A stretch of DNA of 64,000 bases from NCBI RefSeq assembly GCF_900177345.1, contig NZ_FWZT01000002.1:186001-250000 (forward strand), in the 5' to 3' direction. Shown here piece after piece: positions 1 through 64,000 of the stretch; position 1 is the stretch's first letter; each line of letters begins with the position of its first letter. The DNA is from Pseudobacteriovorax antillogorgiicola. GTDB lineage: Bacteria; Bdellovibrionota_B; Oligoflexia; Oligoflexales; Oligoflexaceae. The notes beneath the pieces were generated by a model. That model was given only the letters and a program-made list of their open reading frames with translations. It was not told the origin of the DNA and ran no database searches. Both the position numbers and the translations under genes were made by a program.

Positions 1-376
1 CTATGATATCCGATCGTCGATAAGCTTCCTGAAGCAGAAGTCCGCTGGCAGCGTCTAACTGTAGTTCCCAGCCATCTTTTAGCCTTACTTTGATTATGCC
101 GCGATCTGGCCTCACATCAAGTCTCGATACGTCAGACCAACTTTCTATTCGGCCATGTTCTGCTTGGCTTCGCGCCTGACTGAGAACATCTTCAAAGCTA
201 ATGTCCAGGACATAGGCCTGGGCTCTTTGAGTAGGTGGTTGAATCCAGCTCCATTCCTTTTTGATCTGTAGTAGGAGTCCGCTGATAATTATAGTCAATA
301 TGGGAAGCGTTGCTGTGATTGCGACTTTATAGTGCCAACGGCGAGCCCAACGAGACATTCGAATTCGTGGAGACAT
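1..376 (-). CDS. PepSY-type membrane protein (N-terminal part, runs off window)
   Basis: Reading leftward from an ATG at 374-376, the frame stays open for 125 codons to the window edge. The N-terminus is basic (several Arg and Trp), followed by one hydrophobic helix (about residues 17-37, ending GLLLQ) and a KKEWSW juxtamembrane stretch. A soluble part follows with a strand pattern LDVRPDRGIIKVRLKDGWE then LDAASGLLLQ. This is the layout of PepSY-associated TM-helix proteins, in which a helix precedes a PepSY domain whose last strand pairs ask for 'D..G.v'. Such proteins are often linked to iron or redox membrane reductases, but the rest of the gene is missing, so the exact role cannot be read. 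Divergent from the propeller gene at 562. Confidence 0.6.
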   Translation of the reverse strand, partial: MSPRIRMSRWARRWHYKVAITATLPILTIIISGLLLQIKKEWSWIQPPTQRAQAYVLDISFEDVLSQARSQAEHGRIESWSDVSRLDVRPDRGIIKVRLKDGWELQLDAASGLLLQEAYRRSDII

Positions 377-561
377 AGTTAAACCTCTTTGAAGTGATGC
401 ATACAGAGCCATGATCTCTGCTAAACTTGCCAATTATTTCTAAACTTGCAAGTCCCAGTTAAACTTTATGTAAATTATTTCTAGTTTTTCATCTATTTCG
501 TGCTAAGAACATGAGCAAAGTCTTAGATCTATCGCATCTCTACCAAATAAGCGAGGTTCAC

Positions 562-3500
562 ATGAGTTTAAAGCAATTCGCTTACATGTTAACGGTAACC
601 ACGAGCATGGCTTTACAGAGTAATTGTCATGCACAAAATCCACCACCAATCCTGGGTAAGGACATTGCGAAGTCCCTTGAACTTCGAGAGTTAGGGCCGG
701 CCTTTATGTCTGGCAGAATTTCCGATATCGCCATTCATCCAAAGCAGCCCCATACTTGGTATATCGGTGTGGGATCGGGGGGTGTCTGGAAAACGAACAA
801 CGCTGGAGTCCAGTGGCAGCCAATTTTTGATGAGCAAAGTGTCTATTCGATTGGCGCACTCGCCATTGATCCCAATGCACCAGAAACAATTTGGGTTGGC
901 ACAGGCGAGAACGTAGGCGGACGTCACGTGAGCTTTGGAGATGGTGTCTACCGCAGCCTTAATGGTGGCAAAGACTGGCAAAACATGGGTCTTAAGAACT
1001 CCGAGCATATCTCTAAAATCATCGTTCACCCTAAAGACTCAAAAACTCTTTGGGTTGCTGCCCAAGGACCATTATGGAGTTCCGGCGGCGAGCGCGGCCT
1101 CTACCTTTCTAGAGACGGTGGGAAAAGCTGGAAGAAGACGCTCGGCGATAAAGAGTGGACCGGTGTGACTGACCTTGTGATCCACCCTAAGAACCCTGAT
1201 ATTTTATTCGCTGCTACTTGGCAGCGTCATCGTACTGTGGCTTCCTACATGGGTGGAGGTCCCAAAACAGCACTTTATCGATCGGATGATGGGGGCGAAA
1301 GCTGGCGTAAGCTAAGTGCCGGACTCCCGAAAGAATCCATGGGGAAAATCGGTTTAGGCATCTCTCCAATCAACCCCGATATCGTTTATGCGGCTATCGA
1401 ACTGCATCGCCGACAAGGAGCCATTTACCGTAGTGACGACGGCGGTAATAATTGGCAAAAGATGTCAGACACTGTCTCTGGTGGTACGGGTCCTCACTAC
1501 TATCAAGAGCTTTATGTGAGCCCCCATAAACTAGACTTGATTTACCTAGCTGATGTTTGGCTCCAAGTGTCTGAAGATGGTGGCAAGACCTTTAGAAAAC
1601 TTGAAAATCAACAGAAACACTCCGATCATCATGCTCTGGCATTCAAGGACGACGATCCTAATTTCATGCTACTCGGATCTGATGGCGGTTTGTATGAGTC
1701 CTATGACAAGGGAGATAGCTGGCGATATGTGGAAAATCTTCCCACGCTGCAATTCTATAAGGTGGCCGTTGATGATGCCAAACCATTCTACAATATCTAT
1801 GGCGGAACCCAGGACAATGCGAGTCAGCGTGGACCATCTCGAACACTCAATAATTACGGTATTCAAAACGCTGATTGGTCGGTTGTGCTCAGTGGGGATG
1901 GTCACCAACCTGCTACGGAACCAGGGACCGATAAGTTTTTCTATGCTCAGTGGCAACAGGGGCAGATTCATCGGATTGATTCGTTAACAGGTGAGAAGGT
2001 AAGTATTCGCCCACAGCCTGGAAAAAATGATCCCATTGAACGGGTGAATTGGGATGCACCTATCGTGGTAGATCCCAGCACTCCGCAACGAATCTACTTT
2101 GGTTCTCAGAGACTCTGGCGTTCCGATGACAGAGGTGACTCATGGACAGCAATATCACCAGATTTGACACGAAATGAAACTCGCCTAGACCTCCCGATCA
2201 TGGGCAGAAAGTGGGGCTGGAATGCCCACTGGGATGTTTACGCCATGAGTGATTTCAATACCATTACAAATATATCACCTTCACCAAAGGACCCCAATCT
2301 TGTCTATGTAGGAACCGACGACGGAATCATTCAAATCACGGAGGATGGGGGTAAAAGCTGGCGGAAAGTCGATGTGGAGTCACTACCCGATGTTCCAGCC
2401 CGTGCCTTTGTCAACGATATCAAAGCAGACCGTTTCAATACCAATCGTGTCTACGTAGCCTTGGATCATCACAAGGAAGGAGATTTCAAGCCTTATGTCT
2501 ATGTCAGTGATAATCGAGGCCGCAGCTGGCGCAGTCTGCGTGGAAATCTTCCAGATAATCATCTTGCTTGGCGAATCGTACAGGATCCAAAGAAGGCTAA
2601 TATCCTATATCTAGGAACTGAGTTTGGCTTGTTTGTAAGCCTTAATAGTGGAAAAGCTTGGACCAAACTTGGCAATCTTCCAACGATTTCAGTTCGAGAC
2701 ATAGCTATTCATGAAAGAGAAAATGACTTGATAGTGGCAACTTTCGGTCGTGGAATTTGGGTGCTTGATGATCTTAGTCCTCTCCAAGAGTTCTCGCCTG
2801 AGATCAATAAAACAGTCGCTCATCTTTTCCCAGTTCGTGATGCATGGTGGTATATCGAGAAACAGCCTTATGGTTTCGGTAAGTATGGTTTTCAAGGAGC
2901 AAGCAAGTTTTTTGCTGATAATCCACCTTATGGAGCGGTATTCCAAGTTTTTGTCTCAGAAGATCTTAAGAGCGCCTCTGAGCTTCGCAAAGAGAACGAG
3001 GCCAAGAGCAAGGATCTCAATAAATTCCCAAGTTGGCAAATCTTGGATCAAGAGCTAAGTGCCGAAGCTGAGAAAATCTGGCTTCTGATTGAAGATGAGC
3101 AAGGCAAGATGCTCAAGAGAATCCCAGTTCCTGCTAAAAAGGGCTTCCAAAAAGTCTCCTGGAATCTAAAACAGTCCTGGTCTGCTGCGGTTACCAGCCA
3201 AGCTATGCTAGATCAGATGAAGAATGCAAAAGCAGATTGGGACAAGCCTTTCGTTGAGCAGATGGCTGCTCCAGGGAGTTATAGAGCTACCTTAATTTTG
3301 GAAGAGGAAGGTCAGATCAAAACCCTAGGCAAGACACAAACATTTGAAGTGAAACGATTGCATGAGCCGTATTTAAAGGGCCAAAGCTTTGTAGAACAGG
3401 AAGCAGATGTTCGAAAAGTGAGGTTGATGCAAGAATCAGTGATGGCAGCTGGTGCAATTATTGACGAGCAAAAACAAAAAATCGAACTCTGGAAAGCAGC

Positions 3501-3885
3501 CATCCAAGGGTCGGCTGTTCACCCTAAGACTCTTGCCCAGAAGCTTCACATCATGGCCACGAGTATCCGCAACATGGAACAGCAATTGAGAGGGTCAGCA
3601 GCGAAGAGGAATCTTCAAGAGAAGAAGATGCCGACTATCAATGATAGAATGTCTCCCGCTATTTTCGCATTGGCAAACTCTAGCTATGGTCTGACTCCCA
3701 ATCATCGAAGTGGTTTGATATTGGCGGAAGAGCAGCTTAAGGAGATTGGTACGCAGCTGACTAAGTTAGTTGAGAGCGATATCCCTTCTTTCGAACGTCA
3801 GTTGGATGAAGTCGGTGTGCCCTGGACACCGGGGCGCCCTCTCCCTATTATGGGAACGCGGATCTCTCGATCTGCCCAGCCCTAA
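562..3885 (+). CDS. Secreted BNR/sortilin-like beta-propeller protein ('glycosyl hydrolase' family)
   Basis: 1107 aa from the ATG at 562, chosen because GAGG lies just upstream and the next residues form a signal peptide (MSLKQFAYMLTV... cut near CHAQ). An in-frame ATG at 511 gives a longer, unlikely start. The chain carries many BNR/Asp-box motifs (SxDGGxxW: SRDGGKSW, SDDGGESW, SEDGGKTF, TEDGGKSW), one per propeller blade. The family is annotated as VPS10/sortilin-N-like or WD40/YVTN/BNR-like 'glycosyl hydrolase' of about 1000-1100 aa. The C-terminal 300 residues are a helical, lysine/glutamine-rich region typical of these proteins. The enzymatic activity of the family is unproven. Periplasmic or extracellular location is inferred from the signal peptide. 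It stands alone in its strand context. Confidence 0.8.
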   Translation: MSLKQFAYMLTVTTSMALQSNCHAQNPPPILGKDIAKSLELRELGPAFMSGRISDIAIHPKQPHTWYIGVGSGGVWKTNNAGVQWQPIFDEQSVYSIGALAIDPNAPETIWVGTGENVGGRHVSFGDGVYRSLNGGKDWQNMGLKNSEHISKIIVHPKDSKTLWVAAQGPLWSSGGERGLYLSRDGGKSWKKTLGDKEWTGVTDLVIHPKNPDILFAATWQRHRTVASYMGGGPKTALYRSDDGGESWRKLSAGLPKESMGKIGLGISPINPDIVYAAIELHRRQGAIYRSDDGGNNWQKMSDTVSGGTGPHYYQELYVSPHKLDLIYLADVWLQVSEDGGKTFRKLENQQKHSDHHALAFKDDDPNFMLLGSDGGLYESYDKGDSWRYVENLPTLQFYKVAVDDAKPFYNIYGGTQDNASQRGPSRTLNNYGIQNADWSVVLSGDGHQPATEPGTDKFFYAQWQQGQIHRIDSLTGEKVSIRPQPGKNDPIERVNWDAPIVVDPSTPQRIYFGSQRLWRSDDRGDSWTAISPDLTRNETRLDLPIMGRKWGWNAHWDVYAMSDFNTITNISPSPKDPNLVYVGTDDGIIQITEDGGKSWRKVDVESLPDVPARAFVNDIKADRFNTNRVYVALDHHKEGDFKPYVYVSDNRGRSWRSLRGNLPDNHLAWRIVQDPKKANILYLGTEFGLFVSLNSGKAWTKLGNLPTISVRDIAIHERENDLIVATFGRGIWVLDDLSPLQEFSPEINKTVAHLFPVRDAWWYIEKQPYGFGKYGFQGASKFFADNPPYGAVFQVFVSEDLKSASELRKENEAKSKDLNKFPSWQILDQELSAEAEKIWLLIEDEQGKMLKRIPVPAKKGFQKVSWNLKQSWSAAVTSQAMLDQMKNAKADWDKPFVEQMAAPGSYRATLILEEEGQIKTLGKTQTFEVKRLHEPYLKGQSFVEQEADVRKVRLMQESVMAAGAIIDEQKQKIELWKAAIQGSAVHPKTLAQKLHIMATSIRNMEQQLRGSAAKRNLQEKKMPTINDRMSPAIFALANSSYGLTPNHRSGLILAEEQLKEIGTQLTKLVESDIPSFERQLDEVGVPWTPGRPLPIMGTRISRSAQP

Positions 3886-3918
3886 TCGAGCAAGGAAGAG
3901 GACACGTCTGCCTATGCC

Positions 3919-4394
3919 ATGGTCGAAATTTAGAAGGACGAGCACTCACGAGATAAGTGCATTGCACGGGATCAAATGTCTTTGGTGAGTGCCTCGATTT
4001 CCTCGATGGGCAGCTCAGTAGCTTCAGCAATAAGCATCTTGTCGAGACCTTTTTGAATTAGAGCAAGGGCTATGGCTTGTTGGGCTTCTTTTCTGCCTTT
4101 TTCTTTTCCTTTGGCTTCACCCCTGGCTTCGCCTCTTGCTTCACCCTCAGCGATCCAATTGTCGATCTTTTTCGAAAGCATGATTTCAACCTCGTCTAAA
4201 CTTTTCACTTTAATGGAAGGATCTCTTTCCTCCGCGCGTGTTACAGCAGTAACATAGGCTATGAAAGCTTGAGCTATATCAGCAAACTCAGGAGAACTTT
4301 CCAAAACCCGTTTTAGCAGCAAAAACGTAGTGTAGAGATTCTTCTGATCCGCCTGCTCTAGGGCAAATATCGGTGCCACAAGATTATCGGAGCT
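3919..4394. repeat. Tandem duplication, copy 1 (476 bp)
   Basis: This stretch is nearly identical to 4425-4924, starting at the shared ATGGTCGAAATTTAGAAG and ending at AGATTATCGGAGCT. The 24-bp length difference is two 12-bp units of an internal microsatellite (GGCTTCACCCCT). Copy 1 duplicates only the 3' end of the Rpn-family gene plus its downstream flank. Confidence 0.9.
3972..4394 (-). pseudogene. Duplicated 3' fragment of Rpn-family nuclease gene
   Basis: The reading frame reproduces the last about 135 residues of the full gene at 4478-5455 (from VAPIFALEQADQ to the C-terminus), with two fewer GEAR repeats and a few base changes. It lacks the PD-(D/E)XK N-terminal nuclease part and has no ribosome-binding site, so it is read as a non-functional duplicate. 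A short product from the ATG at 4377-4379 cannot be excluded. Confidence 0.8.
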
Positions 4395-4424
4395 TATATC
4401 TTTCGATCACGTCTAGCTCGTCTT

Positions 4425-4924
4425 ATGGTCGAAATTTAGAAGAACGAGCACTCACGAGCTAAGTGCATCGCACGGGATCAAATGTCTTTGGTGAGTGCCT
4501 CGATTTCCTCGATGGGCAGCTCAGTAGCTTCAGCAATAAGCATCTTGTCGAGACCTTTTTGAATTAGAGCAAGGGCTATGGCTTGCTGGGCCTCTTTTCT
4601 GCCTTTTTCTTTTCCTTTGGCTTCACCCCTGGCTTCACCCCTGGCTTCACCCCTGGCTTCACCCCTGGCTTCGCCTTCAGCAATCCAATTATCGATCTTT
4701 TTCGAAAGCATGATTTCAACCTCGTCTAAACTTTTCACTTTAATGGAAGGATCTCTTTCCTCCGCGCGTGTTACAGCAGTAACATACGCTATGAAAGCTT
4801 GAGCTATATCAGCAAACTCAGGAGAACTTTCCAAAACCCGTTTTAGCAGCAAAAACGTAGTGTAGAGATTCTTCTGATCCGCCTGCTCTAAGGCAAATAT
4901 CGGTGCCACAAGATTATCGGAGCT
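4425..4924. repeat. Tandem duplication, copy 2 (500 bp), inside the intact Rpn gene
   Basis: Counterpart of 3919-4394. The 12-bp microsatellite GGCTTCACCCCT at about 4619-4675 encodes a run of Gly-Glu-Ala-Arg tetrapeptides and has about four units here against about two in copy 1, indicating slippage after duplication. Confidence 0.9.
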
Positions 4925-5455
4925 GATGTCGTCATCGCTCACTGGCACACGTTTTTCATCAAGCAGAAAAAACTGGATCTCGGGCTGGTACGGCTTCAAA
5001 GCATCAGGACAATCAGGATGCAGCAAATCAGCCATTGAGACGCCTGCCTTCCACTCCTTTTCTCCATTATATAACACTAAAGGCAGCACAGGCGGAAGCT
5101 TATCAGTTATTTTTCCTTCTTTCACAAGCTGTAGAAACAACAAGTTGACGTAGGCGAGAATTCTAACCGGCATGAATCGATCTACAGAACTCTGGAACTC
5201 AAGAAATAGGATAATGTAGAGGTCTCTATCATGCCACTTCGCCTTCCAAATGATGTCCGATTCACGCTTTCTGAGCTTTTTCGTGACAAACTTGGGGCTT
5301 AGGGTATGGAGGCTATCCCAGTCTATATCATTGACCCATGGCTGCTTGACAAAGTTCACCAGCAAGTCTCTCACCATTTTTGGATAGGAGAATAGCTGGG
5401 TGTAGGCTGGATCAAAAGGGGTTGGCTGTGAATCGCTATCATTGTGTTTTGACAT
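4478..5455 (-). CDS. Rpn-family (transposase_31/PDDEXK_2) nuclease-like protein
   Basis: 325 aa with GGAGGAG just upstream of the ATG. It opens with the family signature around FDPAYTQLFSYPKMVRDLL and carries PD-(D/E)XK-type elements: Asp in ESDIIWKAKW followed by LEFQSSVD and a hydrophobic helix (PVRILAYVNLLFLQL). Rpn proteins (formerly 'putative transposases', PF04754) are recombination-promoting or phage-defence nucleases. The C-terminus has the typical hypervariable tail: KKIDNWIAEGE, then GEAR repeats and a helix with IALALIQKGLDKMLIAEATELPIEEIEAL. The tail is encoded by a slipping 12-bp repeat and its gene 3' end is duplicated downstream. A standalone chromosomal member of a multi-copy family; activity not shown here. 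Confidence 0.85.
   Translation of the reverse strand: MSKHNDSDSQPTPFDPAYTQLFSYPKMVRDLLVNFVKQPWVNDIDWDSLHTLSPKFVTKKLRKRESDIIWKAKWHDRDLYIILFLEFQSSVDRFMPVRILAYVNLLFLQLVKEGKITDKLPPVLPLVLYNGEKEWKAGVSMADLLHPDCPDALKPYQPEIQFFLLDEKRVPVSDDDISSDNLVAPIFALEQADQKNLYTTFLLLKRVLESSPEFADIAQAFIAYVTAVTRAEERDPSIKVKSLDEVEIMLSKKIDNWIAEGEARGEARGEARGEARGEAKGKEKGRKEAQQAIALALIQKGLDKMLIAEATELPIEEIEALTKDI
4619..4675. repeat. 12-bp microsatellite coding Gly-Glu-Ala-Arg repeats
   Basis: Four full GGCTTCACCCCT units plus a partial one inside the Rpn gene, read on the minus strand as GEAR repeats. The shorter array in the duplicated fragment (about 4111-4146) shows that the length varies. Confidence 0.85.
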
Positions 5456-5658
5456 AGCTCCTCCAGGACTCTTAGGAAAAGACTTAAGTTAATGTTATCA
5501 AGGAGTAAATGCTAGAATAATGTGGGTCAGGATCTCGTCGAAATGAGAGCTGCCATGATTTTGTCCAGAGAGAAGGCTAAAGTTTCTCGGCACTACCGCG
5601 GCTAACTTGTTCGCAAAAGCAAATATCGTATGTAGGACTGGATTTCCAGAATAGAGAC

Positions 5659-6771
5659 CTACCATAGTGTGTCCTTACAACCGTTGAATCTTGCAAACTC
5701 TTTTAGTCTTGGTGAAATCTGCTTCGAAATATCAGCCGAACTTTCAGAATGAAGAGAATTGACGATCAAAGTCTGAGAGCTTCTATCAGCCTTGCAATCG
5801 ATTCTCCCGATGGCTTTTGTCCCCTTGAAAATTGGCAGGCAGAAATAGCCAAATTTTCTTTTGGCCTCTGGAACGTAGCACTCCAATTGATAGCTGTAGT
5901 TAAAAATCTCTTGCAATCTACTCCGTTGAATCACCATGTTGTCAAAAGGTGAGAGAATATGAACCTTAGATTTTGTACTTGTTTTCAACTCAAGATGTTC
6001 AGGGAAAGTAAAGTAGTCTTCCGATAGACCCTTGATATTTATTCTAGTTAGTTGACCATCCATGGTAAGATCTTCAGCGACTTTCTTGACTCCATCGCGA
6101 ACTTTGCTCTTGTTAAGGTAGGCAATTCCCTTAGCAGTAGCAAATCCTTGGTGACGGATCGTACGATTAATAAGGTATTGGTAGTATTCCTCCTCGGTGG
6201 GGAACGATTGATCAATCTCCCCGGGAATGACGTTTTCAGGCAAATCATAGACTTTGCGAAAAGCCTCTCGGCGCGTCACTTCTAGATCACCATCAAGGAA
6301 GAGCCTTTCCAATGCTTTCTTTGCTGGCTTCCAATCCCACCATCCAGACGATGTTTTCTTGAGTTCTCTCTTAAAATCAGAGGATTGTAGCGGACCTTCA
6401 TCTCTGATTCTCTTAAGAACCAGTTTCATCATCTTTTTGTCACGGTTCCAATTGCTTGTTTCTCTAAATTGCCTCTTTAGATACAAACTATAGCGATAGT
6501 CACGCATCGGAAGAATAGAAGCAGCGTGGGACCAATATTCAAAAACGACCCTTTGCTCGACTAACTGATCAAGCTCTACAGGACGATAATTAGAGTTTCT
6601 TGCCCAGAGAACATGATGGTGGGCTTTTTCCAAGACTGAAATAGTATCAAGTTGAACGTAGCCAAGGTGCTCTATGATGGCCTTCGTGTCCTTGGAATCA
6701 GAGTCTAATTTCTGACAACTGAAGATCATTTTTTTCGCTGAGCTAAGTGTCAGAACTCTATTTTTTGGCAA
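5659..6771 (-). CDS. YcaQ/AlkX-like winged-helix DNA glycosylase (HTH_42)
   Basis: 370 aa, a usual length for the HTH_42 (PF06224) family. Family features visible: N-terminal HTH with HLGYVQLDTI, holding the Q-L-D (Q40, D42) motif of the YcaQ/AlkX branch in the place of QxQ in AlkZ; ARNSNYRP; and YWSHAASILPMRDY. In the family this fold unhooks interstrand crosslinks or excises bulky N-alkyl lesions, with the QxD Asp/Gln pair at the active site. Interstrand-crosslink activity is known for E. coli YcaQ; for this protein it is inferred. It begins 12 bp after the histidine phosphatase gene stop and is probably co-transcribed with it. Confidence 0.8.
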   Translation of the reverse strand: MPKNRVLTLSSAKKMIFSCQKLDSDSKDTKAIIEHLGYVQLDTISVLEKAHHHVLWARNSNYRPVELDQLVEQRVVFEYWSHAASILPMRDYRYSLYLKRQFRETSNWNRDKKMMKLVLKRIRDEGPLQSSDFKRELKKTSSGWWDWKPAKKALERLFLDGDLEVTRREAFRKVYDLPENVIPGEIDQSFPTEEEYYQYLINRTIRHQGFATAKGIAYLNKSKVRDGVKKVAEDLTMDGQLTRINIKGLSEDYFTFPEHLELKTSTKSKVHILSPFDNMVIQRSRLQEIFNYSYQLECYVPEAKRKFGYFCLPIFKGTKAIGRIDCKADRSSQTLIVNSLHSESSADISKQISPRLKEFARFNGCKDTLW

Positions 6772-6783
6772 CTCATGATTCCT

Positions 6784-7434
6784 TTATTGAAGCCTAGTTT
6801 CGGCGTGACCAGAAGCCTCGATTGTTATGGGAGTTTGGTCTTGATCCGTAAATATTTCCCCGAGAAGTTTAGCACTATCGAATGTTTTATCCCAAGAGAT
6901 AGCATCGGAGACAGTTATCTTGATAAGGTCTGGATTCTTCAATTGGCGACTCTCCTGAAAGCCAAAACCTGAATCCAATGAGTTCAATAGAAGGCTAATG
7001 AGGTTTCCATGGCTAGATAAAAGCAGAGTTCCACTCTCTTCTGATTTCAGCCTATCTATCAATCGAATGATTCTGTCCTGACCTTTGCGGCATGACTCTC
7101 CATCTGGATATGAGAAAGTGAAGTCATTCCAGGATCTCTCAAAAATATCCCAGAAATCATTGGGATCAGGTAAAAATTGATGGGTTACATGACATTCATG
7201 AAGATCCTGTTCGATTGTGAATGGTCGTCCAATGCTTTCAATAAATGGCTTGATAGTATCAATACATCTTTTGTACGGACTGGAGAATACTTTATCGATT
7301 CCCAAGCTATTCAATACGGAAACCAATCGCCTGGATTGCTGCTGGCCCTTCTCAGTAAGTGGCCATTCCTCACTAGGTAGGTTGCTCCGTGGATTTGACT
7401 GCGAATGTCGCAGGAGATAAATTGTTAAACTCAT
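6784..7434 (-). CDS. Histidine phosphatase (phosphoglycerate mutase-like)
   Basis: 216 aa from the ATG at 7432-7434, preferred over the upstream ATG at 7497 because a GGGGGTCC stretch precedes it and the domain begins at once (SLTIYLLRHSQSN). Catalytic pieces of the branch-1/2 histidine phosphatase fold are present: the LLRHS phospho-acceptor His, VFSSPYKRCIDT (Arg), an acidic HECHVTH segment, and LLSSHGNLISLLL with the second His. The RHS in place of the common RHG is seen in many small members. Substrate unknown. First gene of a two-gene run with the YcaQ-like gene. Confidence 0.8.
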   Translation of the reverse strand: MSLTIYLLRHSQSNPRSNLPSEEWPLTEKGQQQSRRLVSVLNSLGIDKVFSSPYKRCIDTIKPFIESIGRPFTIEQDLHECHVTHQFLPDPNDFWDIFERSWNDFTFSYPDGESCRKGQDRIIRLIDRLKSEESGTLLLSSHGNLISLLLNSLDSGFGFQESRQLKNPDLIKITVSDAISWDKTFDSAKLLGEIFTDQDQTPITIEASGHAETRLQ

Positions 7435-7698
7435 AGGACCCCCAATGTTTGATTCATGAAACGCATTTTTGAGCAGCCATTTTGAGAGCTTTCCCACCTA
7501 TTGCGTGATATGGAGAAGCCAGCAAAAAAGCCCATAATATCAGATATCAATAATAAAACTTTAGCGGAAATATTTTTTCCGAATCATTTTTAGCCCCTAG
7601 TGTCATTGGGAACCTATCATGACGCCATGGTCCTGAAAACTCTCCAAAGTGGCTCTGATAGTGCAAATTGTCGTGTAGAACTATTAGAGAGGTCCCTA

Positions 7699-8970
7699 AT
7701 GATGAAGCATCTATTTGTTTTAGTCATTCTCATTTTACCAGCTATCTTTCAGAACTGCAGTGACGTTGCGCAGTTTGCAGGGATGAGAAGTGTTGGTGAT
7801 CCACCATCGGCAGCTGGTGGAGTCGATGACACTGGAATTAAGCCTGATACTGGTGATTCGGATGTCATAGTTGAGGTTGGGCCAAATCCAATCCCATCAG
7901 GTGCCTATAAGAACTCGATTCAGTTTAATTGCGGCGATGACAGCGTTCATAAAGAGAGAATTGATCTATCGGAACCCTCAGTGAGTTCTGTTGAGCTTGA
8001 TATCGAAGGCTTCTTCTGCCCTAAGCAGGTGGATAACTTGCACGTATTGCTACTGATGGATTTCTCTGGCTCCATGGGGCTACACAGAACATCTAGAGAC
8101 GGCCCCCTTGCTCCAGGGAATGATCCACAAGCAGCTGAGAACTGTGGTCGCCTAGAATCGACAATTGCTTTGTTAGAGACCATCTCAGCTCAGAAAAGCA
8201 TTGAAGATAAAGTAAAGATCGCCATGGTCCCCTTCGCGGGGCAAGTGGTGGAGGACTTTGTCATAGAATTCGTTGATATGGAGGAGTTTTATCAAAATCT
8301 TTCCGCCAACAATATTTGCCGATATATCGTTCAAGACCATAGCTTCGGGCTAGACCCTACCAATCCCGGGGCACTTTCCAGGGAAAGACCCCAGGGTAAA
8401 ATCGATGCAAGCACTAACTATCGAGCCGCGTTTGAAGGTGCTGAAGAGATCTTAAAAGCTGTAGAGGGTCGTAAAGTGGTCTATATGATATCTGATGGCT
8501 ATCCAACCTCCGGGGGTAGAGATCCTATTGAGATCAGCATCGATGCAGGCGAAAGGCTTCGCGACAAAGTTTCAAACATGACATTAAATGCAATATTATT
8601 AGGCGCAGGAACTCAGAAGGCTCAGGAACTACTTGAGTACGTCGCAGGTTCTAAGGAGAGAGTCCGAGCTGTGGCCTCGGCATCTCAACTGGCAGACGAA
8701 ATCGTTGTGTTTCCTCCTCCCGAAATAGATCCTGAGACGGCCCTAGCCAGCTATGCATCAGGTCGTGGAGATTGGCAGGATCTTGATTTTACTTTCTTTG
8801 AAGATCTAGGTGGAGGGCAGTGGCAATACCAAGTAAAAACTACGACTCTCGATATTGAGGCGGGCACTGACATCCAATCGATTTCAGTTCGAGTTTTAGG
8901 CTTCGAAGGTACAAGCTTCGAGCATCGGGTCGAAATTGAGCTGGCTAGAAGTGGAGTGAATGCCCTCTAG
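7699..8970 (+). CDS. Exported von Willebrand factor A domain protein
   Basis: 423 aa from the ATG at 7699, which has GAGAGG nine bases upstream; the next ATG at 7702 also fits. The N-terminus is hydrophobic (KHLFVLVILILPAIFQNCSD), so a signal peptide or lipid anchor at the Cys is likely although Asn precedes it. The VWA domain has the MIDAS metal motif DFSGS (LLLMDFSGSMG), the later Thr-containing segment and the Asp in MISDGYPTSGG. The C-terminal 100 residues form a beta-rich region (FEDLGGGQWQYQV). VWA domains bind ligands through a divalent metal. This is a likely surface protein of unknown partner. Confidence 0.75.
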   Translation: MMKHLFVLVILILPAIFQNCSDVAQFAGMRSVGDPPSAAGGVDDTGIKPDTGDSDVIVEVGPNPIPSGAYKNSIQFNCGDDSVHKERIDLSEPSVSSVELDIEGFFCPKQVDNLHVLLLMDFSGSMGLHRTSRDGPLAPGNDPQAAENCGRLESTIALLETISAQKSIEDKVKIAMVPFAGQVVEDFVIEFVDMEEFYQNLSANNICRYIVQDHSFGLDPTNPGALSRERPQGKIDASTNYRAAFEGAEEILKAVEGRKVVYMISDGYPTSGGRDPIEISIDAGERLRDKVSNMTLNAILLGAGTQKAQELLEYVAGSKERVRAVASASQLADEIVVFPPPEIDPETALASYASGRGDWQDLDFTFFEDLGGGQWQYQVKTTTLDIEAGTDIQSISVRVLGFEGTSFEHRVEIELARSGVNAL

Positions 8971-9006
8971 ATACAGGCCTTCGCTAGCTATAGCTTTACT
9001 AGTGGT

Positions 9007-9309
9007 TTAGTCACGCTCATAGCTAGAGATAATTGTTGTGGCCTCTACTGATGATTCGAAAAACTTGCGTTTTATTTCTAAGTACTCGGGATGGGAGAAA
9101 AATGTGTCGCTTTTCTCCTTACTCGGGAAGTATATAGCAAACACTCTATTGATAGGCCTTCCTTCTTCATTCTTCAAGACCTCGGAAACTTTAAAGTCGT
9201 ACCTGAATCCGCCGCCGGCGTTCTCAAGGAGTGGCTTCATTGCATTTCTGTAATCTGAGTAAACTTTTTCGTCCTTGACTTGCAACCCAACCATCATTTC
9301 ATAGTTCAT
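9007..9309 (-). CDS. DUF1330-like dimeric alpha/beta-barrel protein
   Basis: 100 aa with GGAGATACC ahead of the ATG. The pattern matches DUF1330/ABM-type small proteins: VKDEKVYSDYRNAMKPLLENAGGGFRYDF, then NRVFAIYFPSKEKSDTFF and HPEYLEIKRKFF. Members form ferredoxin-like dimers and some bind small aromatic ligands. No substrate can be read here. Lies convergent with the VWA gene. Confidence 0.65.
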   Translation of the reverse strand: MNYEMMVGLQVKDEKVYSDYRNAMKPLLENAGGGFRYDFKVSEVLKNEEGRPINRVFAIYFPSKEKSDTFFSHPEYLEIKRKFFESSVEATTIISSYERD

Positions 9310-9669
9310 TGGTATCTCCTACGCATTAGCCTACCGAGCATACCATCTTTGCTGGCCTTGGGTAGTATGGAATTTCTTTATGGTCGATTTGCAGCCAGTT
9401 CAAGTGATTGACAGGATAGTAGTCCAGAAAATTGAAGGACTGGTATCAACTCAAGTGGACTATGAAGCTGTAATTGATCGCTATTACGCTACAGCGTCTC
9501 TTTAGCCGTAGGGGGAGTAGGGGCACCTTCCCTCATAACGGACACCTGCCTTGGGTAGCATAAAAATTATCGGTCAAGGCCTTGTCTGGAGGTTTGACCG
9601 CAGCATAGTCAAGAGCTTCCCAGCTATTGAAGCAAGACTTAGAGGCAGAAGGACCTAGCCGTAAGCTAT
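9310..9669. other. Non-coding stretch before the IS remnant
   Basis: No gene with a ribosome-binding site is seen. Two short imperfect direct repeats lie here: CCTTGGGTAG at about 9357 and 9550, and AAGGCCTTGTCTGGAGGTTT at about 9575, resembling AAGCCTTGTCCGGAAGGTT at about 10380 past the transposase fragment. They may be relics of an insertion event. Confidence 0.4.
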
Positions 9670-10353
9670 TTGCCCGCGCTCCCTGAAATTGTATCAGATG
9701 GAATATTGGGTTCGGTCCGCTTTGGCAAAGTTGAACTCCTTAGGAATGATGGTGTTGCCAAATCGGAACCTGAAAAAGTAATACTCCAGCTTATAGATGT
9801 CCGGGAAATTGATTCGCCTGAAAAGGCAGATCCGATACATTGGATGTTATTGACTACCCATGAAATCAATAGTTACTCAGATGCCTTGCAAGTGATTGAA
9901 TGGTATCGAAAACGATGGCACATAGAACAGCTTTTCCGCAGTGCTATGAGATCAGGCTTGAAGCTGGACGAGATTCAAGCCTCTTCGCAAGAACCTATAG
10001 ATAAGTTAGCTTTTTTGGGGCTTCTTGCTTCGGTAGAAACCCTACAGCTAACGCTATGTAGGGATGGAAAGATCGATAGAGATGCATCAGAGTTATTTTT
10101 AGAATCAGAATTAGAGGTCTTGCAAGCTCAATTATCGCGACTGGAAGGTTCGACAAAAAACCTTCAGAATCCTCATCGCCGAAACACCATTGCATGGTGC
10201 CACTGGGTAGTAGCGAGACTAGGAGGATGGAAAGGAAAAAGTAAGCATGGGAGCCCCGCTGGCCCCAAAGATATAAAAAGAGGACTGAATCGACTGAGGC
10301 AGATAACTGTCGGCTGGGAGCTTGCAACTGGAAAAAATGTGTGCATCACCTGA
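9670..10353 (+). pseudogene. IS4-family transposase, C-terminal half only (decayed)
   Basis: The frame (first codon TTG, no ribosome-binding site, stop codon upstream in frame) encodes the C-terminal part of an IS4-type DDE transposase: WMLLTTHEIN, then YRKRWHIEQLFR, the Y-(2)-R-(3)-E signature with the third catalytic Glu. At the following K position of the YREK motif this copy has Met (EQLFRSAM). The N-terminal DD half is missing. No complete terminal inverted repeats were found. Read as a dead element. Confidence 0.8.
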
Positions 10354-10540
10354 TTGTACTATCTCCTCGTATTTTTAACCAAGCCTTGTCCGGAAGGTTA
10401 TAATATAAACGACTGCATCGTAAACGACGTTGACGGAATCATATTCAACTGGTTTGCCAACCCAGGAGATACGAACAGAAACGTCTGCCTTTACATCAAA
10501 TATTGGGATCAACACTGAGGTGTCGCTCTAGTTTTGATTT
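10354..10540. other. Gap between IS remnant and AbiE genes
   Basis: No gene or clear structure is recognised here apart from the possible direct-repeat relic near 10380. Confidence 0.4.
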
Positions 10541-10583
10541 CGATTTACATGACTTTATGTGATTTCTTTGCCCGATTTTGTCC
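10541..10583. repeat. Dispersed 43-bp repeat, copy A (3' of abiEii-like gene)
   Basis: Starts CGATTTACATG and continues GATTTCTTTG.CCGATTTT. An ungapped near-match lies at 34047-34090, downstream of another minus-strand accessory gene. Each copy ends just before the stop codon side of its gene (6 bp and about 48 bp). Confidence 0.6.
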
Positions 10584-10588
10584 TCTGT

Positions 10589-11515
10589 TTAGGTCGTTAG
10601 TAACGCTTCTAATTTCTTTTGGCAGCCTGCAGTTTTCTTAATAGTCATCTTAGATATATTTTGGAGCTTCCACTTGATTGATGGATGCTCTTTCGCATCT
10701 TTATATTCGTATAGAGACCATTTAGGCTCTTTGGTATAAATCGAGATTAAAAACTCTTTATCATTTTTGTTCAATGAGTCTAGAATCAATGCTTTCAGAT
10801 CCCATAACTTTTGACAAAGTTCTTTCGGGTCTAGCTCGATACTGCTCATACCTTTGAATTCGGATTGGAAAATACCTGAGATATCTTTTGATGTTGGTGC
10901 TAAGACCTCCTCTATTGGTCGATTATGCGACAGCAAGTAAAAGATGAATGCTGTTTTCACTTGATTGTTAAAGTCGTGATGTTCGAAGAACTGATGGACA
11001 TCAAACAAGTCACGTGGATGCTGGCGATCTAAGGCTGCACAAAACTTTCCTCCCCAAAGATCTTCGATGGAGAGGCAGCTTATTTCTGCTGACTTTTTGA
11101 AAGTATCTTCAACTTTACTAGAGGTCGTTCTGTATTCCGTCGGATATACTGTTCCCCGAATAATATAGTTGGGTTCTATTTTAATCTTGATGTGTTCCCG
11201 TTCTACGATAAGTCTAGTTTCGCTTAGAGTATGGAGTGGCTTTGTAGGAGTCACACGACAACCTAGTCTTTTCGACAAACCTTCAGAAATTTGTTCTAGA
11301 CCAGTATGCATCTCAGCAAAACTCCCTTTTCGATCCTTCACAGGAATATAACATAGGTCGATATCGACAGATAACCTAGGTAATTCTGCATAAAATAGAT
11401 TAAGGGCGGTACCACCTTTTAGAGCAAAATAATCGTGTTGTGCAACAATTGGTAAAGCATCGAGTACAAGACTGACCTGTTTTTTATAGTCTTCAGAAAT
11501 CATTGGGTTCCTCAA
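10589..11515 (-). CDS. AbiEii/AbiGii-type nucleotidyltransferase toxin
   Basis: 308 aa. The nucleotidyltransferase core is visible: FALKGGTALNLF (K33, GG34-35), then RLSVDIDLCY with the metal-binding pair D51/D53, and a third conserved region around HIKIKIEPNY. The LWGGKFCAALDRQHPRDLFDVHQF segment is the family's helical RDLFD motif. AbiEii toxins (type IV TA) transfer nucleotides to tRNA acceptor stems or GTP-like targets and give phage abortive infection. The gene follows its antitoxin with a 23-bp overlap, as in known AbiE pairs. Function inferred from family and pairing. Confidence 0.88.
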   Translation of the reverse strand: MRNPMISEDYKKQVSLVLDALPIVAQHDYFALKGGTALNLFYAELPRLSVDIDLCYIPVKDRKGSFAEMHTGLEQISEGLSKRLGCRVTPTKPLHTLSETRLIVEREHIKIKIEPNYIIRGTVYPTEYRTTSSKVEDTFKKSAEISCLSIEDLWGGKFCAALDRQHPRDLFDVHQFFEHHDFNNQVKTAFIFYLLSHNRPIEEVLAPTSKDISGIFQSEFKGMSSIELDPKELCQKLWDLKALILDSLNKNDKEFLISIYTKEPKWSLYEYKDAKEHPSIKWKLQNISKMTIKKTAGCQKKLEALLTT

Positions 11516-12287
11516 AATAAGTGGTAGGAACAGTAATATTGAAGTCGTTATCTAGCCTTCCGTTCTTGGTTACAACTCGTTTTCCAGACCCTAAGTGGAT
11601 TGTCGCTAAATTAATCTTTTTGAGGAATGGAAGTTCGAGTTTTTTTGCCAAGAAGAGAAATACTCTTTTTACTTTGATGGATTTACAGTTTTCGAGTAAG
11701 AATTGAACCTTATCTGACCTTAGGGTTAGAAGGCCTTGCATATAGTTCTCAGCTGTTTCAAAAGTTTCTGAAAGATCTAGAGAATCAATCAATTCTAATA
11801 TCGCCTGTTCACGTGAAGAGATATAGAAGTCGATTCCATCTCGGTTATATAAAACTAGTTCTGGTTCAGAAGTGATCATACTGGATTGCTTAACTTTAAG
11901 CTCACCATTAAATTCTCCCGATATAGCCCATGATGGGACCTGAGCTTTGTTGCGACTTACAATATTGATGATAGGGTGCCCTAATGGAATGTAGTGACCT
12001 TCACCGTGTAGTTCTAATGCTGACTTTCCTGCGACGTGAACGGGCATCGATAAATCACTTTGTAAGACGTTGACGATGCCTTGCCAAGATATTTGGTCAT
12101 TTGGACGAGCAAAAATTCCTGGTGCAATTTTTTTTAGCGAGCCACTAGCAAAATACTTGTTGGCTGACCTGGGGCTGACTCCAAATTTTGATAGCCATTG
12201 GAGGGAGTGGAGTTCCCCTTTATTCCAGTTGCTCAATGCTTGGTTTAATCTAGACAAAAATTCCGACCTTATAGTTCTGATTTTCAC
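11493..12287 (-). CDS. AbiEi-family antitoxin/transcriptional regulator
   Basis: 264 aa. N-terminal winged helix-turn-helix with SLQWLSKFGVSPRSANKY, followed by the AbiEi core containing FARPNDQISWQGIVNVLQ and HVAGKSALELHG, typical of type IV antitoxins. The C-terminal part (EAENYMQGLLTLRS, VKRVFLFLAKKL) fits the family. It sits upstream of and overlaps the toxin gene. Known AbiEi proteins repress their own operon by binding inverted repeats at the promoter; a candidate operator lies 8 bp upstream. Confidence 0.85.
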   Translation of the reverse strand: MKIRTIRSEFLSRLNQALSNWNKGELHSLQWLSKFGVSPRSANKYFASGSLKKIAPGIFARPNDQISWQGIVNVLQSDLSMPVHVAGKSALELHGEGHYIPLGHPIINIVSRNKAQVPSWAISGEFNGELKVKQSSMITSEPELVLYNRDGIDFYISSREQAILELIDSLDLSETFETAENYMQGLLTLRSDKVQFLLENCKSIKVKRVFLFLAKKLELPFLKKINLATIHLGSGKRVVTKNGRLDNDFNITVPTTYFEEPNDF

Positions 12288-12294
12288 TCTATTC

Positions 12295-12313
12295 TAAACC
12301 AGGTAGTGGTTTA
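12295..12313. promoter_or_regulatory. Candidate AbiEi operator
   Basis: Perfect 7-bp inverted repeat TAAACCA-GGTAG-TGGTTTA immediately upstream of the antitoxin start (12287), the position expected for negative autoregulation by AbiEi. Inference from position and symmetry only. Confidence 0.45.
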
Positions 12314-12489
12314 ATTCAACTTTAATATCGGTACTATAGGTTCCGACTTTTTTAGGAAAATTGAACTAGTTGTAGCTAATGATATCCAAATAGCTAGTGA
12401 TGAGGGGTAGTAAATAATCCCACCACCAAGTGAACAGACCTGTTGTTACATGCTTGCAGGGGAAGGGGAATGTGAGGTCATCCCCATTG

Positions 12490-12562
12490 ATCTTTTTGAT
12501 AGGGAGTCAATATTGCGGTATGGCTTGTAGATTTCGTGGCTTTCCAACTGAGTCATAAGCAT
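12490..12562 (-). pseudogene. Remnant of xis-like ORF start (matches the gene at 37930-38145)
   Basis: From the ATG at 12560-12562 the first codons read MLMTQLESHEIYKPYRNI, then DSLSK, against MPMDQLESLEIYKSARNI, then ASLSK in the intact gene next to the integrase. Similarity stops after about 24 codons; the rest of the gene and the integrase are lost. Confidence 0.75.
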
Positions 12563-12656
12563 TCTCTGCGGTTATTTTTCTAACCAACAAATAGAATTTT
12601 ATATAACCAACACTATTTGCTATTTAATTGTAAGTACTTGAAGTTCGGGTAAAAGA
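12490..12656. repeat. Degraded copy of the integrase-proximal element end (matches about 38070-38238)
   Basis: The sequence left of the 69-bp direct repeat is itself similar to the sequence left of the intact tRNA: shared CAATATTGCGG, TTGTAGATTTCG, GGCTTTCCA, TTATTTTTCTAACC and TTGTAAGTAC blocks in the same order. A simple single insertion would not produce this. It implies an earlier related element at the same tRNA. Confidence 0.8.
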
Positions 12657-12717
12657 TGGTGGGATGACAGGGACTCGAACCCCGGACCAGCCGGTTATGA
12701 GCCGGCTGCTCTAACCA
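12649..12717. repeat. Attachment site (att), distal copy: 3' part of the tRNA gene
   Basis: 69 bp identical to 38233-38301, covering the CCA end, acceptor 3' strand, T arm, anticodon arm and part of the D arm of the tRNA gene on the minus strand. The 5' acceptor strand and the rest of the D arm are replaced by GCGATAATTACAATC, so this copy cannot fold into a tRNA. Together with 38233-38301 it frames the element. Confidence 0.9.
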
Positions 12718-12905
12718 GCGATAATTACAATCTTACATAGTTGTAGGTATTTGAATCATCGTGAAAAATATTTCATCTGATCCACTTCCTAGATAGATTT
12801 AAGAAGTTGAGCTGGTCAAAGTAGTGAAATGCGTTTAGGTAGCCACTGGGTTGTGAGGAAAGTTAGACCCAGCTTGTTTAGGTTCCAATTCCATCTGCCT
12901 TGGGT
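12718..12905. other. Inner left end of the element
   Basis: No gene seen between the att repeat and the end of mobC. Sequence is AT-rich and would contain the integrase arm sites if they exist; none can be assigned by eye. Confidence 0.4.
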
Positions 12906-13658
12906 TTATGAATGCTTGGTCCACCCCTGTAGTTCATGTTCGTCTTGCTCCAAGGAAGCGAGGTCTGTGAATCCAAAATAGGACAGGTGATCCGCGGTTA
13001 CTTGAAACCTTCTTCCCTGGTGAGTCGCTGAACCGATGTTAAGGAAATACCTCTTGAGTCTATGAGCTAGATTTTGATCGGGAGCAATATAAAGTATCTC
13101 ATCCCACAGGCCCTGCTTGCGAGCAATCAGATGAGATACCAAAATTTCAGAATACCTTTTCCTGCTTTTTAGAGTCCTCTCCATCTCGATAGCGATACGC
13201 TGCCCACCCTCGGTAACCATAATTGCATCAGGCTGTTTTTTCGACTTTGTAGGCATGTCAGATATTCTCACCCAATCGCACTTTTGGTGTTTAGTAAGTA
13301 GAACTCTGGCTTTTTGTAAATCCAGGTGATGGAACATAGAGACCAGCGAAAGCTTCGAAGGCTCAAGTGCACGGACATTTTCTTGGAACTCAGAACGAGA
13401 TATACCTATTCCATGATTTGTGATCCCCCAAATATCAATGCTGCCACCATAAGGTATATCTATTTTGACTTCCTTAACAGCGCCCATTTGCTTCAGCTGA
13501 CAAAGGGTTTTGACTACTGAATATTTGGACTTTAAACCCAAGTGGTACGCAAGGATATCTGGGTGTGTCCACCTTTCACTTAGCAAGAATGAAAGTATCT
13601 GTTGCTGCTTTTCCCTTGCTCGTTGAGACCCCTTTCGGCCCGAAAGTAGGTTACTCAT
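12906..13658 (-). CDS. mobC: MobC-like relaxase (MOBC family / replication-relaxation fold)
   Basis: 250 aa, close to the about 243 aa of CloDF13 MobC. The N-terminal half is a winged helix (QQQILSFLLSERWTHPDILAYHLGLK, then SVVKTLCQLKQMGAV). The C-terminal half has a PD-(D/E)XK-like line: PDAIMVTEGG then IAIEMERTLKSRKRY, giving Asp, Glu-x-Glu and Lys. MOBC relaxases lack HUH motifs and instead resemble this nuclease fold. The gene overlaps mobB by ATGA, as expected for a MobB-MobC pair. Predicted to bind and nick the element's oriT. The alternative label is a replication-relaxation family protein; the partnership with a coupling protein favours the relaxase. Confidence 0.7.
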   Translation of the reverse strand: MSNLLSGRKGSQRAREKQQQILSFLLSERWTHPDILAYHLGLKSKYSVVKTLCQLKQMGAVKEVKIDIPYGGSIDIWGITNHGIGISRSEFQENVRALEPSKLSLVSMFHHLDLQKARVLLTKHQKCDWVRISDMPTKSKKQPDAIMVTEGGQRIAIEMERTLKSRKRYSEILVSHLIARKQGLWDEILYIAPDQNLAHRLKRYFLNIGSATHQGRRFQVTADHLSYFGFTDLASLEQDEHELQGWTKHS

Positions 13659-15409
13659 AGTAATGCCCTCCCAATGTCCAAATCCATCTCGTCATCGAGT
13701 TTGTTGTCAGGTAGCATCACCGTTAATGCCTTGTCTTTCTCTTTGTCGATTGGGATAGGACAAACATAAGCGAGCTGAGCCACTTTATTGCCGTTGAAAA
13801 GAACGGCACATCCCTTGGGAAGCGATTGAAAAATATTTGTTGAAAATAAATTTGACCCTACTTCGGAGTAGCTGGTGCTACTTGTCGGTAAGAAGTGTCC
13901 CTGAGTCGTTGCTTGAGTGTGCATGCTTCTGGCATTGACAATTGACTTGCCTGAAAGATTGGAAGCCCACTGAGCTGTAGAAAAATCGGACTGTTGATAT
14001 ACAAGCTTAATGGTCGAGTTATCAAGAATACTTCTTTCAATTGTTATTGGATCTAGATCGGTGGAATCTGACAAATCGCCGATAGTTTGAAAAGCTGCGA
14101 TGTAGCTCAGCCTTCTATCTAGCACTACCCCAAAACTACGCACAAGAGTCGGGCAAATTAGAAATTTCAACTCGTCACAAAACATTGTTACTTGCTTATG
14201 GTCATTGTCAAATTCTCTCTGTGAGATTATCTGAACCGTTCTAATGGCGTAGATCTTATGGAGAGTTTGAATGGTGGTGTTCATCGTATCGCCAGTAATA
14301 ATTATACTGTCACCTTTGCTGATGACATCCTTGATATCAATATTGCTTATGTGATGAGGTGGAAAGTAATGAGCCAATTCAGAAATACGCTCTATAAAGC
14401 CTTGAGCCTTTTTCGCTAGGTCACTATCTATCAAATTTTCAATACTTGATTCTAGATCGCGAAAACTAGGGTTTTTATCAGCCCAGTAGTTGGATAGGAT
14501 TCTAGCTACCTTCCGGCCAGCAATCCTGTAAAAATCCGATTCTCTTCCTGTGTCGGACTGTTTTAGTCCATCGACAAGTATTTCATAAATATCCTCTCCT
14601 GAACAACTTGCAAACGGATTAGGAAGCATAGTGTGCCTGATTCGAACGTGATGAAGATGAATCCCTCTGATACGTGCGGCAATTGCTAGGACTCCTGATA
14701 AAAACGAGTCGTGCTTTGGCGCCATAACTACGGTTACAACCCCTCTTAAGATCAGTTGGTGCAAAATCATGCCGCTCCATATCCCTTTCCCAACTCTAGA
14801 TGGGCCAATTACAAGGGAATGAGTCTGTGTGAATGATTGAAATGAGCACCAAATTGGCTTCATTCTCTCGTCTAATCCTAGGAAGATATTGTCCCTAGCT
14901 TTTGAAAAATCGAAATAGGCTAAAGGATTATAAGGTTTCAACCTGCTGAAAAATTTCTGATCATTGACAATATCAGGTAGACCATCTCTGTTCTTGAAAG
15001 TGTATCCATACCAATCCATAAATTTCTTTTCCCATTTAAAATGGATTACACCTACTAGAAACAAGCCTAAAAATACTCCGAAGATAGATCCGTAGAAGAC
15101 TTGATTTTGCTTCGAGTGAAGGTATTCGAGAAAGGTGATTGGATAGAAGAAGCTATTAAGATCTTCTAGATATAGTACCCAGGACATCAGCATGAATAGC
15201 GGGAAGATTATAGATAGGAATAGGCCGACTTTTCCCAAAGCTCGAATGCAGTGGACGAGGAAAAGGTGTTCGTTCGAGAGAAGAAACATGACTCTGATAA
15301 AAAAGATAATTGTAGAAATAAGAAGTGATGAAGCGAGAAAGAAAGAAATCTCATCATAAGTTATTAGCCATTGAGTGGTAGCAATCCATACTTTGTCAAA
15401 TTGGTTCAT
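13655..15409 (-). CDS. mobB: MobB-like type IV coupling protein
   Basis: 584 aa. Three or four hydrophobic segments occupy the first about 130 residues (membrane anchor). A VirD4/TraG-type ATPase follows, with Walker A IGPSRVGKGI and Walker B-like VTMFCDELKFL. The region FQTIGDLSD matches the T4CP motif before the conserved Gln/Asp. A C-terminal tail is soluble. T4CPs link the relaxase-DNA complex to a conjugation channel. Upstream of and overlapping mobC, the same order as in CloDF13. No other transfer genes are present, which fits a mobilizable rather than self-transmissible element. Confidence 0.8.
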   Translation of the reverse strand: MNQFDKVWIATTQWLITYDEISFFLASSLLISTIIFFIRVMFLLSNEHLFLVHCIRALGKVGLFLSIIFPLFMLMSWVLYLEDLNSFFYPITFLEYLHSKQNQVFYGSIFGVFLGLFLVGVIHFKWEKKFMDWYGYTFKNRDGLPDIVNDQKFFSRLKPYNPLAYFDFSKARDNIFLGLDERMKPIWCSFQSFTQTHSLVIGPSRVGKGIWSGMILHQLILRGVVTVVMAPKHDSFLSGVLAIAARIRGIHLHHVRIRHTMLPNPFASCSGEDIYEILVDGLKQSDTGRESDFYRIAGRKVARILSNYWADKNPSFRDLESSIENLIDSDLAKKAQGFIERISELAHYFPPHHISNIDIKDVISKGDSIIITGDTMNTTIQTLHKIYAIRTVQIISQREFDNDHKQVTMFCDELKFLICPTLVRSFGVVLDRRLSYIAAFQTIGDLSDSTDLDPITIERSILDNSTIKLVYQQSDFSTAQWASNLSGKSIVNARSMHTQATTQGHFLPTSSTSYSEVGSNLFSTNIFQSLPKGCAVLFNGNKVAQLAYVCPIPIDKEKDKALTVMLPDNKLDDEMDLDIGRALL

Positions 15410-15563
15410 TTTCGAATCCGATGTTAAACTGTTAACTGGGGGATTCGTTTTTTTCCAGAACCATTCTGGGGTTTCACCCTCCTTTATCTCTAATCGGGTA
15501 TTTAGTAATCGTAAGAGCTTCGTTTAATCGGAAAAAATTCCGAGGTGTCCGCTCTGTTCTATA

Positions 15564-15929
15564 TTATCTTATCCAGATTAGGTCTTCATTTTTTAAGAAA
15601 CCAAAATCTTGTCTCGTTCCAAAATCAGCTATCTCAGAGCCATCGCAAAGTCGCCAAGCATACTGAAGTCTGCGTCCAATTGAACCTCGTTCTTTGTTGT
15701 GAAAAATGTAATCCAAACCACTGTGATAGAAAGGGCCATCGAAAGACGTTGTATTAGTCTTAATTTTTATCGAATTACTTTCGTTTTCTACGTCAACAAC
15801 ACCTGTAATTAAGCATGGAAAATGAACTGAAATTTCGTGAACACCTTTGGGGTCGTTGAATTTTTGAATGGCTTTTTTGAATTTGTCGTACTTGGACGGA
15901 CCATGAATTTTATTGAGTTTTTGTTGCAT
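15564..15929 (-). CDS. Hypothetical protein, 121 aa
   Basis: Ribosome-binding site AGGAAAAGAAAA upstream of the ATG at 15927-15929. The product is basic at the N-terminus (QQKLNKIHGPSKYDKFKKA) and strand-rich afterwards, with no recognised motif and no signal peptide. Located between the mobilization genes and the inverted-repeat region; an accessory mobilization role is possible but not shown. Confidence 0.55.
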   Translation of the reverse strand: MQQKLNKIHGPSKYDKFKKAIQKFNDPKGVHEISVHFPCLITGVVDVENESNSIKIKTNTTSFDGPFYHSGLDYIFHNKERGSIGRRLQYAWRLCDGSEIADFGTRQDFGFLKNEDLIWIR

Positions 15930-16306
15930 TTTTTCTTTTCCTTTTTGTTAAATGAATCTTAAAAATTTGTAATTTGTTGAAGCTCTAGCTTTTTCTAAAT
16001 TTTCGTAATAATAGAACTCCTATATGACGTGTTAAAAAATAGAGCCGACATGGCTTTTCATTTTTGCTGTGAATGAAGTGTTTGGATTTCTCGGAAGTGT
16101 TCGAATTGATAAGCGTGAACAGTCGATACTCCAAACAACGCTCAAGGCTGTGTTTGGGTATCCGCCGCTGCCACGGCTTCGTTTGGGTAGCTTTGCCTTT
16201 CAGCACTTTTGTGGTGCTAACTTCTTTACGGAGTCGGCAGAGATGGAAAATAAATTAATTGAAATTTAGTGCAATTTTTTCTACTTAGATATTAATAATT
16301 TTTACG

Positions 16307-16340
16307 GTAAGAATTCAAATTCTTACGTGAGAGTCTCACG
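16307..16340. promoter_or_regulatory. Two adjoining perfect inverted repeats
   Basis: GTAAGAATT-CA-AATTCTTAC (16307-16326) directly abuts CGTGAGA-G-TCTCACG (16326-16340). Two consecutive perfect palindromes near the mobilization genes are the kind of structure found at an oriT or an operator. No nic site can be named. Confidence 0.5.
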
Positions 16341-16422
16341 ATGTAATAAAGGATTGGTCGATACATCTTCTAATGTGTCTTGGAGGTAGAAGTGTAATCT
16401 AGGTTGTAAATGCATGATCTTA

Positions 16423-16459
16423 GTAGGTATCAGCACTCTTCGAAAGTTGCGATACCTAC
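16423..16459. promoter_or_regulatory. Inverted repeat with 19-nt loop
   Basis: GTAGGTATC at 16423-16431 pairs perfectly with GATACCTAC at 16451-16459. Same region as the palindromes at 16307-16340; possibly part of an oriT hairpin. Confidence 0.5.
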
Positions 16460-16854
16460 GGTGATTTTTGGTCGCGATGCGTAATATGTCAGGGAGTTTG
16501 AGACAATTGGGTATAGCATATACTTACCTCAAAGTGGATACAGATTACCTTACCAGCGGTACGTTTATACCCACAGAGTCAGAGGGCTCTGATAGTGTAG
16601 GTCCTGATTTCGGAAACCTATCGGGATGAGCTTCAAAAGCATGCTTGAGAACTTTAGCTCTCTTCTAGACACCCCCCTATCCTAAATGAAAAAGTCATAT
16701 TTTCCATGCTGCCCGAGTACCTCATCGCACATTGATGCAGACTGTAACATAGAACTCAAAGATAAAAATCATCATCTAGATTTGAAGCACTGCAATAACC
16801 CATTTTCAAAATTGTCTATGCTCGGTACTTTTTTACAAAATCAGGACTAAAATT

Positions 16855-17625
16855 ATGAAAAAGTGTTTATGGGTGTCATTTCTTTTACTAGCTTCATGTG
16901 GGCAGGACGATGTAAACTCTCACGATCTAAAAATAACCAATGGGCGAGAAGTCTCTGAAGATCTTGCTTCTACCGTAGGCTGGATAGATAGCGACGGTGT
17001 GAACTGTACAGGAACGTTTTTAACTGATAGTAAGATGTTAACTGCTGCTCATTGCATTCAATCTACAAAAATAGCCTATTTTGGCAAGTCAGGTACAGTT
17101 TTTTCGACAAGAATAGCTAAACATCCAAAGTGGCGAGACAATGGAAGTTCAACTATTCCTGTTGATATGGTGAAGTATGACTTGGCAGTTGTTACTTTCC
17201 CTAATAATACGGGACCTGCTAAGGCATTAATCGCTCAGAAGCTCAAGACTGGAGATTATGTAACAATCGCTGGGTTTGGATCAAACAAGTGGGATGGAAA
17301 TTCAAATTCCCCCAGTAGCGGAGGCGGCGTTTTTCGTGTTGGAGAGAACCGAATCACACATGTATCAGATGGAGTCATTTTTCTGAACGGCAAAAATAGC
17401 TCTCCGGATAGTAGCGGAGCGGATGCAGGAGCTGCAAAAGGTGATTCCGGAGGCCCATTATTTATACAAAGAACCCCGTTTAACAAGTATTCTGGTATTG
17501 TTGGGGTAGCATCTGGAGCTGAGCCATATCAAGGCAATCGGTTAAAGAACGCCTACGTAGATTTAAATTCATCATACTCAAGATCTTTTTTGCGGTCTCA
17601 AGGAATTGCCTTGCCATCTTTGTAG
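16855..17625 (+). CDS. Trypsin-like serine protease, lipoprotein
   Basis: 256 aa. Signal peptide with lipobox LLASC (Cys15). S1 (chymotrypsin) fold with the full triad: His66 in LTAAHC, Asp109 in KYDLAV, Ser198 in GDSGGP. The N-terminal ITNGREV fits the zymogen activation site (I-x-G-G class), so cleavage before Ile may activate it. Cys51 and Cys67 could form the usual disulfide beside the His. Cargo gene of the element, convergent with the PDZ gene. It may degrade prey or host proteins, or process co-secreted proteins; that is inference. Confidence 0.88.
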   Translation: MKKCLWVSFLLLASCGQDDVNSHDLKITNGREVSEDLASTVGWIDSDGVNCTGTFLTDSKMLTAAHCIQSTKIAYFGKSGTVFSTRIAKHPKWRDNGSSTIPVDMVKYDLAVVTFPNNTGPAKALIAQKLKTGDYVTIAGFGSNKWDGNSNSPSSGGGVFRVGENRITHVSDGVIFLNGKNSSPDSSGADAGAAKGDSGGPLFIQRTPFNKYSGIVGVASGAEPYQGNRLKNAYVDLNSSYSRSFLRSQGIALPSL

Positions 17626-17700
17626 AATCAGATCATACAAACGAGACTTCAGTACCAAGAGGTAGAAGAATATTTTAGTAGTTATTGAGAATTGAGAAAC

Positions 17701-17726
17701 TATCCCTAAGCAAAAGCCTAGGGATA
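17701..17726. terminator. Bidirectional terminator between convergent genes
   Basis: TATCCCTA and TAGGGATA pair perfectly around a short loop that adds GC/GC pairs (GCAAAAGC). It sits between the stop of the protease gene (17625) and the stop of the PDZ gene (17732). Confidence 0.65.
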
Positions 17727-17731
17727 ATTTC

Positions 17732-18172
17732 TTAGTCCAATAAGTCGATCTTCAAAGTAAACTGCTTGCCACTTCGTTCAAACAGGATAGCTGTTGAAGG
17801 TCTAGAGAGAATTTTTGAGATAAATTGCTTGCTATTCATTTTATGATATTGATCATCTCCAATAGCAATTATTCTATCAAGATTCGTTAGGCCCAGTTTA
17901 TAATATATTGAATCTTGCTTGATTCTAATCAATCTATGTGATTTGTGACCTTTGTAGATAAACTCTTCAACAATAGCCCCATCTGTCTCGTTTAAAAGGC
18001 TTCTGAGAAATTCTCTACTAGTGGTAACAGCCATTCCCTTTCTAGAGAAACCTTGTTCTTTATGCTCTTCCTTGGTGCGAAGAGCTAAGTCGGAATAGCT
18101 CTTAGTTTTGTTGGTACATTGTACGTTCGCCAAAGCTAGTGCTACGACTATCTGAATGAGACGTTTACTCAT
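17732..18172 (-). CDS. Exported stand-alone PDZ protein resembling the GspC C-terminus
   Basis: 146 aa with AGAAGGAC upstream. Signal-peptide-like start (IQIVVALALANVQC), with Gln before the Cys rather than a standard lipobox. The rest lines up with the C-terminal region of the GspC-like protein at 48035-49009: GFSRKGMAV..SREFLRSLL against GFERKGTEI..SEEFKRNLL, and RLIRIKQDSIYYKLGL against RLTRIRENSVYEKAGF. So it is a GspC-type PDZ domain without the TM helix and homology region. In T2SS, the GspC PDZ helps choose substrates. A decoy or adaptor role toward the host T2SS is a reasonable but untested guess. Confidence 0.7.
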   Translation of the reverse strand: MSKRLIQIVVALALANVQCTNKTKSYSDLALRTKEEHKEQGFSRKGMAVTTSREFLRSLLNETDGAIVEEFIYKGHKSHRLIRIKQDSIYYKLGLTNLDRIIAIGDDQYHKMNSKQFISKILSRPSTAILFERSGKQFTLKIDLLD

Positions 18173-18483
18173 TGCATTGTCCTTCTACAGTTTGGTCTAG
18201 GTTGCAATACGACTAGCAATAGGAATTTCCTGACAGGAAAAGATGTTCGTGCCTTTTAACACCTAATAAAGGTCCTGATCATTTTAGAGAGAATCTATCG
18301 CGACACTGAGTCAAGTTTATCTTGCTTATAGACTTTCTCAGCCTCTAAAATTATGAATGTGGAGTTGGTATTAGTAAAGTTCCTTTTTGGCAATGCATAT
18401 AATGTTTGAACGCCCTCATCAATACTGGAAAGAATCGAACCTTTCTAGAGATTGAGGGAAGGGCGAGTATTCATAAAGTAGAC
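18173..18483. other. 311-bp intergenic region with a perfect palindrome
   Basis: No gene seen. TTTCCTG-A-CAGGAAA (18226-18240) is a perfect 15-bp palindrome about 55 bp upstream of the PDZ gene start and may be an operator for it. No good sigma-54 site is present on this side, so the PDZ gene is probably expressed separately from the operon upstream. Confidence 0.45.
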
Positions 18484-19482
18484 TTATCGAACAGAAAGTG
18501 AACTACTTTCAGAGACGACACTAAAAGAACCAGCTAATTTTTCACTAGCTTCGAGATATTCAATCCTCTCAGCTTCTGTAAGCGCATTTACTTGACTCTT
18601 GCTAGTAGAAATCATCAAAGTGACACAACTATCATTCCAAGAAAATAGATAGTTAATACGATAAGCTCGACTGCTGTCATCTGTTAAGTCGTCTATATAC
18701 GTCCTCACAGAAACAGCTTTACTTAGGATTTCTAAATTAGTGTCAGTATAGACGTTAAGGTCCGCATCGCTACAATCTCTTTCTCGTAGCAGAAACCCTG
18801 GTTTGATTTTCGATTTAGGGTTCAGAAAGTAGAAGCCGTTATCTTCCATCTTCTCGATCATAAGTCGATCATTTTCAAGCCCGTCTATAAAAAATTCACT
18901 TATCTTCGAGGTTTCTGATAGGGACCAATCGTTAAATCCAAATCGATCCTTGGTGTACGTAACAGTTGATCTAAGTGCGAGGATTTTCTTCAAGTTATCA
19001 AATTTCGCTTCTATACCTGTTTCAGAAGAATCTTGAGAAATAAAGTTGATTGATAGACATTCATTACTGTCTTTATAGGCAGTGCGCAATACATATCTAG
19101 ATCTATTGTTGGAATTGAGTTCTTGAAAACCGATCGAACTTTTGAATTGATAGTCTAACAAGCTTGGGTCAGACAACTGTCTATCATAGTCTTCACAATC
19201 AATTTCTTTAGCTATCATTTCGAAAGATATATCATTTCCAGATCTATCTTTGATCGATAGAGCGTTTAAAGTTTGAATAAGGTAACCATCATCAGAAACA
19301 TTTCGAAAAGTCTTTTGTTCTGTTCCGATAGGTGTTGGAATAGTCCAGTGACCGATTCTATTCGATACGACATCAAGTTGAATTGGATCTGATACTGTTA
19401 TCTCGTCATTGGAGTTTGATTTGCCACAAGCCATGGTAAAAAGAAAGCAACCTGCGATCACGAGTCTCTTATCTAGTTTCAT
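18484..19482 (-). CDS. Lipoprotein with two copies of a novel two-cysteine domain
   Basis: 332 aa, AAGGAC upstream of the ATG. Signal peptide ends CFLFTMACGK, likely lipidated at Cys19. The mature protein is two similar halves (about residues 45-172 and 183-322). Each begins W-x-(I/L), then has (K/R)E-(I/R)-DC-(E/S)-D (Cys96, Cys237), an R-(Y)-x-(L/I)-R/N strand, and a second Cys (EC142LSINF, SC286VTLMI). The same domain ends the 553-aa protein two genes upstream. No known family recognised. Last gene of the six-gene sigma-54 operon; 28 bp after its neighbour. Confidence 0.75.
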   Translation of the reverse strand: MKLDKRLVIAGCFLFTMACGKSNSNDEITVSDPIQLDVVSNRIGHWTIPTPIGTEQKTFRNVSDDGYLIQTLNALSIKDRSGNDISFEMIAKEIDCEDYDRQLSDPSLLDYQFKSSIGFQELNSNNRSRYVLRTAYKDSNECLSINFISQDSSETGIEAKFDNLKKILALRSTVTYTKDRFGFNDWSLSETSKISEFFIDGLENDRLMIEKMEDNGFYFLNPKSKIKPGFLLRERDCSDADLNVYTDTNLEILSKAVSVRTYIDDLTDDSSRAYRINYLFSWNDSCVTLMISTSKSQVNALTEAERIEYLEASEKLAGSFSVVSESSSLSVR

Positions 19483-19510
19483 ATGAAGTCCTTTAAAATT
19501 ATTATGAATC

Positions 19511-20290
19511 TTAATTATAGATTCGTTTCATCTCTAGTTCGATAGTTTCATCGTCCAAACCGGCCATCGTTCTCCCTAGTTTGAAGTGATAGAAGTATGG
19601 TCTAGCTTTCCTCAATGGAATGCTGTCTCTCATAAAGATACTAGCTTTCTCTGGAGAGTTCTGAGCTAATACTTGGAATGCTTCCAAGGTGATATTTACC
19701 TTAAGTGGATTCACCATTTTGCCCTCTGCATCCCATTCTAGCTTTCGTTTTGCAAGATCTTCTATTACTGTTCGAGAATCAATAGCGTTAGCCTTCGCAA
19801 AATACCTAAGCGTATCAAGGTAGCCAATAACTTTTTCAGCATCAGACTTTGATTGGACCGAATTATTTTCTAGCTGCCATAGTTTCTGGCCAAGTGAGTA
19901 AGATAATTTTCTCTTTAACTTCCATATGTTGGTCCGAAAGGTTCTCATATTGTCTTGCCGAATTGAACCCATAGAATAGAATTGACGCACAGCTATAACA
20001 CAGTCCTCTTCAAGTTTTCTTTCCTCGTCAGATAGACCTACGAAACTTTCTAGCCATGCTGGAGTGGGCTCTTCCTGTTCAATAGCGCGATATTTCAGAT
20101 CGACAACAGAATCGATACGGCTTTGACGCGTCTGTGAAGTAGGAGCTTTAGATTCGGGTTCTCGTTTAGTTAATGATATTGATATATTCTTCTCTTTAAG
20201 ATTCGACTTCTTCGATTTACTTTCTGTAAACAGAAAGCACAAAGCAGTGATTATTGCTAATAAACTGGCAACTACTATTTTGGGTTTCAT
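19511..20290 (-). CDS. Hypothetical membrane-anchored or periplasmic protein, 259 aa
   Basis: Start taken at 20288-20290, where AGGAG lies eight bases upstream; an ATG 27 bp earlier lacks one. One N-terminal hydrophobic helix (VVASLLAIITALCFLF), then a Lys/Ser-rich linker and a helical body. No cysteines after the anchor apart from one (DCVIAVRQF) and no recognised domain. Fifth gene of the secreted-protein operon; may chaperone, anchor or activate its neighbours. Confidence 0.65.
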   Translation of the reverse strand: MKPKIVVASLLAIITALCFLFTESKSKKSNLKEKNISISLTKREPESKAPTSQTRQSRIDSVVDLKYRAIEQEEPTPAWLESFVGLSDEERKLEEDCVIAVRQFYSMGSIRQDNMRTFRTNIWKLKRKLSYSLGQKLWQLENNSVQSKSDAEKVIGYLDTLRYFAKANAIDSRTVIEDLAKRKLEWDAEGKMVNPLKVNITLEAFQVLAQNSPEKASIFMRDSIPLRKARPYFYHFKLGRTMAGLDDETIELEMKRIYN

Positions 20291-20342
20291 GCAATCTCCT
20301 ACAGGAAGAGGTGGCAAGATACCACCTCTCTTTGGCTAGAAA

Positions 20343-21218
20343 CTAAGGCTGAACAGCATCTTGAATATTCTGCACCCGTTGATCGTACTCTGATAGTAAG
20401 TTTTGAAGGATAACATCGCCCATTAGGAGACCATTTGCTACAACTACATGATCCATGACCGTCTGACCCTTGGTGTCGAGGTTGTAAACTGTATTATCTT
20501 CTGATGGTAGCATATAAGTAGTAAGTGCAACCAACTTATCTAGCTGACCGTCTTGCGTAACTAGACTATCTCCAACAACAAGCTCCTTGGCCATCTTCAG
20601 TAAGTAGTTTCCATCGCTGCTGAGCACAACAGGGTGTTTTTCTGTTAACTCGATCTCCAAGCCGGATTCAGTTAGTAGAGAGAAAATTTCGTTTTCCTCA
20701 GGACCAACTGTGAAACTTCCGCGATTCAAAAAATCTGTAGCACGCAACTCCGGGGAATGCTCAGATACTGGTATGGCTAGGCGAAAAGGTTCGTCTTTTG
20801 ATGATTCGAATAGATCAAGAATGTCTATGGAGCCACGAGTGCTTAGTAGCTTTACACCTGCTGGGAAACATCCGCACATACATCTCATTTCAGCGAATTC
20901 AGAATTATCGGTAACTTGATAGAAGAATGCGTTCCTAGGGATATTGTGAGGACCCCTAATTTTTTCATCACCTCCAGCTCCGATTTCACAATTTCTCTTT
21001 TGCAAGTTGTTACAACGAATTGCTTCACTATCAGATTCACCGAGAGCATAGGCGTCTGGAAGTTTGCAAAGCCAGTCTGTTTCAGTTTTCCGTTGGCTAA
21101 ACTTTGCATCATGGTACGCAAGACCTGACTTGCAGTAGCCCCATTCATCATCTGCCAATGAACCATAACTAATCGAACTGAATAATAGTGTAGTGAGCAA
21201 AGATAGTATTGTTTTCAT
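20343..21218 (-). CDS. Exported Hedgehog-type Hint-domain protein
   Basis: 291 aa with AGGAAAATATT before the ATG. Signal peptide (about residues 1-22). A Cys-rich N-terminal module (residues 23-115) ends CMCGCFPAG. The Hint (hedgehog/intein) domain starts at Cys117, in GCFPAG as in Hedgehog GCFPG. It continues with the block-B LTEKHPVV (Thr192, His195) and closes with YNLDTKGQTVMDHVVVANGLL. The terminal His-Asn of inteins is absent, as in Hedgehog. Family chemistry is an N-S acyl shift at the Cys, releasing or modifying the N-terminal module; here this is predicted, not shown. The N-terminal module shares CxxxxKxxCxxGAGG with the 154-aa protein encoded first in the operon. Confidence 0.8.
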   Translation of the reverse strand: MKTILSLLTTLLFSSISYGSLADDEWGYCKSGLAYHDAKFSQRKTETDWLCKLPDAYALGESDSEAIRCNNLQKRNCEIGAGGDEKIRGPHNIPRNAFFYQVTDNSEFAEMRCMCGCFPAGVKLLSTRGSIDILDLFESSKDEPFRLAIPVSEHSPELRATDFLNRGSFTVGPEENEIFSLLTESGLEIELTEKHPVVLSSDGNYLLKMAKELVVGDSLVTQDGQLDKLVALTTYMLPSEDNTVYNLDTKGQTVMDHVVVANGLLMGDVILQNLLSEYDQRVQNIQDAVQP

Positions 21219-21227
21219 AATATTTTC

Positions 21228-22889
21228 CTATTTTACGGTACTAAAGACTTTTTTAATTGTTGTTGATACAGGCGATATCTCGTTGAAATCTACTTTTTTA
21301 GATAGTCGATTCTGAGAGTAGAAAGTAACAAGCATACATCGGTCTTGTGAACGGAATGCCCCAATCGCTCTCAAAGTATATTTTCCACGACGCTCAAAGT
21401 GCTCCACGAGAAATTTAAACGGAACTTCGCCTTGGTATTGTTGAGAAGAGGGGTTGTTCTCTACCTCCGCGACATCAGAGCAACTTGCTTCGCGAATTAT
21501 AGTGCTAAGATGAACAGTCTCACCTGTTTCGGATAGACTAGAGAACCCATCATAGTCTTCCAAGATTGACCCCGAATCTGCTTGCGAGGTAGAAAAGGCA
21601 GCTTTGGTCGAAGGGTGTTTTATTTGCCAGCCCTGGAATGAAACCGGATTTAGATTACCAAATGACTCCAACTTTAGATCCTTCTCATTGTAACTTCGAA
21701 TTCTTCGTAGTTCACGATCCGCTACAGCAATGCAAGTTTTGGGTGTATCGTAACAAGAAATTGAAACACCACTTAGAATTTCTGCGTTCTTGAAGGCGAG
21801 ATCTTCAATGGATTGAACTCTAGATTTCTGAGAAGAACTTAATTGACGGCTGTAATTGACGAGTAAGTCAGTTGCTCTTTGCTTATTGAGCAGCTCTTTT
21901 GTATACTTTCGTTCAATATCACGTCTCTTCTCGCGAACGAGTAGGTCGAGCTGTTGATACCCTTGATTTGGAACTAAATCGAACGCTCCTGATTCATCAT
22001 AACGCTCCGTTATATACTTGATTGGCTTGTAACGGTTGGGGTCAGATAGCTGTTGCACGACGTTTGTTTTAGCATATCTGATTGCATCATTGAATAGTTT
22101 AAAACAAGGTTTAGGGTTTTCTAACGAACACGTAACTAAGGAGTCAGGAATGATAGTTAGCAACTGAAGTGAGTCACCGCCCACCTGTCTTGCTTGAATA
22201 CTAATGTTAACAGATGACTTACGAGCTTGGTCCAACATTTCTAACTCGCCTTCCAGCTTGAATATGTCGATGCCACCCTCACCGACAGCTAAATCTAACT
22301 TACCTCCAATCTCTTCTTTATCGAATTCGTTTGCATAGTCGACTTTCATATTGATAAATAGCTTTGCGCCATACTCAATCTCTTTGACGAACTCGTTACC
22401 GCAATAGGTCTGTAGTTGAGAATTTCTATTGTCGCGAATATTTTTTCCTGTTGGCGTAAGTTCATAAGAATTCGTGCGCAAAATCTGTCTTCGTTTTATA
22501 TTTGACCAAGTAAATAGAAAACTATTAGAGACGTTCGTTGAGGAGTTTTCCATAGCATATTCAGCACCCGCCCCAGCTCGTACCGCTGGATACTCTAGAT
22601 TGACAGAAATCTTACCTCCGATCTTTTTCAGTGTCTCTTCAAATCCCAATCCAATGCTTAGATCAATCTCTGCAACCTCACCAATCTCGCTTTTTACCGA
22701 GTCACCCGTGATACAAGTAACATTCAGCATTTTGTATCTATCGGTATCAAAAGCTTGACCTAGTACAACAGAATTGACAGCTTCTTGTGGGATTTCATAG
22801 GTATCCAGCACGCTTGTTGCAGAGGGATCTCCACAATTTACCAAGAAGGATGCACTACCGAGTGCCATCAAAAGTGGTCTCAATTTCAT
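21228..22889 (-). CDS. Exported multi-domain protein: pore-former-like N-terminal part plus novel two-Cys domain
   Basis: 553 aa from the ATG at 22887-22889 (AAGGAT upstream); the upstream ATG at 22931 lies inside the gap and lacks a signal peptide context. Signal sequence ends ASFLVNCGD, a possible relaxed lipobox. Residues about 30-300 resemble the adjacent 286-aa protein: CITG, an alternating hydrophobic stretch, YCGNEFVKEIEYGAKL and QARQVGGDSLQLL. The [CY]GNxxV...GAK pattern followed by QxGGD recalls MACPF-type pore formers, but this is weak. A coiled/helical middle follows. The C-terminal about 130 residues (GWQI..., REASCSD, DRCMLVTF) are the domain duplicated in the 332-aa lipoprotein. 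Confidence 0.7.
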   Translation of the reverse strand: MKLRPLLMALGSASFLVNCGDPSATSVLDTYEIPQEAVNSVVLGQAFDTDRYKMLNVTCITGDSVKSEIGEVAEIDLSIGLGFEETLKKIGGKISVNLEYPAVRAGAGAEYAMENSSTNVSNSFLFTWSNIKRRQILRTNSYELTPTGKNIRDNRNSQLQTYCGNEFVKEIEYGAKLFINMKVDYANEFDKEEIGGKLDLAVGEGGIDIFKLEGELEMLDQARKSSVNISIQARQVGGDSLQLLTIIPDSLVTCSLENPKPCFKLFNDAIRYAKTNVVQQLSDPNRYKPIKYITERYDESGAFDLVPNQGYQQLDLLVREKRRDIERKYTKELLNKQRATDLLVNYSRQLSSSQKSRVQSIEDLAFKNAEILSGVSISCYDTPKTCIAVADRELRRIRSYNEKDLKLESFGNLNPVSFQGWQIKHPSTKAAFSTSQADSGSILEDYDGFSSLSETGETVHLSTIIREASCSDVAEVENNPSSQQYQGEVPFKFLVEHFERRGKYTLRAIGAFRSQDRCMLVTFYSQNRLSKKVDFNEISPVSTTIKKVFSTVK

Positions 22890-22943
22890 AAATTTATCCT
22901 TAAAATTAAGAAAAACTATATTCCGAACCATTCGGAAAGAAAA

Positions 22944-23804
22944 CTAGTAGTCGAAGATTGCAAGTTGCTCATAGCTATCAGTTGCTAAGACGAAACTTGC
23001 AAGATTAGATTTATCGCTTAAGCTCATTCGGTATTGTCGTGAACGGACGTACTCAAATAGCCTATTAAATGTATCAATACACGGTTCCATGTCGTTGGTT
23101 TTGCAACTTATCTGTCCAGCCGACTTCAGTCGATCTAGTTCCTTGGTGTCACCCCCTATTTGAAGTGCCGAAACTTCTAAGAGACCTTCCTCAGCGAACT
23201 CTTGGAATTCTTCGATTGTAGTCTTGCTCTTTTTCACCAATCCGCCGAACGCAGATGCCTTTACTTTCGTCTTGAACCAACGATATTTTTCGGAAGAATT
23301 AAACCTTAGATTCAGGGAAAGTAAAGTTTTAGCTCCAATTTCCTGGGAGTGAACAACTCTGTTGCCGCATATCTTTGATTTTTCATCGGGATCTAAGAGT
23401 CTTGCTTCATTACCAATCTCGTTTAGACGGGGGTTAATTAACGACTCTACATGGCTTTGATAGTCAATTAGCCATATAGCAGAAGCACTCTTGTTAGTTT
23501 CGGTATTGCGAATGAGAAACTCCCGAGAAGCCTTTCCACTTATAATCCCAAGATCAATGCTTCCTCTCAATCGGCCATTGTATCGTTCAATGAAGTCACT
23601 AAGACTTTCGCCATATCCAACTTTAAGGTTCGTTTTCTCCAAATCTATTGATATGACTTTTCCTGTTATGCACTCCGAAACTATGCGTTGCTCTTGAACG
23701 TTGTAGCCATGACCAAGCCATCTTTGGTTCTCGTTTGGGCTAAGAATATCGGTACCGAATGCGCTTGTAGAAAGCATCATGGCGTAGAATAAGTTTTTAG
23801 TCAT
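22944..23804 (-). CDS. Exported protein related to the N-terminal part of the next gene (pore-former-like)
   Basis: 286 aa. Signal peptide MTKNLFYAMMLSTSAFG. Shares the order of motifs with the 553-aa neighbour: CITG, L(K/S)(V/I)G(Y/L)G, a Gly-rich amphipathic stretch, KICGNRVVHSQEIGAKTLLSLNL, ALQIGGDTKEL, and a last segment CKTNDMEPCIDTFNRLFEYVR against CSLENPKPCFKLFNDAIRYAK. It lacks the extra C-terminal domain. Likely a paired, tandem-duplicated protein; MACPF-like identity is only a hypothesis. Second gene of the operon. Confidence 0.7.
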   Translation of the reverse strand: MTKNLFYAMMLSTSAFGTDILSPNENQRWLGHGYNVQEQRIVSECITGKVISIDLEKTNLKVGYGESLSDFIERYNGRLRGSIDLGIISGKASREFLIRNTETNKSASAIWLIDYQSHVESLINPRLNEIGNEARLLDPDEKSKICGNRVVHSQEIGAKTLLSLNLRFNSSEKYRWFKTKVKASAFGGLVKKSKTTIEEFQEFAEEGLLEVSALQIGGDTKELDRLKSAGQISCKTNDMEPCIDTFNRLFEYVRSRQYRMSLSDKSNLASFVLATDSYEQLAIFDY

Positions 23805-23831
23805 GATTTCTATCTCTAGATAATTCAGTCT

Positions 23832-24296
23832 TTAGTATTCACACGCTCCAGCCTCGGGATTACTAGCGTTAAATGTGCATTGAAGTCGTAGTTTAAAGCG
23901 CCCTATAGATCTGTCACCCTCCTTCTCACAGGCTTCAAGTTCATACTCCAACTCCCAATCAGATTGTGTATAGATATCGCGCTTACAGTCTCTTTCAACA
24001 TTTCGAGCTAATGACCTGGGATATATCAGTTCCTCTCCGTCAATGCGGAACCATTCGCCCAAAACAATATTGCCACTACCAGTGCCTCCAGCTCCTCTTC
24101 GACAATGTTTTTCTTTTTGTCGGCATGCTTCTAGACTATGGATAAAATCATTTTTTGTTGGTGTTCTGCATGTGTGGTTATATGGGTAGGCTGACGAGGC
24201 TTTATCACAGTACACTCGCGTTACCAGCGCACTTGCATCTACTGATAGCAGGAGTGAAAAAACTGATGCTCCAATTCTATTAAACTTCTTATTCAT
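23832..24296 (-). CDS. Exported Cys-rich protein, 154 aa
   Basis: TTGGAG precedes the ATG. Signal peptide with SVFSLLLSVDASA. The mature part has an even set of cysteines, consistent with disulfides. Its CRQKEKHCRRGAGGTGSGN segment matches the CNNLQKRNCEIGAGGDEK segment of the Hint protein N-terminal module, followed in both by a (W/Y)F-aromatic strand. So this is the free form of the module carried by the Hint protein. First gene of the operon, 42 bp downstream of the sigma-54 promoter. Confidence 0.75.
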   Translation of the reverse strand: MNKKFNRIGASVFSLLLSVDASALVTRVYCDKASSAYPYNHTCRTPTKNDFIHSLEACRQKEKHCRRGAGGTGSGNIVLGEWFRIDGEELIYPRSLARNVERDCKRDIYTQSDWELEYELEACEKEGDRSIGRFKLRLQCTFNASNPEAGACEY

Positions 24297-24337
24297 AGTA
24301 GTGCTCCAAACGTTTAAGTTTCTTGTGAGAGCACTAG

Positions 24338-24354
24338 AGCAATCTATATGCCAA
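24338..24354 (-). promoter_or_regulatory. Sigma-54 (-24/-12) promoter of the secreted-protein operon
   Basis: Read on the minus strand: TTGGCAT-ATAGA-TTGCT, with the invariant GG and GC ten bases apart and the full TTGC(A/T) element. It matches the YTGGCACRNNNNTTGC(W) consensus except for T in place of C at one position. Transcription would begin near 24326 and reach the ATG at 24296 after about 30 nt. A sigma-54 activator is encoded in the same element. Confidence 0.8.
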
Positions 24355-24565
24355 GGGACTTCTTTCTGTTGAAGGCCTATCTAAGTATTTGAACTATAGG
24401 GAAAAAACTTTTTGGCAGATAGTCGATCAGAGTCTTACACTTTAAATTTCAATCAAATCACATGATCGATTTTCATCAAGAACTGCTAGTTTTTGGCAAG
24501 TTGAGTTTGAAAGGAGTTGGAATTAGGAACTACGAGGAAATTCTTCATTTCGACTAATAGGGCAT

Positions 24566-24632
24566 GAAAAGTTTGTGTATTGCAACACTCTGACTGCTTT
24601 CAGATATATTCGAAAAGTTTGCTTGTGTATTG
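24566..24632. promoter_or_regulatory. Direct repeats, possible activator-binding sites
   Basis: GAAAAGTTT-GTGTATTG (24566-24582) recurs as GAAAAGTTTGCTT-GTGTATTG (24612-24632). They lie about 210-280 bp upstream of the sigma-54 promoter, a normal distance for enhancer sites bound by NtrC-type activators. Inference from position. Confidence 0.35.
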
Positions 24633-24821
24633 GGGTGGGTCGAAACGACTTAATGGATTTAGAAGGGTAAGCTGGTAGCTATAAGTTATGAAAACCTGAT
24701 TGAACTCTGAACTTATCTGCTTTCTTTGACTTACTGATTTTCAGAAGATTTTTATGATTTCTATCAATAGCTAGAATGGCTTGGTTAAATTATTTCAGTC
24801 ACTTAAATAGAAAGGATGGAC

Positions 24822-24836
24822 TGGCATTATTCTTGT
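24822..24836 (+). promoter_or_regulatory. Weak sigma-54-like site before the radical SAM operon
   Basis: TGGCAT-TATTC-TTGT has the right spacing, but the key C of the -12 GC is T. It may be a weak or non-functional site. The operon probably also has an ordinary promoter closer to 24972. Confidence 0.25.
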
Positions 24837-24971
24837 TTAGGATCAGTCGATCTCAGTGTTAACGCAGGGTCAAACGGTGTATTTTAGCTTTTACAACTGG
24901 TTTCATATTGTCTATAAATCGTCTGAAAACCCTAGAGAGGATGAAGCTCAAGGATAACATACCGGCGGGGA

Positions 24972-26024
24972 ATGAAAATGCTTTTTGCTAAGCTGATTGA
25001 AAAAATTGAATACAAAGCATTAAAAGCAATCTCGCTACGGAGGCCAATGGCTATCCAGCTCGACATCACTAACGCTTGCAATCTTTCATGCACTCATTGC
25101 TATCATCCCCACCATTCCAATAAGGGAGCTATTGGAATTGAAAGCTGGAAAGGTGTTTTGGATGAAGTTGAGAGATTTCTATTAAAATACTCATTCGATC
25201 CTGAGTTTATTATCTGTGGAGGTGAGCCTCTATTAAGCCCTTTGTTCAAGCCTATAGTCACTAGAATTGGTGAGCAGTTTAAGGGTGCTAGAATCGTAGT
25301 GCTGACTAATGGGACAATCTATCGGAGTTCCCTTTTAGCGTTTTTATACAAATATCCTATAAGCGTTCAAATCTCGTTGGATGGACCGAATCAAGAAACT
25401 CATGACCAAGTCAGAGGGGATGGAAGCTTTGAAAAGACTGTAGAGGGGATTAGGCAGTTCAATGATTTTTGCGACGTTTCTATCCTTTCGATACTATCTA
25501 GTAGGACTAGACCTTGGATCAAACAGTTCTTTGAAAACGCAAGGTCCCTAAACGTTCACGCTCAGAACTTCACTAGGCTGATTGAGCAAGGTAGCGGGAA
25601 GGAAATGACCTCTCAAAACCTTGATAGAGTCTTATCGCCACTTGAATTGAAAAATGCCTACAAAGAGATCATTCTTCAATCTTTTCTGACAGAAGTACCT
25701 ACTAACACTAGTCAGCCGCTTTATGCGCTACTTGACAAAAGCTTTGGGTCCAGTGGGCTATTTGGTTTTGATGCATTGATAATCGACTATAGAGGGCAGT
25801 TGAAACTAACAAGTAGGGCTGATTTTGTGCTGGGGAATATTCTCGAACATGATTTAGAGACGCTATATATCGATAACTTGACCTTGAATAGACTAAGAAA
25901 TGGGGAGGTAGAGGTCTGTGGAGACTGTGAACTATTCAATCTCTGCGGTGGAGATAGAAATGCAGCCTATGCTGAGTATGGAAGTTTTCTTGCGAAAGAT
26001 CCAGGATGTTGGAAGTTACAATAG
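24972..26024 (+). CDS. Radical SAM/SPASM-domain protein
   Basis: 350 aa; GGCGGGG precedes the ATG pair at 24972/24978. Radical SAM core with C36-x3-C40-x2-C43 (CNLSCTHCYHP), the ICGGEPLL glycine motif, VVLTNGT and VQISLDGP. The C-terminal SPASM-type cluster region has CGDCELFNLCGGDRN and a final PGCW. Such enzymes modify peptides (RiPPs), make PqqA-like products or mature enzymes. Its operon partners are an exported 102-aa protein and an oligopeptide-binding protein, favouring a peptide substrate. First gene of a seven- or eight-gene operon ending with a sigma-54 activator. Confidence 0.85.
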   Translation: MKMLFAKLIEKIEYKALKAISLRRPMAIQLDITNACNLSCTHCYHPHHSNKGAIGIESWKGVLDEVERFLLKYSFDPEFIICGGEPLLSPLFKPIVTRIGEQFKGARIVVLTNGTIYRSSLLAFLYKYPISVQISLDGPNQETHDQVRGDGSFEKTVEGIRQFNDFCDVSILSILSSRTRPWIKQFFENARSLNVHAQNFTRLIEQGSGKEMTSQNLDRVLSPLELKNAYKEIILQSFLTEVPTNTSQPLYALLDKSFGSSGLFGFDALIIDYRGQLKLTSRADFVLGNILEHDLETLYIDNLTLNRLRNGEVEVCGDCELFNLCGGDRNAAYAEYGSFLAKDPGCWKLQ

Positions 26025-26037
26025 GAAAGGTTTTTGA

Positions 26038-26346
26038 ATGAAGATGTTTTTGAGAAGATTTATTTCTGTCAGTGGTTCAAATAGTCTAAGGTTTGGTGCT
26101 AAATCAGCACTTATCGCGACAAGCTTGTTATCAGCTTGTCGAGTATTTGCTGGTAACTCGCCTAGTAGCGGTGTTTTGCACAAGGAATCGCAATTGAGCC
26201 AGGAACAGCTTATGTTAATTGAATCACTTCTGGTAGAGAAGTTGAAGTCTCCAGACGTGAGCGAAGTCGACCGGATTAAGATAGATGAAGCTTTGATCAA
26301 AGTAGAGCAGAAGTACGAGCTATTTGAGCTGAAAGAAGAAAGATGA
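26038..26346 (+). CDS. Small exported protein, 102 aa (candidate radical SAM substrate or sensor accessory)
   Basis: AGGAAAGG lies upstream; begins 13 bp after the radical SAM stop. Basic N-terminus then a hydrophobic stretch (SALIATSLLSACRVFAG), a possible signal peptide with the Cys as a possible lipid anchor. The mature part is a short Gly/Ser linker and two acidic amphipathic helices (QLSQEQLMLIESLLVEKL and VDRIKIDEALIKVEQKYE). Not a known family. Its stop overlaps the next start (ATGA). Confidence 0.6.
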   Translation: MKMFLRRFISVSGSNSLRFGAKSALIATSLLSACRVFAGNSPSSGVLHKESQLSQEQLMLIESLLVEKLKSPDVSEVDRIKIDEALIKVEQKYELFELKEER

Positions 26347-27881
26347 AGAGAATAGGCTTCTATTTAGCCGGGGTTTTACTGGTTGTATTAGGGTTAATTC
26401 TTTTTGGATCATACGAAACTCAAAGGAAATTTTCTAGGATGACAGAGAGTAGTTTAAAGGTAGCTTATCCCCATGAATGGCTCGTGCCACTTCATCCCGC
26501 CTCCCAGCACACGCTCGTAGAAGATACGATCATGCTTAATGTTTTCGAATCTTTAGTGCACCGTGGAGGGAATGGACTGGTCGTGCCACTTGCTGCTAAA
26601 TCATACCACTTTAGCAACGACTTTCGAACACTAGAGTTTGTGATTGATACCGATAGAAAGTTTTCCGATGCATCAAAACTAACCTCATACGATTTTAAGA
26701 GATCCTGGCAAGAAGCCTTTCTAATAACGCCTAATTCTGCTGTCAGTAGTTTGGCAGATATTCTATCTGTTATAGAAGGGGTAGATGATTTTGCTAAATC
26801 AAAAGAGCTTTCTGGAGTTATAACCCCGAGCCCAGATAAGCTGATCATCAAGTTTAAAACCCCTTTTCGAATGGCGTTGATGCATTTGACAGGAGCTCGG
26901 TTCTCTGCTTTCAAAAAAGTAGATGGGGAGTTTATCGGTACTGGCCGATATATGTTTGAAAGCCAAGAGAGTGACCATGTAAAGATGGTGTTAAATCCAT
27001 TCTCTACCGAGGAAACAGATTTTGAAGTGATTGAAGCGATCCATGACTCTTCACCAATGGATAAGTTGATCTCCGGGGAGATCGATATAATAGCATTGAA
27101 TGCAAAAGAAGCACCTGAAGACAGAAATATTGGCCAGTCCTATGGGGAAGAGAATGTCGGAGCGTGGTTGCATTTAAATGGAAAACCAGGGCGGTTTTTT
27201 GAGGATGAAAAGAGGAGATTGGCCTTCCAATACCTATCTTGGAAGGTTTTCACTGAACACAGGGAACGATTGGAAAAGACTATTGGTCAATTCCGTGTGG
27301 ACTTTCAGCCATTTCTGCCGTTTAGCCCCGGTCGTATATCGAATGATGAAACAGAGGAGATAATCAGCAGAGGAAGAAGATACGTCGATAGCCTTATAGC
27401 CGACTCTAAGAGCAACCCAATTAAAGTTTGTTTTGCGGGGTCATTAAAGGGGGTTCTTTTTGAGTTACTATCCCAAGAAGGTTTATCACTGGTAGACCTA
27501 AATATACCTATTTCAGGTGTAATGGCCGATTTATACAAACATAATACAGCAGATATTTTAGTTGCGGTAGCGAGTGTACATCTTTCAGATCCAGACGGAA
27601 TCTATCATTTGCTGGGTAAGAATGGTGCTATAACCTCCCCTATGATCCAACGAGAGAAGGTTACGTCATTACTGGAGATAGGCAGAACATTGACAGATCA
27701 AAGTCGAGTAAAGAATCATTATGAGAACGTCTCTCGGGCAATATTAACTGAAGTCCCTGGTGTGCATATAGGCTTTCGATATAGCAATTACCTGTTCCGA
27801 AAGGATAAGTTAACTATAACTAGAGCGATTGTGGATCGACATTTTGATACACTCTGGCGCCTATTTAGCTTAAATCAGTAG
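26343..27881 (+). CDS. Orphan peptide-type ABC substrate-binding protein (SBP_bac_5), membrane-anchored
   Basis: 512 aa. Uncleaved-looking N-terminal helix (FYLAGVLLVVLGLILFG). The SBP family 5 fold is recognisable: MLNVFESLVHRGGNGLVVPLAAKSYHFSNDFRTLEF, then VIDTDRKFSDASKLTSYDFKRSW and FKTPFRMALMHLTG. OppA/DppA-type proteins bind short peptides. No ABC permease or ATPase gene lies nearby; instead the next gene is a histidine kinase, so a sensing rather than transport role is suggested. Overlaps the preceding gene by 4 bp. Confidence 0.8.
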   Translation: MKRIGFYLAGVLLVVLGLILFGSYETQRKFSRMTESSLKVAYPHEWLVPLHPASQHTLVEDTIMLNVFESLVHRGGNGLVVPLAAKSYHFSNDFRTLEFVIDTDRKFSDASKLTSYDFKRSWQEAFLITPNSAVSSLADILSVIEGVDDFAKSKELSGVITPSPDKLIIKFKTPFRMALMHLTGARFSAFKKVDGEFIGTGRYMFESQESDHVKMVLNPFSTEETDFEVIEAIHDSSPMDKLISGEIDIIALNAKEAPEDRNIGQSYGEENVGAWLHLNGKPGRFFEDEKRRLAFQYLSWKVFTEHRERLEKTIGQFRVDFQPFLPFSPGRISNDETEEIISRGRRYVDSLIADSKSNPIKVCFAGSLKGVLFELLSQEGLSLVDLNIPISGVMADLYKHNTADILVAVASVHLSDPDGIYHLLGKNGAITSPMIQREKVTSLLEIGRTLTDQSRVKNHYENVSRAILTEVPGVHIGFRYSNYLFRKDKLTITRAIVDRHFDTLWRLFSLNQ

Positions 27882-27904
27882 ATTTTATTCCACTACGGGA
27901 GCTT

Positions 27905-27924
27905 GAGGAGAAAGACAAACGATT
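27905..27924 (+). promoter_or_regulatory. Ribosome-binding site with a probable ATT start codon
   Basis: GAGGAG at 27905-27910 is followed 11 nt later by ATT at 27922-27924, in frame with the kinase. The in-frame stop TGA at 27904-27906 rules out anything further upstream. No ATG, GTG or TTG occurs in frame between that stop and 28147. An ACG at 27919 is the other candidate. Confidence 0.6.
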
Positions 27925-30264
27925 CGAAAAGTTAATCAAAAATTAGTTGAGACACCTAGTGAGGAAAGCCTCTCAAAATGGCTCAAGTTTAGATTATCTC
28001 TTCCTTCTCGTATCGTATTAGTCTTATCTCTCACATGTTTTTTAAGCATTGCCTACTTTCAGAGTACTCAACACCTTAAAGAACAAACAGCCTTTTCGGA
28101 AGATCTAGCATCTAGCTATAACCTTGCAATCATTCAAAACAATCGGATGTTGGTAGAATCATTATCGAGTTTAGCGATCAATTCGAGAAATTTTAGGCTA
28201 ATCTGCATATTTGATGGAGATAGGGTCGTATACTCGCTACCTTCCGATCGAAAACAAAGCTGTCTTAGTGGAGCTCGCGATCTATTTGAGTCAAAACACA
28301 ACATTCAGCTTCAAAGTGCTCCCCAATATAGCCTGGTGTTTTATTTTTCAAAATTTGATTCATCAATCAGCACGATAATTTTCTTATTCCTTACTAGTAC
28401 GTCGATGGCGGTAATTGTATTTTTAGTTCTACGAGTAAAGTCAAAAATTGAGAAAGACGTTCTAAAGCCGTTGTCCGAAGTTGCAAACTCAATTAGTGCC
28501 CGAGAAACTCAGGATGTGGAGCATTTGCTAGGAAGCATCAAGATAGAAGAGCTAAAAAATCTTCTAAGAGCTTTCGCAGAAAAAATTGAATTGATTAAAG
28601 AACTTTCCAAGAAAGAAGCAAGGATCACCAGAGAAAATGCGAAAAACCAGGCAATAGCGCAAACTACGCAGATGCTAGCTCATGATGTGAGAAAGCCATT
28701 TACATTGTTTTCAGCTGTAATTGATATGATTTCAAATTCCCAATCTCCTTCGGAGGCTTCCAGGATTCTAGCAGAAAGTATTCCAGAGATGGCTTCATCT
28801 CTGGAGAGTGTAAATGGAATGATTCAAGACATCATGGAAGTAGGGTCTGAAGAAAACAATTTGGTTACGGAACCCTTTCCGGTTTCTCAATTGATCTCTG
28901 AAGTTCTTAAGAATCAGTTTAGATTCGATGATAAATCCGAGATCGATATTGTCTACGAATTAAACCATCGCAATGCAGTAATTGCAGATAAGTCTAAAAT
29001 AAGACGAGTTTTCACAAATATTATCGGCAACGCTGCTGAGATGATGAGTGGAAAGGGAACTATTTGGTTCAAATCGAGACAAGATAACCAACAGTGCGAA
29101 ATTGTTATTGGGAACTCAGGGACATTTATTGAGCCTTCAGATATTGAACAGCTTTTTGACGCGTTTTTTACCAAAGGAAAAAAGGGTGGAACAGGTCTTG
29201 GGTTGGCGATTGTACGTAAGATAGTTGAGGCTCATGGAGGTAGCATTAACTGTCGATCGTCTCGCGAAGATGGCACCGAGTTTATTCTTACCTTGCCTAG
29301 CGCAGATGTAGAGGATTGTTTACAAGCAGAGAAGCGAATCGAAAACAGCCGAAGCTATCATCATAGCAATGAAAAGTCTGTTTCTAACGAGAGTCATTCT
29401 AAACCTGCCGAAAGTTCGGAAAAATCAAAGATTGAAGAATCTCTGTCATTGCTCTCAAAACTAGGCCGTAGTTTAAATATTGCTATCGTGGACGACGAGC
29501 CAGTCTATAGAAATCATGTCAAAAGTCATTTAGGTGCTGACATTCAGCCTTGGTTTACTTGGAACTTAAGTGAGTTTGATAGTTCAGAAGGCCTCCTTCT
29601 CCATTTATTCGATAATGACGTCGATGTAATCATTTTAGATATTGATCTTGGTGAAAGTCACATTAGTGGACTTGACTCTATTCCAATTATTAAAGAGTCA
29701 GCACCTAGCGCGAAAGTCTGTGTGCATTCGAACAGAGGTTTGGAGTTTCAATCTAAGGCAATTGAAGCGGGGGCAGACTTGTTCTTGCCAAAGCCTATAT
29801 CTCGTCACCATTTTTTAAGCGTTTTAGTAGCATATGCAAGAGAGCATATTAGACAGCAAACCATTTCTAAGAATAATGGATCTAAGTTTCCGGGTAAAGT
29901 GATTTTGGTCGAGGACAGCGAGATTTTAGTGAATACTTGGAGAAAGAGTTTCAGTGAGGATGAAAAATTTGAAGCATTCACGAATTTCGATAGTTTTTTA
30001 GCGGAAATTGGTAAGTCTAGCTTCTCAGAAGATATTCATTTTCTTGTAACTGACTATTATCTCAATGAGAATAAAACAGGAATAGATGTTGCTTTAACGA
30101 TCAAGAGGCTTGGGCTTAACATACCAGTATTTCTAAGTACAAGCAAAGAGGACTTGAGGGAGGATGAAGTATCATATTTTAGCGATATTCTCCCAAAGAA
30201 TCCCAAGAAGGCTATAGATGAACTAAGACGTAAAATGAACAACAGGGTAGAACATGGAATTTGA
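27922..30264 (+). CDS. Hybrid sensor histidine kinase with two receiver domains
   Basis: 780 aa if begun at the ATT at 27922; the first ATG (28147) would give 705 aa but would delete the first TM helix. With the longer start: TM1 (SRIVLVLSLTCFLSIAYF), a periplasmic sensor segment, TM2 (TIIFLFLTSTSMAVIVFLVL), then HisKA with MLAHDVRKPF (phospho-His at 28681-28683), HATPase with NIIGNAAEMM and GTGLGLAIVR. Two receivers follow: one with IAIVDDEP and IILDIDLG, a second with VILVEDSE and LVTDYYLN. The periplasmic part may contact the peptide-binding protein encoded before it. Phosphate can pass to the receiver protein and the sigma-54 activator downstream. Confidence 0.8.
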   Translation: MRKVNQKLVETPSEESLSKWLKFRLSLPSRIVLVLSLTCFLSIAYFQSTQHLKEQTAFSEDLASSYNLAIIQNNRMLVESLSSLAINSRNFRLICIFDGDRVVYSLPSDRKQSCLSGARDLFESKHNIQLQSAPQYSLVFYFSKFDSSISTIIFLFLTSTSMAVIVFLVLRVKSKIEKDVLKPLSEVANSISARETQDVEHLLGSIKIEELKNLLRAFAEKIELIKELSKKEARITRENAKNQAIAQTTQMLAHDVRKPFTLFSAVIDMISNSQSPSEASRILAESIPEMASSLESVNGMIQDIMEVGSEENNLVTEPFPVSQLISEVLKNQFRFDDKSEIDIVYELNHRNAVIADKSKIRRVFTNIIGNAAEMMSGKGTIWFKSRQDNQQCEIVIGNSGTFIEPSDIEQLFDAFFTKGKKGGTGLGLAIVRKIVEAHGGSINCRSSREDGTEFILTLPSADVEDCLQAEKRIENSRSYHHSNEKSVSNESHSKPAESSEKSKIEESLSLLSKLGRSLNIAIVDDEPVYRNHVKSHLGADIQPWFTWNLSEFDSSEGLLLHLFDNDVDVIILDIDLGESHISGLDSIPIIKESAPSAKVCVHSNRGLEFQSKAIEAGADLFLPKPISRHHFLSVLVAYAREHIRQQTISKNNGSKFPGKVILVEDSEILVNTWRKSFSEDEKFEAFTNFDSFLAEIGKSSFSEDIHFLVTDYYLNENKTGIDVALTIKRLGLNIPVFLSTSKEDLREDEVSYFSDILPKNPKKAIDELRRKMNNRVEHGI

Positions 30265-30652
30265 AGCATTTCTAGAGCAACTTAAAGGCAAAAGACTCCT
30301 TATCGTTGAAGATGATGAGATCCAATTGAGTCATTATTCTAAAACTGCACAATCACTGCTGAGTTGCGAGAGTGCTTCATGCTATGAGGAAGCTGTAGCA
30401 AAAGTAAAAGGCGAGGTCTTTGATTTCCTGATTACTGATATACATTTAACTTCGCTTCCCAATGACAATGCGGAGGGACTTCAACTGATTAGCCTAGTGA
30501 GAAGTTTCAGCGATACGACGGTTGTCATCGGAATGTCTACCGATGAGAGCATTGATTCAAGTTCAATGCATCATTTTGTACCAAAACCGCTTATGACGAG
30601 CAAAGACTTTGAGCGGGCACTTTATTCGGGATATAGGGGAAAGCATGTCTAA
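30254..30652 (+). CDS. Single-domain response regulator (receiver)
   Basis: 132 aa CheY-like receiver: LLIVEDDEIQ acidic pocket, phospho-Asp in FLITDIHLT, Ser/Thr in IGMSTDES, and Lys in FVPKPL. No output domain, so it probably shuttles phosphate or acts by binding. Overlaps the kinase by 11 bp and the next gene by 8 bp. Confidence 0.85.
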   Translation: MEFEAFLEQLKGKRLLIVEDDEIQLSHYSKTAQSLLSCESASCYEEAVAKVKGEVFDFLITDIHLTSLPNDNAEGLQLISLVRSFSDTTVVIGMSTDESIDSSSMHHFVPKPLMTSKDFERALYSGYRGKHV

Positions 30653-30842
30653 TCAGCAATTCTATTTAAACTATCGACATAGTCTGAAGAACTTTCTAAT
30701 CGAATACCAGATTCTCCTAGCAGAAAGTAAAAAGGAAGACATGCCTATGGATGATTTCCTTGGCAAAGTCGATTCTATCAATGCAAAACTCTTGAACGCT
30801 ACTGATCTTCTTAGAGATCAGGCCAAGATGGAAAAAAGTTAA
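30645..30842 (+). CDS. Small helical protein, 65 aa
   Basis: Start at 30645, where AGGGGAAAG lies upstream; an earlier frame ATG at 30609 is inside the receiver gene. The product is entirely helical (NYRHSLKNFLIEYQILLAES, then FLGKVDSINAKLLNATDLL). Too short for an HPt domain, and its only His (YRHSL) is not in a recognised motif. Position between two receivers suggests a partner of the phosphorelay. Unknown function. Confidence 0.6.
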   Translation: MSNQQFYLNYRHSLKNFLIEYQILLAESKKEDMPMDDFLGKVDSINAKLLNATDLLRDQAKMEKS

Positions 30843-30856
30843 TTATTAGGGTTTGT

Positions 30857-32248
30857 ATGAGTACTATTCTTATAGTTGAAGATTCGAAAGATCAGCTAGC
30901 TTGGTATCAGAAACTTGTTGACGGAACTTACGAATATTTTGTGGCTGGAAACTTGGATCAAGCAAAGATCCTATTAGATAGGGAGTGTATTGATGTACTC
31001 CTGACAGATATTCATCTGACACCAGGAGCGAGTTTGCAGACCTTTGAAGGCCTCGAACTTATTAAATACTCCAAACTCAACCATCCTGAGATACTGGTTT
31101 TGGCTATGTCTGCAGATCCGGACATTAGTACTTATCGAAAGGCAATGCGACAAGGAGCGGACTACTGGGTAAAAAAGCCTGTTGTTGAGATTGAGGAACT
31201 TCACATTGCTATTGATGCGGCTAGGCAATCAAGGACTATGATCTCTTCGAGTGAAAAAGTGAATTATCACTTTTCAAGCAGGAGTAATAGATTTGGCGAT
31301 GGATTGGTATTGGATGTAAGAACTCGTAAGTATGCAGAAGGCATTGCTAAATCAAAGGACATAGCGTGTGTGATTTATGGCGAAACGGGTACAGGCAAAG
31401 AAGAAGTTGCGAAGCTAATTCACAAGAGAAGGTGTGATTTAGAAGGTGCTCTGCCATTTATGGCTGTAAACTGTGCCCAGCTCAACAGCACGATGTCAGA
31501 GTCCATTCTGTTTGGTCACAAGAAGGGTGCTTTCACCGGAGCAGACAAAACCACAAATGGTATGATCGGGGAAGCCAATGGAGGAATTCTATTTCTCGAC
31601 GAGATTCATCGATTATCAGAGGAGTGCCAGTCGAAGCTTCTCCGAGTTTTGAACGATGGGACATATCAAAGGCTTGGGGACTCTAAAACTTTGAAGTCAG
31701 AGTTCCAAGTGATCGTTGCTTCTGGAAAAGATCTAGATGAGGCAGTCGAAGAGGGCCAGTTTTTGATGGATTTGCGGTCTAGAATAACAGGTATAGATAT
31801 CCATTTGAAACCGTTGCGGGAAAGAAAAGATGATATCGATTTGTTGGTTCCGCTTTTTTTTGCAAAGGAGCGGATAGAGATCGACAAAGTACGGATGGCG
31901 AAAGTAGTTGAAAAGTGCAAAAAGTACTACTGGCAAGGAAACATTAGGCAACTCTTTAATGTATTAAAGTCGTTTCTAACAATTTGCTCTTTGAATGAAG
32001 TTCCTCTAGAGGCATCTTTGATGCCAGAGTACAAAACAATGTTTGAGCCTGGCTATAGACCAAGTGATCGAGACTTCCTTGAGGGATTTAATTGGGAACG
32101 ACCAATTAAGGAAAGTCTCGGAGAAATAGAGTGCGAGATTTTACGTCGTGCGCTTGATAAATACCGAAACAAAACTAAAATCGTTAACATACTAGAGATG
32201 AACAGATCGACATTTGAGTCTCGAATGTCGAGGTACAATCTTAACTAG
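30857..32248 (+). CDS. NtrC-family sigma-54 activator (response regulator)
   Basis: 463 aa. Receiver (residues 1-125, ILIVEDSKD, phospho-Asp51 in LLTDIHLT, Lys in VKKPVV). AAA+ domain with Walker A GETGTGKEE, the sigma-54-contacting loop GAFTGA intact, and Walker B ILFLDEIH. C-terminal Fis-like HTH (LGEIECEILRRALDKYRNK and NRSTFESRMSRY). All parts for ATP-dependent open-complex formation are present. Its most obvious target in the window is the -24/-12 promoter at 24338. Probably phosphorylated by the kinase encoded upstream. Confidence 0.9.
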   Translation: MSTILIVEDSKDQLAWYQKLVDGTYEYFVAGNLDQAKILLDRECIDVLLTDIHLTPGASLQTFEGLELIKYSKLNHPEILVLAMSADPDISTYRKAMRQGADYWVKKPVVEIEELHIAIDAARQSRTMISSSEKVNYHFSSRSNRFGDGLVLDVRTRKYAEGIAKSKDIACVIYGETGTGKEEVAKLIHKRRCDLEGALPFMAVNCAQLNSTMSESILFGHKKGAFTGADKTTNGMIGEANGGILFLDEIHRLSEECQSKLLRVLNDGTYQRLGDSKTLKSEFQVIVASGKDLDEAVEEGQFLMDLRSRITGIDIHLKPLRERKDDIDLLVPLFFAKERIEIDKVRMAKVVEKCKKYYWQGNIRQLFNVLKSFLTICSLNEVPLEASLMPEYKTMFEPGYRPSDRDFLEGFNWERPIKESLGEIECEILRRALDKYRNKTKIVNILEMNRSTFESRMSRYNLN

Positions 32249-32265
32249 TTTATCATAGGTCGAAC

Positions 32266-33012
32266 ATGGACAGTGAAAGCTATCATTGCTCGAAGGGAAT
32301 CGAGTCTGAAAAAGCAATTGTTTCGGACGTTGAGGAATATGGATGTCACTTATGCTACATACCATCGGATGGATACCTGCCGAGCTTTGCTTACACGATC
32401 GGTTTACATAAGACTTATGGTCATCCAGAAGTGATTGTATTTGGCCTTTCCAAAGAACTTCTATGCTATATTTTGAATCATGTTCATGAAGCGGTAAAGC
32501 AAGGAAATAGCTTTGTAGCCCAGAATCAATATGATGAATTCTTGGAAGGCTACACGGTTAAGCTTATCGAGGTTGCGAAAGAACATTACAGGGATTATGT
32601 GGGTTTTGGGGGATGGTATTATAAGGCTTTTGATTTCCCACTGCTACAAGTCGTCTGGCCCGATAAAATGTCAGTATGGCCATGGGAGGAGAGCTTCAAC
32701 AAAGATTGGAAGTTTCTTCAACCGCTATTAGATAGAAATATCGATTTCAAGTTTTACGAACCTCGAAATCTAGGTGTTTACACAACTCAACAAGTTATCG
32801 ATGGTGAGCCTGTTGTGATGGTCTACCATAATGAAGATGGCTCATGGGAGTTTCATAGCAAGTATGATGTTGGTGAGGGTGATGAGGCCAAACTTGTTTG
32901 CCTAGAGGAACTTGTAGCGATGGACCCTACTCTTAACGAGATTCATTACTTAGGGTATAGATCTTATGCGACTAGAGAAGGGGTGGAGCATAGTTGGTCA
33001 ATTCACACTTAG
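32266..33012 (+). CDS. DUF4262-family protein
   Basis: 248 aa beginning 17 bp after the activator gene, so likely the operon tail. DUF4262 pattern: EEYGCHLCYIPSDGYLPSFAYTIGLHKTYGHPEVIVFGL, then VLQVVWPDK-type and FPLLQVVWPD. Function of the family is unknown; proteins are cytosolic and often sit near mobile or phage-defence genes. Contains an extra C-terminal half (about residues 140-248) that I do not recognise. Confidence 0.75.
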   Translation: MDSESYHCSKGIESEKAIVSDVEEYGCHLCYIPSDGYLPSFAYTIGLHKTYGHPEVIVFGLSKELLCYILNHVHEAVKQGNSFVAQNQYDEFLEGYTVKLIEVAKEHYRDYVGFGGWYYKAFDFPLLQVVWPDKMSVWPWEESFNKDWKFLQPLLDRNIDFKFYEPRNLGVYTTQQVIDGEPVVMVYHNEDGSWEFHSKYDVGEGDEAKLVCLEELVAMDPTLNEIHYLGYRSYATREGVEHSWSIHT

Positions 33013-33074
33013 CTTTTGGCACTAATTTGATTTGCTTCTGATCATGAGCCACAATGTATCGTGTTAGTGATTCT

Positions 33075-33198
33075 CCCCCCCCGCTCGCTCCGCTCGACAA
33101 ACTCTGTTTCCCAGTTTTGAAATATAATGATGAATATCGCTTCGAATAGGGCTTCACCCTTAAAAACAGAGTTTGTCGAGCGGAGCGAGCGGGGGGGA
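33075..33198. repeat. Long inverted repeat (about 34-bp arms), MITE-like or stable hairpin
   Basis: The arm starting in a run of C then CGCTCGCTCCGCTCGACAAA ends at 33109; its reverse complement runs 33165-33198 (AAACAG to a run of seven G). Arms are almost perfectly complementary, with 55 bp between them. Tiny non-autonomous elements and strong hairpins both fit. It follows the DUF4262 gene and could stop transcription. Confidence 0.7.
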
Positions 33199-33354
33199 TG
33201 TTTTCCAGCTTAGGTTTAATTTGCTTAAAATATTGCTTTTTAGCACTAGGCTATGAATACTCTAGGAAGTATTCTCGAAGAATTTGATTTCCCAGATTTC
33301 TATCGAGCAAAATTGGAGTTTGGTGATCTAACTATTAGGGGCACAAAAATAGAA

Positions 33355-33375
33355 CAAGGTAGCAATGCTACCTTG
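33355..33375 (-). terminator. Rho-independent terminator of the 57-aa gene
   Basis: CAAGGTAGC-AAT-GCTACCTTG is a perfect 9-bp stem with a 3-nt loop, followed on the minus strand by TTCTATTTTTG. It lies 10 bp past the stop of the small minus-strand gene. Confidence 0.75.
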
Positions 33376-33384
33376 CGTATGAAG

Positions 33385-33558
33385 TTATCCTTTTTTGCGA
33401 GGACGCTTCGCAGGCATTTTTACTGCACGTAAGAAATTGTCATGGAGCTTAATGACTCCAACCGTGTCTTCATCGATGTCGATGTAGATCGAGAAAGACT
33501 TCTCCGAATCGATTCGTTTGATAGAGAATTTGTAGATGCTAAGAAAGTTCTTTTTCAT
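33385..33558 (-). CDS. Small basic-tailed protein, 57 aa
   Basis: ATG at 33556-33558 with CAGGAG eight bases upstream, an open frame of 57 codons to TAA, and a terminator at once downstream. The sequence has a strand-like first half (MKKNFLSIYKFSIKRID, then SFSIYIDIDEDTVGVI) and a basic end RAVKMPAKRPRKKG. No family recognised. The strong signals on both sides make it a real gene despite its size. Confidence 0.6.
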   Translation of the reverse strand: MKKNFLSIYKFSIKRIDSEKSFSIYIDIDEDTVGVIKLHDNFLRAVKMPAKRPRKKG

Positions 33559-34137
33559 AGAAATACTCCTGGTAAAAATTTAGATGAGAGAGGCTTGCTC
33601 TCACCGTTGCTGGAGCAAGGAAATCGATTTATGTTGAAAGGGATGCTGTGGAATTTAGCTGATTGCCAAGAGAAGCATAGTATCCAAGAATTTCCTGATA
33701 GCGGTTCGAATGCCAGTCTGGTACTGAAATTTGGTTCGGAGTCAGTGGGGTACATGCTATGAGTCGGGTAATGTAATATAATATGGAAACTTTCTTGACG
33801 GACGAACAAAATGGGAGGTAAAGGTAAATGAGCTGAATCACAGTCACCCTGTTTTGATAATGAATTTTAGCTATGTGTCTGTCAGTTTGATCAGGTCGGG
33901 TCTAAATTTTTACATCTTACATCAACCGCCAATGCCGCCTTTCTTGGATGGTGTAGTTTGTCTTTTGGTCGAGTATGTATTTATTTATATTTATTAGACT
34001 AATTGTTTCTTCGAAATCGAGCTATAGGTGTAGTTTTAGTACCGAACGATTTACATGGGAATGTACGATTTCTTTGTCCGATTTTTGACCTTTCTACCTT
34101 CGAGAGTGATCCTTCAATTGAGAAACAATTTTTACTT
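33559..34137. other. Gene-free region, 579 bp
   Basis: Only competing open frames without ribosome-binding sites (33442-33762 plus, 33555-33809 and 33629-33847 minus) occupy this stretch. It carries the second copy of the dispersed 43-bp repeat at 34047-34090. Confidence 0.45.
34047..34090. repeat. Dispersed 43-bp repeat, copy B (3' of the 409-aa gene)
   Basis: Starts CGATTTACATG like the copy at 10541 and shares GATTTCTTTG.CCGATTTT. It lies just downstream of the 409-aa gene stop. Confidence 0.6.
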
Positions 34138-35367
34138 CTAAGCTGCTTGTTTGTTTGATGTTGGTTCTCTCGTATATGGGTGCAGAATTTCTAATGCCTT
34201 TTGAGTTTCTAAAAAGATTGAGTGTAGTGATTTAATCGTTTGAAGATTCTTTCGTAAGAAGTCATCTTCGAGCATATCTTCTCTAGTTCTTGTGAGATCT
34301 AGGAAGTTTTCTGCGATCTGCTTATCTTGAAATTCCATTTTGTTACCCTTGGTATTAAACTCTTCACAAAAGACCATTTCAAAATTTTTTAGAGATTTCA
34401 GTTCTACCCGGAAAGATGAGTCAAAATTAAATAGTGTATGGAATTGTTTATCCCTCGCCGAGCCGATTCTCTTCCTATAGTCTTCAAGGTCCACAAAGCT
34501 CGTTTTGTACGAAGGTATATTCATCGCCTTAAAGTTCTTTTCGAGATCCAAATGCTTATCTACTGTAAGCCAGTAAACTATCGGCTTTAGGTCACAAATT
34601 GCGTAGATTAGTTTTAAAAAATAGATGCTATCTGAAGTGAAGTTATAACTAATTTTTAATAGTCTATTATAATCCTCGGGGCTAATGGTAGTATCTTTCA
34701 AGAAACTAGAGTAAGTCTGAATTTCTTGTTCCATCCAGCTATTTAGTTGTCCTAATATAGATCCTTTTCTATCAATTTGATCAAGATTGATTTCCCTTCT
34801 GGAACTTCGTTGTAAGTCTTTTACAGCTTTGACTACATTCTTTTTGAGGTTGTCAGGCTTTTCCTTTATGTGGTTTTCTATCAACTTCATGATTGTTTCT
34901 GTGTTTGGAGTTAGGGTATTTGTTAGTATCCTTTTCCCTTTTATAGTTATTTTTTCTACTCCTTCTTCGAAAGCAATTTCTGAAAACTTTTTTATTCCGT
35001 TTAATTTTGCTTTTGGAGTTTGTCGAAAGTATGGCTTTCCTACTAGAATAAAAGGCATGTCTCCTAGGGCTCTAATTTGATCATCGATTACCTCAGTTAG
35101 TCCATTACTCAGAGAACTGGCTAGCTCTCCTGTTTTTACTTCCTCTAATGGCCTAGAAAGACTTTGTATTCGATTTTTCTCGCTTAACTTCACAATATCA
35201 AATCCAGATTTTGAAACAACTAGATGAAGTTCATTTTGTGTGGTCTTGCACTTAAGCATTGCACGTTGAAATATACCATTTTTTATTATTTGAGGTGAGT
35301 TACCATCTTGCAGGTATTTTCTTACGGCCTTTGAAACCAGATCGATTTTTTTAATTACTTTTTCCAT
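34138..35367 (-). CDS. Hypothetical helical cytosolic protein, 409 aa (partner of the membrane protein)
   Basis: ATG at 35365-35367 is favoured because GAGGAAG precedes it; the upstream ATG at 35382 would start inside the neighbour. No signal peptide. Helix-rich, with strands in the middle (PIVYWLTVDKHLDLEKNF). An R-x4-H string (RDKQFH) occurs, the short catalytic pattern of HEPN RNases, but nothing else supports HEPN. Overlap with the membrane gene suggests a two-gene unit, possibly a defence system. Function unknown. Confidence 0.6.
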   Translation of the reverse strand: MEKVIKKIDLVSKAVRKYLQDGNSPQIIKNGIFQRAMLKCKTTQNELHLVVSKSGFDIVKLSEKNRIQSLSRPLEEVKTGELASSLSNGLTEVIDDQIRALGDMPFILVGKPYFRQTPKAKLNGIKKFSEIAFEEGVEKITIKGKRILTNTLTPNTETIMKLIENHIKEKPDNLKKNVVKAVKDLQRSSRREINLDQIDRKGSILGQLNSWMEQEIQTYSSFLKDTTISPEDYNRLLKISYNFTSDSIYFLKLIYAICDLKPIVYWLTVDKHLDLEKNFKAMNIPSYKTSFVDLEDYRKRIGSARDKQFHTLFNFDSSFRVELKSLKNFEMVFCEEFNTKGNKMEFQDKQIAENFLDLTRTREDMLEDDFLRKNLQTIKSLHSIFLETQKALEILHPYTREPTSNKQAA

Positions 35368-35857
35368 CAGCAGCTTCCTCATTGCTAGCGTATTTGTCGA
35401 AGGTTGAAAACTCTACGCCTAAAACTTCGAATACAAGTTTTTGAAGTTTTGTAAGTACTGGGTCCCATCCGTACCCTGAAATAAACCCGATCACTATCAA
35501 AGAGTATTGGGAAGCACTGCTACTAGTTGATTCACCACTTAAAGCAATTAGGCCCGTATGTATCAAAGAAAATATAAAGAATGAAAGTATGCTCCCCAAC
35601 AACGGGCAAAGAAAATAACCGAGAAGGTGCTTGTTGTCTAATTTAGACGTTACTTGAAAATGAAAAATGGCTTGTATTCCTAGCGAAGCTGAGCCAAGGA
35701 GAGAGCTTAACAAGAGGGTTAAGAAAGGTTTCATATTATCAAGGTGTTCGGCTGATACATTGCTTAACCAGAAATTTCTGACAGTGATCAGGTCGAATAG
35801 CAGATACAATGCTGATAAAGCATAAATTATGATGTAGATTAGCGCTACAAGATACAT
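35351..35857 (-). CDS. Four-helix membrane protein, 168 aa
   Basis: Four hydrophobic segments: ALIYIIIYALSALYLLFDLI, FLTLLLSSLLGSASLGI, LLGYFLCPLLGSILSFFIFSLI and YSLIVIGFISGYGW. The C-terminus is soluble and acidic. Its 3' end overlaps the 409-aa gene start by 17 bp. Small membrane protein plus cytosolic partner is a frequent design of phage-defence pairs, but no known family is seen. Confidence 0.6.
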   Translation of the reverse strand: MYLVALIYIIIYALSALYLLFDLITVRNFWLSNVSAEHLDNMKPFLTLLLSSLLGSASLGIQAIFHFQVTSKLDNKHLLGYFLCPLLGSILSFFIFSLIHTGLIALSGESTSSSASQYSLIVIGFISGYGWDPVLTKLQKLVFEVLGVEFSTFDKYASNEEAADGKSN

Positions 35858-36008
35858 TATTGACGGTTCCTATCAACTAAAGCCAGGTAGGAATAACTTT
35901 CGGGGAGAGGTTATAAATGTTTAGCTTTTATCAGCTAATCATGTTTAAGCATCTAAAATTATAGGTTTGAATCAATGATTTTTGTATAAGTAAACTTCAT
36001 TACCCGAA

Positions 36009-36048
36009 CAGACAAAACTGACAATTTTAGATTTGTCAGTTTTGTCTG
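36009..36048. terminator. 16-bp-stem hairpin downstream of the XRE remnant
   Basis: CAGACAAAACTGACAA pairs perfectly with TTGTCAGTTTTGTCTG across an 8-nt loop, just past the stop (36053) of the frameshifted regulator. No long T run follows on the minus strand, so it may be an operator or terminator. Confidence 0.6.
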
Positions 36049-36052
36049 CTCA

Positions 36053-36336
36053 TCAAATAAGCTCTAAAATCGCTTCAATAACTTTAGCAACCTGCTCACG
36101 TTGCTCAGGCTCAAGCAAATCAAGGTGATTCTTAGTTTTCTGTAGACGCCATCCTTATCCTCCTTTGATCCTTCAGAAGAACTCTCAACTTGATCAAAAG
36201 CCCAACCTAATATCTCAGCAGGATTAATCCCGAGTGCCTTAGCTGCTTGGTAAAACATAGATATACGCGGATCTCTAACATTACCGGATTCAAGGCGAGC
36301 AATGGATGACTGTGGTTTACCCATACGAGAACTCAT
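36053..36336 (-). pseudogene. XRE-family regulator, truncated and frameshifted
   Basis: The frame from 36336 gives the second half of an XRE helix-turn-helix (SSRMGKPQSSIARLESG, then ISMFYQAAKALGINPAEI). In-frame stops precede it, so the first helix is gone. After KEDKDG the frame slips; the alternative frame continues naturally (TKNHLDLLEPEQREQ and VAKVIEAILELI to TGA at 36053). One indel plus an N-terminal deletion indicate decay. Confidence 0.7.
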
Positions 36337-36448
36337 CTCACAGTGGTATCAATGAATCTCGCCTATTGGCAAAGACCTTCTTACATCATACCACCCATGC
36401 GCCAACACAGATCAACCTTGTTATAAAACCAGACCATTGGAGCCTAAG

Positions 36449-36706
36449 CTAGGCCTTGTTGCTCAACCTAGCAAAGATCTCGCCCATTTTTTTCTGCCCA
36501 AGTTGAGTCAATGCCTTCTCGTAAGTTTTAAACCCATTAAGTTCAGACTCAAGTTGCTTAATCTGATCATTCAATCGAGTCTTCTTATCCAGCATGTTCT
36601 GTTTATCCTGAGATAGTTGTTTAAGCCCGCCGGATAAAAATTTTTCGACTTCAGCGAGGGTCTCAGATTTATCTAATTTATCACGATAGAATTGAATACT
36701 TCTCAT
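36449..36706 (-). CDS. Coiled-coil hypothetical protein, 85 aa
   Basis: AGGAAGGG upstream of the ATG. Helical heptad-like sequence (EVEKFLSGGLKQLSQDKQNM, then LNDQIKQLESELNGFKTYEKAL), no known motif. Near the integrase; accessory role possible. Confidence 0.6.
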   Translation of the reverse strand: MRSIQFYRDKLDKSETLAEVEKFLSGGLKQLSQDKQNMLDKKTRLNDQIKQLESELNGFKTYEKALTQLGQKKMGEIFARLSNKA

Positions 36707-36892
36707 TTTTTCCCTTCCTGTATATGTTTATTAAGTGTTTCTTAGAGCCTTGCATTCGTCTGACTCAGAACGTAATGCATGTACTATTGCGATGTAATTT
36801 AAGTAGCCGAAAGTTCTGTCAGTGGAATGAGGGTTTCTTCTTTTGCATTCATGTAGTGATCTCTTTCTTCGTTAGGTTTGCTTCCAGAATAT

Positions 36893-38002
36893 TTAATCTA
36901 CCAGTCGTTTAAGCCGCTCAACGGATTCCTTCTTCAACTCAAAGCCAGAATAATAGCGATAGGTCACCTCATAATGATTCCCTAACTGCTGGGCCACTTC
37001 ATGAATAGATGCACCTTTATGAAGTAACCAAATCGCATGGCAATGCCTTAAGCAATGAAAGTTAAGAAGCTTGATCTTATCTCCATCTCCGAAAGTCGTC
37101 TCGCAAGCCTTTCGAATGACTCTCGCAAAAGTGCGAAGCCGAATCTTGTATCTATCTTCAAAAGGGATAGCAGCCCACTTCCGTAGATCGTCTTCGATGA
37201 TATCGGGATAAAAGATATCCCTGCTTGTTCCGGTCTTGGTGGATGTCATTTTGAATGAACCATCACCATGCTGCTCATCCGACATTTGTCCGTCCACTTC
37301 CAGAACGTTATTACGATGAATATGGTGTCGCTCTAGATAGAAAATCTCCCCTAATCGAAGTCCGGTATAAAAGGCAATTCTGGCGAGGAGCCTGTCATCT
37401 TCTTTCGGTATGTTGACGAGCATAGTTTTAAACTCGTCCTCATTGAGGTAGCGAACTTTCTCTCTTATCCTGAGATGGTTTTGAGAAATTTTGGGGCGGC
37501 CAAGCCACATTAAAATTGAATTGAGCCAGGTAATGCGTCGTCTTAGCTTTTTCGGATCGTCCGACAGAGATTCTTCTAGATAGTCCTCAAGATCTTCTAG
37601 GTCGCAGGTGTCTAATGGGTGCATTCCTGCGGCTTCAGCGGCTAAGATAAGATCCCTATAGGACTCGTCTGGTCTCTTCATGTTTCTCTTTCGGCGGCGG
37701 GTATACTTGTCCTCCCACAGCTTTTCAACAAGCTGAATGTTCTTCGTCATGAACGGAGCTTTTTTCTTTTTCTTATCCCTAATGGCATACTGCTGTTTGA
37801 GAATCTCTTTGAGTTTTTCTTTGGTATGCTCGTGATCGACAGTACCGTCTCGGTACAGTTGGTTGGCTAGTTTGATCTCGGGGAGGGAAAGAGTCTTCCA
37901 CCTGTTGTCGGTATCTGGGCTTTTATACCTTATTCGGAAGCCGGTTGTTCCATGTGGGGATTCGATTCGGAATTCGGTTTTGAGATGATACTCTTTTGAC
38001 AC
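36893..38002 (-). CDS. int: Tyrosine recombinase (integrase)
   Basis: 369 aa. N-terminal arm-binding and SAM-like core-binding parts, then the catalytic domain with Arg in YTGLRLGEIFYL, Lys in MTSTKTGTSRDI, HxxR in HCLRHCHAIW, and the Tyr nucleophile in VTYRYYSGFEL. All key residues are intact. Lies 240 bp from the tRNA gene whose 3' end it would use as attB, with the xis-like ORF overlapping its start by 73 bp. This is the standard layout of tRNA-targeting integrative elements. Confidence 0.92.
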   Translation of the reverse strand: MSKEYHLKTEFRIESPHGTTGFRIRYKSPDTDNRWKTLSLPEIKLANQLYRDGTVDHEHTKEKLKEILKQQYAIRDKKKKKAPFMTKNIQLVEKLWEDKYTRRRKRNMKRPDESYRDLILAAEAAGMHPLDTCDLEDLEDYLEESLSDDPKKLRRRITWLNSILMWLGRPKISQNHLRIREKVRYLNEDEFKTMLVNIPKEDDRLLARIAFYTGLRLGEIFYLERHHIHRNNVLEVDGQMSDEQHGDGSFKMTSTKTGTSRDIFYPDIIEDDLRKWAAIPFEDRYKIRLRTFARVIRKACETTFGDGDKIKLLNFHCLRHCHAIWLLHKGASIHEVAQQLGNHYEVTYRYYSGFELKKESVERLKRLVD

Positions 38003-38145
38003 AATGCCCTCTCAGCGTGAATAGTCTTGAGATCGGCATATATAGTCTTGGGATTAATATCCTTTCCATCGATTTTTTTCGACAGAGAGGCAATATTGCG
38101 GGCTGATTTGTAGATTTCGAGGCTTTCCAGCTGATCCATAGGCAT
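37930..38145 (-). CDS. Xis-like small ORF upstream of the integrase
   Basis: 71 aa overlapping the integrase start by 73 bp. N-terminus MPMDQLESLEIYKSARNI, then a helix-turn-like SLSKKIDGKDINPKTIYADL and a basic end. A directionality factor or regulator is likely from the position and DNA-binding-like helix. A shortened copy at 12490-12562 shows it belonged to an older element too. Confidence 0.55.
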   Translation of the reverse strand: MPMDQLESLEIYKSARNIASLSKKIDGKDINPKTIYADLKTIHAERALCQKSIISKPNSESNPHMEQPASE

Positions 38146-38238
38146 TCTCAGCGGTTATTTTTCTAACCGGCAAATTAAAAAGCGTCTAACCGGCAACTTT
38201 CTGCTATTCACTTGTAAGTACCTGAAATTCGAGTAAAA
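38070..38238. repeat. Integrase-proximal end, copy matched by 12490-12656
   Basis: See the left copy: the same blocks (CAATATTGCGG, TTGTAGATTTCG, TTATTTTTCTAACC, TTGTAAGTAC) occur in the same order immediately before the 69-bp att repeat. Confidence 0.8.
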
Positions 38239-38301
38239 GATGGTGGGATGACAGGGACTCGAACCCCGGACCAGCCGGTTATGAGCCGGCTGCTCTAACC
38301 A
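38233..38301. repeat. Attachment site (att), tRNA-proximal copy
   Basis: 69 bp identical to 12649-12717. It forms the 3' part of the intact tRNA gene; strand exchange probably occurs in the anticodon- or T-arm region. Confidence 0.9.
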
Positions 38302-38317
38302 ACTGAGCTATCATCCC
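38241..38317 (-). tRNA. tRNA with CAU anticodon (elongator Met or lysidine Ile)
   Basis: 77 nt including the encoded CCA. The acceptor GGGATGA/TCATCCC pairs perfectly, D stem GCTC/GAGC, anticodon stem GCCGG/CCGGC with loop CTCATAA (anticodon CAT), T stem CGGGG/CCCTG with TTCGAGT. Met-e and Ile2 cannot be separated safely by eye. It is the integration site of the element to its left. Confidence 0.92.
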
Positions 38318-38327
38318 CCAATTGGAA

Positions 38328-38353
38328 GCCCAAAACTAGCAAAAGATTTGGGC
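38328..38353. terminator. Possible hairpin terminator after rpoD
   Basis: GCCCAAA pairs with TTTGGGC across a 12-nt loop, between the tRNA and the rpoD stop. The T run on the minus-strand side is weak (TTCCAATT), so termination strength is uncertain. Confidence 0.45.
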
Positions 38354-38375
38354 TGAGACAATGAAAAAGTGAGGC

Positions 38376-40457
38376 TTAACTCTCAATAAAGGCCCGTAAT
38401 TTCTTACTTCTTGACGGGTGACGTAGCTTGCGGAGAGCTTTGGCTTCAATCTGCCGGATACGCTCCCGTGTTACATCGAAGTTTTGGCCGACTTCTTCCA
38501 AGGTATGGTCGCTGCGTTCGCCGATTCCAAAGCGCATCCGTAAGACCTTTTCTTCCCTTGGGGTTAATGTGGCAAGCGCCTTGGTCGTCTGCTCCTCGAG
38601 GCTTCCCGAAATCACAGATTCTGATGGGGAGTGCTGCGTCTTGTCTTCTAGGAAGTCACCAATGTGGTTGTCCTCTTCCTCACCGATCGGGGTTTCTAAG
38701 GAAATCGGCTCGATGGCGATTTTGAGGACCTTGCGGACCTTGTCTACTGACATATCCATTCGTGCTGCAATCTCTTCAGGAGTCGGCTCGCGGCCCATCT
38801 CTTGAACGAGGTAACGGCTAGTACGGATCAGCTTGTTGATGGTCTCAATCATATGAACAGGGATACGGATCGTCCGTGCCTGGTCGGCAATAGCGCGGGT
38901 GATGGCCTGACGAATCCACCATGTAGCATAAGTCGAGAACTTGTAACCACGGCGGTACTCAAACTTTTCTACAGCTTTCATCAAACCGATGTTGCCTTCC
39001 TGAATCAGATCGAGGAACTGCAAGCCGCGGTTGGTGTATTTTTTAGCAATGGAAACCACGAGCCTTAGGTTGGCTTCCACCAATTCTTTCTTAGCTGCTT
39101 CTGCAGATCGTTGCATCGCCGCTAAACCAGAATAGTGGGAAAGAAGGTTAGCCGGCTCCATCTCGGTTTCCTTCTTCACCCTGTCGAGGGTTTCAAGGGC
39201 TGCGGAAACGTTGCGAAGCACTCGCTGCCACTCCCGATCGGTAGCTGTTCCATAAGGAACGCCGGGGTTTGCGTTGATGTGATTGATCAGATCATCGCGG
39301 CTACAACCCATACGCTTCGCGTAGTAGGCGATATCTTGCTCGGCTTCTCGCAAGGAGTTGGAGTATTCTGCAAGAGTTTCGATCACGCCGATCATCAACT
39401 TGCGGTTGATGTTGAGGTCTTTTAAAATCTCAAATACCCGCTCGCCTTGCTCTTGGGCTGTGGGGGCGTTGGAGTTCATGAATTCTTCGTACTTATCATA
39501 CTCGCCAAGAAACTCTTCGGTCGTCTTCTTGAGCTTATCCGCGTGAGCCTCTTCATTGGAAGACGCTTCGTCATCGTCAAAACCTTTGATAAAACCCTTC
39601 ATCCGGATTTCACCAGCCACAAACTTGCGCGCGGCGTCGACAATGGCTTCGCGACCCATCTGCAACTGAAGAAGGTGGCTCAAGATGCGGTTTTCTTCAG
39701 CTTCAATCTTTTTCGCAATGACCACTTCGCCTTCACGAGACAAAAGGGCGACGCTTCCCATTTTTCGAAGATAAATCCGAACAGGATCGTTCGACTTGCC
39801 AAAATCTTCTGCCTTAGCTTCTTTTTTCACTGGCTCTCGAATGGTGACCTCCTCGTCAGAATCGCTACTCTTGGTCCGCTTTGCGGCCGGTTGATCTGAG
39901 TCGCTACTGTCCGGCTTTGTGGGATCATCGTCATCATCATCCAGATCGTCGAACGTTTTGAGTGAATCATCTTCTAAAAGTATGGCGCTGTCAGGATCGG
40001 ATTTTGAGTCGTCGATCTCATCTTTCACCGTGTCTTGAAGGGCGACGCCCTTGGACTTTAAATCGATCAATATTGCCTGAATCATCTCAGGGCTTTGATA
40101 TTCTTCTGGGATGGCCTCGCTCACGTCTTTGAATGTGAGTGTGCCTTTTTTATCAAGCTCATTTTCGAGTTGCTGCACCACGGAATTCTTAGTTTGCCCT
40201 GCCTTGCCTGTGAGAGCCTTCGCTTTTCCGATCACCTGCTGCGCTGCGCTGTCCTCGCCTTCGGCTGCCGTTGCGCTGGCCTTCTTCGCCGTTGCCTTCT
40301 TCACTGAAGCCTTTTTTGCAGATTTCTTTTTTGCAGTCGTTGTTGCCGCTGCTTTTTTGGTAGTTTTGCTTGCAGACTTCTTCTTGGCTGCCTTTTTGGC
40401 AGTTTTGGCTTTAGACGATTCTTTGGCCTTGCTGGCAGATTTTTTCTTAGTAGCCAT
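38376..40457 (-). CDS. rpoD: RNA polymerase primary sigma factor (sigma-70)
   Basis: 693 aa. The N-terminal about 66 residues are a Lys/Ala/Ser-rich, histone-H1-like run, followed by region 1.1-like and an Asp-rich stretch. Region 1.2 ([22 protein letters not shown]), region 2 ([57 protein letters not shown]), region 3 and region 4 ([15 protein letters not shown], then [21 protein letters not shown]) are all present. Last gene of the rpsU-dnaG-rpoD order. Directs transcription of housekeeping genes. Confidence 0.95.
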
Positions 40458-40619
40458 AGGCAGATAGTCTCTCCGAAAATGAATTTTGGTGGTCTCTTTG
40501 GAAGAAAAAAAATGCTCGGGATCTAACCAAGCAAGTATACATTCAGTGAACGCACCCTAATATGTATATCGGGTCGGTTAGAAAAAAGCAAGATTTTGTC
40601 ATTTAAATAAGCTAGCATC

Positions 40620-42419
40620 CTACCTCTCAAGAGAACGAATTTCACCATTTAATTTCGAGATCGCTGATAAAATTTCAGTTTGCTGCTGAATATCTGCGTC
40701 GTCTAGGCGTTTTTTGAGGATTGAAACGGTTTCCTGTAGCTGCTTTTGCCTAAGTGACTTGCCTAGTCGTTGAATGAGGCTCTGGCGATTTTCTGCCTGA
40801 AAGGCAGACTCCTTTTCATGGAAGTTTTTCATCAGATTGATGGCTGCCAACTCGGATGATGTATGCCATGATGATATGTCTTGCTTTGCGGGAGAGATGC
40901 CTTTTTTCAGGCATTTCAGGAACTCATGACAAAGATCTACCCACAAGGGTTCAAGTTCCAATTCAACCGCGAGCAAGCTTTCAATCTCGCTTAAGACAAC
41001 CTGCTCTGGCTGGGAGTAGTAAACATGGCCCAGAAAGTCATATTCAATGTTTGTTAGCTTGCGAGTGTAGGCAGCTCTGATAGCTTCCTGCTTAGGTTTA
41101 GGAGCTTCCACAGGCTTAGGTTTGGGCTGCGCTGAGGCACCTTTCGGTCGGGCAATCATAATCTGTTGGATGGACTCACGGTCGACGCCGGTGAGATGAG
41201 ACACCTTGTTTATGAGAAATGATCGTCGCACCGGATCGCGCACGCTTTTGAGCCAGGGGATGATATCTGCTTGGATCAAGTCGGGTATGGCTAAGTCATG
41301 AGCATCGCCGACCTTGCTAACGATAGCAAAATCTAGCAGGTCCCGAGCTTCGCCTAGACAAGCTTCAAATGCATCAGGGCCTTGCCGACGAACAAATGAG
41401 TCAGGGTCGTCCTTTGCAGCTAAGCGCACGACTTTGAATTGGGTTTTAGGAAGTTCTATGGCATTGCTTACCGTTCTTAAACTAGCATTTTTGCCAGCTT
41501 GGTCCCCATCGAAAATAAGATAAACCGTTTCTGTTAGATTTGACAGACGCTGCATATGATGGGGGGTTAGAGACGTGCCTAAACATGCTACCGTCTCGCC
41601 GAAACCATGATTCCAAAGCTGCAAGGCATCCATGTAGCCTTCGACAACCACGGCTCGCTTGTTCTTGCGAATATGCTCTTTGGCGCGATCCAGCCCGTAT
41701 AGGACATGGGATTTATCAAATAAGGGTGTCTCCCGGCTGTTCTTGTATTTCGCTGGGTCATCGCCCATGGTTCGTCCGCCGTAGGCGATGAGGCGACCGT
41801 GGTGATCCTTAATGGGGATCATTAAGCGATGGCGGAAAAAGTCGTATGTTTTAAGGTCTCGTTGAGACTGGGTCGCAACCGAAGCCGTAGTAGCGTCTTT
41901 GAGGCTAAAACCTTTCTTAAGCAGAGCCGAAACCAAGCCCATGGCCTGGTCAGGAGCGTAGCCAAAGCCAAATTTCTCGATAGCCTCATCAGAGAAGCCT
42001 CTTTTGTGAAGGTAAGTTCTCACCTGGGAGCCCTGGTGCTCCAAATGGTGCTGAAAATAAGCTTGTGCCGTTTTTAGAATGCGATACAAGTTGGTGGCCT
42101 GCTGTCGGCTTTCTTGGGCCTTACGAGAGTCTTCAAGCTCGGGTGCTTCGATGCCGTATTTTTCAGCGAGGTATTTCAAGGCTTCGATAAATGACAGGCC
42201 TTGAGTATGGCGGACATATTCGATGGCGTCACCGCGGGCTTGGCAGCCAAAGCAGAAATAGTGGTCATCGAAAATTGTGAAGCTCGGGGATTTTTCCTGA
42301 TGGAAGGGGCAGAGCCCCACCTGACGCCCGCTCCGCGTGCTAAGTTGGATCGACTCGCCGATCAAGCTAGCTAAGGGAACTTTGTCCAGAATTCTGCGTT
42401 TGGCAACATCGACTGACAT
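40620..42419 (-). CDS. dnaG: DNA primase
   Basis: 599 aa. CHC2 zinc finger (CPFHQEKSPSFTIFDDHYFCFGC family, cysteine/histidine ligands visible), the catalytic core with GGRTMGDDPAKYKNSRET, and the Toprim motif VVVEGYMDALQLW with EG and later LIFDGDQAGKNA (DxD). The C-terminal helicase-binding part is short. Synthesises RNA primers for replication. Between rpsU and rpoD, as in the macromolecular-synthesis operon. Confidence 0.95.
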   Translation of the reverse strand: MSVDVAKRRILDKVPLASLIGESIQLSTRSGRQVGLCPFHQEKSPSFTIFDDHYFCFGCQARGDAIEYVRHTQGLSFIEALKYLAEKYGIEAPELEDSRKAQESRQQATNLYRILKTAQAYFQHHLEHQGSQVRTYLHKRGFSDEAIEKFGFGYAPDQAMGLVSALLKKGFSLKDATTASVATQSQRDLKTYDFFRHRLMIPIKDHHGRLIAYGGRTMGDDPAKYKNSRETPLFDKSHVLYGLDRAKEHIRKNKRAVVVEGYMDALQLWNHGFGETVACLGTSLTPHHMQRLSNLTETVYLIFDGDQAGKNASLRTVSNAIELPKTQFKVVRLAAKDDPDSFVRRQGPDAFEACLGEARDLLDFAIVSKVGDAHDLAIPDLIQADIIPWLKSVRDPVRRSFLINKVSHLTGVDRESIQQIMIARPKGASAQPKPKPVEAPKPKQEAIRAAYTRKLTNIEYDFLGHVYYSQPEQVVLSEIESLLAVELELEPLWVDLCHEFLKCLKKGISPAKQDISSWHTSSELAAINLMKNFHEKESAFQAENRQSLIQRLGKSLRQKQLQETVSILKKRLDDADIQQQTEILSAISKLNGEIRSLER

Positions 42420-42477
42420 GGGTGCCTCACGGGAGCGGGTTGTTTAACATCGAAAGAACTTGGAAACGGCGAGAGGG

Positions 42478-42675
42478 CTAGGCACCCATTCGCCTAATGC
42501 GTTTGGCGGCGCGTTTGCGAGCGGCAGCAGCCTTACGCTTACGTCGAACAGACGGCTTCTCGTATGACTCACCCTTACGGACATCAGCCATAACACCGGC
42601 ATTCTCGATTTGTTTCTTAAACTTACGCAACATCAATTCGATGGGCTCCTCGCCTCGAAGGAAGATTCCTGGCAT
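42478..42675 (-). CDS. rpsU: 30S ribosomal protein S21
   Basis: 65 aa from the ATG at 42673-42675 (GGAG nine bases upstream); the five-codon longer start at 42690 is less likely. Shows the S21 core EEPIELMLRKFKKQIENAGV and the basic C-terminal tail rich in Arg/Lys. First gene of the macromolecular-synthesis order rpsU-dnaG-rpoD. Confidence 0.92.
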   Translation of the reverse strand: MPGIFLRGEEPIELMLRKFKKQIENAGVMADVRKGESYEKPSVRRKRKAAAARKRAAKRIRRMGA

Positions 42676-42717
42676 GTTTTTACTCTCCAAAAGGCCTGAT
42701 GGCCTGATTAGTTTTAT

Positions 42718-43872
42718 TTAGTTGAAACCTTTTTTCAGGAGACGGCTGGCAAAGCGGTCTCCGTACTTGCACAGATTCCCGATATTGGACAGGAGCGTAT
42801 AAGCTGCAAACTGCCCTGAATCATCGGCAGCTACAGCACCGATAACCCTGTGTTTACGGGGAAACTGACAAAGGTTGCGGGGATCACCTTCATGATCGAA
42901 TCGTTTGATTTCCGCTTTCGCGACCAAGTCGAGTCCGCTTTTGGACTTCGATGTGACATACCCCTCACCCAACTTTGTCTTCACCTCCTCGATGAGTTGG
43001 GAGACCGGTATATTAGTTCCTTTTCGATAGAAGGCAATGCCAAAATAGGGGGTCGCCATGTTTTTCTCAAGATCGATCAGGTAATAGATTTTTATGCCGT
43101 CATAAAGGCCTTGGTTCTCGCCCCCATAGCTACATGAGGCTGAGGGAAAATAGTTGGTTACAGATTTAGACTGCCGGTGCCAGTAGACCTGACCAAGGTA
43201 GGGGTTTACCTGCACTTCCATCTTCTTTTTAGTTTGAACTTTGAGTCCGCGAAGCAATGAGCGTTTTGAGGTCTGCTTCAGAGGAATATACGAACGTGGA
43301 TCGTTACCAAACAGTAGGAATTGGGGGTCGAGATGACGACCAAAGGTTTGCCCTAGAGACTCGCAGTCGAAGTTACCAATGTCGTTGTTGTCAGACTTGT
43401 CTTCCTTGCTGCTCGACGGTTTGACTTCGCGATTACTGTTGAGGCCAACCCCGGCAAAAAATATTCTACCTTCGTCGACCCTAAAAGGTAGGCTCTCGTC
43501 TGGCTGAAAGAGAAATGACTGATATTTCTCCTTACACTCTTTCAATGCGACAGGCAGATAGTCGCGATCGTCCTTGTAAGCACGAATGGCGTTCCGCTTG
43601 CAGTCTGTAAGGATAGATACGGCAGGGTGGCGCTCGCGACAGCGGCTGGCGGCTTGTTTGAGAAACCGAACTTGATGGCGCTTGCTCTTGAGTTTCTTCG
43701 CTTCAGCGACAGCGGCCTTCCTGCATGACCTGTATGACTTATTGGATGAGGTGCGAGTCGGCTTCTCCTGGCGAATTTTAGACTTTTGTGCCAGGCTGGG
43801 CGTCGCTAATGAGCAGAAAAGCCATAGAATAGCGAGCGTTATCATAGTAATTTGCATTCTCATCATCTTCAT
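42718..43872 (-). CDS. Secreted protein of unknown function, about 384 aa
   Basis: Several ATG codons lie near the start (43872, 43863, 43857). Signal peptide ITLAILWLFCSLATPSLAQ. Mature part opens with a Cys-spaced, basic helical region (SCRKAAVAEAKKLKSKRHQVRF, RCRERHP, DCKRNA, CKEKYQ), suggesting a disulfide-bonded helical domain, followed by a beta-rich domain with another pair of cysteines. Not recognised. Downstream of nothing obvious; divergent from yajQ. Confidence 0.6.
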   Translation of the reverse strand: MKMMRMQITMITLAILWLFCSLATPSLAQKSKIRQEKPTRTSSNKSYRSCRKAAVAEAKKLKSKRHQVRFLKQAASRCRERHPAVSILTDCKRNAIRAYKDDRDYLPVALKECKEKYQSFLFQPDESLPFRVDEGRIFFAGVGLNSNREVKPSSSKEDKSDNNDIGNFDCESLGQTFGRHLDPQFLLFGNDPRSYIPLKQTSKRSLLRGLKVQTKKKMEVQVNPYLGQVYWHRQSKSVTNYFPSASCSYGGENQGLYDGIKIYYLIDLEKNMATPYFGIAFYRKGTNIPVSQLIEEVKTKLGEGYVTSKSKSGLDLVAKAEIKRFDHEGDPRNLCQFPRKHRVIGAVAADDSGQFAAYTLLSNIGNLCKYGDRFASRLLKKGFN

Positions 43873-43952
43873 CTAAAACATTAGTTTATGGAAATGCCAA
43901 ATTCTGATATTAACCGACACTGTCACCGAGCCTCGGTAAGGAGAATTCTATC

Positions 43953-44444
43953 ATGCCTTCTTTTGATATTGTAAGCGAAGTTGACCTGCAAGAAGTTGAC
44001 AATGCTATCAACCAAGCTGCAAGAGAACTTGGCAACCGTTTCGATTTCAAAGGCGGAAGTTCGAGCGTGGCCTTCGATCGTGAGGCAAAAAAGATTAAAA
44101 TTGTCGCAGATGACGATATGAAGTTGCGTAGCATTCACCAAATCGTCGAACAGAAGATGGTGAAGCGTGCGATCGACATCCGAGCCCTGAACTATGGTGA
44201 TGAGCAGCAAGCTTCTGGCCAGCAGATTCGCCAAGAGGTGAGTCTGATTTCAGGACTTGAAAAGGACGTCGCGAAAAAAATCATCAAGATTATCAAAGAT
44301 TCTAAGCTGAAAGTTCAGGCTCAGATCCAGGATGATCAAGTGCGTGTCACCAGTAAGAAAATTGATGACCTTCAAAGTGTCATCAAAACGTTAAAAGAAC
44401 AAGAAGTGGGCCTACCCCTTCAATTCGTGAATATGCGGAGTTAA
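43953..44444 (+). CDS. yajQ: YajQ-family nucleotide-binding protein
   Basis: 163 aa with the family's start MPSFDIVSEVDLQEVDNA, FDFKGG, QIVEQKMVKR and the final EVGLPLQFVNMR. Family length is about 160. Some members bind cyclic di-GMP or tRNA/GTP; the function here is not shown. Four bp before ychF, so co-transcribed. Confidence 0.93.
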   Translation: MPSFDIVSEVDLQEVDNAINQAARELGNRFDFKGGSSSVAFDREAKKIKIVADDDMKLRSIHQIVEQKMVKRAIDIRALNYGDEQQASGQQIRQEVSLISGLEKDVAKKIIKIIKDSKLKVQAQIQDDQVRVTSKKIDDLQSVIKTLKEQEVGLPLQFVNMRS

Positions 44445-44447
44445 TGC

Positions 44448-45566
44448 ATGGGTTTTAAGTGTGGTATCGTTGGGCTTCCCAACGTCGGTAAATCTACGAT
44501 TTTCAATGCGCTGACGGCAGCTGGTGCGGCTTCAGCAAACTATCCTTTTTGTACCATCGATCCCAATGTAGGGCGCGTTGATGTTCCTGATCCGCGCTTG
44601 CAGACGCTCGACAAGTATGTGAAGTCTCAAAAGATCGTGCCAGCGAGCATGGAGTTTGTGGACATCGCAGGCCTCGTGCGCGGTGCTGCCAGTGGCGAAG
44701 GTCTGGGCAATCAATTTTTGGGCCACATTCGTCAAACCGATGCTATTGCTCATGTGGTTCGATGCTTTGACTCTGGTGATATCACCCACGTAGAAGGTAG
44801 TGTCGATCCAATCCGTGATATCGAAATTATTGAAACCGAGTTGGTCTTGGCGGATTTGCAAACTGTCGAGAACGCTCAGACGCGGTACGAAAAGCTTAAG
44901 AAAACAAACAAGAAAGAGATCCCTCTGATTCTTGAGATGCTCGACGCGCTTAATGCTCACCTTCAGCAATCAGTTCCTGCGCGATCGTTTGATGTCGAGC
45001 CTTTTGTTGGTGATGAGGTATTGGTTGCGGATGCATACAGAGACCTCCACCTGATTACAGGTAAGAAGGTACTCTATGTTTGTAATGTCGATGAGGATAT
45101 GGCAGATGGCTCTGTTGACAACGAGCACACAAAGCGTGTGAAGGAGCGAGCAGCCAGTGAAGGAGCTGCTGCAACTTTGATCTGTGGTAAGATCGAAGAA
45201 GAGTTGAGCCAGCTTGAGCCTGAAGATAAACAAGAAATGATTCAAGATCTAGGTATGTCCGAAGCGGGATTGAATCGCTTGATTCGCTCTGGCTACGAAT
45301 TACTAGGGCTTCAAACTTACTTTACTGCTGGCGAAAAGGAAATTCGAGCCTGGACTATCCGTAAAGGGGATAAGGCTCCCGTTGCCGCAGGTAAGATCCA
45401 CTCTGACTTTGAACGTGGCTTTATCTGTGCCGAAGTTTATGCGATTCCAGATCTAGAGTCTGTCGGCCAACGATCGAAGTTGAAGGAGAATGGCTTGATT
45501 CGTCAGGAAGGTCGTGACTATGTCGTGGTCGATGGCGATGTGATCGAGTTCCGGTTCAATGTTTGA
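44448..45566 (+). CDS. ychF: Ribosome-associated ATPase YchF
   Basis: 372 aa. P-loop [15 protein letters not shown], switch region [22 protein letters not shown], the altered NKxD (NVDE, for ATP) in [10 protein letters not shown], and the C-terminal TGS-type domain ([26 protein letters not shown]). ATP hydrolysis at the ribosome is the known role. Length and order are standard. Confidence 0.95.
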
Positions 45567-46356
45567 TCCAAAAGGCGGCCTGCTCGCAGCGCCGCTTGCC
45601 TTAAATCTTTCTTTTGAAGGTCAGGGTGATTTGTTTTATATATCCTGGTCTCCAGCGCAAAGTAAGTTCTATCTTTCTCACAAAGGCAACAAGCTTCCCG
45701 AAGCTTGGAACTTTACTGGTGGGATGCTGAGCGACTCTAAAACAAATATTAAAACTATGTTTCAAACCAAAGCCTGGTGGCAGAAACCAAGTTTTCCTAG
45801 CGAAGGACTATGGGTCTACCTAGGTAGAAGTACTTGTCATGGAGTTACTCTTGAAGGGCCTGCTTTTTTTGGTCACGGGAAACGTATTCTAGGTGCGGTG
45901 AGTCTAGGTCCGGCTTCACTGCAATCATCCATCTTAGCTCTTTCGGAATCGAGTGAAGGAGCTAGCATTACCAATATTTGGGACCCTCGCCCAATGGGAG
46001 TGGCTTTCATTCGGCAAGTCTTTTCTCTCGATGACGATGACCGTAATATCATTGAGTGCCGGGAGTTTTCAATGTTTGAAGGATCTTTGTTAATATACCT
46101 TCGAATGGCTTATCCCGATGCCTACTTTGAATTAAAAGAGCTTCCTCAAGATAAATCTTATCTTGTTTACTGGAAAAGGCTTTGTCAGAATCTTGGGGTT
46201 CGTTGCGGCAAGGCCTCGCGATGGGTTGATCGAGAGGCAGTGCCCCTCGATGCCAAGAGGCTATCGTCAGACTTCTTCCCCGCAGATCTGAGTCATCTTT
46301 CATCGGTTCAAGCCGCGATTCCTGAGACCTTAGTCAAGCTTTGGTCTTGTTCGTGA
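45559..46356 (+). CDS. Hypothetical protein, 265 aa
   Basis: Starts 8 bp before the ychF stop (translational coupling). No signal peptide or membrane segment and no motif that I recognise; mixed alpha/beta sequence with many aromatic residues. Its end overlaps the convergent crotonase gene by 23 bp. Confidence 0.6.
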   Translation: MFDPKGGLLAAPLALNLSFEGQGDLFYISWSPAQSKFYLSHKGNKLPEAWNFTGGMLSDSKTNIKTMFQTKAWWQKPSFPSEGLWVYLGRSTCHGVTLEGPAFFGHGKRILGAVSLGPASLQSSILALSESSEGASITNIWDPRPMGVAFIRQVFSLDDDDRNIIECREFSMFEGSLLIYLRMAYPDAYFELKELPQDKSYLVYWKRLCQNLGVRCGKASRWVDREAVPLDAKRLSSDFFPADLSHLSSVQAAIPETLVKLWSCS

Positions 46357-47119
46357 AACGTTCTAGGAATGTGCTGTGACTTGGGTTCCTCCAAATCTCG
46401 GCAAAGACGTTTAGCTCCCGTTTCAATGAATCGTGATGTTCGTGCTCCGGGTAAAGCATTTTCTTTTGCCCTGCCAAACCTTCGGGTGATTGCCTTGCAA
46501 AGTGATGGGCCCATTCAACGCAAGTGCTCTCAAGCTGATTATGGTCAGGAACGACTTGGTGAAACAGCCCTGCAATCTGCGCATCGTCTGCAGATACTGT
46601 TTGGTTCAAAAGTAGCCATCCGGTAGCACGACTGAGGCCGACCAACTCTTTCAGCAAGGTGCTACCGCCATAGCCGGTAGCGAGGCCGACTTGGGTTTGT
46701 TTAAAATGCAGGCTAGATCGAGATGTGGCGATTCTAATGTCAGCGCCTAGGGTAAACTCGATGCCACCGCCAATGGCTTGACCATCGACAGCCATGATCA
46801 CAGGGATGGGGAGTTTTCGAAAGCCTTGGGCTAAATTTTGAAACATCTCTCCATAGGCAAAGGCTGCCGACTTGCTATCCAGTGCTGCTAATTCCTTAAG
46901 GTCACCACCGGCAATCCAGATCGGTCCACGACTCGTTTCCACTGTTTCTGCTGTGACGACTAAGGCGCGAACTTGCTTATCAAGTCGCAGTTGATTTTTC
47001 AGGTCTTCAAGTAGGCTTAGAAGCTCTTTGCCAAGACTGGGACCTAGTGCATTGAAACGCTCTGGTCTTTGAATGCGCCATTTTATATAATAGTCATGAG
47101 ATGATTTGATAACATGCAC
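46334..47119 (-). CDS. Enoyl-CoA hydratase/isomerase (crotonase) family protein
   Basis: 261 aa. Oxyanion-hole motif WIAGGDLKELAAL and the GGGIEFTLGADIRIA segment with the first acidic site (Glu after GGG) are present. The second acid of classical hydratases lies in a PEI-type motif; here it reads FKQTQVGL, with Gln in place of Glu. So simple hydratase activity is uncertain; isomerase, decarboxylase or hydrolase relatives are possible. Convergent with its neighbour. Confidence 0.8.
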   Translation of the reverse strand: MHVIKSSHDYYIKWRIQRPERFNALGPSLGKELLSLLEDLKNQLRLDKQVRALVVTAETVETSRGPIWIAGGDLKELAALDSKSAAFAYGEMFQNLAQGFRKLPIPVIMAVDGQAIGGGIEFTLGADIRIATSRSSLHFKQTQVGLATGYGGSTLLKELVGLSRATGWLLLNQTVSADDAQIAGLFHQVVPDHNQLESTCVEWAHHFARQSPEGLAGQKKMLYPEHEHHDSLKRELNVFAEIWRNPSHSTFLERFTNKTKA

Positions 47120-47272
47120 GCCGAAACACCCTCTTCTTGTCGGGATAGACAGGATTAAAAAGGCTTTTCCCGGACATTTTCGTATCCAAGCCTTTGGAAT
47201 TAGGATACATTACGTCGAATGTTTTGCTGTTTTAGCGGTGCCTAAATGTGGAAAGCAAGTGGTTTTTGAAGT

Positions 47273-47905
47273 TTGGAAAGCAAGAAAAGTAAAAACAAAG
47301 TCCGATCTAAGGTTTTAAATCGTCTCTCCGTTCCTAACGTTATCATCGTTGGGGGTACAGCATCCGGTAAGTCTACAGTGGGTTATCAACTAGCCAAGGT
47401 GCTTGAACTTGGAGTCGTAGATATTGACGACGAGATTGAGCGCGTGGCTGCGAAGCCCATTCATGAGATCTTCCGAGATGAAGGGGAGGTTGGCTTTCGC
47501 GACCAGGAATCGGCTATAATAAAGTCACTCACGCCCATCCGAAATCACGTGATTATCACCGGCGCAGGAGCTATCGAGCGTGATGAGAACTGGGAGACCC
47601 TAGGTCGACTCGGGCCTATCGTATGGCTTGCCACTCCGGCGGCCGAGGTGGCTCGCCGGCTTGTCATGAAACACGATGAACTGTCAAAGCGTCCTCTCTT
47701 AGCGGAAGCCGTACGGATCGAAGATCGTGTTGAGCGGGAAAAGTATCTGACAGCCAAGCTTGATGAAATGATGGAGCGCCGTCGTCATCGCTACGAGGGT
47801 GCAGAACTCACACTTAGCTGTAGCTATGTCACCGCGGAAACTTGTGCCCAGTTTATTAAGTCGATGTTGCTAGATAATAAATTGAATGACGATAAAGCCC
47901 GCTAG
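47273..47905 (+). CDS. aroK: Shikimate kinase
   Basis: 210 aa with an apparent TTG start. Walker A GGTASGKST, shikimate-binding VVDIDDEIE (Asp) and FRDQES (Arg), the glycine motif ITGAGAIE, and the lid region KRPLLAE. Phosphorylates shikimate in aromatic amino-acid synthesis. The start lacks a good ribosome-binding site, so the true N-terminus may be shorter. Confidence 0.85.
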   Translation: MESKKSKNKVRSKVLNRLSVPNVIIVGGTASGKSTVGYQLAKVLELGVVDIDDEIERVAAKPIHEIFRDEGEVGFRDQESAIIKSLTPIRNHVIITGAGAIERDENWETLGRLGPIVWLATPAAEVARRLVMKHDELSKRPLLAEAVRIEDRVEREKYLTAKLDEMMERRRHRYEGAELTLSCSYVTAETCAQFIKSMLLDNKLNDDKAR

Positions 47906-48034
47906 GTGTCAATTGCGCCGTCAACAGCCCAAGCGAGCCATCTTTCCGGGTTTCTTCGGCTTAGACAAGCTTAATCTTCTTGACCTTAGGATGGCGATCG
48001 GCCAGGTCCCATGTGAGTGCCAAAGAGGTAGTTG

Positions 48035-49009
48035 GTGCAGATAGAGCTAGAAAAAAAAATCTTGCCCTTTATTCAGAGTCTGTCTCTTAAGACTCTGGCG
48101 ACAATTTTTGCCATTACATTTATCTTGTCTACGATTCTCTCTATGGGGATTGCCTATGTCTTGATGCCCACTGACATGAAGCCTCGCCGGGTTAAGGTGC
48201 CGCGTGGTTCCGTGGCTCCTGAAAACCGTGGGCTCAGCAAGGAAGATCAGAAAATCATTCTCGAAAGAAATATTTTTAATAGCGAGGGCACCCTCGGCGA
48301 TGAGGTTGCGCCAACGACGGACTCAAAACGAAGACCAACGGGAACTCTGGTGAAGTCGGATCTACCACTGAAAGTGAGAGGCTTGATTTTCGCTGGTGAT
48401 CCATACAATGGCTTAGCCCTGCTTGAGGATACTCAAAGGCGACGTACAAAATCCTATGTTGTTGGTGACACGGTCGTCAATAATGCCAAACTCGTCGAGA
48501 TTTACGAAGACCGTGTAATTTTTGATCGTGGTGGGCAGCGGGAATATCTCGAAGTCGATCCTTTTGAAATTGTTAGGTCCCGACGAAAAGCTAGCAGCCG
48601 TGGTGGAACGTCTCGTCGTGTGTCTCGGATTGCCACCCGACCACCAGCGGAAGCTTACAAGGAAGATGGCTTCGAGCGAAAGGGAACCGAGATCAAACTG
48701 AGCGAAGAGTTCAAACGTAACCTTCTAACTCCCGATAACATGGCTAAGATTCTTCAAGATGCCAAAGCAGAACCCAATATGGTGAACGGTGAGCTTAAGG
48801 GGTTTCGCCTGACCAGAATTCGAGAAAATTCGGTCTACGAGAAGGCTGGCTTTCAAAACAATGACATTGTAGAGGAAATCAATGGTATCCCTCTTCGTGA
48901 TGCTGCCGGTGCCATTCGAATGCTTCAGCAGCTGAAGAACGCCAAGGAGATTGATGTTCGTATCAATCGCGGTGGTGCGATCGAAGACATGAATATCACG
49001 ATTCAGTAG
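48035..49009 (+). CDS. gspC: Type II secretion GspC-like protein with PDZ domain (copy 1)
   Basis: 324 aa from a GTG at 48035 with AGAGG upstream (a TTG at 48032 is also possible). N-terminal TM helix (LATIFAITFILSTILSMGIAYVL), an HR-domain-like region (ILERNIFNSEGTL; LPLKVRGLIFAGDPYNGLALLED), then a C-terminal PDZ domain (FRLTRIRENSVYEKAGFQNND, then GAIRMLQQLKNAKEIDVRI). GspC bridges the inner-membrane platform to the secretin GspD and its PDZ helps choose cargo. First gene of the T2SS operon and duplicated by the next gene. Confidence 0.85.
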   Translation: MQIELEKKILPFIQSLSLKTLATIFAITFILSTILSMGIAYVLMPTDMKPRRVKVPRGSVAPENRGLSKEDQKIILERNIFNSEGTLGDEVAPTTDSKRRPTGTLVKSDLPLKVRGLIFAGDPYNGLALLEDTQRRRTKSYVVGDTVVNNAKLVEIYEDRVIFDRGGQREYLEVDPFEIVRSRRKASSRGGTSRRVSRIATRPPAEAYKEDGFERKGTEIKLSEEFKRNLLTPDNMAKILQDAKAEPNMVNGELKGFRLTRIRENSVYEKAGFQNNDIVEEINGIPLRDAAGAIRMLQQLKNAKEIDVRINRGGAIEDMNITIQ

Positions 49010-49016
49010 GAAGGCC

Positions 49017-50000
49017 GTGGTTGAGCTAAAAGAAAAAATCTTAGTTTACTGGAAGAATAATGAAGACCTCGGTCGTCGCTTGGCTGAGGTTGGGGCACGG
49101 TCAGGGGTCGTTCTATTCCTCTCTTATATGGCTGCATCTACGGTGTCATCATTCCTTATTGGCTTTATTTCAGGGCCCGCGATTCAGCCCATTCGTTCAG
49201 TCGGTCTACAGGCCGACCGCCCTGATGTTCGTAAGACATTGAATTATCGCCAAGTACGAAAGGATGTTGTAAAACGCAACATTTTCAATTCCACTGGGGA
49301 GCTTCCAGATGAATCAGACCCATCGGCGAATCAAGAACGCCCCATGGCGGAGTTTAACGTCAACGACAAGTGTAATAAGTCCTCTCTGCCTCTGGAGTTA
49401 GTAGGTATTATATACAGTGCCAATCCAGCCAGTGCATTGGCGAGCGTCAAGGAAAAAGGTTACAACATCGCTGATATCTACAGGGCAGGTGATCCCATTC
49501 TGGGCCATGAAGCAGCCAATGTTTACGCGGTACAACCATCTCGGCTTGTGATTAATAATAATGGCGTCAAGGAATGTCTGGAAATTAAAAGCCAAAAGGG
49601 GCGTTCCTTTTCAAGTAGCCCAACGCGAACGACCACTGAACCAGTTAAGTCCGACCCACCTCCCTCCGATGACTTAGCCACGGTCCAACTCGAAAGCTCA
49701 TTTGTTGAAGAATCCTTGGGGCCCGGGTTTGCCAAGATTTTAGAGTCGGGTCGCTTAGTTCCTTATAATCGAGATGGAAGTATGATCGGCTTTAAGTTGA
49801 TAGGGGTAAAAGCAAAGTCCTTGTGGAAAAAGGCGGGTTTGAATAGTGGTGATGTCATCACTTCAGTGAACGGGGTTAGTATGGCGCAGCCTGATAAGGG
49901 CTTTGAGTTTTATACAGCCCTGCAAAACGAGCGAGAGATTCGGGTTGAATATTTGAAGAAGGGTAAGTCTCCTTCAAATATTAGCATTGAAATAAAGTAG
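49017..50000 (+). CDS. Type II secretion GspC-like protein with PDZ domain (copy 2)
   Basis: 327 aa, GTG start with GGAAGG upstream, 7 bp after copy 1. Same plan: N-terminal hydrophobic helix, VVKRNIFNSTGELP and LPLELVGIIYSANPASALA (HR domain), and a PDZ-like end (FKLIGVKAKSLWKKAGLNSGDVI). Diverged from copy 1, so both copies may serve different contacts. Confidence 0.82.
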   Translation: MVELKEKILVYWKNNEDLGRRLAEVGARSGVVLFLSYMAASTVSSFLIGFISGPAIQPIRSVGLQADRPDVRKTLNYRQVRKDVVKRNIFNSTGELPDESDPSANQERPMAEFNVNDKCNKSSLPLELVGIIYSANPASALASVKEKGYNIADIYRAGDPILGHEAANVYAVQPSRLVINNNGVKECLEIKSQKGRSFSSSPTRTTTEPVKSDPPPSDDLATVQLESSFVEESLGPGFAKILESGRLVPYNRDGSMIGFKLIGVKAKSLWKKAGLNSGDVITSVNGVSMAQPDKGFEFYTALQNEREIRVEYLKKGKSPSNISIEIK

Positions 50001-50035
50001 GGTTGACGATAGGTTTCGATCCGGCAAGGAAGATT

Positions 50036-52402
50036 ATGAGAAGGGCAAAGACATTGAGGGGATTCGGGGAAGTGAGCGTTATAAAAATCGCTGTTTTGAT
50101 TTTTACGTTGAGTCTTGGCTTTCAGGTTTTCGCTCAAGGACAAGATAGACCGGGAGCCGATGGCGTGCCCGAAGGGCAGGAACTGGTGAGCATCGACTTT
50201 CCAGAGCCAACGGACATTAAGGATATTATCCGGGCTGTGGCCCTGTGGACAGGAAAGAATGTCATACTTGGCAAGGGTGTCAATGGCAAGGTTCAGATGA
50301 TTTCGCCGCGGAAGGTGACCAAAGAGGAAGCCTATCAAGCATTTCTTTCCGCATTGAACGTCCTTGGCTTGACCACAGTAGAAACTGGCAAGGTCATCAA
50401 AATTTTGCCAACTCGCAATGCCCTCAAGGGTAACCTTAGAATCTATCAAGGTACGTCGTGGGCACCTCGCACCGATAAGCTCATCACGCAGATTGTGCCC
50501 TTGAAATACATTGATGCCAAGCAGATACAAACGACCCTATCGCGCATCGTTTCGACCAACTCGATGATCGCTTACCAGCCGACCAATACCCTGATCATTA
50601 GTGACACTGGCTACAAAGTGCGACGGATTTTGCAAATTGTAGAGCTTCTCGATGTTGCTGGTCAGCAGCCTAAGGTCGCTCTTGTACCTATTCGCTATGG
50701 TGATGCTAAGAGCATTTCATCGAAGGTATCAGAGATTTTGAAAGCGTCAGCGGGTTCGGGTAGTAAGAAGGGTAAGGCTCAATTCCGTACCTATAAAATC
50801 ACTGTTGATGAACGCTCGAACTCAGTGGTTATATTTGGGCCGCCTAGAACCATCCAAGACGTGAAAGATTTGGTTCGAAAATTTGACTTCCCCATCGATG
50901 ATCCTTCGAACCAAGCGGCCATACGCGTAAGATTCCTAGATTATGCGGACGCAAAGAAGTTGGCGACAACCTTGTCATCCTTAGCTCAAGGAGCTAATGA
51001 CCGTAGCCGCAGTCGAACCATTGGCCGCGTGCGTCGAACCACGAGAAGCACCAATACCAAAAACGAAGATAACTCCTCGGCCCCTGTCGCGGATCTTGGC
51101 GATAACGTGAAGATTACCGCAGACGAAAGCTCGAACTCTCTATTGATTACTGGTAGCCGTGCGGCATACGAGACTATCAACTCTATCGTTCGTAAACTGG
51201 ATCGTCGTCGAGCCCAGGTTTACGTGGAAGCTGATATTCTAGATGTCAATCTCTCAAACAATCTAAACTTTGGTACCTCGATCTTATTCGGTAAAGCGAG
51301 CGATGGCACGGTGCAATCCTACGGTTGGCAAGGTAAGAATATGGCCCCCATCATCGCAGCAGGGGATGGCGAAAATACCTCCTTAGATATCGCAGCGAAG
51401 CAGGGGATTGCTGAAGCCTTGGGTCGAGACTTCACCATTGGAGTCTTAGCGGCGCAAACGGTGGAAATTCCAGGGATTGGTGACGTTCGACCTGGTGGCC
51501 TAATCTCGATGCTAAAGGCAGATGGTAACACGAGAGTTCTCGCGTCACCTCACCTCCTAACCTCAAATAATGAGACAGCTAAAATCGTTGTCGGTAGTAA
51601 AATCTTTTATAAGACAGCAAAAACCAGCGCGACCATAGGTGCAGGAGCGATTGAAGATGTTAAGGATGTAGATGCTGATCTTAGCCTTGAAATGAAGCCC
51701 AACGTCGCCCACTCCGGCAACTATGTGACCTTGAAACTTGATCTGGAGGCCAACGAGGGCAGCATCGATGCCAATACCAATTTGCCAAATATCAGCAAAA
51801 GGCAAACATCGCAGCTGGTCACAGTTAAAAATGGCCAGACGGCCGTTATTTCTGGTCTCGTTAAGCGAAGGGAAGAGGAAAGCTTCCAGAAGATTCCTCT
51901 GCTTGGAGATATTCCCATCCTAGGCTGGTTATTTAGAAATTCTACAATCAGCAAAGCGACTACGAGCTTGATGATCTTTTTGACTCCTCATGTGGTTTTC
52001 GGTGCGAACGACCTCGCAGCAATCTACGAGAAGAAAGTCGAGCAACGGGATGAGCTCCTCCGCTCAGCATTTGGCTTTGATGAGGACGATGCCTTCTATC
52101 GGGCTCTGCCCACGAAAAAAGATGGCGTTTACCAGGCGGATGCCCAGGATGCGATGGAAGAAGAGCAGAGACGCCAGTTTTTAAAAGACCTTCAAGAAGA
52201 AATGGGTGTTGGCGAAGGTGGTGACGAGCGGCAGGACGATGCTCCTACCAGAGAAGAGCTAGAGACACCAACTCCTGTGCCTGTGCCTCTTGATAGCGAT
52301 GGCGGCGATGGTGGTGAGGCTCGCTTATCGCCGGCTGAGATCGATCCTCCAGAGCCGGTTGATCCTCCTGAAGACCCAATAATTCCAGACGATCAAGATT
52401 AA
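50036..52402 (+). CDS. gspD: Type II secretion secretin GspD
   Basis: 788 aa from the ATG at 50036 (AAGGAAG upstream; an earlier TTG at 50003 is less likely). Signal peptide to FAQG. N0-N3 domains (FPEPTDIKDIIRAVALWTGK, LIISDTGYKVRRIL, VVIFGPPRTIQDVK) and the secretin core (VEADILDVNLSNNLNFG, TRVLASPHLLTSNNE, TAVISGLVKRREEE, IPLLGDIPILGWLFR). Forms the outer-membrane channel. A C-terminal acidic, proline-rich tail is unusual. Confidence 0.95.
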   Translation: MRRAKTLRGFGEVSVIKIAVLIFTLSLGFQVFAQGQDRPGADGVPEGQELVSIDFPEPTDIKDIIRAVALWTGKNVILGKGVNGKVQMISPRKVTKEEAYQAFLSALNVLGLTTVETGKVIKILPTRNALKGNLRIYQGTSWAPRTDKLITQIVPLKYIDAKQIQTTLSRIVSTNSMIAYQPTNTLIISDTGYKVRRILQIVELLDVAGQQPKVALVPIRYGDAKSISSKVSEILKASAGSGSKKGKAQFRTYKITVDERSNSVVIFGPPRTIQDVKDLVRKFDFPIDDPSNQAAIRVRFLDYADAKKLATTLSSLAQGANDRSRSRTIGRVRRTTRSTNTKNEDNSSAPVADLGDNVKITADESSNSLLITGSRAAYETINSIVRKLDRRRAQVYVEADILDVNLSNNLNFGTSILFGKASDGTVQSYGWQGKNMAPIIAAGDGENTSLDIAAKQGIAEALGRDFTIGVLAAQTVEIPGIGDVRPGGLISMLKADGNTRVLASPHLLTSNNETAKIVVGSKIFYKTAKTSATIGAGAIEDVKDVDADLSLEMKPNVAHSGNYVTLKLDLEANEGSIDANTNLPNISKRQTSQLVTVKNGQTAVISGLVKRREEESFQKIPLLGDIPILGWLFRNSTISKATTSLMIFLTPHVVFGANDLAAIYEKKVEQRDELLRSAFGFDEDDAFYRALPTKKDGVYQADAQDAMEEEQRRQFLKDLQEEMGVGEGGDERQDDAPTREELETPTPVPVPLDSDGGDGGEARLSPAEIDPPEPVDPPEDPIIPDDQD

Positions 52403-52414
52403 CGAGAGGGACTC

Positions 52415-54247
52415 ATGTCCGACGATCATAACGAAGAAAACGAAAAGTCAGAGGGTCTTTCGGTGCCGAAGTGGACAAGTCTACCAACAGTAGACTTTCG
52501 TAGTCTTCAGCATAAGACGCTTGGCCAGATTCTCATCGAAACCGATCGGATCAATGAAAAGCAGTTGGTCGAAGCGCTAAATCACCAGCAAGAAGAGAAT
52601 AACTACCGGAAGCTCGGGGAAGTGCTTGTAGAGAAGGAGTATGTGAGCGAAGAGGAGATGCTTAAGGCATTGGCGCTACAGCTTGACCTCCCATATTACG
52701 ACCGACTTCCGATCAATGATATCGACCCTGCACTCGTTGATAGTATTCCAATTCAGTTTTGCCGGGATAATAAGATTCTGCCCATTGCTCGTGACGACTT
52801 CAATGTCACGGTTGTGGTGTCAGACCCACTGAATATTTATCCCCTGGATGATCTACGCCTGATCCTATCAACCAATATTAATATGATCGTTAGCCCTCCG
52901 GGTGTTATCGAGAATAGTATCAACCGTGTTTTTGAGCGAGCGAACGATGCCTCGCAAAAAGTGTTGGACGAACTAAATGTCGGAGAGATGGGGGCGGACG
53001 AGGATCTTGAAGAAACCCGTGACTTGCTTGAATCTACCGATGATGAAAAGCCGATCATCCGCTTGGTGAATAGTATCCTTGCCCGAGCTGTGAAAGAACG
53101 AGCTTCAGATATTCACATTGAGCCGTTGGAAAATGAAGTTTTGGTTCGTTTTAGAATTGACGGCATGTTGCAGGATAAAACGTCCATTCCAAAGCGTCAT
53201 GCGGGCTCCTTGGCTTCCCGTATTAAGATCATTGGTAAGCTTAATATTGCTGAGAAACGGGTTCCTCAGGATGGCCGGATTCCTATTAAAGTCGCTGGTA
53301 AGGATATCGACGTTCGTCTTTCAGTACTGCCGGTATCATTCGGCGAGCGGGTCGTGATGCGTCTTCTCGATAAGTCTGCTGGTGGTAAGCGACTCGATCA
53401 GATGGGCCTCGAAAACCAGATGTACAATCAGTTGTGTGACTTGGTTGAACAGAAACACGGTATCGTTCTTGTTACAGGGCCTACTGGTTCTGGTAAGAGT
53501 ACCTTGCTCTATGCATCGCTAATGCACATCAACACCACAGACATCAACATTCTTACAATCGAAGACCCGGTGGAATACCAGGTTTCTGGAATTGGTCAGA
53601 TCGAGGTAAAAGAAAAGATCGGGATGACCTTTGCTAGCGGTCTGCGGTCTATCCTTCGACAAGACCCCGATGTGATCATGATTGGTGAGATTCGAGACAG
53701 TGAAACGGCGAAGATCGCGGTACAAGCCTCGATCACTGGTCACTTAGTTTTGTCTACCGTCCATACCAATGATACGGCTTCCACAGTAACAAGATTCTTG
53801 GACTTCGGTGTTCAACCCTTCCAGCTGTCTTCGGCGGTGCTTGGGATCGTCGCGACCAGGCTTCTTAGAAAACTATGTGCTCATTGCCACGAAGCATACA
53901 CCCCCAGTGATGAAGAACTTCATATCCTTGGGGTCACCCGTGAAAGTATTGAAGGTAAAACCATCTACCGAGCCGGACCTGGTTGCGAAAAGTGCTTCGG
54001 CATTGGTTATTTTGGCCGAGTAGGTGTTTACGAGCTGCTACAGTTCGATGATGAAATTCGAAATTTGATCCTTAAGACACAAGATTCCAAGTCAATTAAG
54101 AAGCTTGCTGTAGAAAAGGGGATGGTAACTCTCCGTGATTCCGCTTTGCAAAAGGTGGTTAATGGAGAAACCTCGTTGGAAGAAGCGATTCGGAAAACTC
54201 AAGTGGACGATATTGAGATGGATGTCGGCGCAGAAAAGGGGTCCTAA
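52415..54247 (+). CDS. gspE: Type II secretion ATPase GspE
   Basis: 610 aa. N-terminal MshEN-like part (LGQILIETDRINEKQLVEAL), Walker A GPTGSGKST, Asp-box (LTIEDPVEYQ), Walker B (RQDPDVIMIGEIRDSETA), His-box (HLVLSTVHTND), and tetracysteine zinc motif CAHCHEAY ... CEKCFG. Drives pseudopilus assembly. 13 bp after gspD. Confidence 0.95.
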   Translation: MSDDHNEENEKSEGLSVPKWTSLPTVDFRSLQHKTLGQILIETDRINEKQLVEALNHQQEENNYRKLGEVLVEKEYVSEEEMLKALALQLDLPYYDRLPINDIDPALVDSIPIQFCRDNKILPIARDDFNVTVVVSDPLNIYPLDDLRLILSTNINMIVSPPGVIENSINRVFERANDASQKVLDELNVGEMGADEDLEETRDLLESTDDEKPIIRLVNSILARAVKERASDIHIEPLENEVLVRFRIDGMLQDKTSIPKRHAGSLASRIKIIGKLNIAEKRVPQDGRIPIKVAGKDIDVRLSVLPVSFGERVVMRLLDKSAGGKRLDQMGLENQMYNQLCDLVEQKHGIVLVTGPTGSGKSTLLYASLMHINTTDINILTIEDPVEYQVSGIGQIEVKEKIGMTFASGLRSILRQDPDVIMIGEIRDSETAKIAVQASITGHLVLSTVHTNDTASTVTRFLDFGVQPFQLSSAVLGIVATRLLRKLCAHCHEAYTPSDEELHILGVTRESIEGKTIYRAGPGCEKCFGIGYFGRVGVYELLQFDDEIRNLILKTQDSKSIKKLAVEKGMVTLRDSALQKVVNGETSLEEAIRKTQVDDIEMDVGAEKGS

Positions 54248-54250
54248 CTC

Positions 54251-55489
54251 ATGCCAATTTACTCTTACAAAGGATACGATGCGGGCACCGGTGCCAATCG
54301 CAAGGGTAAAGTGGATGCTGAGTCGGAAAGGGCCGCGAGGCAACATCTGCGACAGAAGCAGAAGATCATTGTCGCTGATATAAAAGAAGAAGGCCCTGCA
54401 AGCAGCTCTACCAAAAGCTCAGGCGGGAGCGCAAGCTTCAGTCTTTTTACTCCTCGGGTTAGTCTTGCAGAACTTTCAGTTATGGTCCGGCAGTTTGCGA
54501 CGCTCCAAGGTGCTCATGTGCCTCTCGATGAGAGCTTAAAGGCCCTTGTATCTCAGATGGAAAATCCCACTCTTCGGAGTACTCTTGCGGCGGTGAAGGA
54601 CAGTGTGTCCGAAGGTAAGTCCCTAGCCGACTCCTCGGCAGCCTACCCAGGAATCTTCAACAACCTATATGTAAACATGGTTAGAGCCGGTGAAACATCC
54701 GGAACCTTATCTACTGTGCTTTTGCGTTTGGCTGACTTTTTAGAATACCAAGTCACGATCCGGGGTAAAATCATGCAGGCCATGATGTATCCTACAATTA
54801 TGATCATTGCCTCACTTGCGATTGTTGGCTTCTTGGTAGTGTTTATTGTTCCCAAGCTTGCCAAGGTCTTTAGCAATATGAAGGTTGCAGTGCCGTGGTA
54901 TACCCAAGCTCTGATGGATTTCTCAGAGTTCATGCAGCTCTACTGGTATACCATCCCAGCTATGGCACTGGTGATATTCTTCACGTTTCGTGGCTGGAAA
55001 AGCAGTGAGAAGGGTGCGCGACAGTGGGACGTGGTTCAGATCAAAGCCCCGGTGGTGGGCTCTGTGATCCTGATGGTCGCCGTGTCTCGCTTTACGAAAA
55101 CATTATCGACCCTTCTGTCGTCAGGGGTTCCCATTATTCAAGCTTTGGATATCACCAAAAATGTCGTAAACAATAAGGTGCTATCTGAAGTGATTGAGCA
55201 GGCCAAGATTGAAGTTCAAGAAGGCAACAGCCTGGCAAGCTGTATCAACCGCAGTGGGGTTTTCCCAGGTCTAGTGACCCATATGATCGCAACCGGCGAG
55301 AAAACTGGCGAGCTAGAACAGATGTTGGCCCACGTAGCGAAGGCTTACGATGCGGAAGTTGAGCAGAAGATTGCCAAGATGATTACCTTGATCGAACCGA
55401 TTATGATGTTATTTTTGCTGGTAATCGCAGTGGTTGTAATTGGGGCCATGGTTATGCCAATGATGGATGTGATGAAGCAAGTGCGATAG
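54251..55489 (+). CDS. gspF: Type II secretion inner-membrane protein GspF
   Basis: 412 aa with two T2SF domains (VRQFATLQGAHVPLDESLKA and SRFTKTLSTLLSSGVPIIQAL) and three TM segments, including the final IMMLFLLVIAVVVIGAMVMPM. Platform protein contacting GspE and GspL. Confidence 0.94.
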   Translation: MPIYSYKGYDAGTGANRKGKVDAESERAARQHLRQKQKIIVADIKEEGPASSSTKSSGGSASFSLFTPRVSLAELSVMVRQFATLQGAHVPLDESLKALVSQMENPTLRSTLAAVKDSVSEGKSLADSSAAYPGIFNNLYVNMVRAGETSGTLSTVLLRLADFLEYQVTIRGKIMQAMMYPTIMIIASLAIVGFLVVFIVPKLAKVFSNMKVAVPWYTQALMDFSEFMQLYWYTIPAMALVIFFTFRGWKSSEKGARQWDVVQIKAPVVGSVILMVAVSRFTKTLSTLLSSGVPIIQALDITKNVVNNKVLSEVIEQAKIEVQEGNSLASCINRSGVFPGLVTHMIATGEKTGELEQMLAHVAKAYDAEVEQKIAKMITLIEPIMMLFLLVIAVVVIGAMVMPMMDVMKQVR

Positions 55490-55517
55490 AATATTCTTAT
55501 GACTAGTGACGAGGTGC

Positions 55518-55997
55518 ATGATGACGTTCAAGACGATTAAAAATTTGATGTTGAGACCCTTTGGTGATGAGGAGAGACGCTCAGAAATAGGTATGAGTAT
55601 CATTGAAATCCTCATCGTGATTGCCCTTATGGGTACTGTTATGGCGATCTTGGTGACCAACCTTACAGGACAGCAGGAAGAGGCACTTAAAGATGCCGCG
55701 CGTCTTGGAATGGGACAGATAGAAACCAATCTGCAGCTCTACAAGGTTCATAATTTCCGCTATCCGACAACCGAGCAAGGCTTGCGGGCGCTGGTGGAAA
55801 AGCCTTCCAATGCTAAGCGTTGGCGGGGGCCCTATATGGACGCCAATAAGATGAACGACCCCTGGGATAACGAGTATCAGTATGAGTCTGATGGCCGCTC
55901 GTTTAAGATTATCTCACCTGGGATCGATGGCGTTGTCGGCAGTGAAGATGACATTGTTTATCCTGAAGAGGCAGGCGGTGATACGGGTGAGGGTTAA
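55518..55997 (+). CDS. gspG: Major pseudopilin GspG
   Basis: 159 aa from the ATG at 55518 (GAGG upstream). Prepilin site SEIG/MSIIEILIVIALMGTVM with Glu at +5; then the GspG pattern YKVHNFRYPTTEQGLRALV, KRWRGPYM, and the C-terminal DPWDNEYQY...SPGIDG with calcium-binding-site acids. Met rather than Phe at +1. Forms the pseudopilus shaft. Confidence 0.93.
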   Translation: MMTFKTIKNLMLRPFGDEERRSEIGMSIIEILIVIALMGTVMAILVTNLTGQQEEALKDAARLGMGQIETNLQLYKVHNFRYPTTEQGLRALVEKPSNAKRWRGPYMDANKMNDPWDNEYQYESDGRSFKIISPGIDGVVGSEDDIVYPEEAGGDTGEG

Positions 55998-56106
55998 TCC
56001 CTCCTCTCGCAGGCTCGCCCCCTTGTTCTCCCTTCCCCTCGACCTTAATGGGATCTCATGTTCCCTTTGTCAAACTCAGTCAGAGAAAGGTCTTAAGGAG
56101 GATTCA

Positions 56107-56898
56107 TTGCGACAGCAGCCTTTAGATCGGCGCACTCTTAGGGGGAGTGCCGGTTTCAGTTTGATCGAAGTGATACTCGTGATTGCTGTTGTAGGCTCGG
56201 TATTTGTTATGGTCCTACCGAACCTTGGTGTGATCGGTACCACGGAAGCTGCAGGTAAGTTAAGTACCCTGTCTGGAGACATTCGTTCGGCGTTTGATTT
56301 GGCCGTGCTCAATCGTAAGCCCTATCGTATGGTATTTGAGTTTAACTCAGGCGATTATTACTTAGAAACAACCGATCGAACTGACTTTAAAATCATGCCG
56401 GAATCTCTTGAACGCGAGCTTACCGAGGACGACCTTCGGCAGCGAGAAGAAGAGTTCAATGAGCTTTACGAGGAGTATAAGGAGCTGGCTGGCAAGGAAG
56501 TGGAAGATGAAGAAGGCGAAACGATGATTCCTCCCACATCGCCAGTTCTGAAGGCCTTCGATCAGCTTAAGCCCCCCAAGTGGACGAGAGTGAACGATAT
56601 CGAGTGGATCGGTCGGTCCCTGGGCCCATATTACGCGATCCAAGATATGCAGACTGAGCACCACGCTCGCTTAATACGCTTGCAGGAGTACGAAGACCAA
56701 GCTGTGGCTTATCTTTACTTTTTCCCCCATGGTTATGTGGAGCGTGCCGTCATTCATATTGGTGCCAAACTGGATGACTATGAAATTGATCCAGAGGAAA
56801 TTCCCTATACTGTGACAACTCGTCCGTACGAGGGCTTGGCCGATGTTCAGTCAGGCTATATTGAAGTCAACATTTTTGAAGATCGGGAACGTCGCTAA
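56107..56898 (+). CDS. gspH: Minor pseudopilin GspH-like
   Basis: 263 aa from a TTG start at 56107 with AAGGAGG five bases upstream, a strong site that sets this start; an ORF ATG much earlier lies inside gspG. Prepilin motif GSAG/FSLIEVILVIAVVGSVFV. GspH-type body (LSGDIRSAFDLAVLNRKPYRMVF). Longer than usual, with an acidic helical insert (about 100 residues) around EEEFNELYEEYKELAGKEV. Confidence 0.82.
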   Translation: MRQQPLDRRTLRGSAGFSLIEVILVIAVVGSVFVMVLPNLGVIGTTEAAGKLSTLSGDIRSAFDLAVLNRKPYRMVFEFNSGDYYLETTDRTDFKIMPESLERELTEDDLRQREEEFNELYEEYKELAGKEVEDEEGETMIPPTSPVLKAFDQLKPPKWTRVNDIEWIGRSLGPYYAIQDMQTEHHARLIRLQEYEDQAVAYLYFFPHGYVERAVIHIGAKLDDYEIDPEEIPYTVTTRPYEGLADVQSGYIEVNIFEDRERR

Positions 56899-56899
56899 G

Positions 56900-57685
56900 A
56901 TGCTTTGGAAGCGAAAATATCGAGACATGTTTCAAAGACGATCGTTCTTTCCCAGCGATAAAAAAATTCCGGGCAAAGACACCGAGCGAAGCTTTACTAT
57001 CATCGAGACTCTCGCTGCTCTTGCCATTTTGCTACCTGTGGTCATTGAAACGGTTTCGACCCAAGGCAGTATCATCAATAACAATCTATACATGCGGAGA
57101 ATGACTGAAGCGACCTGGTTGGCGAAGCGCATCATGTCGCAGGTCGAGTATAACTATCAGGTCTATGAGTTTAAGGATATTGACGGTGACTACGAGGGTG
57201 AGTTTAAGCTCGACCCAGAGGAGTCTGAATTCGACTATACCTTTAAGGTTAGTATCCAAGAGTGGAAGCTGCCGCTCTTCGACCTTCTTTTGCAAGGCGG
57301 GCCGAAAAACCCCGAGGAAGAGACGGACGTGACAGCCCCAAGTGAACCTTCGGGGGGAGCCCTCGCAGGGATTCCTGGCATTCAGCAGGTGATCGATTCT
57401 CTTTTCGATGGTCATATCTTGAAAATTGCCAATGTTGAGGTGTTTTGGCCTGAGGGAGCGCGGCGCGATAGCATCAATCTCACCATGTTGCTTACGAACC
57501 AGAAAGCGTTGGATGCTTATGTTGTGAGTAAGAAGAAGGTGATGAAGCAGATGCTAGATGATGTTGAAAACTCCATCGATCCGCCACCTAAAAATAACAA
57601 CAATAATAATAGCAATAACAATAATTCGAATAATAACTCTGGTAACAATAATTCAGGCTCTCAAGGTTCTACCAATTCGGAATAG
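56900..57685 (+). CDS. gspI: Minor pseudopilin GspI-like, Asn-rich tail
   Basis: 261 aa from the ATG at 56900, two bases past the gspH stop. N-terminal helix FTIIETLAALAILLPVVIE with Glu at +5 matches a prepilin, but the residue before Phe is Ser (ERS/F) where Gly is expected. The body is acidic; the C-terminal 35 residues are almost only Asn, Ser and Gly, coded by AAT/AAC repeats. Identity as GspI is by position and length of the hydrophobic helix. Confidence 0.7.
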   Translation: MLWKRKYRDMFQRRSFFPSDKKIPGKDTERSFTIIETLAALAILLPVVIETVSTQGSIINNNLYMRRMTEATWLAKRIMSQVEYNYQVYEFKDIDGDYEGEFKLDPEESEFDYTFKVSIQEWKLPLFDLLLQGGPKNPEEETDVTAPSEPSGGALAGIPGIQQVIDSLFDGHILKIANVEVFWPEGARRDSINLTMLLTNQKALDAYVVSKKKVMKQMLDDVENSIDPPPKNNNNNNSNNNNSNNNSGNNNSGSQGSTNSE

Positions 57686-57709
57686 CTAAGAGCTGCAGCT
57701 GAGACGAAC

Positions 57710-58474
57710 GTGATAAACATTGAACTAAAAAGGATACGCTATCGATCTGAGGAAGGTATGACCTTCCTAGAGGTGATCTTTGCCATAATGATTCTTCTCG
57801 TCTTATCCATTACGGCAGCCACCTTGATGCGTACAGGAGTTGATCTTCAACTGTCCTTATCTGAGCAGGCACGGGTATCTCATCGGCTGGCGGTAGCTAT
57901 GAAAAGACTCACCAACGACCTGCAGCATGCCTATATGATAGAGCGTCAGCGACCTGAATACCTCTACACCACAAGAAAGATGAAGACCCACTTTGAAGTG
58001 AAGACAAGGGGCAATAATGCAACGGTGATGCTGACCACTATGAACAACAAACCGATGGTGGCAAACTCTCCCGAAGCGGATCAAACCTTCGTGGTCTATA
58101 AGATTGAACAGGACACAGACACTGGCATGAGCAACTTATATCGTGGCCAAACAAAGTACATTCCCGAAGACTTTCGCGAGAATGATGTGCCGATGGAAGT
58201 TTTAGCGAAGAACGTACGATCGCTCAGAGTTCGTCCCTGGGATGGAACCGATTGGAAAGATGAGTGGAATAGCAGCAAATCTGAGTGGCGCGATCTCTTG
58301 CCTTACATGGTGCAGATCGAGATCGAAGCCTACGAAGTCGATCCACTTGAGGGAGAGCGTTTTGAAGAGGCTGATCAGCCTTACTCTACCATGAGGACAG
58401 TGGTATATATACCTCGTTCATGGGGCTCAAGTCAGAAGAAGCAACCGTCATCCCAACCCCCAAAGTATCAGTGA
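57710..58474 (+). CDS. gspJ: Minor pseudopilin GspJ-like
   Basis: 254 aa, GTG start. Prepilin site EEG/MTFLEVIFAIMILLVLSI; GspJ-like body with RLAVAMKRLTNDLQHAY. Order after gspI and before gspK supports the name. C-terminal tail is Ser/Gln/Pro-rich. Confidence 0.82.
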   Translation: MINIELKRIRYRSEEGMTFLEVIFAIMILLVLSITAATLMRTGVDLQLSLSEQARVSHRLAVAMKRLTNDLQHAYMIERQRPEYLYTTRKMKTHFEVKTRGNNATVMLTTMNNKPMVANSPEADQTFVVYKIEQDTDTGMSNLYRGQTKYIPEDFRENDVPMEVLAKNVRSLRVRPWDGTDWKDEWNSSKSEWRDLLPYMVQIEIEAYEVDPLEGERFEEADQPYSTMRTVVYIPRSWGSSQKKQPSSQPPKYQ

Positions 58475-58484
58475 AGGTGCGAGG

Positions 58485-59705
58485 ATGAAAAAGCCAAGCC
58501 ATAAGAAAGTCAAATTTGTTCTCGGGTTTCCAGTGGAAACCGAGGATGGTAGTACCGGTAAGCCGCTCACTAACCGCGGTGTGGCTCTGCTCATAGCGAT
58601 GTTTGTTACTGCCATGGCCATGCTGTTTTTGGCTGAAATGAAGCTAAGTTCGTCCGTATCCAATCAGCTGTCTTTAGGCCATCATCTAAATGTTAAGGGT
58701 GAATACATCGCCAAAAGTGGTGTCAATCTAGCTAAGATGCTGCTTACAGCAGACTTAGCCATCGACCTGAGCCTTCGCGAGGTGCAGGGCAAGAATTTCA
58801 CCCCAGCAGATGGCCCCGAGGATATGTGGGCCATGCTCAATGGTTTGCCAATTGGCGGTGAAACCTTGGAGATGGTGAGTTCCATGCAAGAGAGCTTCGA
58901 TCTTTCAGCGATCAACGACAGTGATGTTTTGGATCAGTTGAAATTATTCGATGGTGCCTTTGTACTTGAAGTTCATGACGAGACTTCAAAGATCAATGTC
59001 AACACCTGTGGTATCGGTCGTGGAGACAAGTGCATGGATCTTCTGCGAAAGCTGATGAGCTGTCCTGCTGAAAGGGAGTACTTAGAACGAAAGAAAGTAA
59101 ATCCCCAAGAAATTATTTCTTTGATCCGTGACTGGGTCGACGACAACGATCGTCCCGATGAAAATGCGTTCTACAGTTCCGAAGACGATCCCTATGCGGA
59201 ACGAGGGGGGGATCAGTTTCCGAAAAATGCTCGTTTTGACTCCCTTGAGGAACTGAAGTTGATCCCAGGGTGGGATGACGAAATGCACAAGATATTCTCA
59301 CCCTTTTTGACTGTTTATCCTATTCCTACAGATACCATTAAAGATAAGTGGCGAATCAATTTCAACACGGCTGATCGAGCCTTTTTGGGATGTTTACTGC
59401 CGAAAGCGAATCAGGAGTGTGCTGAAACTTCGGCGCGTTATGTGAACAAACGCGACGAGTTTGGTAGTGTTTCCGGGGCCCAGGCCCTGAAGTCGACCCT
59501 GAATCAGCAGTTTTGTACAAGTTCGACCGACGATGTCAAAAGATTTGGCTATCGTTCTGATGTCTATCGCATTAAAGTCACGGGTCAGGTGGAAGACCAA
59601 GCTCGCACCCTGGAGGTTGTTATGCAACGCGGTGTGCCAGATGAGTTTGACGAAAAGAAGGGCTTTCGGGGCGCTTATAAGTTTCTTTACTGGAAAATGC
59701 TATAA
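58485..59705 (+). CDS. gspK: Minor pseudopilin GspK
   Basis: 406 aa. Prepilin-like NRG/VALLIAMFVTAMAMLFLAE, then the GspK body with LIRDWVDDNDRPD, the calcium-site-like acidic motifs, and FDSLEELKLIPGWDDE. An extra N-terminal leader of about 30 residues precedes the cleavage site. Caps the pseudopilus. Confidence 0.88.
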   Translation: MKKPSHKKVKFVLGFPVETEDGSTGKPLTNRGVALLIAMFVTAMAMLFLAEMKLSSSVSNQLSLGHHLNVKGEYIAKSGVNLAKMLLTADLAIDLSLREVQGKNFTPADGPEDMWAMLNGLPIGGETLEMVSSMQESFDLSAINDSDVLDQLKLFDGAFVLEVHDETSKINVNTCGIGRGDKCMDLLRKLMSCPAEREYLERKKVNPQEIISLIRDWVDDNDRPDENAFYSSEDDPYAERGGDQFPKNARFDSLEELKLIPGWDDEMHKIFSPFLTVYPIPTDTIKDKWRINFNTADRAFLGCLLPKANQECAETSARYVNKRDEFGSVSGAQALKSTLNQQFCTSSTDDVKRFGYRSDVYRIKVTGQVEDQARTLEVVMQRGVPDEFDEKKGFRGAYKFLYWKML

Positions 59706-59796
59706 TAGCGTAGAGTTCGTCAGGCTTTGCTTGGTGCTGCCAAGGGTCGAGATAAAACTTTAGGATCACTAGGTATATGAAGGGGATTGGTTCTCC

Positions 59797-61446
59797 ATGC
59801 AAAAAGTAATTGGACTTGATATTGGTAGCTATTCGATCAAAGCAGTCGAAATTGTTAATACCTTTAAGTCTTACGAAATCACGAATTTTTACGAGACCGT
59901 GATCCCCAATCTTGAAGGGGTTCCGCTCGATGCCGTCGTTCCGGTGTGTATGGAGCAGCTTTTTAAAGAGCATCACCTCCAAGCAGACCGCATTATCACG
60001 GCTATGCCAGGGCAATTCATCTCGTCGAGGGTCTTGCCATTTAATTTCTCAGATCCGCGCAAGATTGAAGCGAGCATTGCTGTCGAGCTAGAAGACCACG
60101 TGCCATTTAACATGGATGATATGGTTCTGGATCACCAAATTCTGGGCGCTCACGGTGGTCAAACAATGGCTCTCGCGGTTATGACCAGAAAGGCGTTTCT
60201 TAAAAACTTTCTGGATCTTCTAAGCCGTATCAATATCGATCCTAAATTGATCGACGTAGATTCGCTAGCCTTCTACAATCTTAGCTCCAATCTCAATATG
60301 GAAGATGAGGAATGCTATGCTCTGGTTGATGTTGGCAACGAGAAGACGTCTGTCTGCATTATCCAAAACAACGTTCTAAAGATGTTCCGTTCTATCAACT
60401 TGGGTGGTCGCTACATCACTGACTTCCTGGCTCGTGATCTGGAAACCAACTTCCACGAGGCCCAACGAATCAAGCATCGGGTCAGCCGAGTGATGTACTC
60501 TGGTGATATGGGGGATCAGCTTGATGGCCACGAACGGATGGTTGCTGAACGAACGACACTTGCAGCCAATGCCATTGTCAAGGAGCTTGGACGAACATTC
60601 TACGCCTTTAAAACTTGGGATAAGCATCCTTTGTCGCGGATCATCGTTTCAGGGGGCACATCGAAACTACAGAACTTTGATAAGTTTTTATCGGAGCAAC
60701 TCGAAGTGCCTGTGGAGCGATTTAACCTGGCGAACACCGATCTTATCGTCAATCCTGAGCTAGAGAGCGATCAGGAATCATTGCTGCAGAGTTTGGCCAT
60801 TGGTCTGCGTGCTGTGACGAATATGAAGAAACACTCGCAGATTAACCTTCGCCGCGGTGAGTTTGCCTATGTGCAGAACTACGAGTCCATGCTTCGCGGA
60901 GCGACCATGGCCTTCAAGGTTTTGGTGGCCCTGTTCTGTGTTTTGATTGTTTCTTACGCTTTGAAGTACTACTTCTATCAGAGTCAGATCAACGAGATCA
61001 CGGAACAGTATAAGAAAGAGTTTACCACTAAATTCCCAGATCAAAAGCGCCGTTTTAATAACAGCAAGACCACATTTGCCAAGCTCAGAAAAGACGCAGA
61101 GCGAAAGCTTAACGACAGCATCATGGAAAAGCAGCAAGCGATCTCTGAGTTCCGCTTGGCAAACAGCGAAAGTGGAGCGTTGCGAGTGCTACGTGATATC
61201 TCCAATGCCATCCCTAAAGATGTGAAGATTGATGTCACTAGTTTTGAATTTAAAACGGTTAGCCCCGGTAGCGGTAAACTCATCCTGAAAGCCGAGACGG
61301 ATAATTTCTCCTCCCAGTCTTCGATTTTGGAAGCGCTTAATAAAGTGAATGTTCTGAGCAACGTTGAGGAAAAGCAATCTGGCCGAAAACCGGGGTCTAC
61401 CGAAATAATAGAGTTTACCGTTCATGCAAACTATGAGGCGATCTAG
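59797..61446 (+). CDS. gspL: GspL/PilM-like type II secretion protein
   Basis: 549 aa. N-terminal actin-like PilM/GspL domain (VIGLDIGSYSIKAVEIV, PFNMDDMVLDHQIL, VDVGNEKTSVCIIQ, SGGTSKLQNFDKFL), then one TM helix (VLVALFCVLIVSYALKYYFY) and a periplasmic coiled/ferredoxin-like part. The PilM-like N-terminus joined to a PilN-like end is typical of this delta-like lineage. 91 bp after gspK. Confidence 0.88.
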   Translation: MQKVIGLDIGSYSIKAVEIVNTFKSYEITNFYETVIPNLEGVPLDAVVPVCMEQLFKEHHLQADRIITAMPGQFISSRVLPFNFSDPRKIEASIAVELEDHVPFNMDDMVLDHQILGAHGGQTMALAVMTRKAFLKNFLDLLSRINIDPKLIDVDSLAFYNLSSNLNMEDEECYALVDVGNEKTSVCIIQNNVLKMFRSINLGGRYITDFLARDLETNFHEAQRIKHRVSRVMYSGDMGDQLDGHERMVAERTTLAANAIVKELGRTFYAFKTWDKHPLSRIIVSGGTSKLQNFDKFLSEQLEVPVERFNLANTDLIVNPELESDQESLLQSLAIGLRAVTNMKKHSQINLRRGEFAYVQNYESMLRGATMAFKVLVALFCVLIVSYALKYYFYQSQINEITEQYKKEFTTKFPDQKRRFNNSKTTFAKLRKDAERKLNDSIMEKQQAISEFRLANSESGALRVLRDISNAIPKDVKIDVTSFEFKTVSPGSGKLILKAETDNFSSQSSILEALNKVNVLSNVEEKQSGRKPGSTEIIEFTVHANYEAI

Positions 61447-62102
61447 TGAGCACTTTAAGTAATGTAAATGATCAAATCGTTTCAGGGGTGACTCGTGTCG
61501 TTGATTTGTTGAAACGTCGCCTCTTGGGCTCGAATAATGAGCGCCTAGACTTTATTATGGACAGTTTCTACAAGCTGTCCCCAACCCATCAAACCGCTGT
61601 GCTAGTTGGTGGTTTTGGTGGGGTTATCGTTCTTGTTTTCGGATTTTTTGCTTTCTACTTCGCTCAAGTAAGTTCTTTGGAACGCAGTTTGGATGATAGT
61701 TTTGATGCCTTGCAGGAAATGAGAGCCTTGAGTCAGAAGTACGATTATGAAGATAAGCGTTTCAAAGAGTTGGTTCAGATCATTAATCGAGGCGGCAGGG
61801 GCTTTAGACCCAAGCCGTTCTTTGAAAGTAAGGCGAACCAAGCGGGGATTGCGATCACAGACCTTCGCTCAAATGAGGAAGAGATCCCAGTAGAAAGTCC
61901 TTTGTCGGCTCAATTCAAGCATATCACTGTGGAATTTAAGTTGCCGAAGGTTTCTGTGCCGAGGCTACTTAAGTTTATGAGCGAGATCGAGAAGTCTGGC
62001 AAGAATATGAACATTCATAATTTAACTGTGCGCACGCGGTACGGAGATCGCTTGTATTTTGAAACTTCGGCCAAAGTCATCGGCTATAAGGTAGGGAGAT
62101 AG
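61446..62102 (+). CDS. gspM: GspM-like type II secretion protein
   Basis: 218 aa, GTG start overlapping the gspL stop by one base. Single TM helix (AVLVGGFGGVIVLVFGFFAFYF), then a coiled and ferredoxin-like periplasmic part (FKLPKVSVPRLLKFMSEIEK). Name from position and architecture. Confidence 0.8.
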   Translation: MSTLSNVNDQIVSGVTRVVDLLKRRLLGSNNERLDFIMDSFYKLSPTHQTAVLVGGFGGVIVLVFGFFAFYFAQVSSLERSLDDSFDALQEMRALSQKYDYEDKRFKELVQIINRGGRGFRPKPFFESKANQAGIAITDLRSNEEEIPVESPLSAQFKHITVEFKLPKVSVPRLLKFMSEIEKSGKNMNIHNLTVRTRYGDRLYFETSAKVIGYKVGR

Positions 62103-62107
62103 GCCTA

Positions 62108-63034
62108 GTGACTGAGAAAAAGGGAAGACCCTTACTCTACATTTTCTTATTCGTTTTCAGCTTCGTATTCTTTCTCTACCTGACGTTTCCGTATGGAGTA
62201 TTGAAGGAAGCGATCGTCGTCGAGATTTCCAAGGCAACAGGCTACTCGATCCGTGTTAAGGAGTTTGGTCCCTCTTTGCCTCTGGGCTTTGAGTGTGAAG
62301 GTGTTCAGGTGACCTCTCGGGATGGAACCCAGAGAATAGAAATCGAAGAGGTGGATGTTTCCTTGAGTGTGTTTGCGTTGCTGATTGGCCGTGTATCCGT
62401 GGATGCCGACTTGGTGAGCAAGGGAGGCGGGGAAATGAGTATCGGCAGCAGCTGGGGAATATTGCAGTTAGCTGTCGATCAGAACTTCATTCCCAACTAT
62501 GTGGAGCTTGAGGCAGACGAATTTGATATTGGTTCACTCGCTAGCTTCGGTATACAAAGCTACGCAAAGTCAGCGAATGATATGATCAAGGGTACCCTGA
62601 ACAAGCTTCGTATTGATGGTAACCTTGAAGGCACCGTCGAGTTGGATCTGGCAGTTGACGACCCCACCGCTTCTTCAGGAACAGTCGATTTGCGTATCAA
62701 CAAGGGAATGCTCGATCTTAATGATGAGAATTTAGGAGTTGCCAAACAAAAGTTTAAAAAGGCTGTTGTACAAGCTAGTTTGGAAAAGGGTGCACTGCGA
62801 ATCAATAAAAAATCGGGGTTTCATACTCAGGAACTCACTGTCGATCTGAATGGCAACACAACATTTAGGAATCCGCTGCCTAACTCTAGGCTAAATGTTG
62901 GCGTTGATGTGAAGCTCGATGGAAAACTGAAGGAAAACTTTGACTTCTTCTTAAATATGGCAGGTGGCAAAAACGGAACAGTTACCTATAAGCTTTCCGG
63001 CACTCTAGGGCGACCAAGCTTCAGAACCCAGTAA
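62108..63034 (+). CDS. gspN: Type II secretion protein GspN
   Basis: 308 aa, GTG start. One TM helix then an AsmA-like beta-rich body (ISKATGYSIRVKEFGPSLPLGF, VDLRINKGMLDL, VKLDGKL). Family GspN; last T2SS gene, followed by a strong terminator. Confidence 0.85.
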   Translation: MTEKKGRPLLYIFLFVFSFVFFLYLTFPYGVLKEAIVVEISKATGYSIRVKEFGPSLPLGFECEGVQVTSRDGTQRIEIEEVDVSLSVFALLIGRVSVDADLVSKGGGEMSIGSSWGILQLAVDQNFIPNYVELEADEFDIGSLASFGIQSYAKSANDMIKGTLNKLRIDGNLEGTVELDLAVDDPTASSGTVDLRINKGMLDLNDENLGVAKQKFKKAVVQASLEKGALRINKKSGFHTQELTVDLNGNTTFRNPLPNSRLNVGVDVKLDGKLKENFDFFLNMAGGKNGTVTYKLSGTLGRPSFRTQ

Positions 63035-63066
63035 TTCTATCAGAATACTTGAGCACATTGACATAG

Positions 63067-63102
63067 AAAAGGCCTATCTTTTACAATGAAGATAGGCCTT
63101 TT
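63067..63102. terminator. Rho-independent terminator of the T2SS operon
   Basis: AAAAGGCCTATCTT and AAGATAGGCCTTTT form a 14-bp perfect stem with an 8-nt loop followed by TTT. Lies 33 bp past gspN. Confidence 0.92.
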
Positions 63103-63118
63103 TGTTTGGGTTGATTTG

Positions 63119-63493
63119 GTGGAACAGATTCTTCAACAGATTGAGAAGACTCTTCGCGTTTATCTTCATCGCGGGGAGAAAGCCATCGAAGCCTTTCAAA
63201 AGGGAGAGCTTGATGAGGCTATCGAACACCTGACTTGGCGCAAGGCCGCCTATCATAACCTATTGGTGCTCGATGACCAGGCCGTTCGGTCTCAGCCCGG
63301 CTATTTCAGTGGTGATGTATTTTCTAGCCTGTGGCATTTGATTCGCGAGTCGAGCCAAACCCTTGAAAGCTTAGTGAGTGTCCACTGTGAATCCTTGGGA
63401 CAGCAGCTTTCAAAGCTTCAAAATCAACGAACCAAAATAAATAAGTTCAAGTCGATTCATGATAGAACTCAAAGATTTCAAAGGGAAGTCTAG
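63119..63493 (+). CDS. Hypothetical helical protein, about 124 aa
   Basis: The open frame extends back to an ATG at 63086, but that codon lies within the terminator hairpin, so a GTG at 63119 (or TTG 63116) is preferred. Helical, no signal peptide: KAIEAFQKGELDEAIEHL resembles a TPR-like helix pair. Just before the glycosyltransferase gene. Confidence 0.55.
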   Translation: MEQILQQIEKTLRVYLHRGEKAIEAFQKGELDEAIEHLTWRKAAYHNLLVLDDQAVRSQPGYFSGDVFSSLWHLIRESSQTLESLVSVHCESLGQQLSKLQNQRTKINKFKSIHDRTQRFQREV

Positions 63494-63516
63494 GGCGAAT
63501 AAAAGGGGAATCAGTG

Positions 63517-64000
63517 ATGGTGGATCAGGACAAGAGTAAACTGGCATTGGTCATCGGATGCCTGCCCAGTGTCGAAGAAATCGATCAATTCCGGCTGATG
63601 ACTCGGGATTATGATATCCAAATCATAACATCTGAGTCGATTGCAGCTTACATTACACAAAACAGCTACTTTCAAGACCTTACCTGCATTGTACTGAAGG
63701 ACCATGATGAAAATCCTACCTTCATCCCAGGCTTGGAAAAAGTTTTGAGCAACTACGATGTGGTTGTCGTGAAGGAGCGCATTGGCTTGTATGCTTACCA
63801 AGTTCTCAAGGCTAAGTGGCGCTACCAGTTTAGAATGCTTGTGTGGGTTGATAACCTCGTTCCATTTCCAGCTCATGATATTGATCAGATGCGCACCATT
63901 CGAATGGAAGTTTCCAACGCTGCCGATGGTTTTATCATTCAAACCAAAGCGGCTCGGATCGCTTTAGAGTTGGAAGGAGTCGAGGATTCCAGGATCTATG
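63517..64000 (+). CDS. Glycosyltransferase family 4-like, N-terminal part (runs off window)
   Basis: ATG at 63517 with GGGGAA upstream; open to the window end, 161 codons. The sequence resembles the N-terminal Rossmann half of GT-B enzymes: FRLMTRDYDIQIITSES, VVVVKERIGLYAYQVLKAKW, FRMLVWVDNLVPFPAHD, and GFIIQTKAARIALELEGV. Substrate cannot be read. Confidence 0.6.
   Translation, partial: MVDQDKSKLALVIGCLPSVEEIDQFRLMTRDYDIQIITSESIAAYITQNSYFQDLTCIVLKDHDENPTFIPGLEKVLSNYDVVVVKERIGLYAYQVLKAKWRYQFRMLVWVDNLVPFPAHDIDQMRTIRMEVSNAADGFIIQTKAARIALELEGVEDSRIY

What the first reader, a model, noticed from the sequence alone, without database searches (positions are those of the whole stretch)
20343..21218. 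Bacterial Hedgehog-type Hint protein with a Cys-rich N-terminal module
GCFPAG at the start of the Hint domain parallels the Hedgehog cleavage site GCFPG; block-B TxxH (Thr192, His195) is present; the terminal His-Asn of inteins is missing, as in Hedgehog. Self-cleavage at Gly116-Cys117 would free the N-terminal module, perhaps with a transferred nucleophile, or attach it to something. Few bacterial cases are characterised.
Basis: partly seen in the sequence, partly recalled or inferred. Interest (0 to 1): 0.75.

Follow-up and report, generated by a model that had tools for sequence, protein, structure and literature searches.

The report
Self-cleaving protein beside pore-forming genes
A bacterium of the Oligoflexus group makes exported proteins that end in a Hedgehog/intein-type self-cutting domain, and their genes sit next to genes for perforin-like pore-forming proteins far more often than chance, which suggests a self-processing secreted weapon or attachment system that appears not to have been described.

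Summary
ORF 20343-21218 (minus strand, 291 aa) has a signal-peptide-like start, a Cys-rich N-module and a C-terminal Hint domain starting at Cys117. AlphaFold2 plus Foldseek confirm the Hint fold (inteins, a bacterial intein-like domain and Drosophila Hedgehog all match). Across 63 divergent Oligoflexia relatives the nucleophile Cys, the Gly/Ser before it and the block-B T/SxxH are invariant. The intein His-Asn is replaced by Gly-Asp or Gly-Ser, followed by an invariant Gln. Hedgehog-like behaviour (N-terminal cleavage or transfer, no splicing) is therefore well supported. Membership of the Hedgehog family is not: there is no sterol-recognition region, and Pfam's Hedgehog model fits no better than others. 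The new part is context. The gene lies in a tight six-gene run that includes two MACPF/perforin-like genes. Short Hint genes lie within 5 kb of MACPF-like genes in 17 of 45 cases (0.45 expected); the long, pilin-like class in 1 of 46. The linkage recurs in Pseudoalteromonas. Hint-less copies of the N-module sit beside Hint genes in four other loci. Verdict: a new variant of the bacterial intein-like/Hint kind, probably an autoprocessed partner of a pore-forming system. Cleavage itself is not shown.

The parts
20343..21218 (-). Hint-terminated secreted protein, 291 aa: signal peptide about 1-20, Cys-rich N-module about 21-116, Hint domain 117-268, helical tail 269-289
20868..20876 (-). predicted cleavage/acyl-shift site: Cys115-Gly116-Cys117 codons (nucleophile Cys117, 61/61 conserved in relatives)
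20634..20645 (-). block-B Thr192-Glu-Lys-His195 codons
20415..20420 (-). Gly267-Asp268 codons, replacing the intein His-Asn; Gln272 follows
21228..22931 (-). MACPF/perforin-like lipoprotein, 567 aa, ends 9 bases before the Hint gene starts
   Evidence: AlphaFold2 model and Foldseek: all 48 PDB matches at E<=1e-3 are MACPF/CDC-type proteins; relative in L057 matches Pfam MACPF at E=0.009, below cut-off
22944..23804 (-). second, shorter MACPF-like protein, 286 aa
19511..20317 (-). membrane-anchored partner, 268 aa: one N-terminal hydrophobic segment plus soluble domain; conserved beside or near the Hint gene in L057, L058, L059, L091
18484..19482 (-). lipoprotein-like, 332 aa, last gene of the tight co-directional run
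23832..24296 (-). small secreted Cys-rich protein, 154 aa, first gene of the run; similarity to the Hint protein's N-module not significant

Best explanation
This is an exported protein whose C-terminal Hint domain performs an N-to-S acyl shift at Gly116-Cys117. The resulting thioester is resolved by water or by another nucleophile, which frees the Cys-rich N-module (about residues 21-116), possibly with something attached to its new C-terminus. It cannot splice by the standard route, because the residues for C-terminal cleavage are missing and there is no C-extein domain to join. The released N-module works together with the MACPF-like pore-forming lipoproteins and the membrane-anchored partner encoded in the same operon. 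Shown by computation: the fold, the conserved N-terminal catalytic residues, the altered C-terminus, the gene run and the conserved linkage. Inferred: that cleavage happens, what resolves the thioester, and the joint action with the pore.
For: Hint fold and profile homology. Catalytic Cys, Gly/Ser before it, T/SxxH and Asn246 invariant in about 60 sequences that are mostly 20-30% identical to the window protein, while the His-Asn position is always Gly followed by Asp or Ser, with one exception. The Hint domain is always C-terminal in the proteins read. In four loci a Hint-less copy of the N-module lies next to the Hint gene, with alignment scores of 92-192 against 29-30 for shuffles; the one in L092 ends one residue before the Cys1 position (...CRSN against ...CRSS-C). 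Six co-directional genes with gaps of 9-28 bases. MACPF linkage 17/45 against 0.45 expected, or 13/41 after removing the loci that seeded the MACPF model; the long Hint class gives 1/46. Independent linkage in Pseudoalteromonas, MACPF E=1e-52 to 1e-38.
Against: No cleavage has been observed. Only 17 of 45 short-class loci have a detectable MACPF neighbour, and Hint relatives in Azospirillum, Tistrella and Embleya have none within 7 kb. The model of the N-module is low confidence, so its role is unknown. Neighbouring genes need not act together.
Confidence: 0.55

Rival explanations
1. The Hint domain transfers the N-module onto a nucleophile at a membrane or on a partner protein (Hedgehog-like ligation), so that the module becomes a covalent tether or receptor for the pore-forming protein.
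For: Hint always at the extreme C-terminus, C-cleavage residues lost, invariant N-site; a membrane-anchored partner close by in many loci; Hedgehog structure matches with TM-score 0.78 by target.
Against: No sterol-recognition-like domain follows the Hint; only a helix of about 20 residues. No conserved acceptor identified. The membrane-partner families cl4, cl5 and cl9 are not demonstrably homologous, and the Gly-Ser subfamily lacks one.
Confidence: 0.2
2. Processing is simple timed release. The Cys113/Cys115/Cys117 cluster keeps the domain locked by a disulfide in the oxidising envelope until reduction (for example on contact with a target) triggers cleavage.
For: Cys at -4 in 39/60 and at -2 in 35/61 relatives; all the Cys-rich short members in the alignment have the -4 Cys. 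A redox-trapped intein structure exists in the PDB (3nzm, listed).
Against: The members L022, L026 and L029 and several pilin-like members have no such Cys yet keep the catalytic site, so gating is not general. Disulfides were not tested.
Confidence: 0.15
3. The Hint domain is a catalytically silent structural remnant and the operon works without cleavage.
For: The C-terminal catalytic pair is gone.
Against: Perfect conservation of Cys1, Gly/Ser-1 and T/SxxH over very divergent sequences argues for retained chemistry.
Confidence: 0.07
4. This is the C-type bacterial intein-like domain already described in Bdellovibrio; nothing new about the domain itself beyond taxonomy.
For: C-type BILs are reported from Bdellovibrio (cited in PMC9185962; original paper not held), and Oligoflexia were long classed near Bdellovibrio (own knowledge).
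Against: The C-type is described there by a separate predator-specific domain, PPS-1; neither that domain nor the Bdellovibrio sequences could be compared here.
Confidence: 0.25

Closest known systems
Bacterial intein-like (BIL) domains, types A, B and C
   Same: Hint fold, N-terminal cleavage site, found in non-conserved bacterial proteins; B-type lacks the terminal His-Asn motif (PMC7765530); PDB 2lwy is a top structural match
   Different: Invariant Gly-Asp/Ser...Gln tail, always at the protein C-terminus, linked to MACPF genes; Pfam Hint_2 (which I recall as the model nearest to B-type) matches only 3 of 24 members, best E 0.0014; relation to C-type untested
Hedgehog/Hog Hint (PF01079; PDB 1at0)
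   Same: GCF at the cleavage site, TxxH, no His-Asn, Hint in the C-terminal half of a secreted protein, structural match
   Different: No sterol-recognition region; Pfam model matches 9 of 24 members, best E 9e-5, no better than Intein_splicing
Inteins (PF14890, TIGR01445)
   Same: Best profile matches; block A and B residues present
   Different: No C-terminal Asn with penultimate His, no +1 nucleophile, no C-extein domain: cannot splice by the standard route
MACPF/CDC pore-forming proteins (for the neighbours 21228-22931 and 22944-23804)
   Same: Fold by AlphaFold2/Foldseek; CGxEFV...GG signature in the family alignment
   Different: Lipoprotein-like proteins beside a Hint gene; no paper in the held library was found that links MACPF and Hint in bacteria

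Membership tests
Hint superfamily | Hint fold | tested here: met
Hint superfamily | Block A Cys/Ser/Thr at position 1 and block B TxxH | tested here: met
Intein | C-terminal His-Asn and +1 Cys/Ser/Thr, inserted in a conserved host protein | tested here: not met
   Gly-Asp-Val; Hint is C-terminal
Hedgehog/Hog | Sterol-recognition region after the Hint domain | tested here: not met
   only a 20-residue helix follows
Hedgehog/Hog | Match to Pfam Hint PF01079 above the gathering score | tested here: not met
   window protein has no PF01079 match at E<=1; best of 24 members E 9e-5
Hedgehog/Hog | Cholesterol or other nucleophile transfer to the N-module | not testable with these tools
   needs biochemistry
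BIL type A | His-Asn at the C-terminus | tested here: not met
BIL type B | No His-Asn but other Hint motifs present | tested here: met
   shared with other types, not sufficient by itself
BIL type B | Sequence similarity to known B-type members | tested here: inconclusive
   Hint_2 matches 3 of 24 members weakly
BIL type C (Bdellovibrio) | PPS-1 domain and C-type sequence motifs | not tested
   original paper not held; no Bdellovibrio genome was reached
MACPF/CDC (neighbour 21228-22931) | MACPF fold | tested here: met
   pTM 0.48, so the overall arrangement is uncertain
MACPF/CDC (neighbour 21228-22931) | Pfam MACPF above gathering score | tested here: not met
   best relative 16.6 bits against 21.5; window protein itself no hit

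The most novel reading that the evidence does not exclude
A Hint domain that self-processes to couple a secreted Cys-rich module covalently to a target or to the cell's own membrane, where it serves as receptor, anchor or activator for a co-encoded perforin-like pore: a bacterial attack or attachment system using Hedgehog-type chemistry, shared by Oligoflexia and Pseudoalteromonas.
Probability: 0.2. Interest if true: 0.88.

Novelty: new variant of a known kind. Interest (0 to 1): 0.62.

Why it matters
Native functions of bacterial Hint/BIL domains are, to my knowledge, largely unknown. A conserved gene neighbourhood that ties them to MACPF pore-forming proteins, in two phyla, gives a testable context. 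Stand-alone copies of the N-module suggest which part does the work. If the chemistry is ligation, it would be a bacterial counterpart of Hedgehog lipid transfer.

Tried and rejected
Single-sequence Pfam, NCBIfam and PDB searches gave only sub-threshold hits; the alignment profile was needed. The idea that the 154-aa neighbour (23832-24296) is a Hint-less N-module was dropped: score 34 against 31 +/- 5 for shuffles. Joining all membrane-partner families (cl4, cl5, cl9) into one was dropped: hhalign E 0.003-0.05. Phages: none; IMG/VR: none with the window protein, one weak Hint hit with a Pseudoalteromonas query. Promoter and terminator scans were no better than shuffles. L090 65-574 looks like a truncated Hint gene near a contig end and is not counted as a stand-alone module.

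Full report
What was checked. The protein begins with a signal-peptide-like hydrophobic stretch, continues with a Cys-rich module and ends in a Hint domain from Cys117. Searches with one sequence give only sub-threshold Hint/intein hits.

Relatives. The same genome (7.28 Mb, 68 contigs) holds 14 family members, and 39 of 58 genomes of the class hold at least one. Named relatives are Oligoflexales, Oligoflexaceae and Oligoflexia MAGs; one, L058, corresponds to G002, a genome of the window's own family. So the window is from the Oligoflexus group. Whether the organism is a predator is not known.

Fold. AlphaFold2 on an 18-sequence alignment gives block-mean pLDDT 88-98 for residues 121-270; the N-module is poorly predicted. 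Foldseek against the PDB returns inteins (E to 3e-10), a bacterial intein-like domain (2lwy, TM-score by target 0.77) and Drosophila Hedgehog (1at0, 0.78). A 24-sequence profile matches solved inteins at 1e-8.

Active site. In 63 unique relatives, position 117 is Cys in 61/61, 116 is Gly/Ser in 61/61, 192 is Thr/Ser and 195 is His in 62/62, and 246 is Asn in 62/62. The intein His-Asn position is Gly (61/61) followed by Asp or Ser (60/61), with an invariant Gln at 272. The residue after Asp is variable and no domain follows, only a helix at 269-289. By established intein and Hedgehog chemistry this predicts an N-to-S acyl shift with N-terminal cleavage and no standard splicing. Many members have Cys at -2 or -4, which could form a disulfide with Cys117; this is a hypothesis only.

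Two architectural classes. Short proteins (about 255-376 aa) have a signal peptide and a small, often Cys-rich N-module. Long proteins (most over 480 aa) often begin with a pilin-like hydrophobic segment, judged by eye, and some sit beside a pseudopilin gene (N_methyl, E=0.0013, below cut-off). In L088, L092, L099 and L115 a stand-alone N-module gene lacks the Hint domain and lies next to the Hint gene. The one in L092 ends one residue before the position of Cys1, like the predicted cleavage product.

Gene run. In the window six genes run in the same direction with gaps of 9-28 bases: 154 aa, 286 aa, 567 aa, the Hint protein, 268 aa and 332 aa. The 567-aa lipoprotein, modelled from a 15-sequence alignment, matches only MACPF/CDC-type proteins among the 48 PDB hits at E<=1e-3 (perforin, C9, TgPLP1, pleurotolysin B, cholesterol-dependent cytolysins, astrotactin). 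The overall model is modest (pLDDT 70, pTM 0.48), and Pfam MACPF scores in relatives are below the gathering score. The family signature CGxEFV...GG is in the alignment.

Linkage. Short-class Hint genes lie within 5 kb of a MACPF-like gene in 17 of 45 cases, 0.45 expected from gene numbers and genome sizes; the long class, an internal control, gives 1 of 46. Three of the loci (four Hint genes) seeded the MACPF model, so the fair count without them is 13 of 41. Trypsin-like lipoproteins, some with leucine-rich repeats, occur in several of the same clusters, and a membrane-anchored partner lies close by in many.

Another phylum. The Pseudoalteromonas secondary replicons L135 and L136 carry a 647-660-aa protein with the same C-terminal Hint type (E about 1e-25), followed by several MACPF-like genes matching the Oligoflexia profile at 1e-52 to 1e-38 and preceded by a metalloprotease-like PKD protein. 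Hint relatives in Azospirillum, Tistrella and Embleya lack a MACPF neighbour within 7 kb. No paper in the held library was found that links MACPF and Hint in bacteria.

Known context. BIL domains of types A and B are reviewed in PMC7765530. A C-type is cited in PMC9185962, and its source (Dori-Bachash 2009, on Bdellovibrio) also in PMC2797640; the original is not held, so whether this family is C-type is open. Hedgehog membership fails on the missing sterol-recognition region, but working like Hedgehog (N-terminal acyl shift, C-terminal Hint, no splicing) remains the best reading.

Verdict. Observation confirmed; interpretation partly supported. It is a new variant of a known kind. The link between a self-processing domain and a pore-forming gene cluster is the part worth a bench test.

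Noticed in passing
L105, L107, L109-L113, L116: Long Hint proteins, many with a pilin-like hydrophobic start, sit beside a conserved single-TM partner (cl4, C..GD.DLI motif); some also have a pseudopilin gene nearby. A possible Hint-tipped pilus.
   Followed up: partly
L086, L087, L089; window 16855-17625: Trypsin-like lipoproteins, some fused to leucine-rich repeats, cluster with MACPF-like and Hint genes; LRRs also occur on MACPF-like proteins (L119, L122).
   Followed up: partly
L101, L102, L115, L118, L123: In another branch the Hint gene is followed by a single-TM protein (cl5) and a lipoprotein of about 460 aa (cl3) instead of MACPF; cl3 has no recognised family.
   Followed up: partly
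L138, L139: Azospirillum Hint protein with the same GD...Q tail; in L138 it lies beside a tryptophan halogenase and a LodA/GoxA oxidase; meaning of that pairing unknown.
   Followed up: no
window 24972-26024: Radical SAM protein divergent from the gene run; a radical SAM gene (22.6% identity) also lies near the Hint cluster in L058.
   Followed up: no
window 13655-15409: By eye, a VirD4/TraD-like coupling-protein sequence (GPSRVGKG), suggesting a conjugation-type gene nearby.
   Followed up: no
L141 6893-8788: Acidisarcina plasmid protein annotated only as leucine-rich repeat matches the MACPF-like profile at E=2.6e-49, without a Hint neighbour.
   Followed up: no
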